Position numbers and translations under genes: made by a program. DNA of 64,000 nucleotides from Petroclostridium xylanilyticum (GTDB taxonomy: Bacteria > Bacillota > Clostridia > SK-Y3): contig NZ_NPML01000019.1 in the NCBI RefSeq assembly GCF_002252565.1, positions 186,001 to 250,000 on the forward strand. The letters run 5' to 3'. The notes under the pieces are model-generated. The model worked only from the letters and a program-made list of their open reading frames with translations, did no database searches and was not told the origin of the DNA. Positions 1-64,000 of this stretch are shown here, one piece after another (positions within the stretch are counted from its first letter, which is position 1; each line of letters opens with the position of its first letter).

Positions 1-358
1 TAAAATCCACTTCCTTTTCATAGTAATATTTGTTCATAACTCCACATGCAGGAACAATGGGTACACCTAGGAAATCTTCAGTATACCCTCTGTTTTTCGC
101 TCCTTCAACTTCCTGATCAGAAATAAACACTTTTGCCCCGTATCCTTTTAGTTTGTCCACCAGAATCTTAACAAACAAAGGATGTATAGTAGTATACCCC
201 ATTCTTCTTCCCAAATGCATCTTAATAACAGTCCATTTGCCTTTTACTACCTCTTCCATCCCCATCCTGTCAATTAATCTTCCAAATTTTGCAGGAAGTG
301 TTGCATCTACATCATATTTGTCATATTGCACAGATGCAAATAAAACATTTGAAGCCAT
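1..358 (-). CDS. DUF362 domain protein (3' end outside window)
   Basis: The minus strand is open from an ATG at 358 to the window edge, giving 119 codons with no stop. AAGGAGAG lies about 7 bases upstream of the ATG. The protein begins MASNVLFASVQYDK and contains KMHLGRRMGYTTIHP and GAKVFISD segments, which I recognise as the N-terminal part of a DUF362 protein. Many DUF362 proteins carry a downstream ferredoxin-like domain, but that part would lie outside the window. The biochemical role of the family is poorly defined. The gene is divergent from the HxlR regulator at 536, which may control it. The family call is fairly secure; the function is unknown. Confidence 0.7.
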   Translation of the reverse strand, partial: MASNVLFASVQYDKYDVDATLPAKFGRLIDRMGMEEVVKGKWTVIKMHLGRRMGYTTIHPLFVKILVDKLKGYGAKVFISDQEVEGAKNRGYTEDFLGVPIVPACGVMNKYYYEKEVDF

Positions 359-444
359 AATTTTTTCTCTCCTTTTGCCTAAAACTTATTTGTACATATG
401 CACCTTTCTTACACTATTTTCTCATTTCTAAACCTGAAAACTCA

Positions 445-472
445 TTGACAATTATATCATTTTTGGTATATT
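445..472 (+). promoter_or_regulatory. Putative sigma-A promoter for the HxlR gene
   Basis: TTGACA (445-450), a 16-base spacer and TATATT (467-472) lie 64 bases ahead of the HxlR start codon. A TATAAT-like element on the opposite strand (451-456) overlaps it and may serve the divergent DUF362 gene. Confidence 0.5.
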
Positions 473-480
473 ATGAAAAG

Positions 481-519
481 TAGTTACATTTTCGTCATAT
501 AGTTACAAAAAAGTTACTA
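481..519. promoter_or_regulatory. AGTTAC repeat cluster, candidate HxlR operator
   Basis: AGTTAC occurs three times (482-487, 501-506, 512-517), directly downstream of the putative -10 element and ahead of the ribosome binding site. HxlR-family regulators commonly bind in their own promoter region, so this is a reasonable operator candidate. Binding is inferred. Confidence 0.35.
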
Positions 520-535
520 TTGAAAGGAGAAAAGT

Positions 536-865
536 ATGTACGAAAAGTATGAAGCGGATTGCCCTGAAGGCATAGAATGCTCTATTGAAAAGGCATTAAA
601 TGTTCTGAACGGTAAATGGACATTTCTAATTATTCGTGACTTGTTTGGTGGTACAAAAAGGTTTGGAGAATTAAGAAAGTCACTTCATGGGATTAGCCCC
701 AAAACGCTCTCTGAACGGTTGAAAGAATTAGAGGAAAAAGGCATTATCCATCGTACAGCTTACCCTACCGTCCCCCCAACTGTAGAGTATTCCCTCACTC
801 CAAAGGGAGAAAGCTTAAAATCAATTATTAAAGAAATGAAACTTTGGGGGGCCAGGTGGGGCTAA
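536..865 (+). CDS. HxlR-family winged-helix transcriptional regulator
   Basis: A 109-residue protein covering one HxlR winged helix. It has an N-terminal Cys-containing stretch (CPEGIEC), the family start LNGKWTFLIIRDL near residues 23-37, the recognition region ISPKTLSERLKELE, and a wing ending VEYSLTPKG. HxlR proteins bind DNA as dimers, and some sense thiol-reactive or aldehyde stress through a cysteine; residues C9 or C15 could do so here. A GAAAGGAGA ribosome site precedes the ATG. The last codons run into the antisense of a broken glyoxalase fragment, so the native C-terminus may have been replaced at a recombination joint. The likely target is the divergent DUF362 gene or itself. Confidence 0.85.
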   Translation: MYEKYEADCPEGIECSIEKALNVLNGKWTFLIIRDLFGGTKRFGELRKSLHGISPKTLSERLKELEEKGIIHRTAYPTVPPTVEYSLTPKGESLKSIIKEMKLWGARWG

Positions 866-1094
866 CCTCTTTTTCAAGCCAGTAGCCATCAGGATCATTA
901 ATGAAATAAATTCCCATAGCCTTATTTTCATAACAGATGCATCCCATTTTCTTATGCATCTCATAAGCAGCATCGAAATCATCTGCAGTAAAAACAAGGT
1001 GGAATTCATTATCACCTAAATTGTAGGGTTCTTTTCTATCTCTTAACCAAGTTAATTCGAGTCTGTGAGGAGTTGTTTCATTAAGATTTATCAT
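828..1094 (-). pseudogene. Truncated VOC/glyoxalase (lactoylglutathione lyase-like) fragment
   Basis: The frame encodes the C-terminal half of a glyoxalase I-like VOC protein. LELTWLRDRKEPYNLGDNEF, CICYENKAMGIYF and NDPDGYWLE are recognisable. A normal protein of this type is about 125 residues, and its N-terminal strand-helix half with one set of metal ligands is absent here. After GYWLE the frame runs into unrelated residues antisense to the 3' end of the HxlR gene. The apparent ATG overlaps the queG stop region. Both ends are therefore broken, and this reads as a deletion relic rather than a working enzyme. A short translated product cannot be excluded. Confidence 0.7.
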
Positions 1095-1977
1095 TCATAA
1101 CCTCAAAATTTCTTGAAATTATCTTTTTTCCTCTCCAGCTAAAGGCCCTATTTCCGTATTTTTTCTTGAATTCCTTGTTGGAAAAACTCTTAAGTTCTTG
1201 ATGGTCAAGGTTATATATGGGACTCTCTTTAAACTCCTCTATATTGGTTGGTTCTATTTTATGATTATGAGGACACACATCCTGGCATATATCACAACCA
1301 AATACCTTATTACTTCTAATCAGAATACCTTTCTCATATTCTGATAACTCTTCCTTCTTTTGAGAGATATAAGAAGCACATTTTCTTGGGTCTATTTTGT
1401 AATTACCAAGTATGGCCCGCCCGGGGCACTTTTCAATACATGCCCTGCAGGCTGCACAGGTCTTTTCCAACGGTTTATCAAACTCAAAGGGATAATTGTT
1501 TAGAATATATCCTATAAATACATAGGAACCATACTTCTCTGTAATGATGTTATTGTTTATTCCGAAGTAACCCAACCCTGCCAGGTAGGCAAGATATCTA
1601 TCTACTAAAGGACCGCTGTCTACAAAGGATTTATAGTGAAAGTCTTTTATATGCTGTCTTAAGAACTCGGCTATTTTCTCCAGCTTCTCTTTTACAACTA
1701 AATGATAATCTATAGCATAGGCGTATTTAGATATATTTGAACTTTCTACATGCCCGATGAAATAGGGGAACAAACATACAATAATGGATTGTACGTCCTC
1801 TAGCGTCAGTCTCGGGTCTATCCTTTTTCTCAAATCCTTTTCTTCCAACCCGGTATAATGCTCCTGCCCTATCCTTTGCTTTAATATTTTTTCCAGCTCT
1901 AAATAAGGACCGGGAGGAGCTATTCCTACATATTCAATATTTAATGACTTGCAAAATTGTTTTAATTTTTCTTTCAC
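1081..1977 (-). CDS. queG: Epoxyqueuosine reductase QueG
   Basis: Cobalamin-dependent iron-sulfur enzyme that reduces epoxyqueuosine to queuosine at tRNA position 34 in the cytoplasm. The sequence shows the VDSGPLVDR stretch with the acidic residue expected in the active site. Two ferredoxin-type clusters follow, CAACRACIEKCP and, with a Cys supplied from the linker, CDICQDVCP. FSWRGKKIISRN near the end is the family's C-terminal signature. I chose the GTG at 1977 because GGAGAG lies six bases upstream and the product then starts like other QueG proteins. An in-frame ATG at 2007 has no ribosome site. The enzyme is monocistronic here; other queuosine genes are not in the window. Confidence 0.88.
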   Translation of the reverse strand: MKEKLKQFCKSLNIEYVGIAPPGPYLELEKILKQRIGQEHYTGLEEKDLRKRIDPRLTLEDVQSIIVCLFPYFIGHVESSNISKYAYAIDYHLVVKEKLEKIAEFLRQHIKDFHYKSFVDSGPLVDRYLAYLAGLGYFGINNNIITEKYGSYVFIGYILNNYPFEFDKPLEKTCAACRACIEKCPGRAILGNYKIDPRKCASYISQKKEELSEYEKGILIRSNKVFGCDICQDVCPHNHKIEPTNIEEFKESPIYNLDHQELKSFSNKEFKKKYGNRAFSWRGKKIISRNFEVMNDKS

Positions 1978-2088
1978 TGCAATCTCTCCACAGACTTCAT
2001 ATGACATTGTTAATTTTTACCATTACAATGATATTATACGTCAATACCCAATGAATTATCTGAAAAATCCAAGTATATTTTGGACAAC

Positions 2089-2129
2089 AGAAAAGCCTAT
2101 ACCCGGTTGCCATATGGATACAGGCTTTT
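2089..2129. terminator. Imperfect hairpin, possible terminator
   Basis: AGAAAAGCCT at 2089-2098 pairs with AGGCTTTTCT at 2120-2129, with a partly matched inner stem. It lies between queG and the exporter gene and could terminate the leftward exporter transcript, though about 290 bases past its stop codon. The U-tract is weak on both strands. Confidence 0.35.
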
Positions 2130-2206
2130 CTCTATACATTCTCAATATAAAATTATTGCCCAATTGTTATTATTTCATCACTTGATATTTCATTAATTTT
2201 GTCATC

Positions 2207-2350
2207 TATATAAGTATTACTAAGTACTTTACATTGTCTATTTTAGTTCACAGTTCACGGTTCACAGGATTTTCTTGGCTAATTTCTGTGAACTGAGAAT
2301 TGTGAACCGTGAACAAAATAACAATAATGTAACATACTTAGTGTTATATA
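2207..2350. repeat. 144-bp MITE-like repeat, copy 1
   Basis: This segment is matched base for base without gaps at 18399-18542 (offset 16192), with only about five or six internal substitutions. Its outer ends form an imperfect inverted repeat: TAAGTATTACTAAGTAC at the left and the complement of ATACTTAGTGTTATA at the right. The core has GTTCAC-rich arms (GTTCACGGTTCACA and TGTGAACCGTGAAC) that fold into a long hairpin. There is no ORF. TA-rich flanks suggest insertion into a TATA-like target. It fills most of the gap between queG and the exporter. Confidence 0.75.
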
Positions 2351-2411
2351 TATATTATACCAATATTATGTGAACTATTCCACTGTAAATTTTATGTATA
2401 TATCAAATTTT

Positions 2412-3878
2412 TTAAATCTTTTTTTCCAATTTTGTTGAACCACGGGCTAGTGAAGTTACAACAGCTACCCAGGCTAATATGGAGGCCATAATATAAGCGA
2501 GGTGAAAAGCACCTGTAAATGCCTGATTCCTTAGTTCAACACCTGTTATACCTTTTTGTGAAAGTACTTTATACAGGTAACCCATATGGTTGCTAAAAAT
2601 TGCCCCCGATACAGCTACCCCCAAGACCATACCAATATTCCGCATGGTAGCCAGCATGCCTGATGCGATACCTCGCCTGTTATCAGGAACACTCCCCATG
2701 ATTGCACTATTGTTAGGTGCCTGGAACATACCGGATCCCAGCCCTACAGTTGCCAGGCCTATGACGATTTCAAAGTTAGTGGAACTGATATTCAAATTGC
2801 TTAACTGCCAGGTTCCCAGGGCAACTATCCCCATACCTATAGAACTTATATAACGGCTGTCAAAACGGTCAGACATTGCCCCGCTAATGGGAGCAACCAG
2901 CATGGTGGTAAGCGGCATGGGAATAAGCATTAAGCCGGCTTCCGACGGTGGCAACTGCCTGAGCTGCTGCAGATAAAAGGGCATAAGCAGTATAACGGAA
3001 AATTGAGCCATATAATTTAATAACGCCGATACATTACTCATGGAAAAAAGACGATTTTTAAATAATGCTAAATCTACCATAGGATAAGCTGTGCGCTTCT
3101 CTATGTATACAAATAACAACAACAACATAAAACCCATTACCAATGCCGCTATAATATAAGGGTTTTTCCAGCCAAACTGCTCGGTATAACTTAAAGGTAC
3201 TAATAAGCTGGTTAATGCCAAAAAGATAACAACCGCTCCTTTTATGTCAAAAGGTTGTACCTCACGTTCTATGCTGTCAGGTATAACTTTACTTGCCCAT
3301 ATTATACCTATTACCCCAACAGGCAAATTAATATAAAAAATACTCTGCCATCCAAACTGTGAAGTGAGAAAACCTCCTACGATAGGTCCTGTCGTTAAGG
3401 CTACTGCAACTGCTACAGCGTTCACTCCCAGCGCTTTACCCCGCTGCTGCGGAGGTGTGGTATCTGTTATAATCGCCGGCCCCATGGACATTAGCATCCC
3501 CGCCCCCAAGGCCTGAATACCACGGGAAATAATTAAAACAGCAATAGTCGGGACCATCCCGCAAAGCAGGGAACCTGCTGTAAATATAATAAAACCTGTT
3601 ATATAAATTTTTTTATGTCCATACATGTCTCCCATTCTTCCATAGGTAAGAAGAAGGCTGCTTATGATAAGCAAATAGGCCATAACCACCCATTCAATAA
3701 TAGACAAAGGGGCCTTAAAATAAGCGCCGATCTTAGGCAGTGCAATATTCACCACGCTGGAATCCAAGGCAGACATAAATGTCCCTGTTGCTACTGCCGC
3801 CAGGATTTGTCTTCGTCTGCTATTATCCAGCTGTTCATGAAGTTTAAGTGGTAATTCCGCAGGTTTATTAAAATTCAT
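2412..3878 (-). CDS. MFS drug exporter, DHA2 (EmrB/QacA) family
   Basis: A 488-residue integral membrane protein with about 14 hydrophobic segments, the usual size for proton-driven DHA2 multidrug exporters. The motif SALDSSVVNIALPKIG follows the first membrane segment. Motif A appears as GRMGDMYGHKK, and a motif C-like stretch (GPAIITDTTPPQQRGKALG, then TTGPIVGGFL) follows. The start at 3878 has GGGAGGA five bases upstream; a longer frame from 3902 lacks one. It is monocistronic, with no TetR or MarR neighbour. The substrate cannot be inferred. No accompanying EmrA-type adaptor is present, as expected for a Gram-positive. Confidence 0.88.
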   Translation of the reverse strand: MNFNKPAELPLKLHEQLDNSRRRQILAAVATGTFMSALDSSVVNIALPKIGAYFKAPLSIIEWVVMAYLLIISSLLLTYGRMGDMYGHKKIYITGFIIFTAGSLLCGMVPTIAVLIISRGIQALGAGMLMSMGPAIITDTTPPQQRGKALGVNAVAVAVALTTGPIVGGFLTSQFGWQSIFYINLPVGVIGIIWASKVIPDSIEREVQPFDIKGAVVIFLALTSLLVPLSYTEQFGWKNPYIIAALVMGFMLLLLFVYIEKRTAYPMVDLALFKNRLFSMSNVSALLNYMAQFSVILLMPFYLQQLRQLPPSEAGLMLIPMPLTTMLVAPISGAMSDRFDSRYISSIGMGIVALGTWQLSNLNISSTNFEIVIGLATVGLGSGMFQAPNNSAIMGSVPDNRRGIASGMLATMRNIGMVLGVAVSGAIFSNHMGYLYKVLSQKGITGVELRNQAFTGAFHLAYIMASILAWVAVVTSLARGSTKLEKKI

Positions 3879-4064
3879 TTCATCCTCCCGTTTATAAAGC
3901 AAATTAGATCTGTCTTGTAAAATTAAAACTTTAAGTTATATACCCAACTTTATATGAAACAAAATGATATTAACATTTAATTTTAATTTATACACTTAAA
4001 TCTAATTTAGCATTTTGACTTTATATCAAAATTATACTACTTTTTTACCAGGTTGAACAGCTAT

Positions 4065-5684
4065 TTATACTAATCCGCTATCCCGGTATTCAGTCGGTGA
4101 CATTCCTGTATATTTTTTAAAGGCCAGGCTAAAATAATTTGCATCTTTAAACCCCACCATATTACCAATTTCATAGGTAAGGTACAAGGTACTCTTCAAC
4201 AGCTTTTTTGCTTCCTCCATCCGTACCCGGTTGATATACTCAACACATCCTTCTCCAGTCTCTTTTTTAAATATCCTGCTAAAATAATTTGGCGTCACAT
4301 AGAGGTGTCCAGCAATATCGGCCACCGATATTTCTTCATTGAAATGTTGTTGAATGTATTCTTTTCCCATTTCTATCAGTTTCCTGGTCCGGTTATTTCT
4401 AGCTTGAGAAATGATGGTTAAAATTTCGCGCACAAAGTTCTCTACTAAAGCAAATGCACTACTGAGAGATACAGATTGATGAATATCATGGTAAAGTTCG
4501 TCAGGTGTCTTTTCCAGCCTTCTTTCCTGGGCAGCCAGGTCATTAAAGGCTAGATAAAGATTGCTGACTAATTCATAACACTTTGCTTTAGCCCATAGTG
4601 GCGTAATCGCAGGCTGACTCTTTATTTGTTCAAAAAACCGGTCTAAAAGTAAAAGTATGATATCTTCTTTTTCTTTGCTTATATTTACCAGTATCTCTTT
4701 TTCAATTTTTAATAGATCATTCCACTTCGGCTCATGACACCCTGCCTGTACATCATCAATAAACAAGATACTGTTCTCTCCTGTGATAAACCGGTATTCC
4801 AACGCTTCTTTTGCTTCTTCATAGGATCTTTTTATATTTTTAATCCGCTCATACCCTCTTCCGATACCTATAGAAAAAGCGGCCTTTAACGTTTTATTTA
4901 TCATCTGCTGAATTTTATCCATTAGATCAAAAATCAATCTTGCCGGTTCCTCTTTTTCTTCCTGAAAATAAAACAATATAGTAATTTGCCCTAGTGCATT
5001 ATAAAAAGTCCATCCTAGATTTTGTTCATCAATCATTTCTTTACAGATATTTTTAACAGCAAAGTGCAGCATTTCCACATGTCCGGTAAAGCTGCTATCC
5101 TCCAGGGTAGAATCATAATCCAGTACTGCAACTTGAAAGATTCCACACCTATCCTGGATGTTCAGCACCCTTTGATTGTCATCTAATTCTTGAAGGGTTT
5201 GTACTCCGGTAATGAGACGAACCAGGTAATTTTCCCGGATGACAGGCATGTGCTTTTGCAACTGCTGTTCCAGCTCTTTCATTTTTATCCTGCTATTTTG
5301 CTCAGAATTGATAGATTTTTTTGTATTTTCTAAAACAGCCAGTAAGTCGTCTGCATCCGTTGGTTTAAGTACATAATCAACAACTCCTAACTTACAGGCT
5401 CTCTGGGCATACTCAAATTCATCATAGCCGGTGAGAATAATAATTTTAATGTCCGGATATTTCATTAAAAGTCTTTCACTCATTTCCAGACCATCAATTT
5501 CAGGCATACAAATATCAGCAATCACAATATCGGGTTGTAACCGGTCTGCTATATCCAGAGCTTCTTGCCCATTAGCCGCCTCCCCTACTATTTCCATTTC
5601 ATGTTCATTCCATGCAATAGAGTTTCTAATTCCCCTTCGAATAATTGGTTCATCATCCACAATCATTACGCGATACATCATCAT
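4065..5684 (-). CDS. YesN-type response regulator, REC + AraC HTH
   Basis: A 539-residue cytoplasmic response regulator. The N-terminal receiver domain (about 1-125) shows the acidic pair VDDEP, the phosphoacceptor D57 in IADICMP, and the LKP lysine near residue 109. The long middle region is typical of YesN proteins. The C-terminal AraC helix-turn-helix pair (about 435-535) includes VADIAGHLYVTPNYFSRIFK and ends GMSPTEYR. Its ATG overlaps the kinase stop by four bases (ATGA), so the pair is translationally coupled. Both sit downstream of the GH3/importer operon, so they probably control it in response to an extracytoplasmic sugar. That target assignment is inferred from position. Confidence 0.9.
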   Translation of the reverse strand: MMMYRVMIVDDEPIIRRGIRNSIAWNEHEMEIVGEAANGQEALDIADRLQPDIVIADICMPEIDGLEMSERLLMKYPDIKIIILTGYDEFEYAQRACKLGVVDYVLKPTDADDLLAVLENTKKSINSEQNSRIKMKELEQQLQKHMPVIRENYLVRLITGVQTLQELDDNQRVLNIQDRCGIFQVAVLDYDSTLEDSSFTGHVEMLHFAVKNICKEMIDEQNLGWTFYNALGQITILFYFQEEKEEPARLIFDLMDKIQQMINKTLKAAFSIGIGRGYERIKNIKRSYEEAKEALEYRFITGENSILFIDDVQAGCHEPKWNDLLKIEKEILVNISKEKEDIILLLLDRFFEQIKSQPAITPLWAKAKCYELVSNLYLAFNDLAAQERRLEKTPDELYHDIHQSVSLSSAFALVENFVREILTIISQARNNRTRKLIEMGKEYIQQHFNEEISVADIAGHLYVTPNYFSRIFKKETGEGCVEYINRVRMEEAKKLLKSTLYLTYEIGNMVGFKDANYFSLAFKKYTGMSPTEYRDSGLV

Positions 5685-7480
5685 TCCCCCAAATCAGTAC
5701 AGGCAGGTAACCGGATTTCAACTGTAATCCCACCCTCTATATTTTTAAAGTATGTCAGTCCATATTCCTTCCCAAACCTCAATACAATCCTTTCGTGAAC
5801 GTTGCGAATTCCATAACCAATCCGTACTTCTCCTTGATAATTTCTCAGCGAGTGATTTAAACGTTCTATCTCTTTCTCATCCATTCCAATCCCGTTATCA
5901 ATAATTTCAAACACAATATCATTCTTATCTTTTCGTCCGGTGATCAAAATAGTACCTTTCCCTTTTTTATTTTTTATACCGTGATATATTGAATTTTCAA
6001 CCAGCGGCTGCAAAGTTAATTTGGGTATTTTATAATTCAATATGTCGCCACTAACCATGATCTCCGTCTGCAGTACATCCTGGTATCGGATCTTTTGGAT
6101 AATCAAATAATTCTTGACATGTTCAATTTCATCCTTAATATCGATAATATCCCGGCCTTTGCTGATGCTAATGCGGAAAAACTTTGCCAGGGCTTTGACC
6201 ATGGTACTGATATCTTTAGCATCTATTTCCTGCGCCATCCAGTTGATTGATTCCAGCGTGTTGTATAAAAAGTGCGGATTTATCTGAGCCTGGAGGGCTT
6301 TTAATTCAATTTCTTTCTGGTGCTTTTGCTCGAGGTATACCTGATGAATCAACTGCTCAATTTTTTTCACCATAGAATTAAATCCTTCCCCTAACTGACT
6401 GACTTCATCTCCATAGTGAAAATCTACATAGATATCAAAATTTCCTTCGGAGACCTGCTTCATTTGCTCCAGCAGCTTTCCTACAGGCCTGGAAATAGTA
6501 GATGCCAGTAAAATTGATAAGAAAAGAGTTATCACAATAGAAACCATCACCACCACCAGGGTAAGCGTCCCAATAACCTTGTTTTCTCTTAGTAATGCAT
6601 TCATTGAGACAACACTGACCAGTATCCAGTCCAGCTTGGGAATTTTATAATAAGTTACCAGTTTCTTCCTATGATTCATTTGATAAGTAAATACCCCTTT
6701 GTCTCCCTTTAATAACCCTTTACTAATTAAGCCATCATCTACTTTTGTCAAAAGAAGTCCTTTATCCCTGTGGGATACAATCAAACCTTCTTTATTCACG
6801 ATAAATACTTCTCTATTGTTGTCATTGGATTCACCACCATAAAATTGGTAGAGAGATTGCTCCTTGATATTAATTAAAAGGACACCCAGCCGCTTCTTGA
6901 TTCTATATATATCATTAATGGTACAGGAAAGAGAAAAAACGTAAGGGTCTATATTCGAAAACAAGGTATTTTTATATGTATCTACCCACAAGGTTCTTCC
7001 ATCCATTTCAATGGTTTTCTTATACCACTGCTGTTTTGAGAAGTTTCCTTCTCCAACGGCAACCGGGGGGCCTGCATAATACTGCCGCCCATTTTGTTCT
7101 TTCAAAATACATATAAAGCTGATATGCTCTTTGGAGTTGGTAAGATTAAACAGTGTTTTATATACCTGGTCGAGAAGCAAGGTGCCCTCCTTATCACTCT
7201 CATTCTCTTTTTTAAGCAATTTTTGGACAGAATCATCCGATACGAGAAATACTGAAAGGTCCTCGATATCTTTCATAAACAACTCTATGCTTCTTGCTGC
7301 CTGCTCCAGTGTGATAATGGTAGAATGGCTCACTTTATCAGTAAGAATGTGGGTGGCAATATTATATGAAAAAGCTCCAACAACAATTACCGGAATAAAT
7401 ATTTGCAGAGCAGAAAATAAAATGAGCTTTACTTTTAAAGGCATACCTATAAAAAACTTATATATCCTCTTTCCGTTCAT
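5681..7480 (-). CDS. YesM/LytS-type sensor histidine kinase with extracytoplasmic sensor
   Basis: A 599-residue membrane kinase. Transmembrane segments lie near 18-40 and 303-325 and bracket a roughly 260-residue extracytoplasmic Cache-like sensor. A HAMP domain follows (about 326-378), then a LytS/YesM His_kinase domain with phosphoacceptor H403 in QINPHFLYNTLE, and a HATPase_c domain with DNGIGMDE and GYGIRNVHERI boxes. The ATG at 7480 follows GGGGGG with normal spacing. It partners with the overlapping regulator at 4065-5684. Such kinases often sense sugars or a loaded binding protein, and the two neighbouring SBPs are candidate partners. The ligand is unknown. Confidence 0.9.
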   Translation of the reverse strand: MNGKRIYKFFIGMPLKVKLILFSALQIFIPVIVVGAFSYNIATHILTDKVSHSTIITLEQAARSIELFMKDIEDLSVFLVSDDSVQKLLKKENESDKEGTLLLDQVYKTLFNLTNSKEHISFICILKEQNGRQYYAGPPVAVGEGNFSKQQWYKKTIEMDGRTLWVDTYKNTLFSNIDPYVFSLSCTINDIYRIKKRLGVLLINIKEQSLYQFYGGESNDNNREVFIVNKEGLIVSHRDKGLLLTKVDDGLISKGLLKGDKGVFTYQMNHRKKLVTYYKIPKLDWILVSVVSMNALLRENKVIGTLTLVVVMVSIVITLFLSILLASTISRPVGKLLEQMKQVSEGNFDIYVDFHYGDEVSQLGEGFNSMVKKIEQLIHQVYLEQKHQKEIELKALQAQINPHFLYNTLESINWMAQEIDAKDISTMVKALAKFFRISISKGRDIIDIKDEIEHVKNYLIIQKIRYQDVLQTEIMVSGDILNYKIPKLTLQPLVENSIYHGIKNKKGKGTILITGRKDKNDIVFEIIDNGIGMDEKEIERLNHSLRNYQGEVRIGYGIRNVHERIVLRFGKEYGLTYFKNIEGGITVEIRLPACTDLGE

Positions 7481-7540
7481 CTGTACCCCCCTTTCCCTGC
7501 CCTATCTATGATTATACCATACATATTATTTTTATTAAAC

Positions 7541-7581
7541 AAATAGCTATCCCATCCTTATGTAGGCTGAGATAGCTGTAT
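7541..7581 (-). terminator. Possible terminator/attenuator after the GH3 gene
   Basis: AATAGCTATC and GATAGCTGTATT form an inverted repeat around a loop of about 19 bases just past the GH3 stop. On the minus strand it is followed by TGTTTAATAAAAAT, a poor U-tract. It may reduce read-through from the transport operon into the kinase genes. Confidence 0.4.
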
Positions 7582-7605
7582 TGTACCCTTAAAATCTGGT
7601 TTAAC

Positions 7606-9978
7606 TTATCTAACCTCTACTTGAGTAGAAAAAGTTTTACATTTACTTATATCTGTTACTTCCCCAATGATTTCAAAATCTCCGGTCAGCTTTATGTCTT
7701 CGGAGGAACTGCCTACCATCACCTCTATTATTCCCGGTTCTACAACAAATTTCATATCTTCATTGTAGAAGCCAAGCTGGGTAATGGACAGATTGAAACT
7801 CACCCTTTTACTTTCCCCCGGTTCCAGGGTTATCCTCTTAAACCCTTTTAATTCCTTTACAGGCCTTGTTACATTGGCAAGTACATCATGTACATAAAGC
7901 TGTACAACTTCATCCCCTTTATATTGTCCTGCATTCCGGATATCAACACTTATTTCTACTTTCCCATCTATATTAACTTGCCTTGGTGCTATTTCCAGGT
8001 TGCCGTACTCGAATGTAGTATAGCTTAAACCGTAGCCGAACGGATAAAGGGGCTTTGTACTTACTTCCACATAATCTCCTTTCCAGTGGGAACGCCCTCC
8101 TGACGGTTTGTGGTAGTAGTATACCGGAATTTGTCCTACAGACCTTGGGAAAGAAATAGGCAGCTTTCCCCCGGGATTATAGTCACCGAACAGGACATCT
8201 GCTACAGCCCTGGCCCCTTCTTCACCCGGCAGCCATGCTTCCAGCACAGCCGGAACATGCTGGTCTATCCAATTAATAGAAAGCGGCCTGCCGTTCACCA
8301 ATACGACAACAACGGGTGTCCCTGTTTCATAAATTGCTTTTACCAGTTCTTCCTGCACACCCGGCAGATTAAGATCAGCTCTATCCCGCGATTCTCCAGT
8401 AGTACACCCATCTGTCAGACCAGCTTTATCTCCAACTACTACAATGGCAATTTCAGAATCTTTAGCAGCTTTTACAGCCTCTCCGAATCCATCTTTATTA
8501 TCTCCAGTAATATCACACCCTTTTGCATAGCGGACCTGGGTTTCAGGAGAGACTTTATCTTTTATCCCCTGCAATATGCTTATAATAGGAACAAAATTGT
8601 CCGTTAACTCCACTTTATCGGGTACCGGTGTATTGAATATGCTTGAATTTGCACGCATTTCTTCTAATGCTTCTATATGGCATGGGTAAGCATAGTCGCC
8701 GATAATATTTCTAACGCTATCTGCGTTAGGACCGATCACCGCAATAGACTTAATGTCTTTCTTTAATGGCAGCAGGTTGTTTTCATTCTTTAACAATACC
8801 ATGGACTGCTGGGCAATCTTATGGGCAAGTTCCCGCTGGGCTGGAGTGTCAAATACTCCGGATACCTTTTGAACATCTACATAGGGATTCTCAAACAGCC
8901 CTAATAGGAACTTCTTTTTCAAAATCCTTCTAACTACTGCATCAATTAAAGATTCCTCAACTAGCCCACTTTGCACTGCCTCTTTTAAAGGTTGGCCATA
9001 ACAATCGGTACTTGGCAGCTCAATATCGACACCGGCTTCTAAAGCTGTTTTGGCAGCCAGTGCCTTGTCTTTCTTTAAACGATGGTAATCATAAAGCATA
9101 TTAATAGCAAAATAATCCGATACTACCAGCCCGTCAAAACCCCAGTGATTCTTAAGAATTTCTGTAAGGAGCTCTTTGGAGCTGTGGCAGGGAACTCCAT
9201 CCATTTCATGATAGGCAGGCATGATGGAGGCCAATTTTGCTTCTTTTACTGCAGCCTCAAAAGGCAGCAAAAATACTTCATGTAGTTCCCTTTTTGGAAT
9301 ATGTGCCGGGGCCCAGTTCATACCTCCTTCGGAGTTTCCGTATCCTACAAAGTGTTTCCCTGTAGCCATAATACCTTCTTTTAAACTCTCACCCTGGATA
9401 CCCTTAATATAGGAGACACCCATTTGTGATACCAAATAGGGGTCTTCCCCAAAGGTTTCTTCCACCCTTCCCCATCTCGCATCTCTTGTGACATCCATCA
9501 AAGGTGCAAGCGCCTGGTGTGCCCCTGCCGCTTTCATTTGTGTCTTTATAACAGAGCCCATCTCCTTAACAAGCTCAGGCTCCCATGTACTTGCAACACC
9601 AATGGTTTGTGGAAAGCAGGTAGCCCCTTTTGCCATATATCCACTACAGGATTCCTCGTGGACAATGGCAGGTATCCCCAATCTTGTATTTTCTACTAAA
9701 TACTTTTGAATTTCATTTGCTAACCTTGCTGAATCCTGGGGCTCTAAATTGCTTGCCCCGCCTATTCGGGTAATCTGTCCTATTCCACTTTCCATGCGCT
9801 CTTTTGCTTTTTCATCACAAAACTTCATATCTTGCAGCACTTCATAGACCCAAATACCACTTAACTGCGCAATTTTTTCGTCCAGATTCATTCTGGACAA
9901 TAAATCCTCAACTCTTTTGTCCACAGGCTGAGTTGCATCCAGGTACAGCATCTCCTTCTTTCTATTTTGATTTTCCAT
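7606..9978 (-). CDS. Glycoside hydrolase family 3 (beta-glucosidase/beta-xylosidase type)
   Basis: A 790-residue retaining glycosidase without a signal peptide, so predicted cytoplasmic. The N-terminal (alpha/beta)8 domain carries GRVEETFGEDPYL, the KHFVGYG sugar-binding motif, and the nucleophile aspartate in GLVVSDYFA (about residue 288). The alpha/beta sandwich domain contains the KNENNLLPL and IAVIGPNADS segments. A C-terminal fibronectin III-like domain contains VTRPVKELKGFKR. The ATG at 9978 is preceded by AAGGGGG; a TTG three codons earlier is a weaker choice. It is the last gene of the SBP-permease-SBP operon and presumably hydrolyses the imported beta-linked oligosaccharide. Specificity (gluco, xylo or other) cannot be fixed from motifs alone. 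Confidence 0.9.
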   Translation of the reverse strand: MENQNRKKEMLYLDATQPVDKRVEDLLSRMNLDEKIAQLSGIWVYEVLQDMKFCDEKAKERMESGIGQITRIGGASNLEPQDSARLANEIQKYLVENTRLGIPAIVHEESCSGYMAKGATCFPQTIGVASTWEPELVKEMGSVIKTQMKAAGAHQALAPLMDVTRDARWGRVEETFGEDPYLVSQMGVSYIKGIQGESLKEGIMATGKHFVGYGNSEGGMNWAPAHIPKRELHEVFLLPFEAAVKEAKLASIMPAYHEMDGVPCHSSKELLTEILKNHWGFDGLVVSDYFAINMLYDYHRLKKDKALAAKTALEAGVDIELPSTDCYGQPLKEAVQSGLVEESLIDAVVRRILKKKFLLGLFENPYVDVQKVSGVFDTPAQRELAHKIAQQSMVLLKNENNLLPLKKDIKSIAVIGPNADSVRNIIGDYAYPCHIEALEEMRANSSIFNTPVPDKVELTDNFVPIISILQGIKDKVSPETQVRYAKGCDITGDNKDGFGEAVKAAKDSEIAIVVVGDKAGLTDGCTTGESRDRADLNLPGVQEELVKAIYETGTPVVVVLVNGRPLSINWIDQHVPAVLEAWLPGEEGARAVADVLFGDYNPGGKLPISFPRSVGQIPVYYYHKPSGGRSHWKGDYVEVSTKPLYPFGYGLSYTTFEYGNLEIAPRQVNIDGKVEISVDIRNAGQYKGDEVVQLYVHDVLANVTRPVKELKGFKRITLEPGESKRVSFNLSITQLGFYNEDMKFVVEPGIIEVMVGSSSEDIKLTGDFEIIGEVTDISKCKTFSTQVEVR

Positions 9979-10051
9979 ATTAACCAATCCCCCTTTAAGC
10001 CTTATAATGTTCAGATATTCAAAGTCCGCCTGTCATTTTTAATACCTTAAA

Positions 10052-11413
10052 CTAATTCTTGGTTTTGTAAAAATTCTTTGCTGCATCTTCCATGACCTTG
10101 GCGGCTTGTTCCGGTGTCATACTACCATCAAAGAGTGCCTGGCACGTATCCTTGTGTTTTTCTCCAAGTTCAGGAGGAAGATACTGGTCATACCAAAGTT
10201 GTATAGATGGTGCTGTTGAAATAAGTTTTAGAACCCGCTGGAGTACGGGATCGTCTGTCTTAAAGTTCTTTACCGGGGAAATGCGTCCACGTACCGTCCT
10301 CTCTTTTACAGCTTCTTCATCTATTAAATACTGTATAAAGCGAAATGCTTCTTCTGGATATTTGCATGTCCTGGATATGGAATAGAAACCATCTCCCAAT
10401 GTACCTATAGCGTTATTGGGCTCACCTTTTCCTCCTTCTACCTCAGGAAAGGGGAAAAAATCCAGATTATTCTCATAAAACTCTTTATTTTCATCCTTAA
10501 TAGTAGCAATATTCCATGTACCTATCAGTTCCATAGCGGCTTTCCCGGAATACATCAGGCTTCTTGATTGTCCGGTATCATAATCCAGGCCATTGAATCC
10601 ATCAGAAAAAGCTCCCAGCTTCACAAGTTCCTGTATCTTTTGTCCCGCTTTAATAAATGCTTCATCCTCAAAAGTACCGCCCGACCTTGCAGCAGCATTT
10701 TTAAACACATCAGGCCCTCCGATGCGGTCTACAAGATACATATAATACATTGAACCGGGCCATTTGGTCCTGTTGGCAAGAGCAAAGGGAATAATTCCTT
10801 TACTTCTTAGTTTCTTGACTGTTTCAAGAAGTTCATTATAGGTTTTAGGTGGTGAGATATCGTTTTCCTGAAATATTTTTTTGTTATAAAATATTACAGC
10901 TATAGCGGAATTTTCCACCGGCACCCCCCATATTTTCCCGTCAAATGTCACCATGTCTATTGCAGCATCAAGGAAGTAATCCTTATAATTATCCTTTTCC
11001 ATCATAGGAGTAAGGTCTGCTACCTGACCGGCTTTTATATACTCATAAAGAGGTCCTCCCGACCATGTAGAAAAAATATCCGGCGGATTCCTCGTCCCCA
11101 TGGCAACGACAAGCTTAATTTTATACGGCTCATTTAAGTAGGGAACAATTTCAACTTCAACATCGGGATAATCTGCCATAAAATGCTCAGCTCTACGTTT
11201 GATAACATCAGAGACACTGTCACTAAGTTGAATGTGCCAGAATACGATTTTTTTCTTATTTGTAATGCTTTTTTCCCTGGATAATGCTTCGGTATTCCCT
11301 GCTTTATCCCTTTTTTCTTCAACTTGCGTTCTACTGCAGCCGATTAATAGAGATGACAGTATTATCAGTATGCAACTCATCAATATTACATATCGGAACA
11401 GGGATCTATGCAT
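10052..11413 (-). CDS. Sugar ABC transporter substrate-binding lipoprotein (second copy in operon)
   Basis: A 453-residue family 1 solute-binding protein with a lipoprotein signal peptide and lipobox LLIGC (C26). Its body matches the SBP at 13356-14738 over nearly its whole length. Long identical runs include SGGPLYEYIKAGQVADLT (one substitution) and PSIQLWYDQYLPPELGE, so the two are tandem paralogues flanking the permease genes. It would sit on the outer face of the membrane and deliver a sugar to the 11524/12358 permeases. Keeping both copies suggests different ligands or affinities, or a signalling role for one with the nearby kinase. A ribosome site GGGGGAA precedes the ATG. Confidence 0.9.
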   Translation of the reverse strand: MHRSLFRYVILMSCILIILSSLLIGCSRTQVEEKRDKAGNTEALSREKSITNKKKIVFWHIQLSDSVSDVIKRRAEHFMADYPDVEVEIVPYLNEPYKIKLVVAMGTRNPPDIFSTWSGGPLYEYIKAGQVADLTPMMEKDNYKDYFLDAAIDMVTFDGKIWGVPVENSAIAVIFYNKKIFQENDISPPKTYNELLETVKKLRSKGIIPFALANRTKWPGSMYYMYLVDRIGGPDVFKNAAARSGGTFEDEAFIKAGQKIQELVKLGAFSDGFNGLDYDTGQSRSLMYSGKAAMELIGTWNIATIKDENKEFYENNLDFFPFPEVEGGKGEPNNAIGTLGDGFYSISRTCKYPEEAFRFIQYLIDEEAVKERTVRGRISPVKNFKTDDPVLQRVLKLISTAPSIQLWYDQYLPPELGEKHKDTCQALFDGSMTPEQAAKVMEDAAKNFYKTKN

Positions 11414-11523
11414 ACTACTTCCCCCTTAAGCAAATGTATAAATTTCATGCCGCGGTCACAAAGTTATAGAAAGTACTGCTTTTTCTAATTATAGCAAATC
11501 CCTATTCAACAGTAAATATTTTA

Positions 11524-12354
11524 CTATCCTTTTATGGCTCCTGCCATCATACCTTTTATGAGCTTTTCCTGACCGACCAGGTAGGCTATCATCATAGGTA
11601 ATGAAGCAAGTGTCAACAGTGCCATGATCATAGGTATATTGGCTGCATACTGCCCCTGGTATTCCCAGATTCCCAGGGGAAGGGTCCTGTTATTTGTACT
11701 CTGGGTCAATACAAGTACAAAAATAAATTCATTCCACAAAAACACCGCATTATATATTGCTAATGTAACAAGACCCGGCCGTGAAAGGGGTAATATAATC
11801 CTAAAAAAAATTCCCTTTGGCCCGCAGCCGTCTATGCGCGCTGATTCCTCAAGCTCTCTCGGAATATCCCTCATAAACTCCGTCAGTATGAAAATTGACA
11901 TGGGAATGTTTAAGGCTACATAAGGTCCTATTAAAGCCAGAAGAGTATCGTATAATCCCAGCTTATTGGTAAGTAAATAGACCGGTATCAACGTAACATG
12001 AACCGGTATTGCCATTCCGGCAATAATAATCCCAAAAATCGCAGTATTTAGCTTGAACTTGATTCTGGAAAACACATAGGAAGACATAGCACTCACCAAG
12101 AGTATAAGGATAACAGAACCGGCTACCACTACTACACTATTTCTGAAGAATATAAAAAATTTTCCCGTCAATACACCCACATAATTAGAAAGGGTTGGGA
12201 CCTTCGGCAAAGCCCATACAGGCCCTGACAACAACTCAGATTGTTGCTTAAAACCTGTTTGCACCATGAAGAAAAAGGGAGCTCCGGCAATACATAACCA
12301 CAAAACTGCTAATATGAAAACAATGACTTGCCTAAACGTAACTTTTGTTTTCAT
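11524..12354 (-). CDS. Sugar ABC transporter permease, MalG type
   Basis: A 276-residue CUT1 permease with about six membrane segments and the cytoplasmic EAA loop ESARIDGCGPKG that contacts the ATPase. It starts four bases after the MalF-type partner (12358) ends, so the two are co-translated. It forms a heterodimeric channel with that partner and receives substrate from the SBPs at 13356 and 10052. No ATPase gene is in this operon, so a shared MsmX-like ATPase is expected. Confidence 0.9.
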   Translation of the reverse strand: MKTKVTFRQVIVFILAVLWLCIAGAPFFFMVQTGFKQQSELLSGPVWALPKVPTLSNYVGVLTGKFFIFFRNSVVVVAGSVILILLVSAMSSYVFSRIKFKLNTAIFGIIIAGMAIPVHVTLIPVYLLTNKLGLYDTLLALIGPYVALNIPMSIFILTEFMRDIPRELEESARIDGCGPKGIFFRIILPLSRPGLVTLAIYNAVFLWNEFIFVLVLTQSTNNRTLPLGIWEYQGQYAANIPMIMALLTLASLPMMIAYLVGQEKLIKGMMAGAIKG

Positions 12355-12357
12355 CTT

Positions 12358-13236
12358 CTACCCCCTCTCCTCTCTTTTAGTGATAGAAAATACCAAAATG
12401 GAAGTAACCATAACCACCAGAAAAAGTGCCATTGCAACCGTACTTCCATAACCCATCCTAAATGTGGTAAAAGCATTCTTATACATATAAGTTGCCATGA
12501 GCTCTGTGGAATTTACCGGTCCTCCCTCAGTCATGACATAGATAAGGTCAAAATATTTTAATGAACCAACAAGGGAAAGTATTGCAGCTGTCCTTACAGT
12601 TCCTTTGAGAAGCGGAAGGACAATCTGCCAGAAATACTGGCCGCGTGTAGCCCCATCTATCCATGCAGCTTCAAATAGTTCTCCCGGAATAGATGTCATG
12701 GCTGCGAGAAAATAAATCATGTAGAAGGGTATATACTGCCAGCATATTACGGCAATTACTGAATAAAGCGCAACACCCGGTTCACCCAACCAATTCAAAA
12801 CCAATCGTTTTAATCCTACCGCATTTAAAAATGCAGTTACAATACCAAACTGGGGGTCATATACATATTTAAATAATATACCTACAGCTACCGATGACAT
12901 AAGCATGGGAAAAAAGTATACCGTTTTAAAAAGATTCAGTTTTCTGCCGCCGCTGTCCAGAAGAACAGCCAGGGCCATACCGATAGGCAGTTGGATTGCA
13001 ATGGAAAGTATGACAATAATAAAATTATTTCCCAGTGCCCGCCTGAAAATATTATCTTTTAAAAGTTCAAACCAATTTTCAAAGCCTATAAACTCCTTTA
13101 CCGGATCAATGCCATTCCATTTTAGAAAGCTCATATGAAAGGAAGAGAATATAGGGTAGACAACAAAAACAAAAAGGAAGAATAATGTTGGTAAAAGAAA
13201 AAGTATAATAGTAGAGGTATATTCATTTCCTTTCAA
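12358..13236 (-). CDS. Sugar ABC transporter permease, MalF type
   Basis: A 292-residue CUT1 permease with an EAA loop (EAAWIDGATRGQ) and the FDLIYVMTEGGP segment typical of MalF-like partners. The start is uncertain. The TTG at 13236 has no ribosome site. A strong AAAGGAGG lies at 13284-13291, and the same frame is open back to it, with ATC at 13275 eight bases past the site. The true start may therefore be a rare ATC (or ATT at 13281), adding 13-15 residues. It lies between the first SBP and MalG in the GH3 operon. Confidence 0.88.
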   Translation of the reverse strand: MKGNEYTSTIILFLLPTLFFLFVFVVYPIFSSFHMSFLKWNGIDPVKEFIGFENWFELLKDNIFRRALGNNFIIVILSIAIQLPIGMALAVLLDSGGRKLNLFKTVYFFPMLMSSVAVGILFKYVYDPQFGIVTAFLNAVGLKRLVLNWLGEPGVALYSVIAVICWQYIPFYMIYFLAAMTSIPGELFEAAWIDGATRGQYFWQIVLPLLKGTVRTAAILSLVGSLKYFDLIYVMTEGGPVNSTELMATYMYKNAFTTFRMGYGSTVAMALFLVVMVTSILVFSITKREERG

Positions 13237-13297
13237 TCTTGTATTATTTTTTAATAAGAGTTGTTTTGTACTGATTTTAATGACCTCCTTTCTTCAT

Positions 13298-13330
13298 AAA
13301 GTGCCCCATCATAAAAGAAGGGGCACCTTT
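13298..13330 (-). promoter_or_regulatory. Intercistronic stem-loop between SBP and malF-type gene
   Basis: AAAGTGCCCC (13298-13307) pairs with GGGGCACCTTT (13320-13330, one bulged C), directly after the SBP stop. It probably protects the SBP message from 3' decay or partially terminates transcription. Confidence 0.6.
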
Positions 13331-13355
13331 TAGCCTTATATAGGTCTTACATTTT

Positions 13356-14738
13356 TTATTTACCGAAGAACTTTTTAGCGCCTTCTTCCATTTTCTTTGC
13401 AACTTCTTCCGGGGTCATGCTAAGCCCGAAGAGTGCCTGGCATGTATCCTTATGCAATTCGCCCAGTTCTGGAGGCAGGTACTGGTCGTACCACAATTGT
13501 ACGGAAGGTGCTTTTTCAAGCATGCCCATAACTCTCTGGAGAAGAGGATTTTCCGGCTTAAACCCTTTAATAGGTGGTATTTTGCCATCTGCCGCTCTCT
13601 CTTTTACAGATTCTTCGTCTATTAAAAACTGGATAACCTTGAAAGCGTCTTCCGGGTTTTTACTTTTCTTGGATATAGAGTAGAAGTTATCACCGACCGT
13701 ACCTACTACGTTGTTAGGATCTCCTTTTCCACCTTCAACCGCAGGAAATGGGAAGAAATCAAGGTTTTCATTATAGAACTTCTCGTTTTCAGATTTTACA
13801 GTAAAGATATTCCACGTACCCATAAGTTCCATGGCAGCTTTCCCGGAATACATCAAGGTTCTGGACTGTCCGGTATCATAATCCAAACCATTGTAACCAT
13901 CTGAAAAAGCCCCTAATTTTACAAGTTCCTGTACCATTTGTCCTGCTTTGACAAAGGCCTCATCTTCAAAAGTACCGCCTGTCCTTGTAGCAGCTTTCTT
14001 AAATACATCCGGACCTCCAATACGGTCTACAAGATACATATAATACATTGACCCCGTCCATTTGGTCTTATTGGCAAGTGCAAAAGGAGTAATCCCTTTA
14101 GCCTTTAATTTTTTTACAATATCAACAAGCTCATTATATGTTTTTGGTATAGAAAGGCCATTTTCTTCAAAAATTTTCTTATTATAGAAGATGCCGGCGA
14201 CAGCTATATTTTCTACCGGAACACCCCAGATTTTATTATCAAAGGTTACCATACTGATGGCACCATCCAGGAAGTAATCCTTATAGTTGTCCTTATTCAT
14301 CATATCGGTAAGGTCTGCTACCTGACCGGCTTTTACATACTCATAGAGTGGTCCGCCTGACCAAGTAGGGAAGATATCCGGTGGATTTCCGGCACCCATG
14401 GCAACCTTAAGCTTTGTCTTGAAAGGGTCATTCTGAAGAGGTACCACTTCAACTTCAACATTAGGATTTTCAGCCTTGAAGCGGTCAACGGAATTTTGTA
14501 TTATTTTAGGACCATTGCCAGTAGACTGAATATGCCAGAAAACAATTTTCTTCTTTTCTGCTTTCTCTTTATCCGCTGCAGGTGCACTTTTTTCAGCAGT
14601 CTTTGTCTGTTCCTGGGCCGCGGACTGGTCCTGCTTGGGCTTTTCTTTGTTTGCAGAACTGCAGCCGGCTAATGCTAGCGTTGCAATCAAAGAAATACAG
14701 ATAATTGAGACCTGTAACCTTAAAATTGACTTCTTCAC
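13356..14738 (-). CDS. Sugar ABC transporter substrate-binding lipoprotein
   Basis: A 460-residue family 1 solute-binding protein. The start is a GTG at 14738 with GGAGGAG upstream. The signal peptide ends in lipobox LALAGC (C26), followed by a Lys/Glu/Ala-rich linker. The mature part has the usual periplasmic-binding fold with FWHIQSTGNG near its start and MYSGKAAMELMGTWNI around the hinge. It is the first gene of the locus and closely parallels the SBP at 10052. It should capture the oligosaccharide cleaved by the GH3 enzyme. The ligand is inferred only from the operon. Confidence 0.9.
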   Translation of the reverse strand: MKKSILRLQVSIICISLIATLALAGCSSANKEKPKQDQSAAQEQTKTAEKSAPAADKEKAEKKKIVFWHIQSTGNGPKIIQNSVDRFKAENPNVEVEVVPLQNDPFKTKLKVAMGAGNPPDIFPTWSGGPLYEYVKAGQVADLTDMMNKDNYKDYFLDGAISMVTFDNKIWGVPVENIAVAGIFYNKKIFEENGLSIPKTYNELVDIVKKLKAKGITPFALANKTKWTGSMYYMYLVDRIGGPDVFKKAATRTGGTFEDEAFVKAGQMVQELVKLGAFSDGYNGLDYDTGQSRTLMYSGKAAMELMGTWNIFTVKSENEKFYNENLDFFPFPAVEGGKGDPNNVVGTVGDNFYSISKKSKNPEDAFKVIQFLIDEESVKERAADGKIPPIKGFKPENPLLQRVMGMLEKAPSVQLWYDQYLPPELGELHKDTCQALFGLSMTPEEVAKKMEEGAKKFFGK

Positions 14739-14902
14739 TGTATTCTCCTCCTTTAGATTTATTTTGTTGTTCTTTGTTACAAGTCAATATTATCTTTTTT
14801 GGTAAATATTTTGAATAGAATATTCTACACATTTCTTTGTTTTTGTGTTCATTAAGAAAAAATTTAGGACTTATGGTGCTATCTGGCCTCAGTAAATACA
14901 GA

Positions 14903-14942
14903 AAAAGCCTAAATATATTTTGAATGATGTATTTAGGCTTTT
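14903..14942 (-). terminator. Rho-independent terminator after locus B transport genes
   Basis: AAAAGCCTAAAT (14903-14914) and ATTTAGGCTTTT (14931-14942) form a 12-bp stem with a 16-base loop. On the minus strand the stem ends in TTTTT, as expected for the leftward operon ending at 15011-15109. Confidence 0.75.
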
Positions 14943-15010
14943 ATAGGCTGACAACTTAATAAATATAAACTCCAAATATTAACGTTGGATAAATCCTTAA
15001 TCTTAAGTAA

Positions 15011-15108
15011 TTACTTTATTTTCAGCTTAAAAGTTTTAATTTCATAAGGATTTCTAGTGAATGCAAAACTGTTTTCCTTAAGCTTAATAGTTAACTTTAT
15101 AAAACACT
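15011..15108 (-). pseudogene. Severed C-terminal tail of a glycoside hydrolase, GH38-like
   Basis: Immediately after the permease stop, the minus strand reads about 31 codons ending in a stop at 15011. The peptide includes FIKLTIKLKENSFAFTRNPY and then EIKTFKLKIK. This NPYEIKTFKL ending is typical of the last beta-strands of bacterial GH38 alpha-mannosidases. There is no start codon or body, so an internal deletion appears to have fused the tail to the permease gene end. It implies that this operon once carried a mannosidase. The family call rests on a short peptide and could be another glycosidase with a similar terminal beta-domain. Confidence 0.5.
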
Positions 15109-15945
15109 TTATCCTTTTATACCTGTGAAGGTGACTCCTTCAATGAACTGCTTTTGTGCTATAAAAAATAGTATGATAATAGGTAGTGAAATCAAAACCG
15201 ATGCAGCCATCATCGGTGGCCAGTTAGTTATATGCACACTCTTAAATTGTTGTAAACCTATCTGGAGCGTATACATTTTAGCTTTTGTAAGATAAATCAA
15301 AGGACCTGTAAAGTCATTCCATGAATTTAATAACTGAAAGATTGCAACAGTCAGAATTGCCGGTCTACAAAGCGGAAGAAAGACCTTTGAATATATACTG
15401 AATTCAGAACATCCGTCAATCCTTGCTGCATCTTCAAGGTCTTTAGGCAGCCCTTTAAAAAACTGCCGAAGTAGAAAAATAAAAAAAGGGACACCAAGGT
15501 ATTGAGGAAGTATCAAAGGCCAGTATGTTCCTACCAACTTCAACTTGGAAAAAAGAATAAAAATCGGAATCATAATTACCTGATATGGAATCATCATTAC
15601 AGCAATGGTAAGGAAAAATAAAAGGTCACGTCCTTTCCACTCGAGTCTTGCCAGGCTATATGCAGCCAAGGGACAGGTTAATACGACTCCTATTACATTT
15701 GCCCCAGTAATAAAAACAGTGTTTATAAAATACTTCCCAAAAGGAATTACTTTGAATATATCATAATATGCTTTAAGATTCCACTGGTCCGGCAGCCATT
15801 TTATCGGATAAACAAAACATTCAGCCTGTGTTTTAAAAGAAGTAACTACCATTATGTAAAATGGCAGCATGAAAAATATACTTATGCTAATAAGGACTAC
15901 ATGGTATGAAATGCTATTCACTAATCCTTTTAATTGTTTCTTCAA
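15109..15945 (-). CDS. Sugar ABC transporter permease, MalG type
   Basis: A 279-residue CUT1 permease with about six membrane segments and EAA loop EDAARIDGCSEF. I chose the TTG at 15945 because AGGAGG lies nine bases upstream; the frame is open to 16005 but those codons overlap the partner gene's end. It pairs with the permease at 15959. Its stop codon abuts the truncated hydrolase tail at 15011-15108, which marks the deletion joint. Confidence 0.9.
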   Translation of the reverse strand: MKKQLKGLVNSISYHVVLISISIFFMLPFYIMVVTSFKTQAECFVYPIKWLPDQWNLKAYYDIFKVIPFGKYFINTVFITGANVIGVVLTCPLAAYSLARLEWKGRDLLFFLTIAVMMIPYQVIMIPIFILFSKLKLVGTYWPLILPQYLGVPFFIFLLRQFFKGLPKDLEDAARIDGCSEFSIYSKVFLPLCRPAILTVAIFQLLNSWNDFTGPLIYLTKAKMYTLQIGLQQFKSVHITNWPPMMAASVLISLPIIILFFIAQKQFIEGVTFTGIKG

Positions 15946-15958
15946 TGATAACCGCCTC

Positions 15959-16864
15959 CTATTCTCCCATATAATGGACCCATTTTTTTGACGTATATTG
16001 AACAATCAGTGTTAAAATCATGATCATCACAAACATGATCCATGCCATGGCATTCGCTGCGCCCATTTTAAAATATTGAAATGCATTTTTATATAATAAC
16101 ATGGAATAAAACATCATCGAGTTCGCCGGAATCCCCTGTCCGTTAGTAATAACAAAGGGAAGAGTAAATTGCTGCACTGCAGCAATGATTCCCATGATAA
16201 TATTGAAAAAAATAACCGGCGTTAATAAAGGCAGTGTAATATGTATCACCTTACCAAATGCACTGGAACCATCAATTGTGGCTGCTTCATAGTAATCTTT
16301 TGGAATATCCTGCAGTCCAGCTAAATAAATAAGAACAGTTGTCCCAATCGTCCAAAGGGAAATGAGAGCTACTGAAGGTTTTGCCCACAACTCGCTTCCA
16401 AACCAGGGAGGCCCGGGCAACCCTATTTTATACAAAATATAATTAACAAGGCCAAACTGGCTGTTAAGAAGCCACTGCCATATGATAGATACTGCAACAA
16501 CAGGCACAAGAGTAGGAATAAAAGTGATTACACGATATATCCCCTGTCCCTCGCTTTTTACATTTAAAATAATTGCCAGCAATATCCCAAAAATCAAACT
16601 GGCCGGTACTACTAAAACAGTATATACAAAAGTATTTTTAAGTGAAATCCAGAAAATCCCATCATGTACTAAATCAATGTAATTTTGAATGCCATTAAAT
16701 TTTTCCGGAGTGATTCCTTTAAAAGCTGTAAAACTGTAAAATATAGATGAAATAAGAGGATAGATATAAAATGTTATAAGTCCGGCTAACCACGGGAAAG
16801 CAAACAGCCAACCAGTAATCTCTTTCTTGTTTTTATTGAAGAATCCAGCTCTTATTTGCCTCAT
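15959..16864 (-). CDS. Sugar ABC transporter permease, MalF type
   Basis: A 301-residue CUT1 permease with EAA loop EAATIDGSSAFG and a membrane-spanning pattern typical of MalF partners. The ATG at 16864 follows AAGGAGG. It is the second gene of locus B after the SBP at 16949 and precedes the MalG-type partner. No ATPase or intact hydrolase is left in this operon, so import would depend on an ATPase from elsewhere. Confidence 0.9.
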   Translation of the reverse strand: MRQIRAGFFNKNKKEITGWLFAFPWLAGLITFYIYPLISSIFYSFTAFKGITPEKFNGIQNYIDLVHDGIFWISLKNTFVYTVLVVPASLIFGILLAIILNVKSEGQGIYRVITFIPTLVPVVAVSIIWQWLLNSQFGLVNYILYKIGLPGPPWFGSELWAKPSVALISLWTIGTTVLIYLAGLQDIPKDYYEAATIDGSSAFGKVIHITLPLLTPVIFFNIIMGIIAAVQQFTLPFVITNGQGIPANSMMFYSMLLYKNAFQYFKMGAANAMAWIMFVMIMILTLIVQYTSKKWVHYMGE

Positions 16865-16895
16865 GCTTTCATGTGCCTCCTTCGATAGAATTTCA

Positions 16896-16921
16896 GGCGG
16901 GAAATATCATTATTTCCCGCC
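16896..16921 (-). promoter_or_regulatory. Intercistronic stem-loop between SBP and malF-type gene
   Basis: GGCGGGAAATA (16896-16906) and TATTTCCCGCC (16911-16921) form a perfect 11-bp stem with a 4-base loop. No U-tract follows on the minus strand, so RNA stabilisation is more likely than full termination. Confidence 0.7.
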
Positions 16922-16948
16922 CGGTTACGGCTATATTGCTTTTTACTG

Positions 16949-18304
16949 TTAAAATCCTAACTCCTTGTTCACTTTCTCAGTTACTTTATCCAACAGTTCC
17001 TTAGGCATTCCTTTTCCATGCAGCGCATTGTCAGTAGCTGTAGCTAACTCATCCCATAACAGCTGTCCTTTTGAAATGGCAGGACGGCAGTAAGATTTAG
17101 GGAATAATTCCAGGAATATTTTAGCTTTCGGTTCATTTTTAACCCAGGTAAATTTGTCATTTAAATCCTTGTAACTCATAAAATGTACAGTATCTTCTCC
17201 ATAAATCCTTGCACCCTCTTCTACTGACATAAATTTAGCAAATTTGAATGATGCTTCCTTATTTTTAGTCCCTTTTGGAATAACATAGCACCATCCACCC
17301 GCCCATGAGTTGAAATTAGATCCGGTAGGAGTCGGGATATAAGATACACCGTAATCAAGGTCCTTAAATTCTTTAAAACCGGCTATTTCCCATGGTCCAC
17401 TAATCATCATGGCAACCATTCCTGCACTAAAGGGGTTGATATCACCACCAGAAGCACTGGAGAAGTTAGTAATGGCCTCAATATCATATTTTTTTGCATA
17501 TGTAGTTTCCCATTCCAATGCTTTAACGATATCAGGGTGGTTAGCGGTTATTTTTCCTGATTGATCCTGGAATTGGCCGCCGAAAGCCCACCCCCAGGTG
17601 TAGAGCCATCCCTGGCTTAACCACGGAATAAATCCAATAACCTTATATCGATTGCCCTCTTTCTTGGTTAATTTCTCTGCATATTCATCCAGTTCCGCTA
17701 TGGTCAAAGGAGGTTTCTCTGGGTCTAACCCTGCTTCCTTAAACATTTTCTTGTTATAATAAAGTACACGGCAGTCCGTATCAAAGGGCATGGCATATAT
17801 TCTGTCTTTATAGCTTGCTTCTTTAATGGCAAAATCATAGAACATGTCCTTTGTAACACCGTTAGCTTGAGCAAGGTCTGTCAAATCTTCAAAAAGTCCT
17901 CCTGAAGCCCACTGGCTTACCATAAATCTGTCAAAGAGAACAACATCCGGGGGACTGCCACCATTGATTGCCGTAGTTAATTTATCCGTAATCCCCTGTC
18001 CACTTCCACTAGCTCCAACAAATTCAGCAGTTACTTTGATATCAGGATTTGCTTTATTGAATATATCAACTGCTTTTTCCAGAGCATTTTTGTCTCTACT
18101 GTTCCCATGTGGAAACCAGTAAGTTATTTCAACCGGTTTACCCTGCTTTGGAGTACTTTCTGTCTTATCGGTATCCGACTGTTTAGGAGTTTCATTGGTC
18201 TTCTGTTCTTTTGACGGACTACCGCAGCCTACCAATGCCGTTGATAGTACTAACAACATAGAGAGTAATAGTGCCGCTAGCCTGAAGGTGTTTTTTCCCA
18301 ACAT
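16949..18304 (-). CDS. Sugar ABC transporter substrate-binding lipoprotein
   Basis: A 451-residue family 1 solute-binding protein with signal peptide and lipobox TALVGC (C27), then a Thr/Lys-rich linker. The mature domain contains VEITYWFPHGNSRDKNALEK near its start and a Trp/Gly-rich hinge region (WLYTWGWAFGGQF). It belongs to a different subgroup from the locus A proteins. The ATG follows GGGGGAAAC. It heads the SBP-MalF-MalG operon, with the response regulator at 18743 upstream on the same strand. The ligand is unknown; the mannosidase-like tail at the operon end suggests an alpha-mannoside. Confidence 0.9.
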   Translation of the reverse strand: MLGKNTFRLAALLLSMLLVLSTALVGCGSPSKEQKTNETPKQSDTDKTESTPKQGKPVEITYWFPHGNSRDKNALEKAVDIFNKANPDIKVTAEFVGASGSGQGITDKLTTAINGGSPPDVVLFDRFMVSQWASGGLFEDLTDLAQANGVTKDMFYDFAIKEASYKDRIYAMPFDTDCRVLYYNKKMFKEAGLDPEKPPLTIAELDEYAEKLTKKEGNRYKVIGFIPWLSQGWLYTWGWAFGGQFQDQSGKITANHPDIVKALEWETTYAKKYDIEAITNFSSASGGDINPFSAGMVAMMISGPWEIAGFKEFKDLDYGVSYIPTPTGSNFNSWAGGWCYVIPKGTKNKEASFKFAKFMSVEEGARIYGEDTVHFMSYKDLNDKFTWVKNEPKAKIFLELFPKSYCRPAISKGQLLWDELATATDNALHGKGMPKELLDKVTEKVNKELGF

Positions 18305-18398
18305 ATTGTTTCCCCCTTACATTTATTCCTGTAAAACTCGGTCAAATTTTCTTCTTCTGAAATACTTGATTTTTTCTTTTCAGAGATAATATAATATA

Positions 18399-18542
18399 TA
18401 TATAAGTATTACTAAGTACTTTACATTTTCTATTTTAGTTCACAGTTCACGGTTCACAGGATTTTCTTGGCTAATTTCTGTGAACTGAGAACTGTGAATC
18501 GCGAACAAAATAACAGTAATGTAACATACTTAGTGTTATTTA
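18399..18542. repeat. 144-bp MITE-like repeat, copy 2
   Basis: This copy aligns gaplessly with 2207-2350. Differences cluster in the right arm (GTGAATCGCGAAC here against GTGAACCGTGAAC), plus single changes near each end. The match stays strong through TATTACTAAGTACTTTACAT at the left and GTAACATACTTAGTGTTAT at the right. It lies in the 438-base gap between the response regulator and the SBP gene, where it may affect the SBP promoter or terminate the regulator transcript. No coding capacity. Confidence 0.75.
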
Positions 18543-18742
18543 TATAGGATATAAATTTAGATTGTTTGATTTTCAAGGAACTTACAATATCAGGGCAGAT
18601 TTGTTCTTATTTCACCTCCCTACATTAGAGCATTGTGGGTTCTTTTTCTTTTTTACCGAGTTCTACTGTACTTTTATTATATAAAAGCCCTATTATCATT
18701 GAAAGGGGACTTTCATTGTATTTACTCTATTATTTTTGTTCT

Positions 18743-19507
18743 TTAGGTTAAACACTTTTCCCGATATTCGGCTGGTGTCATCCCTTCCATATCTTTAAAT
18801 ATTTTCACAAAATATTTAATATCACTATAGCCTACCCTATCTCCTACCTCATATATTTTATATCTGGGTTCTTTCAGCAGTTCTTTCGCCTTCTGTATTC
18901 GAACCTTCATTAAATACCGCGTAAATGGTTCTCCCATTTCTTCACAAAACAGCTTGCTAAGGTAAGATGGATTTAAATGTACGAAATCTGCTGCTGAAGC
19001 CAGGCTTACTTTTTTATTATAATATTTATTTACATAATCCACCACCTCCCTAATAATTTTTCTCATACCGGTGCCTTTTAATTCTTCAAACCGGTTTTTT
19101 GGTTGATTTGTTTCCCGCTGCTGCAATCTCTCCTTTTCTATATCGATTATACATTTTTGCACAGTTTTTATAACCTCATTTTCATTTAGAGGTTTTAAAA
19201 TATAATTATAAACACCTAAAGAAATTGCTTCTCTAGCATAATTAAAATCCTGGTATCCACTGATAAAAATAACCTTTATCTGAGGATATTCCTGCTTTAA
19301 AATGGTGCTAAGCTCCAACCCATTAACATCCGGTATCCGTATATCAGTGATAACGATATCGGGTTGATTTTTTCGTATTATATCAAGTGCACATCCTCCA
19401 TCCTCAGCCTCCCAAACTTCAGAAATACCGTACATCTCCCAATCAATAACTTCACGTAACCCCTGTCGTATCCATTGTTCATCATCAACTATTAAAAGCT
19501 TATACAC
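18743..19507 (-). CDS. Short YesN-type response regulator, REC + AraC HTH
   Basis: A 254-residue regulator. The receiver domain (about 1-125) has the VDDEQ acidic pair, phosphoacceptor D55 in ITDIRIP, and an LKP motif. The AraC helix-turn-helix (about 150-250) includes LASAADFVHLNPSYLSKLF and ends GMTPAEYREK. It lacks the roughly 250-residue middle region of the larger YesN protein at 4065. It starts with GTG after GGGGG and follows its kinase partner by 18 bases. Position suggests it activates the downstream SBP-permease operon (18304 to 15109). Confidence 0.9.
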   Translation of the reverse strand: MYKLLIVDDEQWIRQGLREVIDWEMYGISEVWEAEDGGCALDIIRKNQPDIVITDIRIPDVNGLELSTILKQEYPQIKVIFISGYQDFNYAREAISLGVYNYILKPLNENEVIKTVQKCIIDIEKERLQQRETNQPKNRFEELKGTGMRKIIREVVDYVNKYYNKKVSLASAADFVHLNPSYLSKLFCEEMGEPFTRYLMKVRIQKAKELLKEPRYKIYEVGDRVGYSDIKYFVKIFKDMEGMTPAEYREKCLT

Positions 19508-19525
19508 GAATCTCTTACCCCCTTT

Positions 19526-21295
19526 TTAATTTTTCCGTATAGGGACCAAAACCTGAACAGTGGTACCTTGATTTACCCGGCTCTGGATTTTTAACCCATA
19601 TTCTTCTCCATAATATAACTGGATTCTCTTATGGATATTTACGAGTGCAAAATTTTCACCATCAGCCAGTTGGTGCCCTCTAAGACCCTGATTAATTTTT
19701 TCTAATTTTTCAACAGGTATTCCTACGCCATCATCCTGAATAGTAAACATCATACTTTTGCCTAAGGAATATAGCTTTACCCGAATATTACCCTGCCCTT
19801 TTTTCTTTTCGATTCCATGACATATGGAATTCTCTACTAATGGCTGAATGATTAAATGTAAAATACTATAGTCAAATAGGGTTTCATCTAAATCCATATG
19901 TACATTAAACTTATCTCCGTAACGTACTTTCTGGATACTCAAATATTCTTTAATCAGGTCAATCGTTTCTTTTACCGTAACCACTTCTTTACCACCGCTC
20001 AAGCTTAATCTGTAAAAGTGAGATAAAGAAAACGTTAGCTCGCTTACCATCTTCATTTTATTTAACCGGGCCATCCAATGAATGGAGTCTAAAGTGTTAT
20101 ATAAAAAATGGGGATTAATTTGTGCCTGTAAATTTTTTACCTCAGCTTCTTTGTATAACAACTTTTGATGATACAATTCATCAATTAATTTTTGGATTTG
20201 ATTAACCATCTGGTTAAACCCCCTGTTAAGCAAACCGAATTCATCTTTTCTTTCTTCGGTAATTTGTACTTTAAAGTTTCCAGACTGAACAGATTTCATG
20301 GAATTTTCTATTGTTTTGATAGGCTTATAAATGCTTTGTGAAAAAATATATGCTAAAAAAAATGCCAATCCCGCCGATAAAAAACTTACACCTATGGCTA
20401 AATTCCTTACCTTGCCAACATTCAATATCATATCACTATAGGGTATTAGAGAAACATATTTCCATCCTGTATATTTAGAAGTGGTATATCCAATCAGCAC
20501 TTTCTTCCCATGCACCGTATCTAAAAGATATCCCTGATTCAAATTTAAAATCCTGTTAAAATAAGGTGCTTTTTCACCTAAATCTTTAACATCTCCTGAA
20601 GATAGCATAATTTGGTCATTATCAAGTATTAAAGCTGCTCCTTCTTTACCTTCCTTTGAACTATCTAATAAACTATATCTGATGCTTTGCAAGTTGATAG
20701 CGATACAAGCTTCACCAATAGCCTTCCCTTCATAGATATTGTTTATTTTCTTTTTTAGTATAAAAACACTTCCTACAACGTCGGTAACATTTGGTGTAAC
20801 GCCGTGTGACAGCACCCACCCGGAGCTGTTAGTATCAGTATTCACCGGAATACTTAGCCAATGATAATAGCTCGGTTTAGTAACTTCTAAGACTTTTCGG
20901 CTGTTATAAGATGTAAACATTATTTTCTGATCATAAAGATAGATGTATATAGCTTGAATGTATCTGCGGTACGATTGAAGAGTAAAAATCTTATTCCAGA
21001 TATATTCAGTTTCTCTATCCTGAGAGTAATCATCTTTTCGGCAGAATTTTTTGAGTTCATTGTAAAATTCGGGACTTGCAGTTAAAGAAGTTAGTTGGTC
21101 TTCAGCATCAGATAATATACTATCCATTACACGACTGGTACGGAGTAAATTGTTGATAATAGAATCCCCTTTTTTTTCCATTAAAATTATCTTTGTACGA
21201 TAATACATAACAGAAGTAATCAATGTCGAAGGAATAATAATAATTATAAGAAAAAAGACAATAAGCTTATTCTTAATACTATACAGATTGAACAA
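19526..21295 (-). CDS. YesM/LytS-type sensor histidine kinase
   Basis: A 589-residue membrane kinase. A TM segment near 9-30, an extracytoplasmic Cache-like sensor (about 35-295) and a second TM near 300-320 are visible. HAMP, a His_kinase domain with H396 in QINPHFLYNTLD, and HATPase_c with DDGVGIPVEK and FALVNIHKRIQ follow. It starts with TTG after GGGGGAA. It is coupled with the regulator at 18743 and probably senses the sugar handled by locus B. Confidence 0.9.
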   Translation of the reverse strand: MFNLYSIKNKLIVFFLIIIIIPSTLITSVMYYRTKIILMEKKGDSIINNLLRTSRVMDSILSDAEDQLTSLTASPEFYNELKKFCRKDDYSQDRETEYIWNKIFTLQSYRRYIQAIYIYLYDQKIMFTSYNSRKVLEVTKPSYYHWLSIPVNTDTNSSGWVLSHGVTPNVTDVVGSVFILKKKINNIYEGKAIGEACIAINLQSIRYSLLDSSKEGKEGAALILDNDQIMLSSGDVKDLGEKAPYFNRILNLNQGYLLDTVHGKKVLIGYTTSKYTGWKYVSLIPYSDMILNVGKVRNLAIGVSFLSAGLAFFLAYIFSQSIYKPIKTIENSMKSVQSGNFKVQITEERKDEFGLLNRGFNQMVNQIQKLIDELYHQKLLYKEAEVKNLQAQINPHFLYNTLDSIHWMARLNKMKMVSELTFSLSHFYRLSLSGGKEVVTVKETIDLIKEYLSIQKVRYGDKFNVHMDLDETLFDYSILHLIIQPLVENSICHGIEKKKGQGNIRVKLYSLGKSMMFTIQDDGVGIPVEKLEKINQGLRGHQLADGENFALVNIHKRIQLYYGEEYGLKIQSRVNQGTTVQVLVPIRKN

Positions 21296-21522
21296 ATGAG
21301 TTCCCCCATTTCCCGTCTTTAATAAAAGCGCCGCTGTAAGCTTTGGCTACTTTTAAACTACCGATTTAGAAAATAAATTGTATCTTAATATTCTACAAAC
21401 TGAAATGCCTTTATCACCTGTACTATCTTCACACTCGCACCTTCTTTTTATCATTATGTTTAATTTTGATTCATATAATAACAGCCACTCTTTATCTTTT
21501 CGTCTTTTGCTGCTATATAAAT

Positions 21523-21531
21523 ATTATAGCA
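21523..21531 (-). promoter_or_regulatory. Extended -10 promoter for the kinase/regulator pair
   Basis: On the minus strand TGCTATAAT forms an extended -10 box about 230 bases ahead of the kinase start. The -35 match (TTTCAT with a 17-base spacer) is poor, which fits an extended -10 promoter. Confidence 0.4.
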
Positions 21532-21572
21532 TTTCTTTTAGCATAATGAAAACTGCTTCTGATTACCTATTT

Positions 21573-22061
21573 TTATGATACGGTATACATCTCCTCATCA
21601 TTATCACTTTCTACAAAGTCTGTAGTACCTATTTTGCCCAACTCGGCTTCCACAGAAACTCCAAACTTTTTGGCGTATTCAACCACCGCCGCTGTTATGG
21701 CTATATTTTCATCCAGCTTCTTTTCAGAAGCATCAATCATAACGGATTTAAACCCAGCGTCTACAGCCTTTTTAATTAAGTTAATTTCTTTGGTGTGGTC
21801 CAGGTGCAAGACTACCGGTACGGTAATGTCCTTCTCTTCTACACATTTATAAAACTCACCAGCAAACTCCCCTGGAGTAATCCCGTACAGGATCAGTTCC
21901 CTCTGCGAGATTTGTACAATAACAGGCGAACTGTTTTTCTGGGCTACATTTAAAATGGGTCCTATCAGCGGCGTATATCTGGGTGAAAAGGACCCGACAG
22001 CATAATGTCCTGCCTCTGCATCTTTTAGCACCTCTCTTAGTGTTACAATATTATTTTTCAT
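21573..22061 (-). pseudogene. Class II fructose-bisphosphate/tagatose-bisphosphate aldolase, truncated
   Basis: The 162 residues match the N-terminal half of a class II zinc aldolase. VLHLDHTKE (first Zn-ligand His), FKSVMIDAS and VEAELGKIG appear in order. Family members are about 280-310 residues; here the frame stops right after EEMYT, where the conserved Asp-Pro and the later Zn histidines should follow. The downstream DNA is a promoter region, not a shifted frame, so the 3' half has been deleted. The product would lack several metal ligands and cannot be a normal aldolase. The preceding gene's tail overlaps its ATG by four bases. Confidence 0.75.
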
Positions 22062-22165
22062 ATTTCCACATCCTGTTCTATAGCGTTAAAATACTCCTTT
22101 AAAGGTTTTTGAAGCTTCATATATCCTTTTTCAAAAATATGTTTATATATTTTCACATTCAACTG
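22058..22165 (-). pseudogene. C-terminal tail of a lost gene, possibly a sugar kinase
   Basis: A 35-codon open stretch ends with a TGA that overlaps the aldolase ATG (ATGA), the usual sign of translational coupling. It reads IYKHIFEKGYMKLQKPLKEY followed by FNAIEQ. This resembles the C-terminal helix of FGGY-type carbohydrate kinases, which often sit next to class II aldolases. An in-frame stop lies just upstream and no start is present. The kinase assignment is tentative. Confidence 0.35.
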
Positions 22166-22712
22166 TCATGTTTTCTACATCCAATCCATGTGCTTCAAAA
22201 GCTACATTTTTATCCACTTCATTTCATACAAGATACTTTTCTATACACTTCTCAAAACATCAGCATTATGTAATCAAAGACCACCACACCTCAATGTGAT
22301 CCGTTGTAAAATATCAAGTCAATTTTTGAAAGTTGAATGACTTATATTCTAAATAATAAATTTTTTTACAGTATACAGCAGCTTGATTCAAAGAACAACT
22401 ACATAATTAAAATCTCCCTATAGCCTCCTTTCCAAGCCAGTTCGTCTTTAAAAACTTGGGAACTTTTAAAGTAAAAATATGATTTTATTTTATCAATATT
22501 CTACTCATAAATTAATAAAATTTTGATTATTTTTTAAATCTATTTGAAAATTAAGGATTTTTTTAAACACCAAGGGTCACAACCACCATAGCAATCAGTC
22601 CAAACCGCTCCATTCATCGTATTTCATACTGCAGTGCAAACTTCTCATACATTTATGAAGAAACCTCTGAAAATATATAGTAAATTACACTTTGTAAACA
22701 AAGCACAATTTC
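22166..22712. other. About 550 bases with no recognisable gene
   Basis: AT-rich DNA with stops in all frames at short intervals. I see no intact ORF, repeat or RNA gene. It lies between three gene remnants and is most simply decayed coding DNA. Confidence 0.5.
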
Positions 22713-22943
22713 CTACATAGTAAGAAAAGTCCTGTGCCTTGGATTTCTCTCCAAATTACAGAGATCCAGGCTCTGGCATATATCGGGGCCTACATGTCCT
22801 GAATTGTAAAATATGGTACAATCCTTATTGCATTTACGCACAGTACCTGTTATTCTTTTCTTGAAGTTATTTAATACCTGCGCTGCATACTTCTTTCGCT
22901 CATTTTCATCTGCCGCGTAGAAAAGCTCTGATAAATATAGCAT
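22713..22943 (-). pseudogene. Fragment of a beta-galactosidase/GHL-type glycoside hydrolase
   Basis: The 76-codon frame contains CTIFYNSGHVGPDI followed by a Leu-Glu pair. I recognise this as a segment from the catalytic-barrel region of large family hydrolases that carry YYNxGHxGP-type motifs. Before it, KYAAQVLNNFKKRITGTVRK fits the preceding helix. The expected continuation is replaced by RNPRHRTFL and a stop. The start region overlaps a hairpin. This is a small internal piece of a protein normally over 600 residues, so it is non-functional. The exact family is uncertain. Confidence 0.4.
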
Positions 22944-22957
22944 TTATCAGAGCTTTT
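22921..22957. terminator. Perfect hairpin with AGCTCTGATAAAT stem
   Basis: AAAAGCTCTGATAAAT (22921-22936) and ATTTATCAGAGCTTTT (22942-22957) form a 16-bp perfect stem with a 5-base loop. T-runs on both sides make it a possible bidirectional terminator. Its stem sequence nearly repeats that of the LacI-gene terminator at 41575. Confidence 0.5.
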
Positions 22958-23065
22958 AGTTTTCTCTAGCACTGTTAATACGACGTTATTTTGGGCCGGA
23001 AAATGCTGCTTACAGCAACAGGAATTTACCCAAAAGGATAATGTATAGCATTATCAAAACCTCAA

Positions 23066-23109
23066 TAAAAATAACCATATGGTAATTTTGAATGTGCCAT
23101 ATGGTTATT
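23066..23109 (-). terminator. Rho-independent terminator of the met operon
   Basis: AATAACCATATGG (23070-23082) and CCATATGGTTATT (23097-23109) form a 13-bp stem, followed on the minus strand by a T-rich tract. It starts eight bases past the metQ stop. Confidence 0.8.
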
Positions 23110-23116
23110 ATTTTGT

Positions 23117-23956
23117 TTAAAAAGCGGGAACGATGGCTCCACTATACTTTTCATTTATAAACTTCTTCACATCGTCTGAATTTAATATTTTTACAAGTTC
23201 CATAATTTTAGGGTCTTTTTCATTATCCGGTCGCACCGCTAATATATTGGCATACGGGGAGTCCTTATCTTCGATAAATAATGCATCCTTTGTAGGATTC
23301 AACTTTGCTTCAAGGGCGTAATTCGTGTTAATAACTGCAATATCAACATCTTGTAAAACTCTAGGAAGTTGTGCTGCTTCTAATTCTTTAAATTTCAGAT
23401 TTTTAGGATTTTCTATAATATCCTTTGGGGTCTGCGTAAGATTTTTTTCATCTTTTAGTTTAATTAACCCCTGTTTTTGAAGAAGTAGTAATGCTCTTCC
23501 TTCATTTGTTGCATCATTAGGTATTGCAATAGAAGCATCATTTTTCAATTCACCTATTGACTTTATTTTATTTGAATATACACCCATAGGCTCTACATGC
23601 ACCTTTGCAGCAGCCACTAATTTAATATTCTTTTCTTTAGCGAAGTCATCCATGTATGGTATATGTTGAAAAAAATTTGCATCCAGTTGTTTATCGTTTA
23701 ATGCTATATTAGGTGTAGTATAATCAGTAAACTCTTTTATTTCTAATTCAATACCTTTTTCTTTAAGAATTGGTTTTACAAAATTTAATATTTCCGCGTG
23801 GGGAACAGGTGTCGCGCCAACCACCAACTTCGTAGTTTTTTCTTCAGCTTTGTTTGCATTAGTACTGTCAACATTTGAATCTGTAGCTGAGCAACCTGCT
23901 AACACTATAATTGAAAATATTATTAATATTGATAAAAACTTATTTATTTTTTTCAT
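23117..23956 (-). CDS. metQ: Methionine ABC transporter substrate-binding lipoprotein MetQ
   Basis: A 279-residue NlpA/MetQ-family lipoprotein. The start at 23956 (MKKINKFLS) follows GGAG and gives a clean signal peptide with lipobox VLAGC (C22); an in-frame start 14 codons earlier overlaps metI more. The family opening LVVGATPVPHAEIL is present, as are QLDANFFQHIPYMDDF and an ending with KKFINEKYSGAIVPAF. It binds methionine outside the membrane and feeds MetI/MetN. It is the last gene of the riboswitch-controlled metN-metI-metQ operon and is followed by a terminator. Confidence 0.93.
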   Translation of the reverse strand: MKKINKFLSILIIFSIIVLAGCSATDSNVDSTNANKAEEKTTKLVVGATPVPHAEILNFVKPILKEKGIELEIKEFTDYTTPNIALNDKQLDANFFQHIPYMDDFAKEKNIKLVAAAKVHVEPMGVYSNKIKSIGELKNDASIAIPNDATNEGRALLLLQKQGLIKLKDEKNLTQTPKDIIENPKNLKFKELEAAQLPRVLQDVDIAVINTNYALEAKLNPTKDALFIEDKDSPYANILAVRPDNEKDPKIMELVKILNSDDVKKFINEKYSGAIVPAF

Positions 23957-23972
23957 GACGTATCTACTCCTT

Positions 23973-24647
23973 TTATCTTTTATTAACTTTCTTCGCAAAA
24001 AAGTTTCCTATAAATTGTATAACTTCTACCAAAATAACCAGGATAATGATAGTTGCTATAAGAACATCTGTTTGAAACCTTTGATAGCCATATCTTATTG
24101 CAAGGTCTCCCAATCCACCTCCACCAATAGCACCTGCCATCGCAGAATATCCTAGTATATTTATGATTGTCAGTGTTATTCCAAGTATCAATGATGTCAT
24201 AGCTTCAGGAATCATAACTTTAAATATTATTTCAGGTATAGTTGCACCAACAGATAAAGATGCTTCAATTACTCCCCAACTCACCTCCTTTAAAGAAGAC
24301 TCAATTACCCTGGCAACAAAGGGCGCAGCGGCAATTGATAAAGGTATGATAGCTGCTGTAGAACCTATAGACGTCCCAACAATCAACCTAGATAGGGGAA
24401 ATATGGCAATAATCAATATAATAAAAGGTATTGAACGCATTATATTAATTATCGAACCCAATATTTTGTTTAATTGAGGTTTTTCCCAGATATGCCCTTT
24501 ATCTGTTATTACTAGAATAATACCAAGAAAAAGCCCCAGTATTACTGAAAATAAAGTTGAAAAGAAAACCATATACAGTGTTTCTAACAAAGAAGGTAGC
24601 AATAGCTGCCATAAATTTTTTATATAATTTAGTACTTCAAGGGGCAT
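23973..24647 (-). CDS. metI: Methionine ABC transporter permease MetI
   Basis: A 224-residue integral membrane permease with about five hydrophobic segments. The MetI-type coupling loop includes EVSWGVIEASLSVGA, and the end has the GAIGGGGLGDLAIRYGYQRF signature typical of methionine permeases. It overlaps the end of metN by 11 bases and precedes metQ. It forms the MetNI transporter core, and the whole operon is controlled by the upstream SAM-I riboswitch. Confidence 0.94.
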   Translation of the reverse strand: MPLEVLNYIKNLWQLLLPSLLETLYMVFFSTLFSVILGLFLGIILVITDKGHIWEKPQLNKILGSIINIMRSIPFIILIIAIFPLSRLIVGTSIGSTAAIIPLSIAAAPFVARVIESSLKEVSWGVIEASLSVGATIPEIIFKVMIPEAMTSLILGITLTIINILGYSAMAGAIGGGGLGDLAIRYGYQRFQTDVLIATIIILVILVEVIQFIGNFFAKKVNKR

Positions 24648-25659
24648 TATTTTTTAACACCTCAATTCTTAGCTTATTTTCTGTGAGATAGTTTATTGCG
24701 GATGAAATACTTTCCTTATCTCCAACAAGCTTTATAAGTAAATTTCCAACCACTGCATTTTGTATCCTATCGACAGTACCAGCGATGATATTAGCATCAA
24801 TATTAAATTTCTTAATCATATAAGAAATGATAGGTTTTGTTGCACTATCTCCTACAAATGAAACTCTTAAAATTTCTTCCTCCTGATTGCGGTCATCAAG
24901 CAAAATACCTTCAGGAAGTTCTGCAAACATATCTTTTAAAAATCTTCTTGCCACTAGTGTCTTTGGATTTGAAAAGATATCAATTACATTGCCTTCCTCA
25001 ACTATCCTTCCGTTCTCCATAACAGCTACCCTATCACATATTTTTTTTATGACTGACATTTCATGAGTTATAACTACTATTGTAATACCAAATTCTTTAT
25101 TGATATTTTTAAGAAGATTTAGTATTGATTCTGTAGTTGTAGGGTCCAGTGCCGACGTTGCCTCATCTGAAAGGATTATATCCGGTTTATTGGCCAGTGC
25201 TCTTGCTATTCCCACCCTTTGCTTTTGTCCACCTGACAATTGTGAAGGATATGCATATTTTTTATCTTTAAGTTCTACAAGTTCTAAGAGTTCATCTACC
25301 CTTTTTTCTATTTCTCTTTTTGGTACTTTGGATATTTTTAAAGGGAATGCAATATTATCATATACTGTTGAATTCATTAAAAGATTAAACTGCTGAAAAA
25401 TCATTCCTATCTTTTTTCTAACCTCTCGTAAAAATGCCGAACTAAGTTTTGTTAAATCAACGTCATCTATCAATATTTCACCAGAAGTTGGCCTCTCAAG
25501 TAGATTAATACATCGAATCAAGGACGATTTTCCGGCTCCACTTAGCCCGATAATGCCAAATATATCTCCATCATTAATAGTGAGATTGATATCTTGTAAC
25601 GCATGAGTCATTGTACCATGGGTATTATAAATCTTACTTAATTTCCTGATCTCTATCAA
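24637..25659 (-). CDS. metN: Methionine ABC transporter ATPase MetN
   Basis: A 340-residue ATPase. It has Walker A GLSGAGKSS, the signature LSGGQKQRVGIARAL, Walker B IILSDEATSALDP and H-loop ITHEM. A C-terminal NIL domain (about 265-340) starts at LRVSFVGDSATKPI; it binds methionine and mediates feedback inhibition in the family. I place the start at the TTG at 25659, five bases after GGGGGGAG; the frame is open to an ATG at 25689 without a site. It is the first gene after the SAM riboswitch. Confidence 0.94.
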   Translation of the reverse strand: MIEIRKLSKIYNTHGTMTHALQDINLTINDGDIFGIIGLSGAGKSSLIRCINLLERPTSGEILIDDVDLTKLSSAFLREVRKKIGMIFQQFNLLMNSTVYDNIAFPLKISKVPKREIEKRVDELLELVELKDKKYAYPSQLSGGQKQRVGIARALANKPDIILSDEATSALDPTTTESILNLLKNINKEFGITIVVITHEMSVIKKICDRVAVMENGRIVEEGNVIDIFSNPKTLVARRFLKDMFAELPEGILLDDRNQEEEILRVSFVGDSATKPIISYMIKKFNIDANIIAGTVDRIQNAVVGNLLIKLVGDKESISSAINYLTENKLRIEVLKNNAP

Positions 25660-25701
25660 ATAGCTCCCCCCTTCAACTTTATAATGCATAAAAAGTATAT
25701 T

Positions 25702-25738
25702 AAAAAAACCTCTTCAAGATAAAAGAAGAGGTTTTGTT
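25702..25738 (-). terminator. Riboswitch terminator hairpin (expression platform)
   Basis: AAAACCTCTTC (25705-25715) and GAAGAGGTTTT (25725-25735) make an 11-bp stem followed on the minus strand by a run of seven T. It sits between the SAM-I aptamer and metN. When SAM is bound it should form and stop transcription. Confidence 0.85.
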
Positions 25739-25742
25739 TTCT

Positions 25743-25847
25743 CTCTTATCTCTCAACATGTTAAACATGCTGCAGAAATTGGCACCATACATTACCGCTG
25801 GTTGCCGGGCTTCCTTGGGTCAGTCCCTCCACCTCTCTTGATAAGAA
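25743..25847 (-). promoter_or_regulatory. SAM-I (S-box) riboswitch
   Basis: Read on the minus strand, the conserved S-box blocks appear in order. These are a closing stem TCTTATC/GATAAGA, AGAGAGGTGGAGGGACTG, GAAGCCCGGCAACC, a variable stem, then AATGTATGGTGCCAATTTC and GCAG before the return strand GAGAGATAAGA. The aptamer binds S-adenosylmethionine and is followed by the terminator at 25702-25738. It controls metN-metI-metQ, so uptake falls when SAM is plentiful. Confidence 0.95.
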
Positions 25848-25883
25848 TTCCGAGTATTAATATATGTTTTATTTACTTTTCAT

Positions 25884-25912
25884 AGAATAGCATAAATTTT
25901 ATTCCGTGTCAA
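25884..25912 (-). promoter_or_regulatory. Promoter of the met operon
   Basis: On the minus strand a perfect -35 TTGACA (25907-25912), a 17-base spacer and TATTCT (25884-25889) lie about 37 bases ahead of the S-box aptamer, a typical sigma-A promoter position. Confidence 0.75.
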
Positions 25913-25930
25913 CTATTTTTTTATAAAATA

Positions 25931-26505
25931 CAGAGATTTCGCACCAAAATTCCAGTGGAAATTTTATTTTTACTTAAATTGTTATTTTTTATATTTACTT
26001 TAAAATTTGGCAACAATACAGACCGATAGGTTGTAAAAATAGTTACACCTCCCCCTACCCCAAAAATTCGCAAAATCAATTTCCAGTTTTTTGTTTTGGA
26101 TTAAGTCTTCATAAACAATGGATTTATCCAATCATCTTCTATTATAAATCTTTCATCTTTTATATCTTCAATAATATCTATCTGTAGCATACGTTTCTTT
26201 CTAAAGCCTCTAATACACCGGAAAAAATATAATTGCATTAAATTAAACGCCATTATTATAAACATTAATACAGTTTCTACGCCCGTAGAGTAATTGTTTC
26301 AAATAACTTTTGCTCATTCTATCAGCATCCTTTTTATGTGAAGTTTTTAGCAAAAACATTATAAAAGGGATGCTTTTATTTTGCAAATTTTTTCTCTATA
26401 ATTTCCAGTAAAAATCGGAAATTATCATATTCCCATTGACTATTCGTGAATCCTTATAAATCAACGGGCTATCGCCCTAAAAACTTTTTAAGTGCGAAAT
26501 CTCTG
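25931..26505 (-). mobile_element. Internally deleted insertion sequence, 575 bp
   Basis: The element is bounded by perfect 14-bp inverted ends: CAGAGATTTCGCAC at 25931-25944 and its complement at 26492-26505. It is flanked by identical 9-base direct repeats TATAAAATA (25922-25930 and 26506-26514), a target duplication that proves insertion of this unit. Inside are the transposase promoter (TTGCAA 26381-26386, 17-base spacer, TATAAT 26358-26363 on the minus strand), the first codons and the last roughly 55 codons of a transposase, with the middle lost. The 9-bp duplication is compatible with IS4-like families, but I cannot name the family. Confidence 0.8.
26101..26317 (-). pseudogene. Transposase remnant (N-terminal codons fused out of frame to C-terminus)
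   Basis: An ATG at 26317 starts MSKSYLKQL, a typical transposase opening. A second frame, shifted by one base, then carries YSTGVETVLMFIIMAFNLMQ, FRCIRGFRKKR and a C-terminus ending PLFMKT with a stop at 26101. That second frame resembles the end of a DDE transposase. The joint lies near 26290. Several hundred central codons with the catalytic residues are missing, so movement would need an enzyme supplied in trans. Confidence 0.65.
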
Positions 26506-26600
26506 TATAAAATATCATATGTGCTATTCCTGAAAGATTTTCTATTATTTCTATAGATGACATAGTACCTTTAAATGAATCAGGAGCTAATAGCATTTTC

Positions 26601-26628
26601 AAAAAACATCTTCTCACTTTTAAGAAGT
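26601..26628 (-). terminator. Short terminator at the end of the GH38 operon
   Basis: CTTCT/AGAAG stem overlapping the stop codon of the GH38 gene, followed on the minus strand by ATGTTTTTTG. The short stem makes it weak, but position and T-run fit an operon end. Confidence 0.45.
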
Positions 26629-29600
26629 TTTTAGATTTTGTTTGCTAACATCTACTATATATTCGTAGACTCTTTTACTTACTCTTGCATCATTTAATTT
26701 ATATCCAATTTCTCTTATCTGCTGATCTGCCTTGGCCATAAACATTTCATATGAAGCTTGGTGCGTGCAATACGTTTCCATATATTTTTTACGCAGTAAA
26801 ACTGCTGATAACCTGGCTTCAAGGGCAGTTCTCCTGTAGGTTTCAACATCCAGTTCCATTTTGCTTAGTTCAAACTGTACCTCAACTAAGCCCTTGTCAT
26901 CCATCAATTTTAATTCTTTTATTTCGTCTTTATATCTTTCTAACAATTGCTGTTTTTCTGCTAATTCACTTTCCGTCTCTGCCGCTCTTTTTTCTTCCTT
27001 TTCAATCTCTTCTTCTGTAATAAATTCTACAGCCTGGTACTCACTAAAATCATATTCCTGGTCAATATCACCGTCTACCCTTTGTACACTTTCATTTTTT
27101 GCTTCTAAAGCGCTGTATTGCCGCTCAGGCTCTATTTTTACAGATATGATTTTCTTGGGCCCGGCGATGACTTTAATGGTATTCCCATCTACAGCTTCAA
27201 TCTTTTCTTTTACTTCTTCATTTAGGTTTACATAGTATGCATTTTTGATTTTAAGTGCCAGCGAAATACCTGCTTCTGCCTGTTGCTCTGTCGTATTATA
27301 AAATCTTATAATGAAACCGCTGCCATCTTCCGCTCTTTTAACTGCTGTAACCTTTAAATTTCCAGATTCATCCTTTAATTGCATAAATCCCTGTTCATCC
27401 GGCAGTACCCCCTGGTGTTGGTCCGTCCTTACTACCCGGAATTCCGTATTGAAATAGTCGGCATATTTGGGTACCTTAGCCTCTTTCCAATCCCCTTTAT
27501 GCAAATAAAGGGCATAGCGAAATTCCATCGTCCGCAAGCACTGTGCATCCGGGGTACATATTGCCGGCCCGGCATCTCCTATCCTGGTCAGTAGGTCATG
27601 CCTTGCCACCCAGTTGACTCCTCTGAATAAAGTAAGAGCGATTGTATTTTTCTCTTTTAGGATTTCATACTCAGGCAATCCCTGATTTAAAACAGCCACT
27701 CCTTTTCCGCCGTCATGAATGTCAACAAAGGCCCTCTGAGGGAAAATGGTGATAGGTTCCGGTTCTCTTGCTCCAATAATAATTCTTTTTACATTTTCAG
27801 GTATATTGGAATCATCATAGCTTTCAGGAACAATTTTGTGTTGTGTAACATCAAACTGTGTTTCTGCATAAGAATACTCACTGCAAAGTCCTGTAGGGAA
27901 AAGAATCCTTAACCGGTGGTCTTTTACCGTATTCTTTACCTTTGTCTTGAACTTCAAGACAGGGGAACCCACCTCCAATGTCACCCAGGTAACAATGGGC
28001 AATCTCCTTTTGAATGTGCTTCTTGTCTTCCTGTCCGGTGATAATGTTTCCGGTACTTCCAGCGCTGTTTCTATTCTAACCTTTGCTCTAAGCGGCCCTG
28101 TTTCTACAAAACAGATTCTCGCCTCTTTATCTTTGCTTGTGATGATTGTGTCCTGCTGCGGATAAGAATAGTTGTATTCATCCCCTGCGTCGGCACCGTC
28201 TTCAAAAATCCCCATATTTGTATATGTGTTTTTTGTGATTTTATCTTCAATATTTAAAGTTCCGTCATCATTAATTTGCACCTTTAAAAATTCATTTTCT
28301 ATCAGCCTATCCCGGATATTGACCTGTATACCCGTATCGATAATTTCTTCCTGCTTCTCTAGAACAAAGAAAATGGTTTTGTATCCCAATGCCGGAACAT
28401 CCTTTACATATACCTTCGTTATCCCTGTCTCATCTTTCTGATAGGGGATATAGCGTCCCATGCCATCCTGTATGCTGTATTTTGAATCTATGTCATCTTT
28501 TATCGCTATAACACTGCTCCTATTCTCCGGTAATGTATTTAATACAACAAATGCAGATAATGCTTTATCACATTTTGTTGTGTTGATGTTAGAAACCAGG
28601 ATATTTAATGCACTATTTGCCAAACCGTTAGATAGTGAATAGGATTCTTCAAATCGTTTTTCCATATCTGTATGGACATCATCGATGCTTACACCGCATA
28701 TGCTGTCATGGGGATGATTTTTTAACAGCAATTTCCACGATTTTGTCAATATGTCCTGCTTATATTCCTGTCCCAAGCACCATAAAATCGTAGAAAGAGG
28801 CTCTGCAAATTTTTCCAGTTCCCTCTGGCAAATGTCGTTTTGCAGCTTGAGATACATCCTGCTGGAAAGAATGCCCGGGAATACTGATATAAACCTTCCG
28901 CTGTAAAGAGCACCTTTTAACTCTTTTAATCGGGGATTATATTTTTTTACAGCTTCCATATATTCTTCCGGTGTGCTCTGTACAACTTTTACATCACCAA
29001 AATCCATTCTTCCGTTTTGAATATACGGTAAAATGTCATCGGGAATCATTTCCTGGTCATAGCCGTTCATCAAAAGGACATTAGGTGTGGTAGCAAAGGG
29101 CATCAGTTTTTCTACTTCACTTTTTATCCTCTGGTTCATGATTTTACTATATTCCGCTAGCCTCATCGCATTTCTGTAACTGCTTAAAAAATAGACCGAG
29201 GTCATTTTAGTCCCATCAGGAGCTTCCCATGAAAATTCTGAATTGATGTCCGTCGGGTCCATTTCAACTCCTCTCCATACAAATAGACCTTTCATATCAA
29301 ATTCCTTGTGTACCTGTGGCGTCTGGGAGATTTGTCCAAAATTGTCCAGAAGCCATCCGACCTTCATCACCTTTCCAAATTCTTGTGCCATCCGGTGGCC
29401 GATCAGGAGATTTCTTACAACCGCTTCTTCACTTATTAACTGCCAGTCAGGTTGTAAATAATAAGGTCCTATAACCAATCTTTCCTCTGATGCGTACTTT
29501 TTAATTTTATTTTTAAACTCGTCTACATTTTTTCCCTGTAATTCAAGCTGGTCAAAGTAGTCTTCAATCATGGAAGTCTGTCCATCCAGGACAAACTTGT

Positions 29601-29739
29601 ACTGTGGTTCCTTTTCCAGTATTTCGAATAAATTATCAAAGAAAGGTACCAGCCATTCATTGGTATATTTACTATTTAGATACCATTCCCTGTCCCAGTG
29701 CGTATGGGAAATAATATGTGCGTATTTTGCTGTATCCAT
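26620..29739 (-). CDS. GH38 alpha-mannosidase with C-terminal coiled-coil extension
   Basis: A 1039-residue retaining alpha-mannosidase with no signal peptide, so cytoplasmic. The zinc-binding SHTHWDREWY motif is at residues 11-20. The nucleophile is D132 in GWLLDNFGQISQTPQ, and KNHPHDSICGVS carries another Zn-site residue. Beta-sandwich domains follow. About the last 130 residues form a highly charged heptad-like region (ITEEEIEKEEKRAAETESE onward) that the 879-residue paralogue at 31180 lacks. GAGGGAG precedes the ATG. It is the last gene of the LacI-controlled operon, downstream of the Gfo/Idh gene. It probably releases mannose from an imported alpha-mannoside; the bacterial MngB group of GH38 includes mannosylglycerate-type hydrolases. 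Confidence 0.92.
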   Translation of the reverse strand: MDTAKYAHIISHTHWDREWYLNSKYTNEWLVPFFDNLFEILEKEPQYKFVLDGQTSMIEDYFDQLELQGKNVDEFKNKIKKYASEERLVIGPYYLQPDWQLISEEAVVRNLLIGHRMAQEFGKVMKVGWLLDNFGQISQTPQVHKEFDMKGLFVWRGVEMDPTDINSEFSWEAPDGTKMTSVYFLSSYRNAMRLAEYSKIMNQRIKSEVEKLMPFATTPNVLLMNGYDQEMIPDDILPYIQNGRMDFGDVKVVQSTPEEYMEAVKKYNPRLKELKGALYSGRFISVFPGILSSRMYLKLQNDICQRELEKFAEPLSTILWCLGQEYKQDILTKSWKLLLKNHPHDSICGVSIDDVHTDMEKRFEESYSLSNGLANSALNILVSNINTTKCDKALSAFVVLNTLPENRSSVIAIKDDIDSKYSIQDGMGRYIPYQKDETGITKVYVKDVPALGYKTIFFVLEKQEEIIDTGIQVNIRDRLIENEFLKVQINDDGTLNIEDKITKNTYTNMGIFEDGADAGDEYNYSYPQQDTIITSKDKEARICFVETGPLRAKVRIETALEVPETLSPDRKTRSTFKRRLPIVTWVTLEVGSPVLKFKTKVKNTVKDHRLRILFPTGLCSEYSYAETQFDVTQHKIVPESYDDSNIPENVKRIIIGAREPEPITIFPQRAFVDIHDGGKGVAVLNQGLPEYEILKEKNTIALTLFRGVNWVARHDLLTRIGDAGPAICTPDAQCLRTMEFRYALYLHKGDWKEAKVPKYADYFNTEFRVVRTDQHQGVLPDEQGFMQLKDESGNLKVTAVKRAEDGSGFIIRFYNTTEQQAEAGISLALKIKNAYYVNLNEEVKEKIEAVDGNTIKVIAGPKKIISVKIEPERQYSALEAKNESVQRVDGDIDQEYDFSEYQAVEFITEEEIEKEEKRAAETESELAEKQQLLERYKDEIKELKLMDDKGLVEVQFELSKMELDVETYRRTALEARLSAVLLRKKYMETYCTHQASYEMFMAKADQQIREIGYKLNDARVSKRVYEYIVDVSKQNLKTS

Positions 29740-29818
29740 GATATATGCTCCCTCTCTGCTTAATTTTTTTAGTTTTTTAATTGTCTTTACAAATAAAAAT
29801 GTGCGATTTTAAAGTTGA

Positions 29819-29854
29819 AATGAAAGCAAAGCCTGTGTAGACCTTGCCTTCATT
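29819..29854 (-). other. Intercistronic inverted repeat
   Basis: AATGAAAGCAAAGCC and its imperfect complement ending TTCATT form a hairpin between the Gfo/Idh gene and the last GH38 gene. It may modulate read-through or RNA stability. Confidence 0.3.
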
Positions 29855-29863
29855 GCATATACA

Positions 29864-31138
29864 TTATTCCGGTCGGTTTTGATTTGAAATGTTTGTATAA
29901 TATTCCTGCATGTTTATAACCTTACCGCTCAGACGAGATTCTTCGGCTGCAAAAGCCATTAAATGGCTCTGTACAGAGATATCGGCCGAGGTCAGTGCCT
30001 GTGTACCGTCATTATTGGAAACCAGGGCAGCAAATTCTTTCATTAACCTGGTATCTCCGCCTGCATGCCTTCCATAAATTTTACCAGGGTAAATGATTTC
30101 CTTCCGCCCGGAAGCAAAATGAGTGATGATAATTTCATTTTTTTCCATGTGGCCATCGATTTGCCCCGCAGTACCCATGATTTTTATGGTTCTGGAAATT
30201 TCCGGTGTGAAAGCACACATGGTAAAGGCAGCTGTCACGCCTCCTTTAAATTCAGCAATAACTACCTGGTGGTCTGTTACATTATTGTCGCATTTGAAAA
30301 CACACCGGCCGTAAGGACCCTCTTTAAGGGCATTGATTCTGGCCTTTAGGCTTTTATCCTCACTAATAACAGAAGTCGGCCAATCTACATTGTCTCCCAG
30401 GTACTGTTTTACTGCTGAAAAAGCACACTCATGTTCTATTTTGCAACCCTGGATACACCGGTTTCCAGCCCCCTCCGGAGCATTCTCTACTTTAAAATAA
30501 GACAGTTCTCCAAAGGAAGAAATCTTTTCGCAATCACTGCCTGCCAGCCACAATAAAATATCCATGTCATGACAGCTTTTAGCAAGAATGATTGGACTTG
30601 ATTCTTCAGAATTCCTCCAATTTCCTCTTACAAAGCTGTGGGCAAAATGCCAGAATCCGATATTTTCATTATACTGAATGGAAACGATCTTACCAATTTT
30701 ATTCTGGGCTATCAGTTCTTTAATGGTACTGAAAAACGGTGTATAGCGCAGTACATGACATATCATGAAAATCCTTTTGTATTCCTGGGCGGCCTTTCCC
30801 AATTGAATACACTGGAAAGGGTCTGTAGCCATCGGTTTTTCCAAAAGAACATGGTAGCCCTGTCTTAGCGCCAGTAGTGCAGGCTCATAATGCATGCGGT
30901 CCTGGACGGCAATAATAACTGCATCACAAAACTGTGGCCTGTTCAACAGTTCTTCCCAGGATTTAAACTGAAATTCACCATTTATCTCATGATTTGCAGC
31001 AAATATTGTCCTTTTTTCATCATCAGGCTCAGCTACAGCTACAAACTGTACTTCCTGGGGATTACGCAACGCATAATCTCCATACACATCTTTTCCACGC
31101 TGTCCTGCACCTATTAGTGCAATCTTTACCTTTGACAT
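29864..31138 (-). CDS. Gfo/Idh/MocA family oxidoreductase
   Basis: A 424-residue NAD(P)-dependent dehydrogenase. The N-terminal Rossmann fold has IALIGAGQRGKDVYG, and the family EKP signature is HVLLEKPMATDP. A Cys-containing insert (CIQGCKIEHEC, about 215-230) occurs in a subset of the family and may bind metal or stabilise the fold. The start follows AGGAGGAT. It sits between two GH38 genes. Relatives oxidise or epimerise sugars, glycosides or inositols; E. coli YcjS, in a comparable cluster, oxidises glucosides at C3. The substrate here is not determinable from sequence. Confidence 0.9.
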   Translation of the reverse strand: MSKVKIALIGAGQRGKDVYGDYALRNPQEVQFVAVAEPDDEKRTIFAANHEINGEFQFKSWEELLNRPQFCDAVIIAVQDRMHYEPALLALRQGYHVLLEKPMATDPFQCIQLGKAAQEYKRIFMICHVLRYTPFFSTIKELIAQNKIGKIVSIQYNENIGFWHFAHSFVRGNWRNSEESSPIILAKSCHDMDILLWLAGSDCEKISSFGELSYFKVENAPEGAGNRCIQGCKIEHECAFSAVKQYLGDNVDWPTSVISEDKSLKARINALKEGPYGRCVFKCDNNVTDHQVVIAEFKGGVTAAFTMCAFTPEISRTIKIMGTAGQIDGHMEKNEIIITHFASGRKEIIYPGKIYGRHAGGDTRLMKEFAALVSNNDGTQALTSADISVQSHLMAFAAEESRLSGKVINMQEYYTNISNQNRPE

Positions 31139-31179
31139 ATATATCCTCCTTACAGAGCCAGGTTTTTCTATAATAAAAA

Positions 31180-33819
31180 CTAATAATAAATCTTTAAAGT
31201 AATAATTTCCCTGCCTTTTGCTCTAATCAAAATTTTTTTGTCCCGCACTTCAAGCATTTTTATACTTTCTTCCAGCATGTTGGACTGATATGCTTCCTTT
31301 ATAGCCATGGCTGTCTCTATTTCAAATTCTATAGGCACGTGGTCAATATTGTACATTCTTAATATTAAAGATTGATCCTTTTCACATTTTTTCAAGGCTG
31401 AAACAATGAGCCTATCATCGCTTATGGTAAACCACGAATATTCGGGTGGTAAAAAACCATTTTCATGCCTGTCAGCTACTGCTGCCCTCAAAGGATAGTT
31501 AAACTCATAGGCCTGTTTATATGTGTTATCCTCTATAACACTCTTATTGTGCAATACAAGAGAATATTCAAATATCTGCGTCCCTGCACACCGAGCGTCA
31601 GGAGTATAAACAATTGGGGTAGTGCACGGCTGTCCATCTCTTGAAGTGGTTAAGACTTCTCTGAACATCCACCGTACCGACCTTATTAATGTCAGCAATA
31701 CATCTAATCCTTTTGTGCTTCTTTTTACCTGGTACTCATAAAGCCCTTTGTTGCCAAGCGTCAGGAATTTCTTGTCATCATGAATACTCATAAATAGTTG
31801 AAGAGGTTTAAAAGGAGTTAAAATCTCATTATCTTCTTCTTTGACTTCATCTACCTCTATGCTTCTTTTTATTACGTCAAAAGGACTATGGGCATAATCA
31901 TAGTCTGCCTTTATATCCGTAGGAAATTTGACGCATAATATGTGGTCTGCAGCATTATTTTCCACAACTGTCTTAAAGTCAATACGATTTATTCCCTGAT
32001 AGAGTGTAATATAGGATACTATTGGACAGGAAACCCTATTACCATCTCTTTTAAAATATTTATCATCCAATCTTTCGGGTATATTAAGTTCCAGTTCCAT
32101 CTTTAAAGTAGACTGCAGCGGTGTATTATTCACGATGGAAACTCCTTTTAATACAGGATAATATACCTCATCTACAAATGGACTAGCATACTGGTATTCG
32201 TCTCCGCAGTCTCCCCTATCTTCAAACAAATTCATTCTTTCGTAGGTAAGATCATTTTTCTTATCGTAAATTGAAACAGTGCCATCTGCCTTCGGAAATA
32301 TCGCATAAAATTCATTTTCAATTTTTTGTTCAAAATTTTTGGTCATCTGGTACTGCTGATACTTTCTCTTCTCTCTTAAAACTGAGGGATGAACAATATA
32401 TGTCTTATATCCCAGCGGTGGAACATCCTTTGCTATAAATCTTATTTTAAAGTTTCTCATGGGATGTTTTTCCTTGGATTTATATTTAAACTCCTTCAAT
32501 AGCACTTCTTCAAAAACATCTATGAGTTCATAAGCAATTTCGTTGCCTTGAACATCATAAATTCTTACATCCTTCACATTTTCCTGCATAGGAAAGCCTA
32601 CGACCGTCTCAATAATATCCGTCCTTGACCATCCTAAGGGATTATAAACAATCAATGCCTTTTGCCCTTCTCTGAGACCTTTTGTCGAAATGCTGGATAC
32701 CAGATTTTCAAAGGCCAGTTCAGAAATACGGCTGCTTATCTCATAGGAATGCTTATACCGTGTCATTACATCTTCCATAACTGCATCGGAAGAACAGCCG
32801 CATATGCTGTCATGGGGATGGTTTTTGATTAGCTCCTTCCACGCCTGGTTGATAAAGTTTTGGGGATACTTCCCCCCCAGCATATAGCTGAATACACTTA
32901 GCGGTTCGGTATACTTTTCAAGCTCTGTCTCACATTTATGATTGGTCTGCTTTACATAACATCTGGTAGACTCCACAGAAGGATTTACCTGTGCGTCTTT
33001 TCCATCCCTCAATTCACCCCGGATAGTTTTTAATTTATCAGGATCAATTTCTTTCTTGATGCCATCTATAAAATCCTGTATGGAAGCATTTACTACCTGG
33101 ATTTCCGGGAAAGTATCTCTTACCTGCCTGATCAATTGCGTCATATCCGGCTGCGGGTACAGATGATCCGATCCGTTTAGCATAAGATAGGACCGCACAG
33201 ATGCAGAATCTTTTAGGACATCCCAGAGCTTTTTAAATTGGGTTACCGGTTCCATCCCTAAGTGTCCCCAGCTTTTTAAATTCCAGTACCCGGCTACCAG
33301 ATGCTCACACAAAATTTTGGACCCGTCAGGCGCTTCCCAGTAAAATTCGCTTTTCCCGGCTCTTTCTTTATCAATTCCTCTGAAGAATAGTGCATTATCA
33401 ATATGAAAATTTTTTAAAATTTGCGGTAACTGGGAAATATGACCAAAGTTGTCTGGTAAATAGCCGCACATTAACTTTTTACCGAACTTCCCGGCTACTT
33501 TATCTCCCATTAGTAGATTTCTGATGGTAGACTCTCCCGACGGTATGAATTCATCCGGAATGATATACCAAGGCCCAATACTGATTCTGCCTTCTTTTAT
33601 ATACTGACGAATTTTATCCTCTTTTTCAGGGTATATTTCAAGATAATCCTCCAAAATGACCGTCTGACCGTCAAAAGTAAAACATTTAAACTCCGGGTCA
33701 GCATCAAGGATTTCCAGTAATTGATCTACTAAGTCACATAAACGGATCCTAAAGTCATTAAAGGTCCGGTACCATTCCCTGTCCCAGTGGGTAGTAGATA
33801 TGATATAAAAAGTTTCCAT
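31180..33819 (-). CDS. GH38 alpha-mannosidase (MngB-like size)
   Basis: An 879-residue cytoplasmic alpha-mannosidase. The Zn motif TTHWDREWY is near residues 9-17, the nucleophile is D123 in GYLPDNFGHISQLPQ, and KNHPHDSICGCSSD follows near residue 330. The start at 33819 (METFYIIS) has AAGGAG six bases upstream; the ATG six codons earlier lacks a site. Length and motif spacing match bacterial GH38 enzymes such as E. coli MngB, which hydrolyses phosphomannosylglycerate. No PTS gene is present here, so an unphosphorylated substrate delivered by the ABC importer is more likely. Confidence 0.92.
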   Translation of the reverse strand: METFYIISTTHWDREWYRTFNDFRIRLCDLVDQLLEILDADPEFKCFTFDGQTVILEDYLEIYPEKEDKIRQYIKEGRISIGPWYIIPDEFIPSGESTIRNLLMGDKVAGKFGKKLMCGYLPDNFGHISQLPQILKNFHIDNALFFRGIDKERAGKSEFYWEAPDGSKILCEHLVAGYWNLKSWGHLGMEPVTQFKKLWDVLKDSASVRSYLMLNGSDHLYPQPDMTQLIRQVRDTFPEIQVVNASIQDFIDGIKKEIDPDKLKTIRGELRDGKDAQVNPSVESTRCYVKQTNHKCETELEKYTEPLSVFSYMLGGKYPQNFINQAWKELIKNHPHDSICGCSSDAVMEDVMTRYKHSYEISSRISELAFENLVSSISTKGLREGQKALIVYNPLGWSRTDIIETVVGFPMQENVKDVRIYDVQGNEIAYELIDVFEEVLLKEFKYKSKEKHPMRNFKIRFIAKDVPPLGYKTYIVHPSVLREKRKYQQYQMTKNFEQKIENEFYAIFPKADGTVSIYDKKNDLTYERMNLFEDRGDCGDEYQYASPFVDEVYYPVLKGVSIVNNTPLQSTLKMELELNIPERLDDKYFKRDGNRVSCPIVSYITLYQGINRIDFKTVVENNAADHILCVKFPTDIKADYDYAHSPFDVIKRSIEVDEVKEEDNEILTPFKPLQLFMSIHDDKKFLTLGNKGLYEYQVKRSTKGLDVLLTLIRSVRWMFREVLTTSRDGQPCTTPIVYTPDARCAGTQIFEYSLVLHNKSVIEDNTYKQAYEFNYPLRAAVADRHENGFLPPEYSWFTISDDRLIVSALKKCEKDQSLILRMYNIDHVPIEFEIETAMAIKEAYQSNMLEESIKMLEVRDKKILIRAKGREIITLKIYY

Positions 33820-33863
33820 AAAATTCTCCTTATTCAATAAATCATACTTACTACGAAAACTAA

Positions 33864-34946
33864 TCAGTTTTCTTCCTTGTTAAATATATGAATTTTATTA
33901 GGGTTAAACGTCATATACACATTCTGGTCCAAAGGAAAATTACTTTCAGGCTGGATACGGACACTGATAAGGTTTTTCCCCATTTCTACTGCAATATAAT
34001 CATCCGACCCTAAAGTTTCTACAACCGAAGACACGCCCTTTAAGCAGTTATCTGATGGCTGAAGGGAAATATTTATATCTTCAGGCCTTACTCCAATCAC
34101 AACCTCTTTTCCCTTGATTTTTTCTTCAATGGTTTGATTGACTTCTTTTGGAAGTAGATATTTATTTCCATCGCAAGCAAAAACGTATTTGTCTCCAACC
34201 ATTTCAATGATTCCTTCCAAGAAGTTCATTGGAGGACTGCCAATAAATCCTGCTACAAATTTATTATTTGGCCTGTTATATATTTCAGTAGGTGTGCCAA
34301 CCTGCATCAATTCACCTTTATTCATGATTGCAATTCTATCACTTAGTGTCATCGCTTCTGCTTGGTCGTGAGTAACATAAATAATAGTCGCCTTTAATTT
34401 TTTATGAATTCTTTTAAGCTCGGTCCTCATTTTTATCCTGAGCTTGGCATCAAGATTGCTGAGCGGTTCATCCAGCAGCAAAACCTCCGGCTCCAGCACA
34501 AGTGCACGGCCCAATGCCACTCTCTGTCTTTGTCCTCCCGAGAGTTCGGAAGGCCTTCTTTTTTCCAGTCCCTCCAGGTCTAAAAGCTTTAATGCCCATT
34601 GAATTTTTTCTCGCTTTATTTTTTCTTCTACCTTCCGAATTTTTAAACCAAAACCTATATTGGCTTCAACAGTCATATGTGGAAATAACGCATAGCTCTG
34701 AAATACCATTGCTAGCCCTCTATCCTTGGCCTGTACGTCATTTGCCAACTTGTCTCCTATATACAATTTTCCACTTGTAATGTCTTCAAGCCCGGCTATC
34801 ATTCTCAAAGTAGTTGACTTTCCACAACCGGAAGGTCCTACCAGTGAAATAAATTCACCATTCTTTATCTCAAGGTTTAGATCTTTTACTGCATTAAATC
34901 CATTAGGATATTTTTTACAAATATTCTGTAAACTTAAACTCGCCAC
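33864..34946 (-). CDS. CUT1 sugar ABC transporter ATPase (MsmX/UgpC type)
   Basis: A 360-residue ATPase. It has Walker A GPSGCGKSTT, the signature LSGGQRQRVALGRAL, Walker B VLLLDEPLSNLDAKL and H-loop VTHDQAEAMTL. A C-terminal OB-fold (TOBE) regulatory domain follows, with GVRPEDINIS. It starts with GTG after GGAGG. It is the only sugar-importer ATPase in the window, encoded directly after its permease genes, while the four other importer operons lack one. It may therefore also energise those importers, as MsmX does in Bacillus. Confidence 0.93.
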   Translation of the reverse strand: MASLSLQNICKKYPNGFNAVKDLNLEIKNGEFISLVGPSGCGKSTTLRMIAGLEDITSGKLYIGDKLANDVQAKDRGLAMVFQSYALFPHMTVEANIGFGLKIRKVEEKIKREKIQWALKLLDLEGLEKRRPSELSGGQRQRVALGRALVLEPEVLLLDEPLSNLDAKLRIKMRTELKRIHKKLKATIIYVTHDQAEAMTLSDRIAIMNKGELMQVGTPTEIYNRPNNKFVAGFIGSPPMNFLEGIIEMVGDKYVFACDGNKYLLPKEVNQTIEEKIKGKEVVIGVRPEDINISLQPSDNCLKGVSSVVETLGSDDYIAVEMGKNLISVRIQPESNFPLDQNVYMTFNPNKIHIFNKEEN

Positions 34947-34968
34947 CCTAAATCCTCCTTATCTAAAA

Positions 34969-35829
34969 CTATTTTACTGCTCCTGCAGTAGCTCCTGATA
35001 TCATATATTTTTGGACAAAAAACGTAAACACAATTACCGGTAATGATACAAGCAGTGACAACGTTGTTACCGAAACAGGATTAGGAGAAAATGCTCCAAA
35101 CAGAGATTTTAAATATACCGGCAACGGAATAACGCTTACCGATGAAGTTGCCGTGAGAAAATATGAGAATATAAACTCATTCCACGACAGCAGGAAAACA
35201 TATATTGCCCCCGCAGCCAGCCCCGGAAGGGCAACCGGCAACACAATCCTGGTAAATGCATACAGCTTGCTTGCCCCCATAATGTGAGCCTGTTCTTCCA
35301 AATCTACCGGAATAGTTTCAAATACCCCTTGGGCAATATAAACAACATAAGGCAGCCCTAATATTGAATGCGCCAGAGCAATTTTTACCACTGGAGGTAA
35401 ATTGTATAAAAACGAAAGATTAAATGTATATGCTACTGGTATTACCGAAGATATATCGGGAAATAATCTGACAGAAAGTATTAAAAATACCAATACTCCT
35501 TTGGCAGAAAATTTAAAACGCGACAGGGAATAAGCTGCCGGCGCACCTATCAACATGCAGATTGCTACAGTAAGCAGTGCAATTTGCAAGCTCATAAGGC
35601 CATTTCCCCAGAATCGTCTATCACCTAAATAATATTTATACATTTCAAAGGTAGGTTTATAAGGCCACCATGGAACAGGGTATTTCCCTCCTGTGATCCA
35701 GCTGCTTCTATCGCTGATAGAATACTTAAACATAACATATATAGGAAATATGACCACCAACATACATAAAATGATTAAAGCCAGCCATATTAATTTTTCT
35801 TTATTAAAAGCCTTTCTATTCAAACTCAA
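34969..35829 (-). CDS. Sugar ABC transporter permease, MalG type
   Basis: A 286-residue CUT1 permease with about six membrane segments. Its EAA loop reads EEQAHIMGASKL, differing from the usual ARIDG core (IMGA in place of IDGA). The TTG start at 35829 follows GGAGG at normal spacing. It pairs with the permease at 35843, whose EAA loop has a related TMGSG core, so this importer belongs to a distinct CUT1 subgroup. That fits its having a dedicated ATPase. Confidence 0.9.
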   Translation of the reverse strand: MSLNRKAFNKEKLIWLALIILCMLVVIFPIYVMFKYSISDRSSWITGGKYPVPWWPYKPTFEMYKYYLGDRRFWGNGLMSLQIALLTVAICMLIGAPAAYSLSRFKFSAKGVLVFLILSVRLFPDISSVIPVAYTFNLSFLYNLPPVVKIALAHSILGLPYVVYIAQGVFETIPVDLEEQAHIMGASKLYAFTRIVLPVALPGLAAGAIYVFLLSWNEFIFSYFLTATSSVSVIPLPVYLKSLFGAFSPNPVSVTTLSLLVSLPVIVFTFFVQKYMISGATAGAVK

Positions 35830-35842
35830 ACCTATAACCTCC

Positions 35843-36769
35843 TTACACCTTAACCAGATATTTTCTGACCTGCTCCAGCAGCCAGTTCAGGATAACGCTT
35901 CCGATTAAGATGATAACAATCAATATGATACCAATCACTGCAGCAGTTCCTGGGTCCATAAGTTGAACATAGTATTTTTCTATCAACACTCCCAGTACCG
36001 GGAAAGAAGGCGCTAAAATATAAGGGAATATAAATTCTTTCCACGCTTCTATAGAACGCAGTACTAAAACCGAAGAAATAGCCGGGACTAGCAATGGTAA
36101 TGTAATATAGAAAAAGTTCTTTACACTTCCAGAACCCATCGTCCTGGCAGCTTCATACTGGTCATTGTCAATAGACTGTAATCCTGCCAGGAGAATTAAC
36201 ATGGATATAGGAGTATCTCTCCATACCTTACCAAATATTGAAATGCCTATTGCAGTAAACTCATTGTTAATAAATGAAATTTCTTTATTCAGTACCTGTG
36301 GAAACCAAGAATACTCACCCATTAAAAGACTGGTTGCGTGCCCTCCTTTTGAAAAAAGGAGCAGTAGTGTTGCCGTGGTAACAATAGTAGGAATAGCCAG
36401 TGGAAGTAAAAAAATACTTCTGATAATCCCTCTTCCTTTAAACTGCCTGTTAATAAGCATAGCAAACAATAAACCTGATACTAGCTGAAGCGGTGTAGTG
36501 ATAAGTACAAATATAAATGTCCTTATCAAAGCATCCATAAATTCTGCACTATTAATAATATTCATATAATTGGAAAGGGTAGGCACCATGACTTCTTGCC
36601 CCCCAGTGAATTTTGTCAACGAAAGCTTAAGCAGAAAAAAAGCTATGATAATAAAAAATATTCCAATATAGGATACTGCCGGAAATATTGTCCAAAACAA
36701 AAATAGATTTTTCTTAAATATTCTAAAATATTTATTAAACTTACTTCTACTTTCAATAGCTCTCTCCAT
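35843..36769 (-). CDS. Sugar ABC transporter permease, MalF type
   Basis: A 308-residue permease with EAA loop EAARTMGSGSVK. The start at 36769 (MERAIESRS) has GAAAGGGG upstream. The frame is open to 36838, but that part overlaps the intercistronic hairpin and lacks a ribosome site. It follows the SBP at 36847 and precedes its MalG-type partner. Confidence 0.9.
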   Translation of the reverse strand: MERAIESRSKFNKYFRIFKKNLFLFWTIFPAVSYIGIFFIIIAFFLLKLSLTKFTGGQEVMVPTLSNYMNIINSAEFMDALIRTFIFVLITTPLQLVSGLLFAMLINRQFKGRGIIRSIFLLPLAIPTIVTTATLLLLFSKGGHATSLLMGEYSWFPQVLNKEISFINNEFTAIGISIFGKVWRDTPISMLILLAGLQSIDNDQYEAARTMGSGSVKNFFYITLPLLVPAISSVLVLRSIEAWKEFIFPYILAPSFPVLGVLIEKYYVQLMDPGTAAVIGIILIVIILIGSVILNWLLEQVRKYLVKV

Positions 36770-36802
36770 ATTTTTTCCCCTTTCGAGAGTTAAGAATACA
36801 TA

Positions 36803-36838
36803 GTGTTTGAGGGAAGTAAAAAAACTCCCCTCAAACAC
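36803..36838 (-). promoter_or_regulatory. Intercistronic stem-loop between SBP and malF-type gene
   Basis: GTGTTTGAGGG (36803-36813) and CCCTCAAACAC (36828-36838) form a perfect 11-bp stem. On the minus strand the second arm ends in an ACT-rich stretch rather than a U-tract, so it is an attenuator or RNA-stabilising loop. Confidence 0.65.
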
Positions 36839-36846
36839 TGCGTTGA

Positions 36847-38331
36847 TTATTTCAAAGCTTCTGCCGCCTTAGGTGCATAAGTCGAATCTAAAACTTTACC
36901 TATATCTTTATTATTATCTCCTACTACAATGTCATACCATGCTTCCAGATATAAATTGCTGATTGCCGGCCATTGTTGAACCTGAGGTGCGGGATACATT
37001 CCAGCTTTTGACTGTTTTGCTGCAACATCGAAAACTTCCTGCATCCATGGTTCCGAGAATGTTGTTTTTACATTTTCCATCATGTCTTTTCTAACCGGCA
37101 TCATACCAAAGGTTTCAACTTCTTTTTTATGGTTTTCTTTATTTGTAATCCATCTTGCCAGCTCGTAGGACAGTTTCATATCCGGGGAAGCTTTTGGAAT
37201 ACCCCACCACCATCCTGCCATCTGGGATGCATGCTCACCTTCTCTTACTGGTTTTCCATCTTTCATTTCCAGTGAAACACCTTTTGGCATAATAGCAACG
37301 CCCATATCATCAGGATTTGCCAAATATCCTGTCATTTCAGGATTGGTACCACCATGGATAAAGAAGGCATCTATCTGATGCATGAATGCCAGATATACTT
37401 TTCCTGCAGCCATGGCGTTCCATATTCCGCCACCGCTCCATGCTTCTTCCCACATTGCCGGATTGTAGAGGTTATTTTTCTTAAAGAATACTTCCCATCC
37501 AAACATATCTTTTACGAGTTGTGTATTCATCTTTAATACATCTTCAGGTTTCCCGCCCATTTGATATATTTTTGTGAGCATTTCCACAGTTGTTCCTTCA
37601 TACTTCTTAGCCCTGTGAGCTATTCTTGGTTCTTTTTTTCCATCGTATTCAGTATTTGCCCAATAGTAACCTACAACTGCTAAATCAAACCAATCCCACT
37701 CATTTGGGTCAGCTTCCAGTTTGTAATCAGCCGGAAGTCCTACACCATTTTCTTTCTTAAACATTTCGTTAATAGGCTCTTTCATTTTTTCCCAATTATC
37801 TACTGCATCTTTTACTTTGGACTTTAAGAATAACAGCGTATTAGTTTCCAACTTCCTTGGAATGTAATATACCTTACCGTCAATTGTAGCAAGTTCTAAT
37901 GACTGTTCGGTATATTCTTTTAAATCTTCTTTTACTTTATCTCCTGCTGCTTCTTCCAGGCTTGCCATTAAACCGTATTTCACAAGAGGGTTTAGCATCA
38001 TATGCGGTGTCTTTACAAGCCCTATTGTCTTTTTGTCTTTATCCAGCTCCAGGATATTTTTAAGGTCTGCTTCCTTTTCAAAAGTGTTTACAGTAATTTT
38101 TACACCATATTTTTTCTCAAAAGGTACGATGATATTTTCTCTAAACCATTTGTCCTGCATGTCCATCATTCGAATATAGATGGTCATTTGTTTTCCTTTA
38201 TATGCTTCATCAGCCTTTTGTTCCTTTGCGGGTTCTTGCTTTTTACCTTCCTGCTTTTGTGTAGCACATCCTGCTACTGTGACTAGCAAAATGCTCAGTG
38301 CACAAAGAAATGCAATTACCTTTTTAAACAT
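36847..38331 (-). CDS. Sugar ABC transporter substrate-binding lipoprotein
   Basis: A 494-residue family 1 solute-binding protein, larger than the other SBPs here. Lipobox TVAGC (C22) is followed by a Lys/Glu-rich linker. The mature part starts MTIYIRMMDMQDKW and contains a Trp-rich segment (AMWEEAWSGGGIWNAM) and AGWWWGIPKASPDM, aromatic features common in sugar sites. GGAGGAT precedes the ATG. It lies between the GH13_18 phosphorylase and the permeases in the LacI-controlled operon. Context suggests an alpha-glucosyl/mannosyl solute as ligand, which is inference. Confidence 0.9.
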   Translation of the reverse strand: MFKKVIAFLCALSILLVTVAGCATQKQEGKKQEPAKEQKADEAYKGKQMTIYIRMMDMQDKWFRENIIVPFEKKYGVKITVNTFEKEADLKNILELDKDKKTIGLVKTPHMMLNPLVKYGLMASLEEAAGDKVKEDLKEYTEQSLELATIDGKVYYIPRKLETNTLLFLKSKVKDAVDNWEKMKEPINEMFKKENGVGLPADYKLEADPNEWDWFDLAVVGYYWANTEYDGKKEPRIAHRAKKYEGTTVEMLTKIYQMGGKPEDVLKMNTQLVKDMFGWEVFFKKNNLYNPAMWEEAWSGGGIWNAMAAGKVYLAFMHQIDAFFIHGGTNPEMTGYLANPDDMGVAIMPKGVSLEMKDGKPVREGEHASQMAGWWWGIPKASPDMKLSYELARWITNKENHKKEVETFGMMPVRKDMMENVKTTFSEPWMQEVFDVAAKQSKAGMYPAPQVQQWPAISNLYLEAWYDIVVGDNNKDIGKVLDSTYAPKAAEALK

Positions 38332-38387
38332 AAATAATCCTCCTTTTTTGTGTTTGTTTTACCAAAAGTCCTTACTCTTGGCATATA

Positions 38388-38454
38388 TTAAAATCATAAA
38401 ACAATATTTTATAACAATATAAACAACTTATTATATATTGTTTTATGATTTTAA
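38388..38454. repeat. Perfect 20-bp inverted repeat between GH13_18 and SBP genes
   Basis: TTAAAATCATAAAACAATAT (38388-38407) is exactly complementary to 38435-38454, with a 27-base AT-rich loop. It could form a cruciform or RNA hairpin between two genes of the same operon. No U-tract follows the arm on the minus strand, so simple termination is doubtful. Confidence 0.6.
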
Positions 38455-38469
38455 ATGCATAGGGATTCA

Positions 38470-40224
38470 CTATACTTTTAGCCACATTACCTGGTAAGGT
38501 TCCAGCAATATATTTATCCCTTTTTGTGCATCCAGTTTAAAACTAGTTCCTGATATCACATCTACAACTTCATTTACATCTGTCAAAAGATAATCATTTA
38601 TATTAATTCTAACGTCTTTTTGAGAACCAGATACGTTATTAAGTGAAATAATACTTTCTTTTCCATCCGGTGATGTGCGTAACAGCGAAAATACCGACTG
38701 GTCAATATTTAAAACTTGCTGCTTTCCATTGGGGTGAAAAGCCTTTTGCTGCTTACGCTTTTTTATCAATTCTGAAAGTTGTGTATATACTTTAAACCGG
38801 ATAGATTGACTGTCCATCAACTCCTGCTCAATATCTTTCCTATTGAATTTCTGACGGTTTATACTCCTGTACCTTCCTGTTTCCTTTACACCTTCATAGT
38901 AATTTTGTGACCCCATGATACTGTGAATATATACTGCAGGAACACCTACCATAGAAAGTAAAATTGAATGAGCAGTAATAAATCTTTTAATCTTCACATC
39001 TTCAGCATCATCATGGTCTGATAGCGCATCAAAATAAGTAATATTTAATTCATATGGGCTTTGTGTCTCATCACTGTTGGTTTTATAGGAAACATATCCT
39101 CCATTTTGGGTAACCTTTTTAGTTAAATCATCTATTTCATCATCAGTTAAAATACCTTTTGCAGGCACCACACCTATACCATCGTGAGAAGCCAGAAAAT
39201 TGAAAAAAGTCGTCCTTTCAGTTAATGGCTCCAGCGAGCTTGCCCATTCAATAAGGTGTATTGCACTGCCGGTATGGAATGCATTTAAAACCAGGGGTGC
39301 CAGACTAAACTGGTATACCATCTGTGCTTCATTATACCCATTTCCAAAATAGGTGATGTTATCTTTATGCGGTACATTCGTTTCAGTAATTAATATTACT
39401 TCGGGATAAACAATGTCAAAGATATCCCTAAACAATTGGATTACCGTATGGGTCTGGGGCAAATGAATACAACTGGTCCCAATTTCTTTCCATAGATATC
39501 CAATTGCATCCAACCTGATTACCTTTGCTCCTTTGGATGCGTAGAATAACAGGATGTCAATAATTTCAATAAGTACATTGCCATTTTTATAATTTAAATC
39601 AATTTGGTCTTCACTAAAAGTAGTCCATAGGTACTTTTCTTCGCCGTTTTTCGAAAATTTAGTCAATAATGGCAAAGTTCTGGGTCTGGTGACTTTTGAT
39701 ACATCCGTATTTTTATCCATTTCAATGAAAAAATTGTCAAAATCCTTATCACCCTCTAGATATCTGCAAAACCATTCACTTTTTGAAGAGATATGATTAA
39801 TAACGGCATCAAACATCAGGTTAAACTGCTTACTAATTTCCTCAATATGCTCCCATTCTCCAAATTCCGGATTGACTTTAGCATAATCGCTAACAGAAAA
39901 GCCATCATCTGAGGTATAAGGATAAAATGGAAGTATATGGACAAAAGATATTACCCCTTTAAAATACTTATTTAGGAAATGTTCTAAAGTTTTTAACGGG
40001 GGGACGCCTTGCTCTTTCACCTGGTCTCCATAGGTTATTAAAAAGACATCCCGCTCATCCAGCCATAGTTCTTTATGAAAACGTTTTATTTTATCCTGCT
40101 GTTGCTTATTTTTATACCTATTAATCACTTCTATCAATTTGCAATAAAATTCTTGCGCTTCTTCTGTACCATATAAAAGCTGTAGTTTATGATATATTTT
40201 TTCTTCAAAACCTGTAATACTCAT
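38470..40224 (-). CDS. GH13_18 sugar phosphorylase, glucosylglycerate phosphorylase-like (YcjM group)
   Basis: A 584-residue cytoplasmic GH13 subfamily 18 enzyme. The nucleophile is D239 in VIRLDAIGYLWKE, the acid/base is E281 in LITETNVPHKDN, and FLASHDGIGV carries the third carboxylate. Segments LPFYPYTSDDGFSVSDY, LWTTFSEDQIDLNY and YFGNGYNEAQMVYQFSL closely follow E. coli YcjM as I recall it, rather than short sucrose phosphorylases. YcjM-type enzymes phosphorolyse 2-O-alpha-glucosylglycerate to glucose 1-phosphate and glycerate. The start at 40224 follows GAGGGG. It is the first gene of the operon, under a promoter that overlaps a LacI-type operator. Acceptor specificity needs assay. Confidence 0.88.
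   Translation of the reverse strand: MSITGFEEKIYHKLQLLYGTEEAQEFYCKLIEVINRYKNKQQQDKIKRFHKELWLDERDVFLITYGDQVKEQGVPPLKTLEHFLNKYFKGVISFVHILPFYPYTSDDGFSVSDYAKVNPEFGEWEHIEEISKQFNLMFDAVINHISSKSEWFCRYLEGDKDFDNFFIEMDKNTDVSKVTRPRTLPLLTKFSKNGEEKYLWTTFSEDQIDLNYKNGNVLIEIIDILLFYASKGAKVIRLDAIGYLWKEIGTSCIHLPQTHTVIQLFRDIFDIVYPEVILITETNVPHKDNITYFGNGYNEAQMVYQFSLAPLVLNAFHTGSAIHLIEWASSLEPLTERTTFFNFLASHDGIGVVPAKGILTDDEIDDLTKKVTQNGGYVSYKTNSDETQSPYELNITYFDALSDHDDAEDVKIKRFITAHSILLSMVGVPAVYIHSIMGSQNYYEGVKETGRYRSINRQKFNRKDIEQELMDSQSIRFKVYTQLSELIKKRKQQKAFHPNGKQQVLNIDQSVFSLLRTSPDGKESIISLNNVSGSQKDVRININDYLLTDVNEVVDVISGTSFKLDAQKGINILLEPYQVMWLKV
40078..40087. promoter_or_regulatory. AAAACGTTTT site inside the phosphorylase gene (possible auxiliary operator)
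   Basis: A perfect palindrome identical in core to the two sites in the intergenic region, about 140 bases inside the first gene. It could act as an auxiliary operator for looping by the LacI-type repressor. Chance occurrence in a coding region remains possible. Confidence 0.4.
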
Positions 40225-40336
40225 GCTTAAGCCCCTCACTCAAATATTTAGATGCATTTTTTCTTCTATTATCCTAATTGTAAATATTAATTAACTTTTT
40301 TACCTACAAAAAGTATAGTTATTTTTTACAATTCTC

Positions 40337-40365
40337 AGTATACCATTAAAAAAACGTTTTTTCAA
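40337..40365 (-). promoter_or_regulatory. Operon promoter with embedded LacI-type operator
   Basis: On the minus strand TTGAAA (40360-40365), a 17-base spacer and TATACT (40337-40342) form a sigma-A promoter for the phosphorylase operon. The spacer contains most of the palindrome AAAAAACGTTTTTT (40349-40362), which has the central CpG of LacI-family operators. A bound repressor would block RNA polymerase directly. Confidence 0.75.
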
Positions 40366-40448
40366 ATTATCCTTTTCCCATTCTCGCTTCATTATTTTGA
40401 GATTTCTTTGTTTTCTTAATTTTTTTGCAGTTTTTGTATAAAGTTTAT

Positions 40449-40458
40449 AAAACGTTTT
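40449..40458. promoter_or_regulatory. Second LacI-type operator upstream of the regulator gene
   Basis: AAAACGTTTT lies 98 bases from the promoter operator and about 40 bases ahead of the TATAAT (40490-40495) of the LacI gene. It may allow autoregulation or looping with the promoter site. Confidence 0.6.
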
Positions 40459-40527
40459 TTTAACTATTTATTTTTTTTTGTGCTTATTGTATAATAGACT
40501 TAAATCAATAATTAGAGGTGGAATAAA

Positions 40528-41586
40528 ATGAACGTTACAATAAAAGATGTTGCAAAGTTAGCCCAAGTATCTATTTCCACTGTTTCCAGGGTAATTAACG
40601 GCGCTCCGAATATAACGCCGGAAATCCGACAAAAAGTTGAAAAGGCTATTGCACAACTTAGATATAAACCTAACATCATCGCTCAAAGCCTCGGTTCTGG
40701 GAGGTTAAAAAACATTGCCGTAGTCCTTGCCCGTTCTTCACAGCTGGCTTTCGTTAATCCATATTTTACCATAATGTTCCAGGGGCTAGGTAGTGTTATT
40801 GAAAATTCTGATTACGAAGTGTTATTGACTTTGGCAGAAGATGAAAAGACGGAAGTTGATAAATGTATGTCCCTTATTGATGCCGGAAGTATACAAGGAG
40901 TGATTCTTCTTGGTTCACGTGTCTATGATAAGTTAATTAATAAATTGATAGAAATAAAATTTCCTTTTGTACTGATAGGTCGTGTCCTAAAAGATGCTAT
41001 CCCGGAAGGTGCACAGATTAACCACGTAGATACGGATAGTATCAACGATAGCATGGCAGCTGTATCCTATCTGATCAGCCAAGGACACAGACGAATTGGT
41101 TGTGTTCATGCTCCTTTGAAATATGTGGTAAGCCAGGATAGATATTCCGGCTATTGTATAGCTTTACGTCACGCTGAAATTCCTGTTGACGACAGCATTA
41201 TTGTAGATGGAGGATATTCGTGGCAGGACGCTGAAAAGGCAGCGAGAATAATATTGCAACAGAAAAATCCTCCTACAGCAATATTTGCAACAGATGACCT
41301 TAAAGCAATAGGTGTTATGAAAGCAGCATATAGTCTTGGATTAAAGGTCCCAGAAGATTTATCTATCATGGGACATAATGATTATGATTTTGCCCAGATG
41401 GTTGAGCCTCCTTTGTCTACTGTAAGAGTACCCATCTACGAACTTGGAAAGGTTGCTGCCGAAATTATGCTTGAACAAATCAAAAACCCCGGCCATCCTC
41501 CAAAACAAGTTATATTACCAACCCAACTGGTAATAAGAAATTCTATAATTAAAAAAGATAATAGCTGCACAATGAAAAAGCTCTGA
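40528..41586 (+). CDS. LacI-family transcriptional repressor
   Basis: A 352-residue regulator. The N-terminal helix-turn-helix and hinge (1-60) include TIKDVAKLAQVSISTVSRVI and the hinge LRYKPNIIAQSL. A periplasmic-binding-like sugar domain follows, ending with ILPTQLVIRNS. GAGGTGG precedes the ATG, and TATAAT at 40490-40495 is its likely -10 box. It is divergent from the phosphorylase operon, and AAAACGTTTT-type palindromes lie between them, so it should repress that operon until an inducing sugar binds. E. coli YcjW is a LacI-type regulator of the comparable cluster. The inducer is unknown. Confidence 0.92.
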   Translation: MNVTIKDVAKLAQVSISTVSRVINGAPNITPEIRQKVEKAIAQLRYKPNIIAQSLGSGRLKNIAVVLARSSQLAFVNPYFTIMFQGLGSVIENSDYEVLLTLAEDEKTEVDKCMSLIDAGSIQGVILLGSRVYDKLINKLIEIKFPFVLIGRVLKDAIPEGAQINHVDTDSINDSMAAVSYLISQGHRRIGCVHAPLKYVVSQDRYSGYCIALRHAEIPVDDSIIVDGGYSWQDAEKAARIILQQKNPPTAIFATDDLKAIGVMKAAYSLGLKVPEDLSIMGHNDYDFAQMVEPPLSTVRVPIYELGKVAAEIMLEQIKNPGHPPKQVILPTQLVIRNSIIKKDNSCTMKKL

Positions 41587-41612
41587 TAAATGTTATTTTT
41601 ATCAGAGCTCTT
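41575..41612 (+). terminator. Terminator of the LacI gene
   Basis: AAAAAGCTCTGATAAA pairs with TTTATCAGAGCTCTT around a short loop; the stop codon lies in the stem. A T-rich stretch (CCTTTTTG) follows on the plus strand. Confidence 0.65.
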
Positions 41613-41698
41613 AACCTTTTTGTTTTTGTTAAACTTCTAATTAAAATACTCATCTTAAAACTCTGCTACTATTTCTTTTCCTTCCAACCAATCAATTA

Positions 41699-42388
41699 CT
41701 ACTCTTCTTTTAATTTATATTTATTTTTGGGTCGCCCTATGTTTCCATATTCCGGTTCAACTACAACCTTTTGTTTTCTTTCCAGATAGTCCAAATATCT
41801 CCTGGCAGTAATTCTGGAAACACCTATTTTTTTTGCAATTTGGCTGGCGGTAAAGGTTTCTCCACGCATCTCCTCTATGCTTTCTAAGATTTTTTTATAT
41901 GTGTGCGGATTAAAACCCTTAATGTCTCTAATATCATCTTCCTCTGATACAGTTACTTTTTCATTTAAAATATATTTATCTATAACATCCTGTTCTACAC
42001 TAGTGATGTTTTCCAAATTATTTTTTCTATTTTTATATTGCAGCATTGCTTCTTTAAACCTGTCAAAGGTAAAGGGCTTTATCAGGTAATCTACTGCTCC
42101 ATAGCGAAAGGCTTCCTCTACAGTTTTCATACTTTTATCTGCCGTGATCAATATGACATCGCATTTTATGTCCTCCTTACGGATCCATTTTAATAGATCT
42201 ATTCCTCTTCCCTGAGGGAAAAAGACATCTAATAGTACCAAATCCGGCCTCCTTTTTAATATAGACTCTTTTGCCCTTTCGATGGAGTTAACACTATCAT
42301 GGACGGTATAACCTTCTATTTTTCTTAAAAACTTTTCATTGATTTCTCTTACCATTGGATCATCTTCTACAATTAAAACCTGGATCAC
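41699..42388 (-). CDS. DcuR/CitB-type response regulator
   Basis: A 229-residue response regulator. The receiver domain has the VEDDP acidic pair and phosphoacceptor D54 in LVLLDVFFP. The CitB-type helix-turn-helix region contains TASQIAKKIGVSRITARRYL and ends NKYKLKEE. I place the start at a GTG at 42388 with AAGGGGA seven bases upstream; the longer frame to 42469 overlaps the kinase gene. It starts one base after the kinase stop. CitB/DcuR regulators usually control carboxylate uptake. Here the neighbours are an FMN-binding lipoprotein and a type II NADH dehydrogenase, so a redox or electron-acceptor role is possible. Confidence 0.9.
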   Translation of the reverse strand: MIQVLIVEDDPMVREINEKFLRKIEGYTVHDSVNSIERAKESILKRRPDLVLLDVFFPQGRGIDLLKWIRKEDIKCDVILITADKSMKTVEEAFRYGAVDYLIKPFTFDRFKEAMLQYKNRKNNLENITSVEQDVIDKYILNEKVTVSEEDDIRDIKGFNPHTYKKILESIEEMRGETFTASQIAKKIGVSRITARRYLDYLERKQKVVVEPEYGNIGRPKNKYKLKEE

Positions 42389-42389
42389 T

Positions 42390-43964
42390 TTAACGTCCCC
42401 TTTCCATTGGTATAAAGATATCCCAGATTGTTCCGTTATCTTGTAAAAGTTTAATTGTTCCTCCTGCATTATCTACAATTTGCTTGACAATATTAAGTCC
42501 GTAACCCCTGCTTTTAGCTTTGGTAGTAAATCCTCTATCGAAAATCCTATCTTTGATCTCTTCACGGATACCGGGACCATTGTCTTCAACCCATATCCTT
42601 AAACCTTCATCATCTGAAATCAATTTAACAATAATCTTACCATTTTCAACTTTCACTAATTCATCTATAGCATTTTCAATTAAATTTCCAATCACCGAAC
42701 AAATTTCATCCACCGTAATATTTTCAGGAATTTTCGTTAAATTTGAGTTAGGATCCATCACCAAGTTAATCTTTGCTTCTATAGCTTTATTATATTTTGC
42801 CAGAAGAATCCCGGCTATATGTGCATTTCTTATTTTATAATTCAATATTCCCAAAATCTCTTGTCTTTGATTAGATATGTCTGAAATATATTTTATAGCT
42901 TTATCATATTCTCCCAGCTGGATCAACCCAGATATAGTATGAAGCTTATTCATAAATTCGTGGTTTTGTGCTCTCAAAGCCGATGTCAGTTTCTTTATAC
43001 CAGTTAACTCTTCTGCCATTTGCTTTACCTCGGTCAAATCCTGAAAACTAGATACTACCCCAATAATGTCCTTTTTATGATTTCTCAGCAAGGTATGACT
43101 ACATAACAAAGTTTTGCCGGGACTTATCCTGATTTCCTGATTATATACGGATTTTTGTGTTTTTAATGCATCCATAATGGAATCGGTATAATTAGAGTTG
43201 AAACTTGAGATATTTTTACCTATGTCATCGGACTCGAAGCCAAAAATTTTCCTGGCAGCTTTATTAAATAATATTATATCTCCCTTTTGATCTATTGCCA
43301 AAATACCATTTTTTAAACTCTGCAAAATGATGTCCCGCTGCCCTAAAAGCAATGCAATTTCCTTTGGTTCTAATCCAAATATGGTTTGTTTAATGTTAAA
43401 AGATAGTATTGCAGCCCCAATAACTCCAATTAACAGGCCTAAAACTAACGTCAGCTCAAAAATAAATATGTGAGACCTGATTTCTTCATACACTTTGTTG
43501 GTTAAAAGTCCTACTAAAACTGCCCCTACCTGCTTCCCATTATAATGGATAGGCGCAAAAGCCCTGATTGCAGAAATCAAAACATTTTTGTCCTTAGAGA
43601 CATAGGCTTCCCCTGTTTTTAGCACCCGCTCCTCTCCACCACTTATATATTTTTTCCCCAGGTCGTATTCAATAGGATATGAATATTTTATTCCATCCAT
43701 ATCCATAACAATGATGTATTGGAACCGGGTCTTGTGCTTGAAACTTTCTATAGTATTTTGAATAATCCTGTAGTCTTTTGTAGTGGCTAACGTTTCTTTA
43801 ATTGTATCCATGGCTGCAATGGTTACTGCTAAATCCATTGCATTATTTCCCATCTGGGTTTCAATTGTCTTTTCCAGCTGTTTATGGGTTAAAATTCCTA
43901 TTCCACCAATAACTATAACTAATATAATGGTCATAAATAAAGTTATCTTATATTGTAATTTCAA
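42390..43964 (-). CDS. DcuS/CitA-type sensor histidine kinase
   Basis: A 524-residue membrane kinase. TM1 lies near 8-26, followed by a small extracytoplasmic single-Cache domain (about 35-165) with YIIVMDMDGIKYSYP, and TM2 near 167-190. The CitA-family IFGLEPKEIA junction leads into a cytoplasmic PAS domain (about 210-310). The phosphoacceptor H335 lies in RAQNHEFMNKLHTISGL, and the HATPase domain has VEDNGPGI and SRGYGLNIVKQI. The TTG start at 43964 follows AGGTGGAGG. Relatives sense citrate, malate or C4-dicarboxylates. It follows the FMN lipoprotein gene by about 20 bases, so that gene is probably in the same transcript. Confidence 0.9.
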   Translation of the reverse strand: MKLQYKITLFMTIILVIVIGGIGILTHKQLEKTIETQMGNNAMDLAVTIAAMDTIKETLATTKDYRIIQNTIESFKHKTRFQYIIVMDMDGIKYSYPIEYDLGKKYISGGEERVLKTGEAYVSKDKNVLISAIRAFAPIHYNGKQVGAVLVGLLTNKVYEEIRSHIFIFELTLVLGLLIGVIGAAILSFNIKQTIFGLEPKEIALLLGQRDIILQSLKNGILAIDQKGDIILFNKAARKIFGFESDDIGKNISSFNSNYTDSIMDALKTQKSVYNQEIRISPGKTLLCSHTLLRNHKKDIIGVVSSFQDLTEVKQMAEELTGIKKLTSALRAQNHEFMNKLHTISGLIQLGEYDKAIKYISDISNQRQEILGILNYKIRNAHIAGILLAKYNKAIEAKINLVMDPNSNLTKIPENITVDEICSVIGNLIENAIDELVKVENGKIIVKLISDDEGLRIWVEDNGPGIREEIKDRIFDRGFTTKAKSRGYGLNIVKQIVDNAGGTIKLLQDNGTIWDIFIPMERGR

Positions 43965-43983
43965 TAACCTCCACCTCTTGTTG

Positions 43984-44337
43984 CTACTTTTCCTTTATCT
44001 TTGCCTTACTAAGTCCATCAGTAATGGCCTCTATAAGCCCTTTACTGGTATACGTTGCTCCCGCTACTACATCTACGTCTGCCCTATTGGCTTTAATAAC
44101 CCTTTTTGGAATTTTTTCGTATACTATTTTGCTAAGCTCAGGCATTTCGTACTCTTCTATGATCTTAATTTCTTTTATCCTGTATTGATCTGTGGTTATC
44201 ATTACTTTTATAGGTCCATGATGACCTTCCCCAACTCCTTCATAGCTTCCTGCCTGATAATGTATTCTTTTTGATGTACAAGCTGTTAGTCCAACTGTTA
44301 ATAATACGGTTAAAATCAAGATGGTCTTTCTTTTCAA
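43984..44337 (-). CDS. FMN-binding domain lipoprotein
   Basis: A 117-residue secreted lipoprotein. The signal peptide begins MKRKTILIL and the lipobox is GLTAC. The mature part is one FMN-binding domain with YEGVGEGHHGPIKVMI and the flavinylation-type motif DVVAGATYTSKG, whose Thr is the expected site of covalent FMN attachment by ApbE. I favour the TTG at 44337 (GGGTGG five bases upstream) over the GTG at 44346, which abuts its site. Such lipoproteins (for example Listeria PplA) pass electrons outside the membrane, often with an NDH-2. An NDH-2/DoxX gene lies directly upstream and a DcuS-like pair downstream. No ApbE is in the window. Confidence 0.85.
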   Translation of the reverse strand: MKRKTILILTVLLTVGLTACTSKRIHYQAGSYEGVGEGHHGPIKVMITTDQYRIKEIKIIEEYEMPELSKIVYEKIPKRVIKANRADVDVVAGATYTSKGLIEAITDGLSKAKIKEK

Positions 44338-44478
44338 GTACGCCACCCTTCCTCATTAACATAATGCAACAAGCCTTTACTTCAATATAATTAATATAAT
44401 ACTTTATTCATTATACCATTTTGACATTTTTCTGTCATTTTTATTTGCTATAATATTTTTTAAAATATCTGATAACAC

Positions 44479-44518
44479 AAAAAAGTCCTCTTAAAGTATC
44501 CTTTAAGAGGACTTTTTT
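44479..44518 (-). terminator. Rho-independent terminator after the NDH-2 gene
   Basis: AAAAAAGTCCTCTTAAAG and CTTTAAGAGGACTTTTTT form a perfect 18-bp stem with a 4-base loop and T-runs on both strands, 20 bases past the NDH-2 stop. Confidence 0.9.
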
Positions 44519-44537
44519 CGCTATTATATCAAATATA

Positions 44538-46466
44538 TCAAAGTTTAACTTGTTTATTGAACGGATAACTGATATTGTCTACATATAGATAGTACTTTCT
44601 TACAATTCCTATTTTCTTCCATAGTTTCTTTAGTACAGGCAATACATAGTAATCCAGACCAAAAGTGCTTCCTGCGCCACCTATTAGGGCTATACCCCCG
44701 CTTAGATACCACAACATCTCGTATGGTGCCATACCTGAAGCCCATATCATCATACCCATTGCAACCGAAACAATGGATGCAACTGCTGTAAATAATCCGG
44801 CGATTAACAGCAATCCTACCACTATCTCACCTATTACCATACCTGCCTGGAATATCTGGGCTAAAACGGTATATCCTCCATCGGGTGTATAGAAAAATAT
44901 ATCCATGGACCATTTAACAATGCTGTCAATAAAGCCCGGTACCGGTAAAGCCGTTCCCCATTGAGACACTGTTTGCCCTGCTGCTCCCGCTGCAGCTGTT
45001 GCGGCACTTGTAGCATCAACAGCCGCCTGTGCTGCTTGTGATGCCCCTGTTACAGCATCTGCTGTTGGTGGAGGCGGTATTAAGAAGATCTTTGAAGGAT
45101 CTTGTAATATTCCAGGCAACTTATGCAAACCCTGCTCTAGCCATTTGTAACCAACAAAAATTCTAAGCGGTACCAACCAGAAGTTTGGAGACGCCTTCGC
45201 AAAATGCCCGCCGACAAAACTTCTCCTATCTTTCACATGGAAGAATTCATGCAGCATGTAGGACCAGCATTTATTAAATCCGGCTACCTGGAAGAAGTAG
45301 ACCAGGTTTATAAAATGCTTTATAAACATTGCAAAAAAGCCGGATAAGCTAATGAACTTGCCCGGAACACCCAAATGTGCTACCCCGTAACGCCCGCCTA
45401 TACATACCATTACACCGTGGAATTCCGGTTTATAGGACTTCTTTTGGCCACCTTTTATATCGGTATAAATGTTATGTGCAATGATAGGCGCGGCATGCTC
45501 ACAGTTTTCTACCATCTGTGGGACAGGACGTTCCTCACCTTCAGGAATATAGAACATATTATCCCCAACAACATAAACATTTTCATAACCTGGAGCCTGC
45601 AGCTTGTCATTTATAACTATCCTTTTTCTACCCTTCTGCTCAAGGTCCATCTTGCCAACAAGGTCCGAACCTTCAACGCCAGCTGCCCAGATTACAGTAT
45701 ATGTGTCTATGATTTCTTTATCTCCTAATGTAACCGAATCTTCTGTAACTTTTGTGATGCCAGCACCGGTTATTATGTTGACACCTAATTTTTCAAGCCT
45801 TTTTTCAGCTTTTTTAATTAAATTCTTAGGTAAATTTGGTAGGATTGTAGGCAAAACATCTACCACGTATAATTTAACTTCCTCTTTCTCGATATGGAAG
45901 TCTTCACATAGTCTATCCTTCCACTCACCCAATTCACCAATCATTTCTATACCGGTAAAACCGCCACCCACTACAACAAAAGTCAGCAGTTTTTGTCTTG
46001 CTTCTTCATTCGTTTCCTTGACAGCTTTTCTAAACATGTTCAGAATGTGTTCCCGCAGATGAACAGCATCTTCATAAGACCATAACTTTTGGGTATATTC
46101 CTCTGCCCCCGGTATACCAAAAAACGTTGGCTTACATCCGGTACCTATTACTAAATAATCGTATTTGTAAGAGCTTCTCCCCGACCTTAGTACCTGATCT
46201 TTAAAATCTATATCTGTAATTTCATCAAGTACGACATTGACTTTTCTACCTGCAAATATTTTCTTTAAGTCAATCCTGATAGCATCTTCTTCAACTCTTC
46301 CGGCCGCAACCTCATGAAGTTCAGTAAGTAGCGTATGATATGGCTTTTTATCGATTAGTGTAATTTCTACACTGTCATCTTTTTTAAACTTCTTTGCAAG
46401 TTTTTTTGCAGTTAAAACTCCACCGTAACCGCCACCAAGAATAACCACTTTTTTCTTGCTGCTCAC
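44538..46466 (-). CDS. Type II NADH dehydrogenase fused to a DoxX-like membrane domain
   Basis: A 642-residue fusion. Residues 1-400 are an NDH-2 flavoprotein with an FAD-binding VVILGGGYGGVLTAKKL motif, an NADH-binding VVVGGGFTGIEMIGELG motif, and VYVVGDN near residue 300. From about 425 a DoxX-like domain with four hydrophobic segments begins (LRIFVGYKWLEQGLHKLPG). It is interrupted by an Ala/Thr-rich linker (about 465-510). NDH-2 oxidises NADH and reduces a membrane quinone without pumping protons. The membrane domain may anchor it or relay electrons. The GTG start follows GGGGG. It is monocistronic, with a strong terminator before the FMN-lipoprotein gene. Confidence 0.9.
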   Translation of the reverse strand: MSSKKKVVILGGGYGGVLTAKKLAKKFKKDDSVEITLIDKKPYHTLLTELHEVAAGRVEEDAIRIDLKKIFAGRKVNVVLDEITDIDFKDQVLRSGRSSYKYDYLVIGTGCKPTFFGIPGAEEYTQKLWSYEDAVHLREHILNMFRKAVKETNEEARQKLLTFVVVGGGFTGIEMIGELGEWKDRLCEDFHIEKEEVKLYVVDVLPTILPNLPKNLIKKAEKRLEKLGVNIITGAGITKVTEDSVTLGDKEIIDTYTVIWAAGVEGSDLVGKMDLEQKGRKRIVINDKLQAPGYENVYVVGDNMFYIPEGEERPVPQMVENCEHAAPIIAHNIYTDIKGGQKKSYKPEFHGVMVCIGGRYGVAHLGVPGKFISLSGFFAMFIKHFINLVYFFQVAGFNKCWSYMLHEFFHVKDRRSFVGGHFAKASPNFWLVPLRIFVGYKWLEQGLHKLPGILQDPSKIFLIPPPPTADAVTGASQAAQAAVDATSAATAAAGAAGQTVSQWGTALPVPGFIDSIVKWSMDIFFYTPDGGYTVLAQIFQAGMVIGEIVVGLLLIAGLFTAVASIVSVAMGMMIWASGMAPYEMLWYLSGGIALIGGAGSTFGLDYYVLPVLKKLWKKIGIVRKYYLYVDNISYPFNKQVKL

Positions 46467-46728
46467 AATTTTACCCCCTTAAAATTTTATGAGCCACTAA
46501 GGAATAAATTTAGTTCGCAAGGTTTTGATAGTTAATTTTTTGTCAAACCTAACCATCAAAAAACGCATAATTATAATTATGCTTTCATCCTTAAGCTATA
46601 AATGTTTGTTATTTAACAAACTTTATTTCTCACCCAAAAATAATCATTTTTAGTATAGCATAATATCAAAAACGTATCTACATTTCTGTTTTTTTTGGTC
46701 ATTATGAACGAAATTTTGTAAGTTTTGT

Positions 46729-46848
46729 TCACGCTGTAGAATTTCTAATAATCAGTTCTGTTTTCATTACGATATCTTCTACCTTCTCGCCTTTTATCTT
46801 TTTTAAAAGAATTTCCATCGCTTTCTTTCCTAAAGTATATAGTGAACT
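46729..46848 (-). pseudogene. C-terminal tail of a LacI-family regulator
   Basis: The minus strand reads SSLYTLGKKAMEILLKKIKG then EKVEDIV and ELIIRNSTA before a stop at 46729. This is the typical last 40 residues of LacI-family proteins. No upstream body or start is present, and sequence before GGGGCTAG is unrelated. It is a deletion relic upstream of the NDH-2 gene. Confidence 0.7.
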
Positions 46849-46911
46849 AGCCCCCTGACATTATAAGGTGCCAAGGGGTTCATTCATAATCTTTTATTAT
46901 AAGTTTTAAAA

Positions 46912-47025
46912 TTAATAAGGTTTTATAAACATTTGTGTCCAGTAGTTTGTACCATTCTTATCTTTCGCAAGACCTACACCGATTTCAGTATAGGAAGAAC
47001 TAAGAATATTACTAAGGCCGGCTTT
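46912..47025 (-). pseudogene. C-terminal tail of a CAP/SCP-like domain protein
   Basis: Thirty-seven codons in one frame read GLSNILSSSYTEIGVGLAKD, then NGTNYWTQMFIKPY and a stop at 46912. NIL...EIGVG...YWTQMF is the closing motif of bacterial CAP (YkwD-like) secreted proteins. A stop codon precedes the segment and no start is visible, so it is a fragment. Confidence 0.65.
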
Positions 47026-47091
47026 TTATGTTGCATATTTTTTGTAATTATTGTGATTAAAATAATAAAATATAAAAATCTTTCATGTTTA

Positions 47092-47331
47092 TTAGCAATA
47101 TATAAATCTTACAACACTTGAACCTCTCCCACTTTGACAATGTTTAGCAATCATCTTTACATCAGAGTTCTTATGCTCTAAAAACCGAGGATACAGTGAT
47201 TTGTCTTCAATTGCTAAATGTACTCTCAGTTTTCCTGCAAGTGTTGATAGCAATTTACAAATCGTTTCTGCATTATTGTCCATTTTATTGCTTTTTGATA
47301 ATTCTAAAATTTCATTGATATACACAAACAT
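47092..47331 (-). pseudogene. Truncated hemerythrin-like (HHE) domain
   Basis: A 79-codon frame with ETICKLLSTLAGKLRVHLAI followed by EDKSLYPRFLEHK, characteristic of one half of a hemerythrin four-helix bundle. The N-terminal helix start with its iron-binding His is missing or shortened. After MIAKHCQS the sequence turns into unrelated residues and stops, so the second half with further iron ligands is gone. Expected family length is about 130-190 residues. No convincing ribosome site precedes the ATG. It is likely non-functional. Confidence 0.6.
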
Positions 47332-47358
47332 GAACCAAAGGATAAATATCCTACTGTC

Positions 47359-49371
47359 TCAAAACTTTTTTTCTCTCACCCAAACGACCATTTCACCAGG
47401 TGTACGATTTGCCCATGCATAATAAGGAATGAATTTGACTGTAACCGGCTCGCTCTCAACATTGACATCCGGTTTATATAGTTCATTTCCCCAGGTTATG
47501 TAATTGCCACGCTCTGCCACTGTTGTAATTACACATACACCGCCTAGAAGCTCACTTTCAAAGTCAACTCTGAATTCAGAATTTTTAGGCAGCAATATAT
47601 CATGTAAATTAGCTCCATTATCAACTTCTTCAAGACAGTAAACTATTGGTCCCCGTTGCAAAGCTACTTTTCCAATATTTTCTCTTACATTTGGATGGGC
47701 TTTTATACGAAGTACAGGCATTGGCAAAACTAATTCAATGACATCTTCATTTTTCCAGTTCCGCTTTATTTTAGCATAACCGTTGACTTTAATATCATCA
47801 ATATTTATCCCTTCACCATTAACACTGATTTTTGCATTATTGCACCAGCCAGGAATGCGTAATGCCAGTGCAAATTCTTTTTCCTGCGCTGTAAGAACCT
47901 TGATTACCACTTTTTCATCCCACGGATACTGAGTTTCTTGCTTTATAATTACTTTATGTCCTAAAATATCAACCTCGGCCTCTCCCCCAATATATAAATG
48001 AGTATATAGTTCATCTTTATTTATTGAATAGATATACTGACCAAGCGAAGCCAACAATCTTGCAACATTTGGCGGGCAGCAAGCGCATCCAAACCAAGGC
48101 TGCCTTGTAACCTTAACATGTTCTTTAATCTTATTCTTTTCGCATGCTTCCGGCCATACTTCAAGAGGATTTACATAAAAAAATCTTTTGCCATCCTGTG
48201 ACATACCACTAAGCACTGAATTATACAATGCCCTCTCCATAACATCCGAGTAACAGTTATTAATATCAATTTGAAGCATTCTATGAGCAAAAAATACCAA
48301 ACCTATTGCTGCACATGTTTCAGCGTACGCAGTATCATTGGGCAGATCATAATCAAATGTAAATGCCTCACCAATGGACATAGAACCTATACCGGCAGTG
48401 ATGTACATTCTCTTTGATATTATATTGTCCCATAACTTCTTACAGGCTTCCAGCAACTCCTTATCACCTGTTTCAGCTGCAACATCAGCCATACCGGAAT
48501 ACAGATAAACTGCTCTAACCGCATGCCCTTCAGCCGTGGCTTGTTCGCGCACCGGTAAGTGTGCTTGAAAATAGCTGGGACCCATCTTATCCCACATATT
48601 ATAAAAATTTTTATTTCCTCTGGCTTCTGCCTCTATCTCAAAATAATATGGTTTTCTTCCCCGTTCATCAATAAAAAATTTACTTAAGCGAAGATACTTT
48701 TCTTCTCCTGTCACTCTATACAGTTTAACCAGTGCCAATTCAATCTCTTCATGCCCCGGGTATCCTTTCTTTTTTCCCGTTTCTGGTCCGAATACAGTTT
48801 CAATGTGATCTACAAAGCGGCACACCACATCAAGCAGTTTCCTTTTCCCGGTAGCTTTGTAGTAAGCTACCGCTGCTTCTATCATATGACCGGCACAATA
48901 TAATTCATGGCAATCACGAAGATTGGTCCACTTTTTATCCGGTTCCTTGATTGTAAAATAAGTATTCAAATACCCATTCTCCTGCTGGGCCTTAGCAATA
49001 ATATCAATAACCTCATCTGCTGTCCTTTCTAATTCGGAATCTGGATGTGCAGCTAAACTATACCCGACTGCTTCCAGCCATTTTGCAACATCGCTGTCCT
49101 GAAAAACACATCCATAAAATTCACCTTCTGTCTCACCGGCAGCAATACGGAAATTTTCAATTGCGTGACTGGGCTCCGCGCCAGGGATACGGTCATTTAA
49201 TGCATCCCATTGGTATGGGATCACCACATTTCTCACTAAATCGATGTATTGTGTCCAAAACCCATCGTTGATGTTAACATTTTTATGGGACACCGGTATC
49301 ATTAAACCATTCTTCTGTGATAACTCTTTAGAATCCTTTCTCTGCTTCATAAATAATTTCAATCCTTTCAT
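47359..49371 (-). CDS. GH127 beta-L-arabinofuranosidase
   Basis: A 670-residue cytoplasmic glycosidase with an (alpha/alpha)6 barrel. The catalytic zinc-thiolate site is visible. E351 and C353 lie in YAETCAAIG, and C431/C432 in FGCACCPPN; one of these is the nucleophilic cysteine of the family, and all four match the ligands of Bifidobacterium HypBA1 in spacing. QQENGYLNTYF and DCHELYCAGHMIEA are further family signatures. C-terminal beta-domains follow. The ATG at 49371 has no good ribosome site; the second Met eight codons in is an alternative. It is the last gene of the SBP-MalF-MalG operon and probably removes beta-linked L-arabinofuranose from imported plant-derived oligosaccharides. Confidence 0.92.
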   Translation of the reverse strand: MKGLKLFMKQRKDSKELSQKNGLMIPVSHKNVNINDGFWTQYIDLVRNVVIPYQWDALNDRIPGAEPSHAIENFRIAAGETEGEFYGCVFQDSDVAKWLEAVGYSLAAHPDSELERTADEVIDIIAKAQQENGYLNTYFTIKEPDKKWTNLRDCHELYCAGHMIEAAVAYYKATGKRKLLDVVCRFVDHIETVFGPETGKKKGYPGHEEIELALVKLYRVTGEEKYLRLSKFFIDERGRKPYYFEIEAEARGNKNFYNMWDKMGPSYFQAHLPVREQATAEGHAVRAVYLYSGMADVAAETGDKELLEACKKLWDNIISKRMYITAGIGSMSIGEAFTFDYDLPNDTAYAETCAAIGLVFFAHRMLQIDINNCYSDVMERALYNSVLSGMSQDGKRFFYVNPLEVWPEACEKNKIKEHVKVTRQPWFGCACCPPNVARLLASLGQYIYSINKDELYTHLYIGGEAEVDILGHKVIIKQETQYPWDEKVVIKVLTAQEKEFALALRIPGWCNNAKISVNGEGINIDDIKVNGYAKIKRNWKNEDVIELVLPMPVLRIKAHPNVRENIGKVALQRGPIVYCLEEVDNGANLHDILLPKNSEFRVDFESELLGGVCVITTVAERGNYITWGNELYKPDVNVESEPVTVKFIPYYAWANRTPGEMVVWVREKKF

Positions 49372-49475
49372 TTTTATTTATTATTAAATTAAATACATAC
49401 TGAAAAACTAATTCATTTTATATACATACCCAGCTAAAATACACCTGTAATATAAATATGCCGATATACCACCCC

Positions 49476-50303
49476 TTACTCGCCTTTTAATCCGGACAGT
49501 GTCACCCCACGGATGAAGAAATCCTGGGCTAATAAAAAGGCTATTATAACCGGCAAAAGACTAATCACTGTCCCAGCCATCAATACCGGCCAGTCAGTAG
49601 AATACATCCCCTGCAGTGATGCTAATCCAAGGGGTAATGTCATACGTTTCAACGTATTGATAAATACAAGAGGCCTTATGAAATCATTCCATATTCCCAT
49701 AAAAACAAATACACTCAGAGTGGCTATAGCCGGTTGTGATAAGGGAAGAAAAATTCTCCAATATATACCAAACGGGGTACAGCCATCTATTTTACCTGCA
49801 TCTTCAAGAGCAGCCGGAATTGTTAAGAAAAACTGCCGCATTAAAAAGGTACCAAAGGCAGAAACCAGATTGGGCAAAATAAGGGAAGCATGAGTATCAA
49901 CTAATCCATAAAAGCGCATTAATATAAAAGTCGGTACCAGGGTTACATGAACAGGAATCATCATAGTAGCAAGGTATAATGCAAATAATGTATCTCTAAA
50001 ACGGAATCTTAGCCGAGCAAAGACAAACCCCGCCATAGAACTGGTCAATACCTGGACTACCACTACAACCGCTGAAATTTTGATACTATTCATAAAAAAC
50101 TGAACAAATGGAAACCTATCGGAGATTTTTAAATAATTTTCCCAATGGATTGTCTCACCGAACAGTATTGGCGGAAATATAAACACCTCCCGCAGAGACT
50201 TTAGTGAAGTGCTGACCATCCATATAAATGGAAAAATCATTGTCAAAGCTCCTATACCAAGGAATATATGGGCAATCATTCGAGAACTGTAACTTCTTTT
50301 CAT
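49476..50303 (-). CDS. Sugar ABC transporter permease, MalG type
   Basis: A 275-residue CUT1 permease with EAA loop EDAGKIDGCTPF and about six membrane segments. GGAGTG lies upstream of the ATG. It follows its MalF-type partner by 16 bases and precedes the GH127 gene. No ATPase is in the operon. Confidence 0.9.
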   Translation of the reverse strand: MKRSYSSRMIAHIFLGIGALTMIFPFIWMVSTSLKSLREVFIFPPILFGETIHWENYLKISDRFPFVQFFMNSIKISAVVVVVQVLTSSMAGFVFARLRFRFRDTLFALYLATMMIPVHVTLVPTFILMRFYGLVDTHASLILPNLVSAFGTFLMRQFFLTIPAALEDAGKIDGCTPFGIYWRIFLPLSQPAIATLSVFVFMGIWNDFIRPLVFINTLKRMTLPLGLASLQGMYSTDWPVLMAGTVISLLPVIIAFLLAQDFFIRGVTLSGLKGE

Positions 50304-50319
50304 TGTTTCACACTCCTCT

Positions 50320-51201
50320 CTAGTATACTACCCAGCTTTTTTGCCGCCAAAGCTGTATAAGCGTAAAGAACAATACCAGGAAGAAGAGTACATAGGCTAT
50401 GGCACTGGCATATCCCATTCTAAAGTACTGAAAAGCGTTTTGATATAAATAATGGACCAAGACTGACGTTGAACGGTTGGGGCCACCTTTTGTCATCAAA
50501 AATACCGAATCAAATACCTGGAAAGAATTTATTATAGACATCACCGTAACAAAAAAGGTTGTTGGAGAAAGAAGAGGAATGGTTATATGGCGGAACTTTG
50601 CAAACCAACTGGCTCCATCCATATCAGCAGCTTCATAGTAACTTTCTGATATTCCCTGAAGTCCTGCTAAGAAAAGAAGCATATTGAACCCTAATCCTTT
50701 CCATATATTAGTTATCATAATTGCCGGCATTGCCCAAGTGGTACTACTTAACCAGCTAGGTCCTTTGATCCCTATCACACTCAAAAGAAAGTTAAGCAAC
50801 CCATATTCCGGATTGTAAATCCACTGCCATACAACGGCTACAGCCACCATTGAAGAGATTACCGGAAGGAAATAAGCAGCCCTATAAAATTTAATCCCCA
50901 TAATATTCTGATCCAATGCTATGGCTAGTAGAAGCGAAAGAGCAATTCCTACCGGAACTGTTCCAACTGAAAAGTAGATAGTATTCCAAAATACCTTTAT
51001 AAAAACCTCATCTTTAAATAGTTCAATGTAATTTCCAAACCCTACCCATTTTATAGGATTTATAAGGTCCCATTGAGCAAAGCTAAGAACAAAAGCAGCT
51101 ATTACAGGTAAAAATACAAATGTTAAAAAGCCAAGAAAATTGGGTAGCAGCAGAACTACTGCCCAGGCACTATCACTATATAAAAGCTTCTTTAACCGCA
51201 T
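50320..51201 (-). CDS. Sugar ABC transporter permease, MalF type
   Basis: A 293-residue CUT1 permease with EAA loop EAADMDGASWFA and the SVFLMTKGGP segment typical of MalF partners. The start at 51201 (MRLKKLL) has GAGGTGA five bases upstream; a GTG three codons earlier overlaps that site. It lies between the SBP at 51265 and MalG in the arabinoside operon. Confidence 0.9.
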   Translation of the reverse strand: MRLKKLLYSDSAWAVVLLLPNFLGFLTFVFLPVIAAFVLSFAQWDLINPIKWVGFGNYIELFKDEVFIKVFWNTIYFSVGTVPVGIALSLLLAIALDQNIMGIKFYRAAYFLPVISSMVAVAVVWQWIYNPEYGLLNFLLSVIGIKGPSWLSSTTWAMPAIMITNIWKGLGFNMLLFLAGLQGISESYYEAADMDGASWFAKFRHITIPLLSPTTFFVTVMSIINSFQVFDSVFLMTKGGPNRSTSVLVHYLYQNAFQYFRMGYASAIAYVLFFLVLFFTLIQLWRQKSWVVY

Positions 51202-51228
51202 GCAACTCACCTCTCACCAAAAGAAGAT

Positions 51229-51254
51229 AGCCCCAGGACACGAGGCCTGGGGCT
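51229..51254 (-). promoter_or_regulatory. Intercistronic stem-loop between SBP and malF-type gene
   Basis: AGCCCCAGG (51229-51237) and CCTGGGGCT (51246-51254) form a perfect GC-rich 9-bp stem with an 8-base loop. It starts 11 bases past the SBP stop and lacks a U-tract. Confidence 0.65.
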
Positions 51255-51264
51255 GGTGTCCAGT

Positions 51265-52632
51265 CTATTTACTTGCTAATTCTTCATTTACCTTTTGTTC
51301 GATACGTGCCAATACCTGGTCTATTGGTTGGTTATCATACCAGAAAGCCTCAAGTTCATCGTTTATAATGTCATTTACTTTGTTTTTATAATTTAATGCC
51401 TGTGGATAAACTTGTGCTTTCTCAAAGTATGGAACTAACTCTTTGAATCCTTCAGGGTGTGCATCTTTATTATACCATTTGGTTATACCTTCTTCAGTAT
51501 ATAACGATCTACGGTTGGGCATCCATAATCCAGCCCTTATTAAATCAGTTTGATATTTCTCTGAAGAAAGAAAACTAATTAGAGCCCAGGCTTCTTTCGG
51601 ATTGGGAGTTTTTGCCCAGGCAGCGTGTACATGGGCCTGACCATGGGTAACGGCATCCTTAAATTTTGGTAAAACACCAACTCCAACAGGAAACTTCATT
51701 TGTGCAAGCTCCTGTAAAGCCCATGACCCGTCTATTAGCATTCCAATTTTACCAGTCTGCAGCATCTGGGAACCTTTCATTCCTATCTGCTCCAGGAACA
51801 TAGCCTCAGGACTGACTCCCTCTTTCTTTCTCAAATCTAAAATTGCCTGTAAAACCTGTTTTGTCTCTGATGTATTAAGCGCACATTTGGACATATCATT
51901 ATTGAACACCTTACCACCATTTGATAGAATAGCTGCCGTAGTCATATAGAAGTTTTCCAAACCATATACACCAAATTGAGTAGTCTTGTCGCCATCTTTT
52001 ATTGTCAGTTTTTTTGCAACATTTACGAATTCTTCCCAGCTCCATGCTTTGTCAGGGTTACTTGGAGGGTACGGCAGACCTGCCTTGTCAAAGATCTCCT
52101 TATTGTAGTAAAGGACTGGCGAAACGGTACAACTGCTCACACCGTATATACGACCATTTATTCTCATTATTTCTACTGCAGAAGGTATAAAATCATCAAT
52201 TTTATATTCACTATCAAAGTAAGCTGTAAGGTCCAACAACTCTCCTTTTGATTGAAAGGCACGATAAGTGTCAGTTCCGCAGAAGAAAACATCAGGGGCA
52301 GCTCCTCCAGCCATCATTGTAAGTAATTTTGAAGCATATTGGGCATTCGGCACGGGAGTATACTCCACTTTGATATTAGGGTTTGAAGACATGAAAGTTT
52401 CCAAGCCTTTTTTAACACTTTCAGTTTCCAAGGGACTGGCTTCCCATCCCATAAACTGCAGGGTTACTTTTCCTTCTGAAGACTTACCCTCTCCTTTTTT
52501 TACCTGTTCTTCTGATTTTGAAGATTCGTTTGAATTTCCTGCATCTGAATTCTTGCTGCCACCATTTGAACACCCACTGAACAACAAAACAAATACTAAT
52601 ACATGTACCAAAAATATAGAAAGCTTTTTCAT
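51265..52632 (-). CDS. Sugar ABC transporter substrate-binding lipoprotein
   Basis: A 455-residue family 1 solute-binding protein with lipobox LLFSGC (C21) and a Ser/Asn/Lys-rich linker. The mature domain begins VTLQFMGWEASPLE and contains GKIGMLIDGSWALQEL at the hinge. AGGAGG precedes the ATG. It heads the operon that ends in the GH127 enzyme, so an L-arabinofuranose-containing oligosaccharide is the likely ligand. The divergent AraC gene at 53239 is the probable regulator. Confidence 0.9.
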   Translation of the reverse strand: MKKLSIFLVHVLVFVLLFSGCSNGGSKNSDAGNSNESSKSEEQVKKGEGKSSEGKVTLQFMGWEASPLETESVKKGLETFMSSNPNIKVEYTPVPNAQYASKLLTMMAGGAAPDVFFCGTDTYRAFQSKGELLDLTAYFDSEYKIDDFIPSAVEIMRINGRIYGVSSCTVSPVLYYNKEIFDKAGLPYPPSNPDKAWSWEEFVNVAKKLTIKDGDKTTQFGVYGLENFYMTTAAILSNGGKVFNNDMSKCALNTSETKQVLQAILDLRKKEGVSPEAMFLEQIGMKGSQMLQTGKIGMLIDGSWALQELAQMKFPVGVGVLPKFKDAVTHGQAHVHAAWAKTPNPKEAWALISFLSSEKYQTDLIRAGLWMPNRRSLYTEEGITKWYNKDAHPEGFKELVPYFEKAQVYPQALNYKNKVNDIINDELEAFWYDNQPIDQVLARIEQKVNEELASK

Positions 52633-53238
52633 TGTAAAAACCTCCTTCTGAATAAAATATTATGAGTAACAAAATTCTTCCTATTGGATTGATGACATGA
52701 ATTATAAAGCACTGACATATTCCAGCTATATTTACCAGCTACATTAAATTAAAGAAGTAACTTTACCTTTAGAAAGTCTGCAATTCACTGTAGTACACCA
52801 CATGCTATATTCACATATTGAATATGTAAACTTTCTATGATATATACAATCTACGAAAATGTCTACCTATTTGTTGTTTGATAGTCTAATAATTAAATTG
52901 TCCATACATGGATTACTAAACTAATAGTACATGTTTTGTAACATAATTTGAGTCGGCAAATCAACTGAAAAATTTCTGGTCACTATCACTCATTTTCCCA
53001 ATCCTCTAGGAAAATTTTTGTTAAAACACAATTTAATCCATATTCTCGTATTAAAGAGCAATTAAGATCTGTAATATTTCTGATATTTAGTATTGAAAAA
53101 AATTCCCATATTATGTTTATTTTTTCTATTAATTTCCTAATATTGAATTATTTAATATATTCTTGTATAATAATAATATCAATTATTTTTATATAAGTCA
53201 GTAGTTGAAATATTATAATAGGTGGTGTAAACCGACTT
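52633..53238. other. 606-bp divergent intergenic region
   Basis: Very AT-rich gap between the SBP and AraC genes with no ORF or clear repeat. It should hold the promoters and AraC-type binding sites for both directions. One promoter (53143-53171) is recognisable. Confidence 0.5.
53143..53171 (+). promoter_or_regulatory. Promoter of the AraC-type regulator
   Basis: TTGAAT (53143-53148), a 17-base spacer and a consensus TATAAT (53166-53171) lie 68 bases ahead of the regulator start codon. Confidence 0.65.
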
Positions 53239-54132
53239 ATGTATTTTGTTAAAATGCCAATAAACCCTCCATTATTACATGTTTCAAGCGGACGTTTTGT
53301 TTCAAATACACCCTGGATTCATACCAAACGTAATATCGACACTTTTGTAATAATAGTGGGTTTACATGGTTCTCTCTATATCCAGCAAAACAATGAACAA
53401 TATGAAGTGAAGCCTGGAAATGTCTTAATATTACTTCCCAACACGACCCACCTTGGCTATAAAAAATCAGAACAAAGTTTATCTTATTATTGGTGTCATT
53501 TTCATTGTGAAAGCCCTTATGATATTATAGATAAACGGGATTCTGAAAAAAAAATGCTTCTGTTGGATCATACGGCATACCATACTAATAGCTTCGACTA
53601 TGTACTTGCTCCTATTTTTTCTTTATTTAAAAGCATTGACAGAATTAATATCCTTTTTAATCAACTGCTTCATATATCAAACTCCGGTTATTACACCAAA
53701 TATGGGGTAAACTATTTGCTGACCTTATTAATGGTTGAATTAACTCAACAAACCTTATCCGAATATCTTGCTGCATCAAGAGACGATGATAATAACAGTA
53801 AATTCATGGAAGTTCTGGAATGGGTCCGAATAAATACAGCGATAGATATCTCTGTGTCAGATATCGCCAGACGGTTTAACTATAATGCAGACTATCTTTC
53901 ACGGCTTTTTAAACAAAAAACCGGTATGAGCTTACAAAAATATATTCATCACCTTAAAATTTCCAAGGCAAAGGAAATGCTTTTGCATTCAGACAATAGT
54001 ATAAAAGAAATCGCTTATAAGGTTGGGTTCCATGACGAAAAGTACTTTATGAAATTATTCAAAAGTTATGAAAATCTTACTCCTACACAATTTAGGAACG
54101 CTTATTTCTATACTCATATGAATAATCATTAG
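53239..54132 (+). CDS. AraC-family transcriptional regulator with cupin sensor domain
   Basis: A 297-residue one-component regulator. The N-terminal cupin-like AraC_binding domain (about 15-100) has YEVKPGNVLILLPNTTHLGY. The C-terminal double helix-turn-helix (about 195-292) has ISVSDIARRFNYNADYLSR, IKEIAYKVGFHDEKYFMKLF and the end LTPTQFR. The start codon has only a distant GGTGG (14 bases), so translation may be weak or begin at the Met five codons later. It is divergent from the GH127/importer operon and convergent with lacZ. The likely target is the arabinoside operon, induced by a sugar bound in the cupin. Confidence 0.9.
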   Translation: MYFVKMPINPPLLHVSSGRFVSNTPWIHTKRNIDTFVIIVGLHGSLYIQQNNEQYEVKPGNVLILLPNTTHLGYKKSEQSLSYYWCHFHCESPYDIIDKRDSEKKMLLLDHTAYHTNSFDYVLAPIFSLFKSIDRINILFNQLLHISNSGYYTKYGVNYLLTLLMVELTQQTLSEYLAASRDDDNNSKFMEVLEWVRINTAIDISVSDIARRFNYNADYLSRLFKQKTGMSLQKYIHHLKISKAKEMLLHSDNSIKEIAYKVGFHDEKYFMKLFKSYENLTPTQFRNAYFYTHMNNH

Positions 54133-54151
54133 TGGAAATTTTTTATTTATT

Positions 54152-54259
54152 TGTCAGATTACCCTTTAACTAATGTTAAAGGGTAATATTATATCAATCA
54201 ATTTCTCAGGCTGGAAAAGAAAAATTACCCTTTAACTAATGTTAAAGGGTAATCTGACA
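54152..54259. repeat. 108-bp nested palindrome: two identical hairpins inside a larger inverted repeat
   Basis: ATTACCCTTTAAC-TAAT-GTTAAAGGGTAAT occurs twice (about 54158-54189 and 54225-54256). The two are enclosed by TGTCAGATT at the left (54152-54160) and AATCTGACA at the right (54251-54259). The whole unit is thus palindromic, as well as each hairpin. It lies between the convergent AraC and lacZ genes and could act as a bidirectional terminator, although T-runs are absent. It could also be a mobile palindromic repeat. Confidence 0.7.
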
Positions 54260-54311
54260 TAAATGATTAATTAGTAATTTTTCGTGTTCAAAATATTTCT
54301 TTTGATTTATA

Positions 54312-57428
<3,117 letters not shown>

Positions 57429-57502
57429 TTACATAATATATACATTTTACAGAGTTTCAAGCTTCGCTGCAATGGATGTGTAGTTGTCTTATTTCTATCC
57501 AA

Positions 57503-58339
57503 TCACCCTTTAACCGATCCGCTAAACGCCCCTGAAACAAAATACTTTTGAAAGAATATAAACAACAAAATCATTGGTACTATTCCCAATACAGACCCAA
57601 CCATAACCGTTCCATATTTCACAACATTGCCCGGTGCAACCATCATAGAGAGCATCAACGGAACTGTGTACATTTCTTTCGAGTTGACAGCAACTAACGG
57701 CCACATAAAGCTTCCCCACTGCTGCATGAAAGTAACGATTGCCAATGAAGCACAAGCAGGTTTCATGGTTGGGAGAACAATACGAAAGAATGTGGCAAAT
57801 TCATTGGACCCATCTATTCGTGCAGATTCAATCAATTCATCCGGAAACCCCAGCAACTGCTGTCTCATTAAAAATACACCAAACGGTGTAATCATAAAAG
57901 GAAGAATTAATGCTTTATATGAATTAATCCAGCCTAATTTCGTCATAGTAATAAATAATGGAACAACTGTTACCTGAAAAGGTAGCGTCATGGTCAATAG
58001 AACAATACTAAAGAGAAAATTATTACCTTTAAATTTGAATTTAGCGAAAGCATATCCAGCAAGTGCACCAAGCAAAACGGTGCTCAATGTAGTAATTGAT
58101 GACACAAAAATACTATTGAATAATCCTTTCCAAATGGGCATTGTTTTTTGCAGCAGTTCTAGATTAACAAAGAAATTCCCTCCTGGCAGCCATCTTGGAG
58201 GTATCTTAAAAATTTGCGGCTCTGTCATTGTAGAAGCTGCAAACATCCAGTAAAAGGGGTAAATGGATACGATTGCACCTATTCCAAGAAATAAATACAT
58301 GAGCAGCTGAGAGATAGTTTTTTGTATGCTGTTCTTCAT
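57503..58339 (-). CDS. Sugar ABC transporter permease, MalG type
   Basis: A 278-residue CUT1 permease with EAA loop ESARIDGSNEFA. The start at 58339 (MKNSIQKT) follows GGGAGGGGAG. The stop of the MalF-type partner is at 58341, so the genes abut. About six membrane segments are visible. It lies upstream of lacZ with no ATPase nearby. Confidence 0.9.
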   Translation of the reverse strand: MKNSIQKTISQLLMYLFLGIGAIVSIYPFYWMFAASTMTEPQIFKIPPRWLPGGNFFVNLELLQKTMPIWKGLFNSIFVSSITTLSTVLLGALAGYAFAKFKFKGNNFLFSIVLLTMTLPFQVTVVPLFITMTKLGWINSYKALILPFMITPFGVFLMRQQLLGFPDELIESARIDGSNEFATFFRIVLPTMKPACASLAIVTFMQQWGSFMWPLVAVNSKEMYTVPLMLSMMVAPGNVVKYGTVMVGSVLGIVPMILLFIFFQKYFVSGAFSGSVKG

Positions 58340-58340
58340 A

Positions 58341-59270
58341 TTAATTCTCCCCTCCCTTAGATAACCGCATTTGAAAGTACGATAAAATTGCAATGAGTAT
58401 TGTCACGATATAAGCTCCTGCTGAAGCAAGGCCAAAGTTGAATGAGCCAAATGCCGTATCGTATAAATAATACATGACTGTAAGCGTTCCGTTGTTTGGC
58501 CCGCCCCTCGTAAGCATATATGGCTCAACAAAAAGCTTTAATGTCCCAATAGTGGAAAGTATCATACAGAATAACAGCACAGGTTTTAATTGAGGAATGG
58601 TTATCTTAAAAAAAATAACTGCACTTGAAGCGCCATCTATGCTAGCCGCTTCATACAACTCACTAGGTATTATTTGTAATCCTGATAAGATAATGACGCT
58701 GTTATATCCAGTCCATCGCCATGTTATAGCGATAATCACCATTAATTTAGCCCAAATAGCATTGGTTCCCCATCCGATGGGCTGAGCACCTAAAAATTTT
58801 ATTCCCTGATTAATCAATCCGTAATTCTCATTAAATAGAAGAGAAAAAACCAAAGAATACGTTACCAAATCAATAAGCACAGGTAAAAAGAACGAGGTTC
58901 TAAAAAAAGTCTTGCATTTTAATAATTGAGAGTTAACCATCACGGCAATCAATGTAGCCAGTAAAAGCATTACCGGGACCTGTATCAAAAGTATCTCTCC
59001 AGTATTTATTAGTGCTTTTAAAAAAACGTCATCTGTTAACAAACGTTTATAATTTTGAAATCCTACAAAATTCATTTTGCTTGAACTCCATTTACAGAAA
59101 CTTAACACCAGTGAATACATGATCGGATACAACATAAATATCATAAACATAATGAAAAAAGGAGATATAAATATATATGGAATGAAATCTGTTCTCCTAA
59201 AATGGTTACTCTTAGCCTGATAAACCGGTTCTTTTCTTATTTTATTTGTATTTATTTTTTGTTGCAGCAA
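58341..59270 (-). CDS. Sugar ABC transporter permease, MalF type
   Basis: A 309-residue CUT1 permease with EAA loop EAASIDGASSAV and the EPYMLTRGGPNNG segment. The TTG start at 59270 has GGGGGG seven bases upstream. It follows the SBP at 59328 across a stem-loop and pairs with the MalG-type permease to import a galactoside. Confidence 0.9.
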   Translation of the reverse strand: MLQQKINTNKIRKEPVYQAKSNHFRRTDFIPYIFISPFFIMFMIFMLYPIMYSLVLSFCKWSSSKMNFVGFQNYKRLLTDDVFLKALINTGEILLIQVPVMLLLATLIAVMVNSQLLKCKTFFRTSFFLPVLIDLVTYSLVFSLLFNENYGLINQGIKFLGAQPIGWGTNAIWAKLMVIIAITWRWTGYNSVIILSGLQIIPSELYEAASIDGASSAVIFFKITIPQLKPVLLFCMILSTIGTLKLFVEPYMLTRGGPNNGTLTVMYYLYDTAFGSFNFGLASAGAYIVTILIAILSYFQMRLSKGGEN

Positions 59271-59295
59271 GTAAGTTCCCCCCTATTGATTACAG

Positions 59296-59321
59296 TATCC
59301 CCTGGCAAAAACCAGGGGATA
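59296..59321 (-). promoter_or_regulatory. Intercistronic stem-loop between SBP and malF-type gene
   Basis: TATCCCCTGG (59296-59305) and CCAGGGGATA (59312-59321) form a perfect 10-bp stem with a 6-base loop, directly after the SBP stop and without a U-tract. Confidence 0.7.
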
Positions 59322-59327
59322 ATTCAA

Positions 59328-60689
59328 CTATTCGGCAATTTTTAAACCAGTCGCTTTTGCAGACTGTTCTTCAGCTTGCTTAAATGCTTTTTCGATGCTC
59401 ATCTCTCCACTGATAGCAGCTCCAAATGCGTCAAGGAGTGGCTTTCTGAAGTCCAAAAAATATACTCCATAGTGTAATGGTGGAATGTTGGTAGAGAGGT
59501 CAGCGAAAGTTTGCGCGATGGAAAATCCAAAATATTCGTCATCCTTTTTGAAATCTTCAGTATCATAATACGGTGCCCAGGCTGGGAATAAACCGTACTT
59601 CATCTGAACTGACTGCCCTTCATTAGTCAACAAACAATATTCCACAAATGCCCATGCTGCTTCTTTATTTTTAGATTGTGTCGTAATACCAAAAACAGAT
59701 CCCCCTGAAGCGGCTTGATTCGGCCCACCTTCAACAAAAGCCGGTAGAGGAATAACGCCCCATTTACCTTTCAAATCCGCAGCTTGATGGCGAATGGTAC
59801 CCGCATACCAAACCGGATATATAATTGTCGCCGTATTTCCGTTAGCCACCGCACGAACTCTATCGTCCCATGTAGGTGTACTGAAAACCAAACCTTCATC
59901 TTTCATGTGTTTTAGCAGTTCCATCGCTTTAAATGCAGGTTCATGGGTAAAATCGATGTTACCGTTAGCATCATAGAATTCTCCGCCCAGTTGATTCATT
60001 AATATTTGCCAAGGTGTATAAAGATCGGGGCCGGTGGTATCATATGTAGTCATTTTTACATTAGGTAATTTTTTTTGAAGTTCTTTCCCTGCTGCAATAA
60101 ATTTATCCCAAGTTGTCAAAGATTTTGCGTCAATACCTGCCTGTTCAAAAAAGTCTTTGCGGTAATAAACGCCTACAGGCCCAAGGTCAATAGGTATTCC
60201 ATACACTTTATTATCTTTTACGACCGATATCCATGCTGCTTCGGCAAATTCTTTTTCATGTGCTTTTAGTTTATCTGTCAAATCTACGAATTGATCTGGA
60301 AATTTCATTAGAAAATTTTGATAATCTCTTTGCTGAACTTGAACGATGTCAGGGGCTCCCATGCCTGCTGTCAAAGGCGGGATAATTTTCTCATATGTAC
60401 CCGTTACTCGTTGAACAGTAACTTTTACGTTAGGATATTTTTTATTAAACCCTTCTATCTCCGCTTCCATGGAATCTGCCTGATCATTCCATGCTGCTAT
60501 CGTAATTTCGCCTTTTATATCGTTTTCTTTATTAGCTTCATTTTTCTGCACTGCGTCGGGTGCTTTATCACTTGTCTTCTGCTCCTGTTCATTTGTTACA
60601 GTATCCGGCTTTTTTGATGAACACCCTCCAAATAATGAGATAAGCATAATCATACTAAGTAATACAGCCACTAACCTTTTGAATTTCAT
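59328..60689 (-). CDS. Sugar ABC transporter substrate-binding lipoprotein
   Basis: A 453-residue family 1 solute-binding protein. The start at 60689 (MKFKRLVAV) has GGGGTAG upstream and gives a clean signal peptide with lipobox LFGGC (C23). The mature part begins ITIAAWNDQADSMEAEIEGF and shows the pattern GSVFGITTQSKNKEAAWAFV. It is related to the adjacent SBP at 60910: both have the VPWDSGPVALFYNRK/IPIDLGPVGVYYRK region and PLP near the same position. It lies directly before the permease pair of the lacZ operon. Confidence 0.9.
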   Translation of the reverse strand: MKFKRLVAVLLSMIMLISLFGGCSSKKPDTVTNEQEQKTSDKAPDAVQKNEANKENDIKGEITIAAWNDQADSMEAEIEGFNKKYPNVKVTVQRVTGTYEKIIPPLTAGMGAPDIVQVQQRDYQNFLMKFPDQFVDLTDKLKAHEKEFAEAAWISVVKDNKVYGIPIDLGPVGVYYRKDFFEQAGIDAKSLTTWDKFIAAGKELQKKLPNVKMTTYDTTGPDLYTPWQILMNQLGGEFYDANGNIDFTHEPAFKAMELLKHMKDEGLVFSTPTWDDRVRAVANGNTATIIYPVWYAGTIRHQAADLKGKWGVIPLPAFVEGGPNQAASGGSVFGITTQSKNKEAAWAFVEYCLLTNEGQSVQMKYGLFPAWAPYYDTEDFKKDDEYFGFSIAQTFADLSTNIPPLHYGVYFLDFRKPLLDAFGAAISGEMSIEKAFKQAEEQSAKATGLKIAE

Positions 60690-60909
60690 TAATACTACCC
60701 CTTTCAATATAAGATTTCACCATAGCAAATACTTGAACTAAGCCTTATGCTTTTACATATACCGCCTATTTCCACCCCCCTCTTGTATTTTTCACAAATA
60801 CTCCTTTGCAATTCTTATCTTGTCTCTATACATTTAAAGAATCATGTAAAAGTATAAGTGTTCCTGTTTAATATCAGACTGCATACTTAATTTAAGTAGT
60901 ACCAGCTTT

Positions 60910-62286
60910 TTATTTTCTGCCAGTCATTTTTCTTAACTCATCAGCAGCCGCTTTTAAGTGCTCCTCAACGGGTTTGCTTTTATCGTTATAGCATAGTTCC
61001 AATGCTCGAGATACTATGAACCGGGCTTTGGGATAATCTTCAGTATAATTCACTTGAACAATATTTTTAGCTGTATTTTCAAACAATTTTCTTTCATTTT
61101 GGTAACCGAAGAACGGATCTGCCTTAGATACTTCAGGATTTCCATAAACAGGCTCCCAAGATGGGAAAAAACCATATTTGTACTGGTGTAATTGTGAAGA
61201 GTCATTAAGTATATGAAATTGGACATATGCCCAAGCACCTTCTGCATTTTGGGTTTGCTTGGAAATAGCTAAGTTTGAACCTCCACTTTCTGCCGTTCTT
61301 GCATCTGTTTCATCCCAAACAGGCAATGGAATAACTCCCCAATTACCATTTCTGTCTTCTCCATAAGCTTTTTTTAAAAGTGGGTTAAACCATGCTGCAT
61401 TAATGATTGATGCTATCTTATCTTGTTTAATTGCTGTATAAAATGGCGGGCTTTCCCTATAAGCATCATAAACTAAGTTTTGGTCAAACAAGCTTGTCAA
61501 AAATCTAGCTACACTTATACCTTGCGGCGAATCTAATTTTACATTGCCTTCTTTGTCAAAAATCCATATATTCTCGCTTTCCGCCTTTTGCGACAAAATA
61601 ATTTCAAATAGTGCCGGGTTTGCTTTTGTTTTAGATTCAGCAATAGCAAAAGCACCGGTATTTTTTTTAATATGCTCCATTATTTCATAATAGTCTTTCC
61701 AAGTATTTATTAATTTAGATACTTCCTCCGGCTCGCTTGGCAGCCCGGCTTCTTTAAAAATCTTTCTATTATAAAACAGTGCTACAGGGCCGCTATCCCA
61801 AGGCACTGCATAAACCTTTCCATCAGGACCTGTTGCCAACTTTACTTTATGCTTGTTAATTTTGTTTATGTCTTCCCCTAATCTGTCTGTTAAATCCATT
61901 AGACCTTGAGTTTTAATCATCTGAGGCATATTTCTTGATTCAACTGCAAATACATCCGGCCCACCTTCTCCAGCCTGCACAGCAAGTATAAACTTTTTAT
62001 AGAGATCTTCATTTGGCATTGTTTCATATGCGATTGTCAAATTAGGATATGCTTTTCTAAAATCTCCCTGTAATCCATCCAAAACCTTCTTCGCATTCTC
62101 CCAAATCCATACAGTTATTTCCCCTTCAATATTCTCAGGTGTGTCCCCTTCAACCTGTTTGACTGATTCATTAATGGTTATTTCTTTTCTAGAACTAGTA
62201 TCTACACCTTTATTTTTCCAATCTCCAACCAATACTACCGAGATTGCTAAAGCTATAATTAGTGTTGTAGAAATAGGTTTTCTCAT
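60910..62286 (-). CDS. Family 1 solute-binding protein lacking a lipobox cysteine
   Basis: A 458-residue solute-binding protein paralogous to the SBP at 59328. It has a hydrophobic N-terminal segment (ISTTLIIALAISVVLVGDW), but where the lipobox Cys is expected there is Asp, and no Cys occurs nearby. It may stay anchored by the uncleaved segment or be secreted. The mature part begins ITVWIWENAKKVLDG and includes YAVPWDSGPVALFYNRKIFK. AGGAGG precedes the ATG. It lies between the response regulator at 62542 and the lacZ importer operon. It could be a sensor accessory or an alternative SBP. Confidence 0.88.
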   Translation of the reverse strand: MRKPISTTLIIALAISVVLVGDWKNKGVDTSSRKEITINESVKQVEGDTPENIEGEITVWIWENAKKVLDGLQGDFRKAYPNLTIAYETMPNEDLYKKFILAVQAGEGGPDVFAVESRNMPQMIKTQGLMDLTDRLGEDINKINKHKVKLATGPDGKVYAVPWDSGPVALFYNRKIFKEAGLPSEPEEVSKLINTWKDYYEIMEHIKKNTGAFAIAESKTKANPALFEIILSQKAESENIWIFDKEGNVKLDSPQGISVARFLTSLFDQNLVYDAYRESPPFYTAIKQDKIASIINAAWFNPLLKKAYGEDRNGNWGVIPLPVWDETDARTAESGGSNLAISKQTQNAEGAWAYVQFHILNDSSQLHQYKYGFFPSWEPVYGNPEVSKADPFFGYQNERKLFENTAKNIVQVNYTEDYPKARFIVSRALELCYNDKSKPVEEHLKAAADELRKMTGRK

Positions 62287-62541
62287 TATGCAACCTCCTA
62301 TAGACGAATAGAAATCATTCTATTGCTCTTTTCTATAGTAAGTCCCTCCCTTTAATATAATAATAATGTATAATAATTCTATATACAATGGCACATATTA
62401 ACAAAATATCACTTTTCTTACTTTGCTGTTGAAAATGATATGATCCAATATTTTTGAATGTAGCTTTTATTAATAATGTGTGTTAAATATTATGTTGGAT
62501 TATAGATTTATCTCCCAACTTTTATTTCACTACCGGCATAA

Positions 62542-64000
62542 TCATGCTTTTTTTACTTCTGAAGGAGTTACACCCGTCACTTTTTTAAATACCCTGCAGA
62601 AATGCCTGTAATCGTTATAACCAACTAGTCGGGCTGCTTCATAGATTTTGATATTCTCTTCAAGTAATCTTCTGGCATTTTCCACTCTGACCTTCGCTAA
62701 ATAATATATAAAATTTATCCCTACTTCCTGCTTAAAGAGCATACTAAAATAATTTTTACTCATATTAACGTGATTAGAGATACTTTCCAAAGATATTTCA
62801 TCGGCATAATGTCTTGTAATATATCTTAAAGCTTCGGCTATGGCAGGAGAATAATGGCTGTTTTTCTTTTTTTGTATATTATCAATAAGCATGGTAATTA
62901 TTTTCTTAACCCATTCTTCTATTTCAGCAAGAGTATCGTTCTTATATACTTCGTGCAGCATATTGTGTCTATCTCCAAAAAAATCTTCCAAAGTAATTTC
63001 ATCTCTAAAAATTCTTAAAAATTCAATAATAATCTCAATGACTAACGCGCAGACATCTTCCTTTTGAGGTATTTCCTTTTTTTTAATAGCGGAGAACAAG
63101 ATGGTTATATTTTTGAAGATATCTTCTATATTCTTAGCTCTTGCTGCTTCATACAAATCATTTAACTCTAAAGCAAAAACCTCTTTTAGATTTTTGCTAT
63201 TACAAGCTATATCTTTGAATTTTATTATTTTTCCTTTTCCTAAAACAAATTTTTGGTTCAATGCTTGTAGAGCCTGCTCAAAAGCAATACTTATATTATT
63301 AATACTGTTTGATACATTACTAACTCCTATAGTTACGGATATCCCTAAATAGTTATTGATTGCTATCTGAATTTTTTTATTAACTTCAATTACTTTTTGA
63401 TTTTCGCATTTTTGGCTGTAATGATTAACGTTAAACAGCACAACGATTTTTCTGGTTTCATGCATAAAGCACACACCATTATTGTATTGTTTCATGATAT
63501 CATTTACAGCATTAATACATGATAAGTACAACATTTGTATGTCATTATAGGTATATTTTTCTTTTATTTTTTCATAATCATCAAACTCAATTAAAAGGAG
63601 TATAAAGTGTTCCGGGTCAAAATTTATATCTAACCTGTCAAAATCGTTTTTTATATTTTGTAAATCTTTAATGCCACTGTTCAACAGATTATTTAAATAT
63701 CTTTCTCTCAATAAACTTAAGCTTTGATTCGCCTGTTCTTCAAGCTTTTTTATTTCTTTATTCTTATTTCTTTCTAAAACAATTTTTTCTTTTATTTCTT
63801 TCAAAACATTTAAGATATCCTCCGGTGTCATAGTAGGTTTAAAAAGATAGTCAACCGCACCATACTTCATTGCTTCCCTCACATAGTCATACTCATTCAA
63901 ACAACTCAACACAATAATCTTCGTATTCGGATTTATACATTTGATTCGTTTTATCATTTCAATACCATTCAATAAAGGCATTTTAATATCTGTTAAAATA
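62542..64000 (-). CDS. YesN-type response regulator, REC + AraC HTH (5' end outside window)
   Basis: The frame is open to the window edge, so the N-terminal residues with the acidic pair are missing. The receiver domain is visible from ILTDIKMPLLNG, whose Asp is the phosphoacceptor, and continues through VDYLFKPTM with the conserved Lys. A long middle region follows, then the AraC helix-turn-helix with ISNHVNMSKNYFSMLFKQ and the end GVTPSEVKKA. The partner kinase presumably lies just outside the window. Position upstream of the lacZ operon suggests it controls the SBP, permease and lacZ genes. Confidence 0.9.
   Translation of the reverse strand, partial: ILTDIKMPLLNGIEMIKRIKCINPNTKIIVLSCLNEYDYVREAMKYGAVDYLFKPTMTPEDILNVLKEIKEKIVLERNKNKEIKKLEEQANQSLSLLRERYLNNLLNSGIKDLQNIKNDFDRLDINFDPEHFILLLIEFDDYEKIKEKYTYNDIQMLYLSCINAVNDIMKQYNNGVCFMHETRKIVVLFNVNHYSQKCENQKVIEVNKKIQIAINNYLGISVTIGVSNVSNSINNISIAFEQALQALNQKFVLGKGKIIKFKDIACNSKNLKEVFALELNDLYEAARAKNIEDIFKNITILFSAIKKKEIPQKEDVCALVIEIIIEFLRIFRDEITLEDFFGDRHNMLHEVYKNDTLAEIEEWVKKIITMLIDNIQKKKNSHYSPAIAEALRYITRHYADEISLESISNHVNMSKNYFSMLFKQEVGINFIYYLAKVRVENARRLLEENIKIYEAARLVGYNDYRHFCRVFKKVTGVTPSEVKKA

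Follow-up and report, generated by a model that had tools for sequence, protein, structure and literature searches.

The 64,000-nucleotide stretch of Petroclostridium xylanilyticum DNA analysed here (the window) carries a three-gene operon for an FMN_bind lipoprotein, a DcuS/CitA-type sensor histidine kinase and a DcuR-type response regulator. This trio is likely to be a switch for extracellular electron transfer, because in several anaerobic bacteria it sits inside gene clusters for flavin-based extracellular electron transfer (FLEET). The reading we favour, at a probability of about one half, is that the three genes form a signalling module dedicated to FLEET, in which the lipoprotein acts as a flavin co-sensor of the kinase.

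Searches of the window's open reading frames against Pfam and NCBIfam confirmed four genes, all on the minus strand, at the coordinates given by an earlier sequence-only reading (Table 1). That reading had placed an NDH-2/DoxX-type gene, the lipoprotein gene and the kinase–regulator pair in one neighbourhood, which is confirmed, with the correction that NDH-2 and lipoprotein do not share an operon. A perfect 18-pair hairpin forms the intrinsic terminator between these two genes, and the lipoprotein gene has its own extended -10 promoter, the elements of which (AATGACAGAAAAA and ATGGTATAAT) are identical in a Petroclostridium relative. Because this terminator and this conserved promoter lie between them, the NDH-2 and lipoprotein genes are separate transcription units here, and a single operon of all four genes was rejected for the window's genome. 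The neighbourhood is thus one gene (NDH-2) and one three-gene operon, with 19 bases between the lipoprotein stop and the kinase start and 1 base between kinase and regulator. Two start codons are probably to be revised. The lipoprotein probably begins 9 bases downstream of the listed GTG, with TTG 44337, since its homologues align from there and GAGGAAGG precedes it. The regulator probably begins at GTG 42388, one base past the kinase stop, rather than at 42469; its Petroclostridium counterpart starts with ATG.

Table 1. Features of the NDH-2 and lipoprotein-kinase-regulator locus (positions in the window)
Feature	Position	Strand	Details
NDH-2/DoxX-type fusion	44538..46466	-	642 aa, GTG start; Pyr_redox_2 and weak DoxD
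Intrinsic terminator 3' of NDH-2 gene	44479..44518	-	-28.7 kcal/mol for the folded stretch, z -7.2
Promoter of lipoprotein-kinase-regulator	44410..44438	-	ATGACA-17-TATAAT, TG before -10; kept in Petroclostridium
FMN_bind lipoprotein	43984..44337	-	117 aa from TTG (120 aa from GTG 44346); lipobox LTAC
Predicted ApbE flavinylation motif DVVAGAT	44053..44073	-	acceptor Thr98, numbering from GTG at 44346
DcuS/CitA-type sensor histidine kinase	42390..43964	-	524 aa, TTG start
KYSYP, replaced ligand motif of the extracytoplasmic sCache domain	43674..43688	-	RY[ST]HP in DcuS/CitA
DcuR-type response regulator	41699..42388	-	229 aa from GTG 42388
Palindrome TTTGTTA-NN-TAACAAA	46605..46620		NDH-2 upstream region

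The NDH-2 protein matches Pyr_redox_2 (Pfam, E 8e-43), and its C-terminal membrane part gives a weak DoxD match (residues 543-625, E 7e-4) that is below the Pfam cut-off; judged on Pfam domains, it is an Ndh2 with a membrane domain, as found in FLEET. The window's gene is the sole complete NDH-2/DoxX copy in the genome, because the second copy lacks the first ~215 residues. This truncated gene (L049:7098-8201, at 425 kb on contig C19) adjoins the ApbE gene, lies between two FMN_bind genes and resembles a decayed FLEET dehydrogenase.

Upstream of the window's NDH-2 gene lies a palindrome, TTTGTTATTTAACAAA, a possible operator that is unique in the genome in its exact form and has a conserved Petroclostridium counterpart with a single mismatch. 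Its matches show no genome-wide enrichment, being fewer than those of the reversed control. The half-site sequence resembles a Rex site, and the spacing differs from what we take to be the Rex consensus. Comparison of the promoter regions revealed no operator common to the lipoprotein and NDH-2 genes. Flanked by NDH-2 and a GH127 gene, positions 46732-47358 (minus strand) contain gene remnants: one is hemerythrin-like (E 5e-4), one matches the terminal part of a CAP/SCP domain (E 2e-4), and another may be the tail of a LacI-type regulator (E 0.014).

The claim that the lipoprotein bears a flavinylation motif is borne out. The protein combines an FMN_bind domain (Pfam, E 4e-14) with the lipobox LTAC and with DVVAGAT, a form of the ApbE motif DxxxGAT in which the threonine is the acceptor (PMC10339131), and in an alignment G96 and T98 are invariant across 11 relatives. 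Its AlphaFold model (mean pLDDT 84) superimposes on domain 1 of CbFMN4 (PDB 8p2b), which was crystallised with FMN on the motif threonine (PMC10339131), with a TM score of 0.85-0.89 by target, an rmsd of 1.3-1.4 and 34-37% identity across the domain. Taken with the ApbE gene in the genome, motif and modelled fold predict that the lipoprotein is a covalent flavoprotein.

Conservation of the trio was examined in a lipoprotein-alignment scan, relying on two short patterns, of 84,980 species genomes, from which the best 80 loci were retained. Lipoprotein, kinase and regulator occur in this order in seven of them (L059-L063, L067 and L068) and in none of the other 73. The top five loci by score are all of the trio type; L064-L066, which rank before L067 and L068, are not. 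The seven linked loci belong to Petroclostridium, Maledivibacter, two Acidaminobacter, Petrocella and two MAGs, and they span the Caminicellaceae, Acidaminobacteraceae and Vallitaleaceae as well as the window's own family. An NDH-2/DoxX gene lies upstream in all six linked loci whose contig reaches far enough (the seventh contig ends too early), and is absent near the lipoprotein in all 73 unlinked loci among the best 80. In all eight linked loci, the window's included, the lipoprotein gene stands directly ahead of the kinase gene at a spacing of -1 to about 22 bases. The arrangement of trio and NDH-2 is not a product of chance, although the loci counted are related sequences, so that the Fisher p values for these counts are descriptive and overstate significance. 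Among 398 phylum-wide and 391 class-wide genomes this type of kinase was found in the window's genome and Petroclostridium only; the other top kinase matches examined in these samples carried motifs like RYSHP, and none had an FMN_bind gene closer than 1.5 kb.

The surroundings of the trio in the relatives are of the FLEET type. In Acidaminobacter the order is lipoprotein, apbE, ndh2/doxX, NusG_II, Hpre_diP_synt_I (PF07456), polyprenyl synthase, FMN_bind lipoprotein, kinase and regulator, so that the trio closes a FLEET operon; the contig of the second Acidaminobacter starts within ndh2 and shows the same order from there on. PF07456 is the family of EetB, which in Listeria is the substrate subunit of the FAD export that supplies flavinylation (PMC9973259). 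In Maledivibacter, ndh2, a PF07456-like gene, polyprenyl synthase, UbiD, UbiA, UbiX and two ABC genes precede the trio, and in Petrocella and HGW-Firmicutes-2 the order is ndh2, polyprenyl synthase, trio and UbiA. The ABC ATPase and permease genes directly 5' of the flavin lipoprotein in Maledivibacter (L061:6462-7956) recur in a Bacillota MAG (L060:111-1666); neither pair has a binding-protein gene, and the flavin lipoprotein occupies the position expected of one.

These clusters bear on whether the neighbourhood is incidental in the window's genome, the trio regulating something else, such as an amino-acid symporter, and the adjacent NDH-2 being residual synteny. NDH-2 and trio are indeed separate transcription units here, sugar-utilisation genes flank the block in the window, and in Petroclostridium an AGCS gene lies 77 bases downstream of the trio. 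However, several lineages whose flanks otherwise differ have NDH-2/DoxX and quinone-precursor genes beside the trio, and no AGCS gene lies 3' of the trio elsewhere in the linked set, which leaves an incidental neighbourhood unlikely. AGCS-type sodium/amino-acid symporter genes lie near FMN_bind lipoproteins at L043:5820-7208 and L046:5440-6843 (Petroclostridium, Tissierellales).

The window's genome holds every FLEET-type gene family of the relatives' clusters, spread over three sites, with most of the genes either ~180 kb from the window's NDH-2 and trio or on another contig. There is one ApbE gene (E 2e-88), at 423 kb on C19, and its neighbours (418-432 kb) encode a lipoprotein with two FMN_bind domains, a protein with one such domain, polyprenyl synthase, UbiA and UbiD. 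The last three supply a quinone branch of the FLEET kind and presumably correspond to DmkA/DmkB. The lipoprotein with two FMN_bind stretches (L049:8250-9110) is PplA-like, and an EetA/EetB-like pair (NusG_II and PF07456) on contig C7 is likewise of the FLEET type; a genome search for ECF-T (PF02361) gave five matches, too common to inform. The proposed link to flavin-based extracellular electron transfer is therefore supported, by the ApbE, EetA/EetB-like, PplA-like and quinone-precursor genes and by the place of the trio in the relatives' FLEET-type clusters. The sequence-only reading would have fallen with a genome devoid of ApbE and other transfer proteins, and this is excluded by the presence of the genes.

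The kinase comprises sCache_3_2, PAS, SPOB_a and HATPase_c domains, and the regulator Response_reg and HTH_64 (Pfam). The best NCBIfam profile of the kinase is DcuS/MalK, at E 2e-131, where its 439 bits fall short of the cut-off (520); that of the regulator is DcuR, likewise under its cut-off. The genome encodes no other full-length DcuS-type kinase. The solved DcuS/CitA sensor domains have the RY[ST]HP motif or a near form of it, as do nearly all members of a set of 43 unlinked kinases drawn from relatives and from the phylum-wide and class-wide samples; read by eye in the alignment, the histidine is missing from one of these kinases and the arginine from two. The linked kinases instead carry [KQ]Y[SA]YP (KYSYP in the window) in 8/8 sequences against 0/43 unlinked ones, counts that are taken over related sequences of a clade of single origin rather than over independent events. 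Moreover, the G-x-(L/S/M)-G loop has become N-(V/E)-L-I-S in all eight. Since the linked kinases form one clade (support 99/98), the motif change was one event, kept through divergence to 43% identity. All of them retain one pocket arginine later in the domain, the R of AIRAF. The structural model of the kinase has a mean pLDDT of 67, which is too low for the pocket to be assessed, and its structure comparison spanned the ATPase region only.

The sequence-only reading had called this a carboxylate-type sensor, which is right for the domain architecture and doubtful for the ligand. It is unlikely from the sequence that the kinase senses citrate or C4-dicarboxylates, because the Arg/His ligand motif is gone from its clade and the H110A variant of DcuS is in the OFF state (PMC3892338); some other input is probably read. 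Taken literally, the earlier proposal would have the kinase sense citrate or a C4-dicarboxylate and control the reduction of fumarate or another carboxylate outside the cell. The DcuS/DcuR architecture of kinase and regulator would fit this, and some other relatives of the lipoprotein adjoin secreted FAD_binding_2 reductases of the fumarate/urocanate-reductase type. Against it, ligand motif and loop are replaced across the clade, and a FAD_binding_2-type reductase match lies within 1.5 kb of the lipoprotein in none of the seven linked loci. Nor was an extracellular fumarate-reductase-type partner seen among the strongest FAD_binding_2 matches examined in the genome; the two strongest, considered as partners, proved to be NadB, with nadA and nadC alongside, and an AprA-like protein that lacks a signal peptide. 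We regard control of carboxylate reduction as very unlikely. At L044:4038-5859 and L045:6080-7900, a single FMN_bind lipoprotein adjoins a secreted FAD_binding_2 reductase, an arrangement that amounts to a split extracellular reductase and that in L044 is preceded by a kinase–regulator pair of another type.

In the mechanism we propose for the module, ApbE, acting outside the membrane, would attach FMN to the lipoprotein's Thr98, as motif, fold and the presence of ApbE suggest; quinol from NDH-2/DoxX would reduce this FMN and external acceptors would oxidise it. Co-transcribed with the kinase, the lipoprotein may then act as a flavin-based co-sensor in the way that DctB does for DctS in Bacillus. 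The sCache domain, which lacks the citrate/C4-dicarboxylate motif, would read the lipoprotein's redox state or occupancy, possibly by direct contact, whereupon the regulator would adjust electron-transfer genes. DcuS-type kinases are known to use the accessory co-sensors DctA, DcuB and DctB, the last with DctS (PMC6978683). It is quite possible, if a shade short of even odds, that the flavinylated lipoprotein is specifically a redox-sensing subunit, and that through its FMN the cells read the oxidation state of the outward pathway and hence the supply of external acceptor.

The co-sensor step is drawn from gene order and co-transcription, and the lipoprotein could equally be a carrier co-encoded with its regulator. 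Indeed, the two-component system might control FLEET through another small external ligand, such as a quinone, a flavin or a humic compound, with the lipoprotein as a co-transcribed terminal electron carrier. The synteny that argues for the module applies to this arrangement too, and single-domain FMN_bind lipoproteins elsewhere are coupled to reductases (26/73 unlinked loci, within 1.5 kb). In addition, the pocket arginine kept in all linked kinases suggests a remaining ligand site, and in L. plantarum DHNA and iron together induce ndh2 and pplA (PMC8837199). However, the trio comes without a coupled reductase or acceptor protein, and the lipoprotein gene always directly precedes the kinase gene and overlaps it in two genomes, points which fall on the side of the co-sensor. 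A separate ligand with the lipoprotein as carrier is accordingly possible and, in our estimate, rather doubtful.

Control of flavin-based extracellular electron transfer is poorly known; for the induction of ndh2 and pplA by quinone and iron in L. plantarum, no regulator is named in the literature examined. A conserved kinase–regulator pair in FLEET clusters, with an altered pocket and a flavin lipoprotein of its own, is a concrete candidate. The parts are all of known kinds, and what appears to be new is their combination and their fixed place in FLEET-type clusters together with a changed sensor pocket: the open-licence literature on flavinylation and FLEET yielded no description of a FLEET-linked kinase or of such a two-component system. 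If the lipoprotein does sense, ApbE flavinylation, so far described as serving electron transfer, would gain a new role.

Compared with the FLEET locus of Listeria monocytogenes and lactic acid bacteria (Ndh2, EetA/EetB, DmkA/DmkB, FmnA/FmnB and PplA), the relatives carry counterparts in one cluster, namely ApbE, NDH-2 with a membrane part, NusG_II, PF07456 and polyprenyl synthase, to which the lipoprotein–kinase–regulator trio is added. With DcuS/DcuR, CitA/CitB and MalK/MalR the window's pair shares domain architecture and sequence similarity, but it differs in its ligand motif and loop, scores under the NCBIfam cut-offs and is linked to a flavin lipoprotein rather than a transporter. The lipoprotein resembles the FMN_bind domains of multi-flavinylated proteins, such as CbFMN4 domain 1, in fold and acceptor motif, whereas it is single-domain and lipid-anchored, and unlike its reductase-linked FMN_bind relatives it lacks the E[ST]PG stretch. 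Finally, the trio is like DctB-DctS-DctR of Bacillus subtilis in joining an extracytoplasmic accessory protein to a DcuS-type kinase and a regulator; DctB is a C4-dicarboxylate co-receptor, whereas the accessory protein of the window is a predicted covalent flavoprotein.
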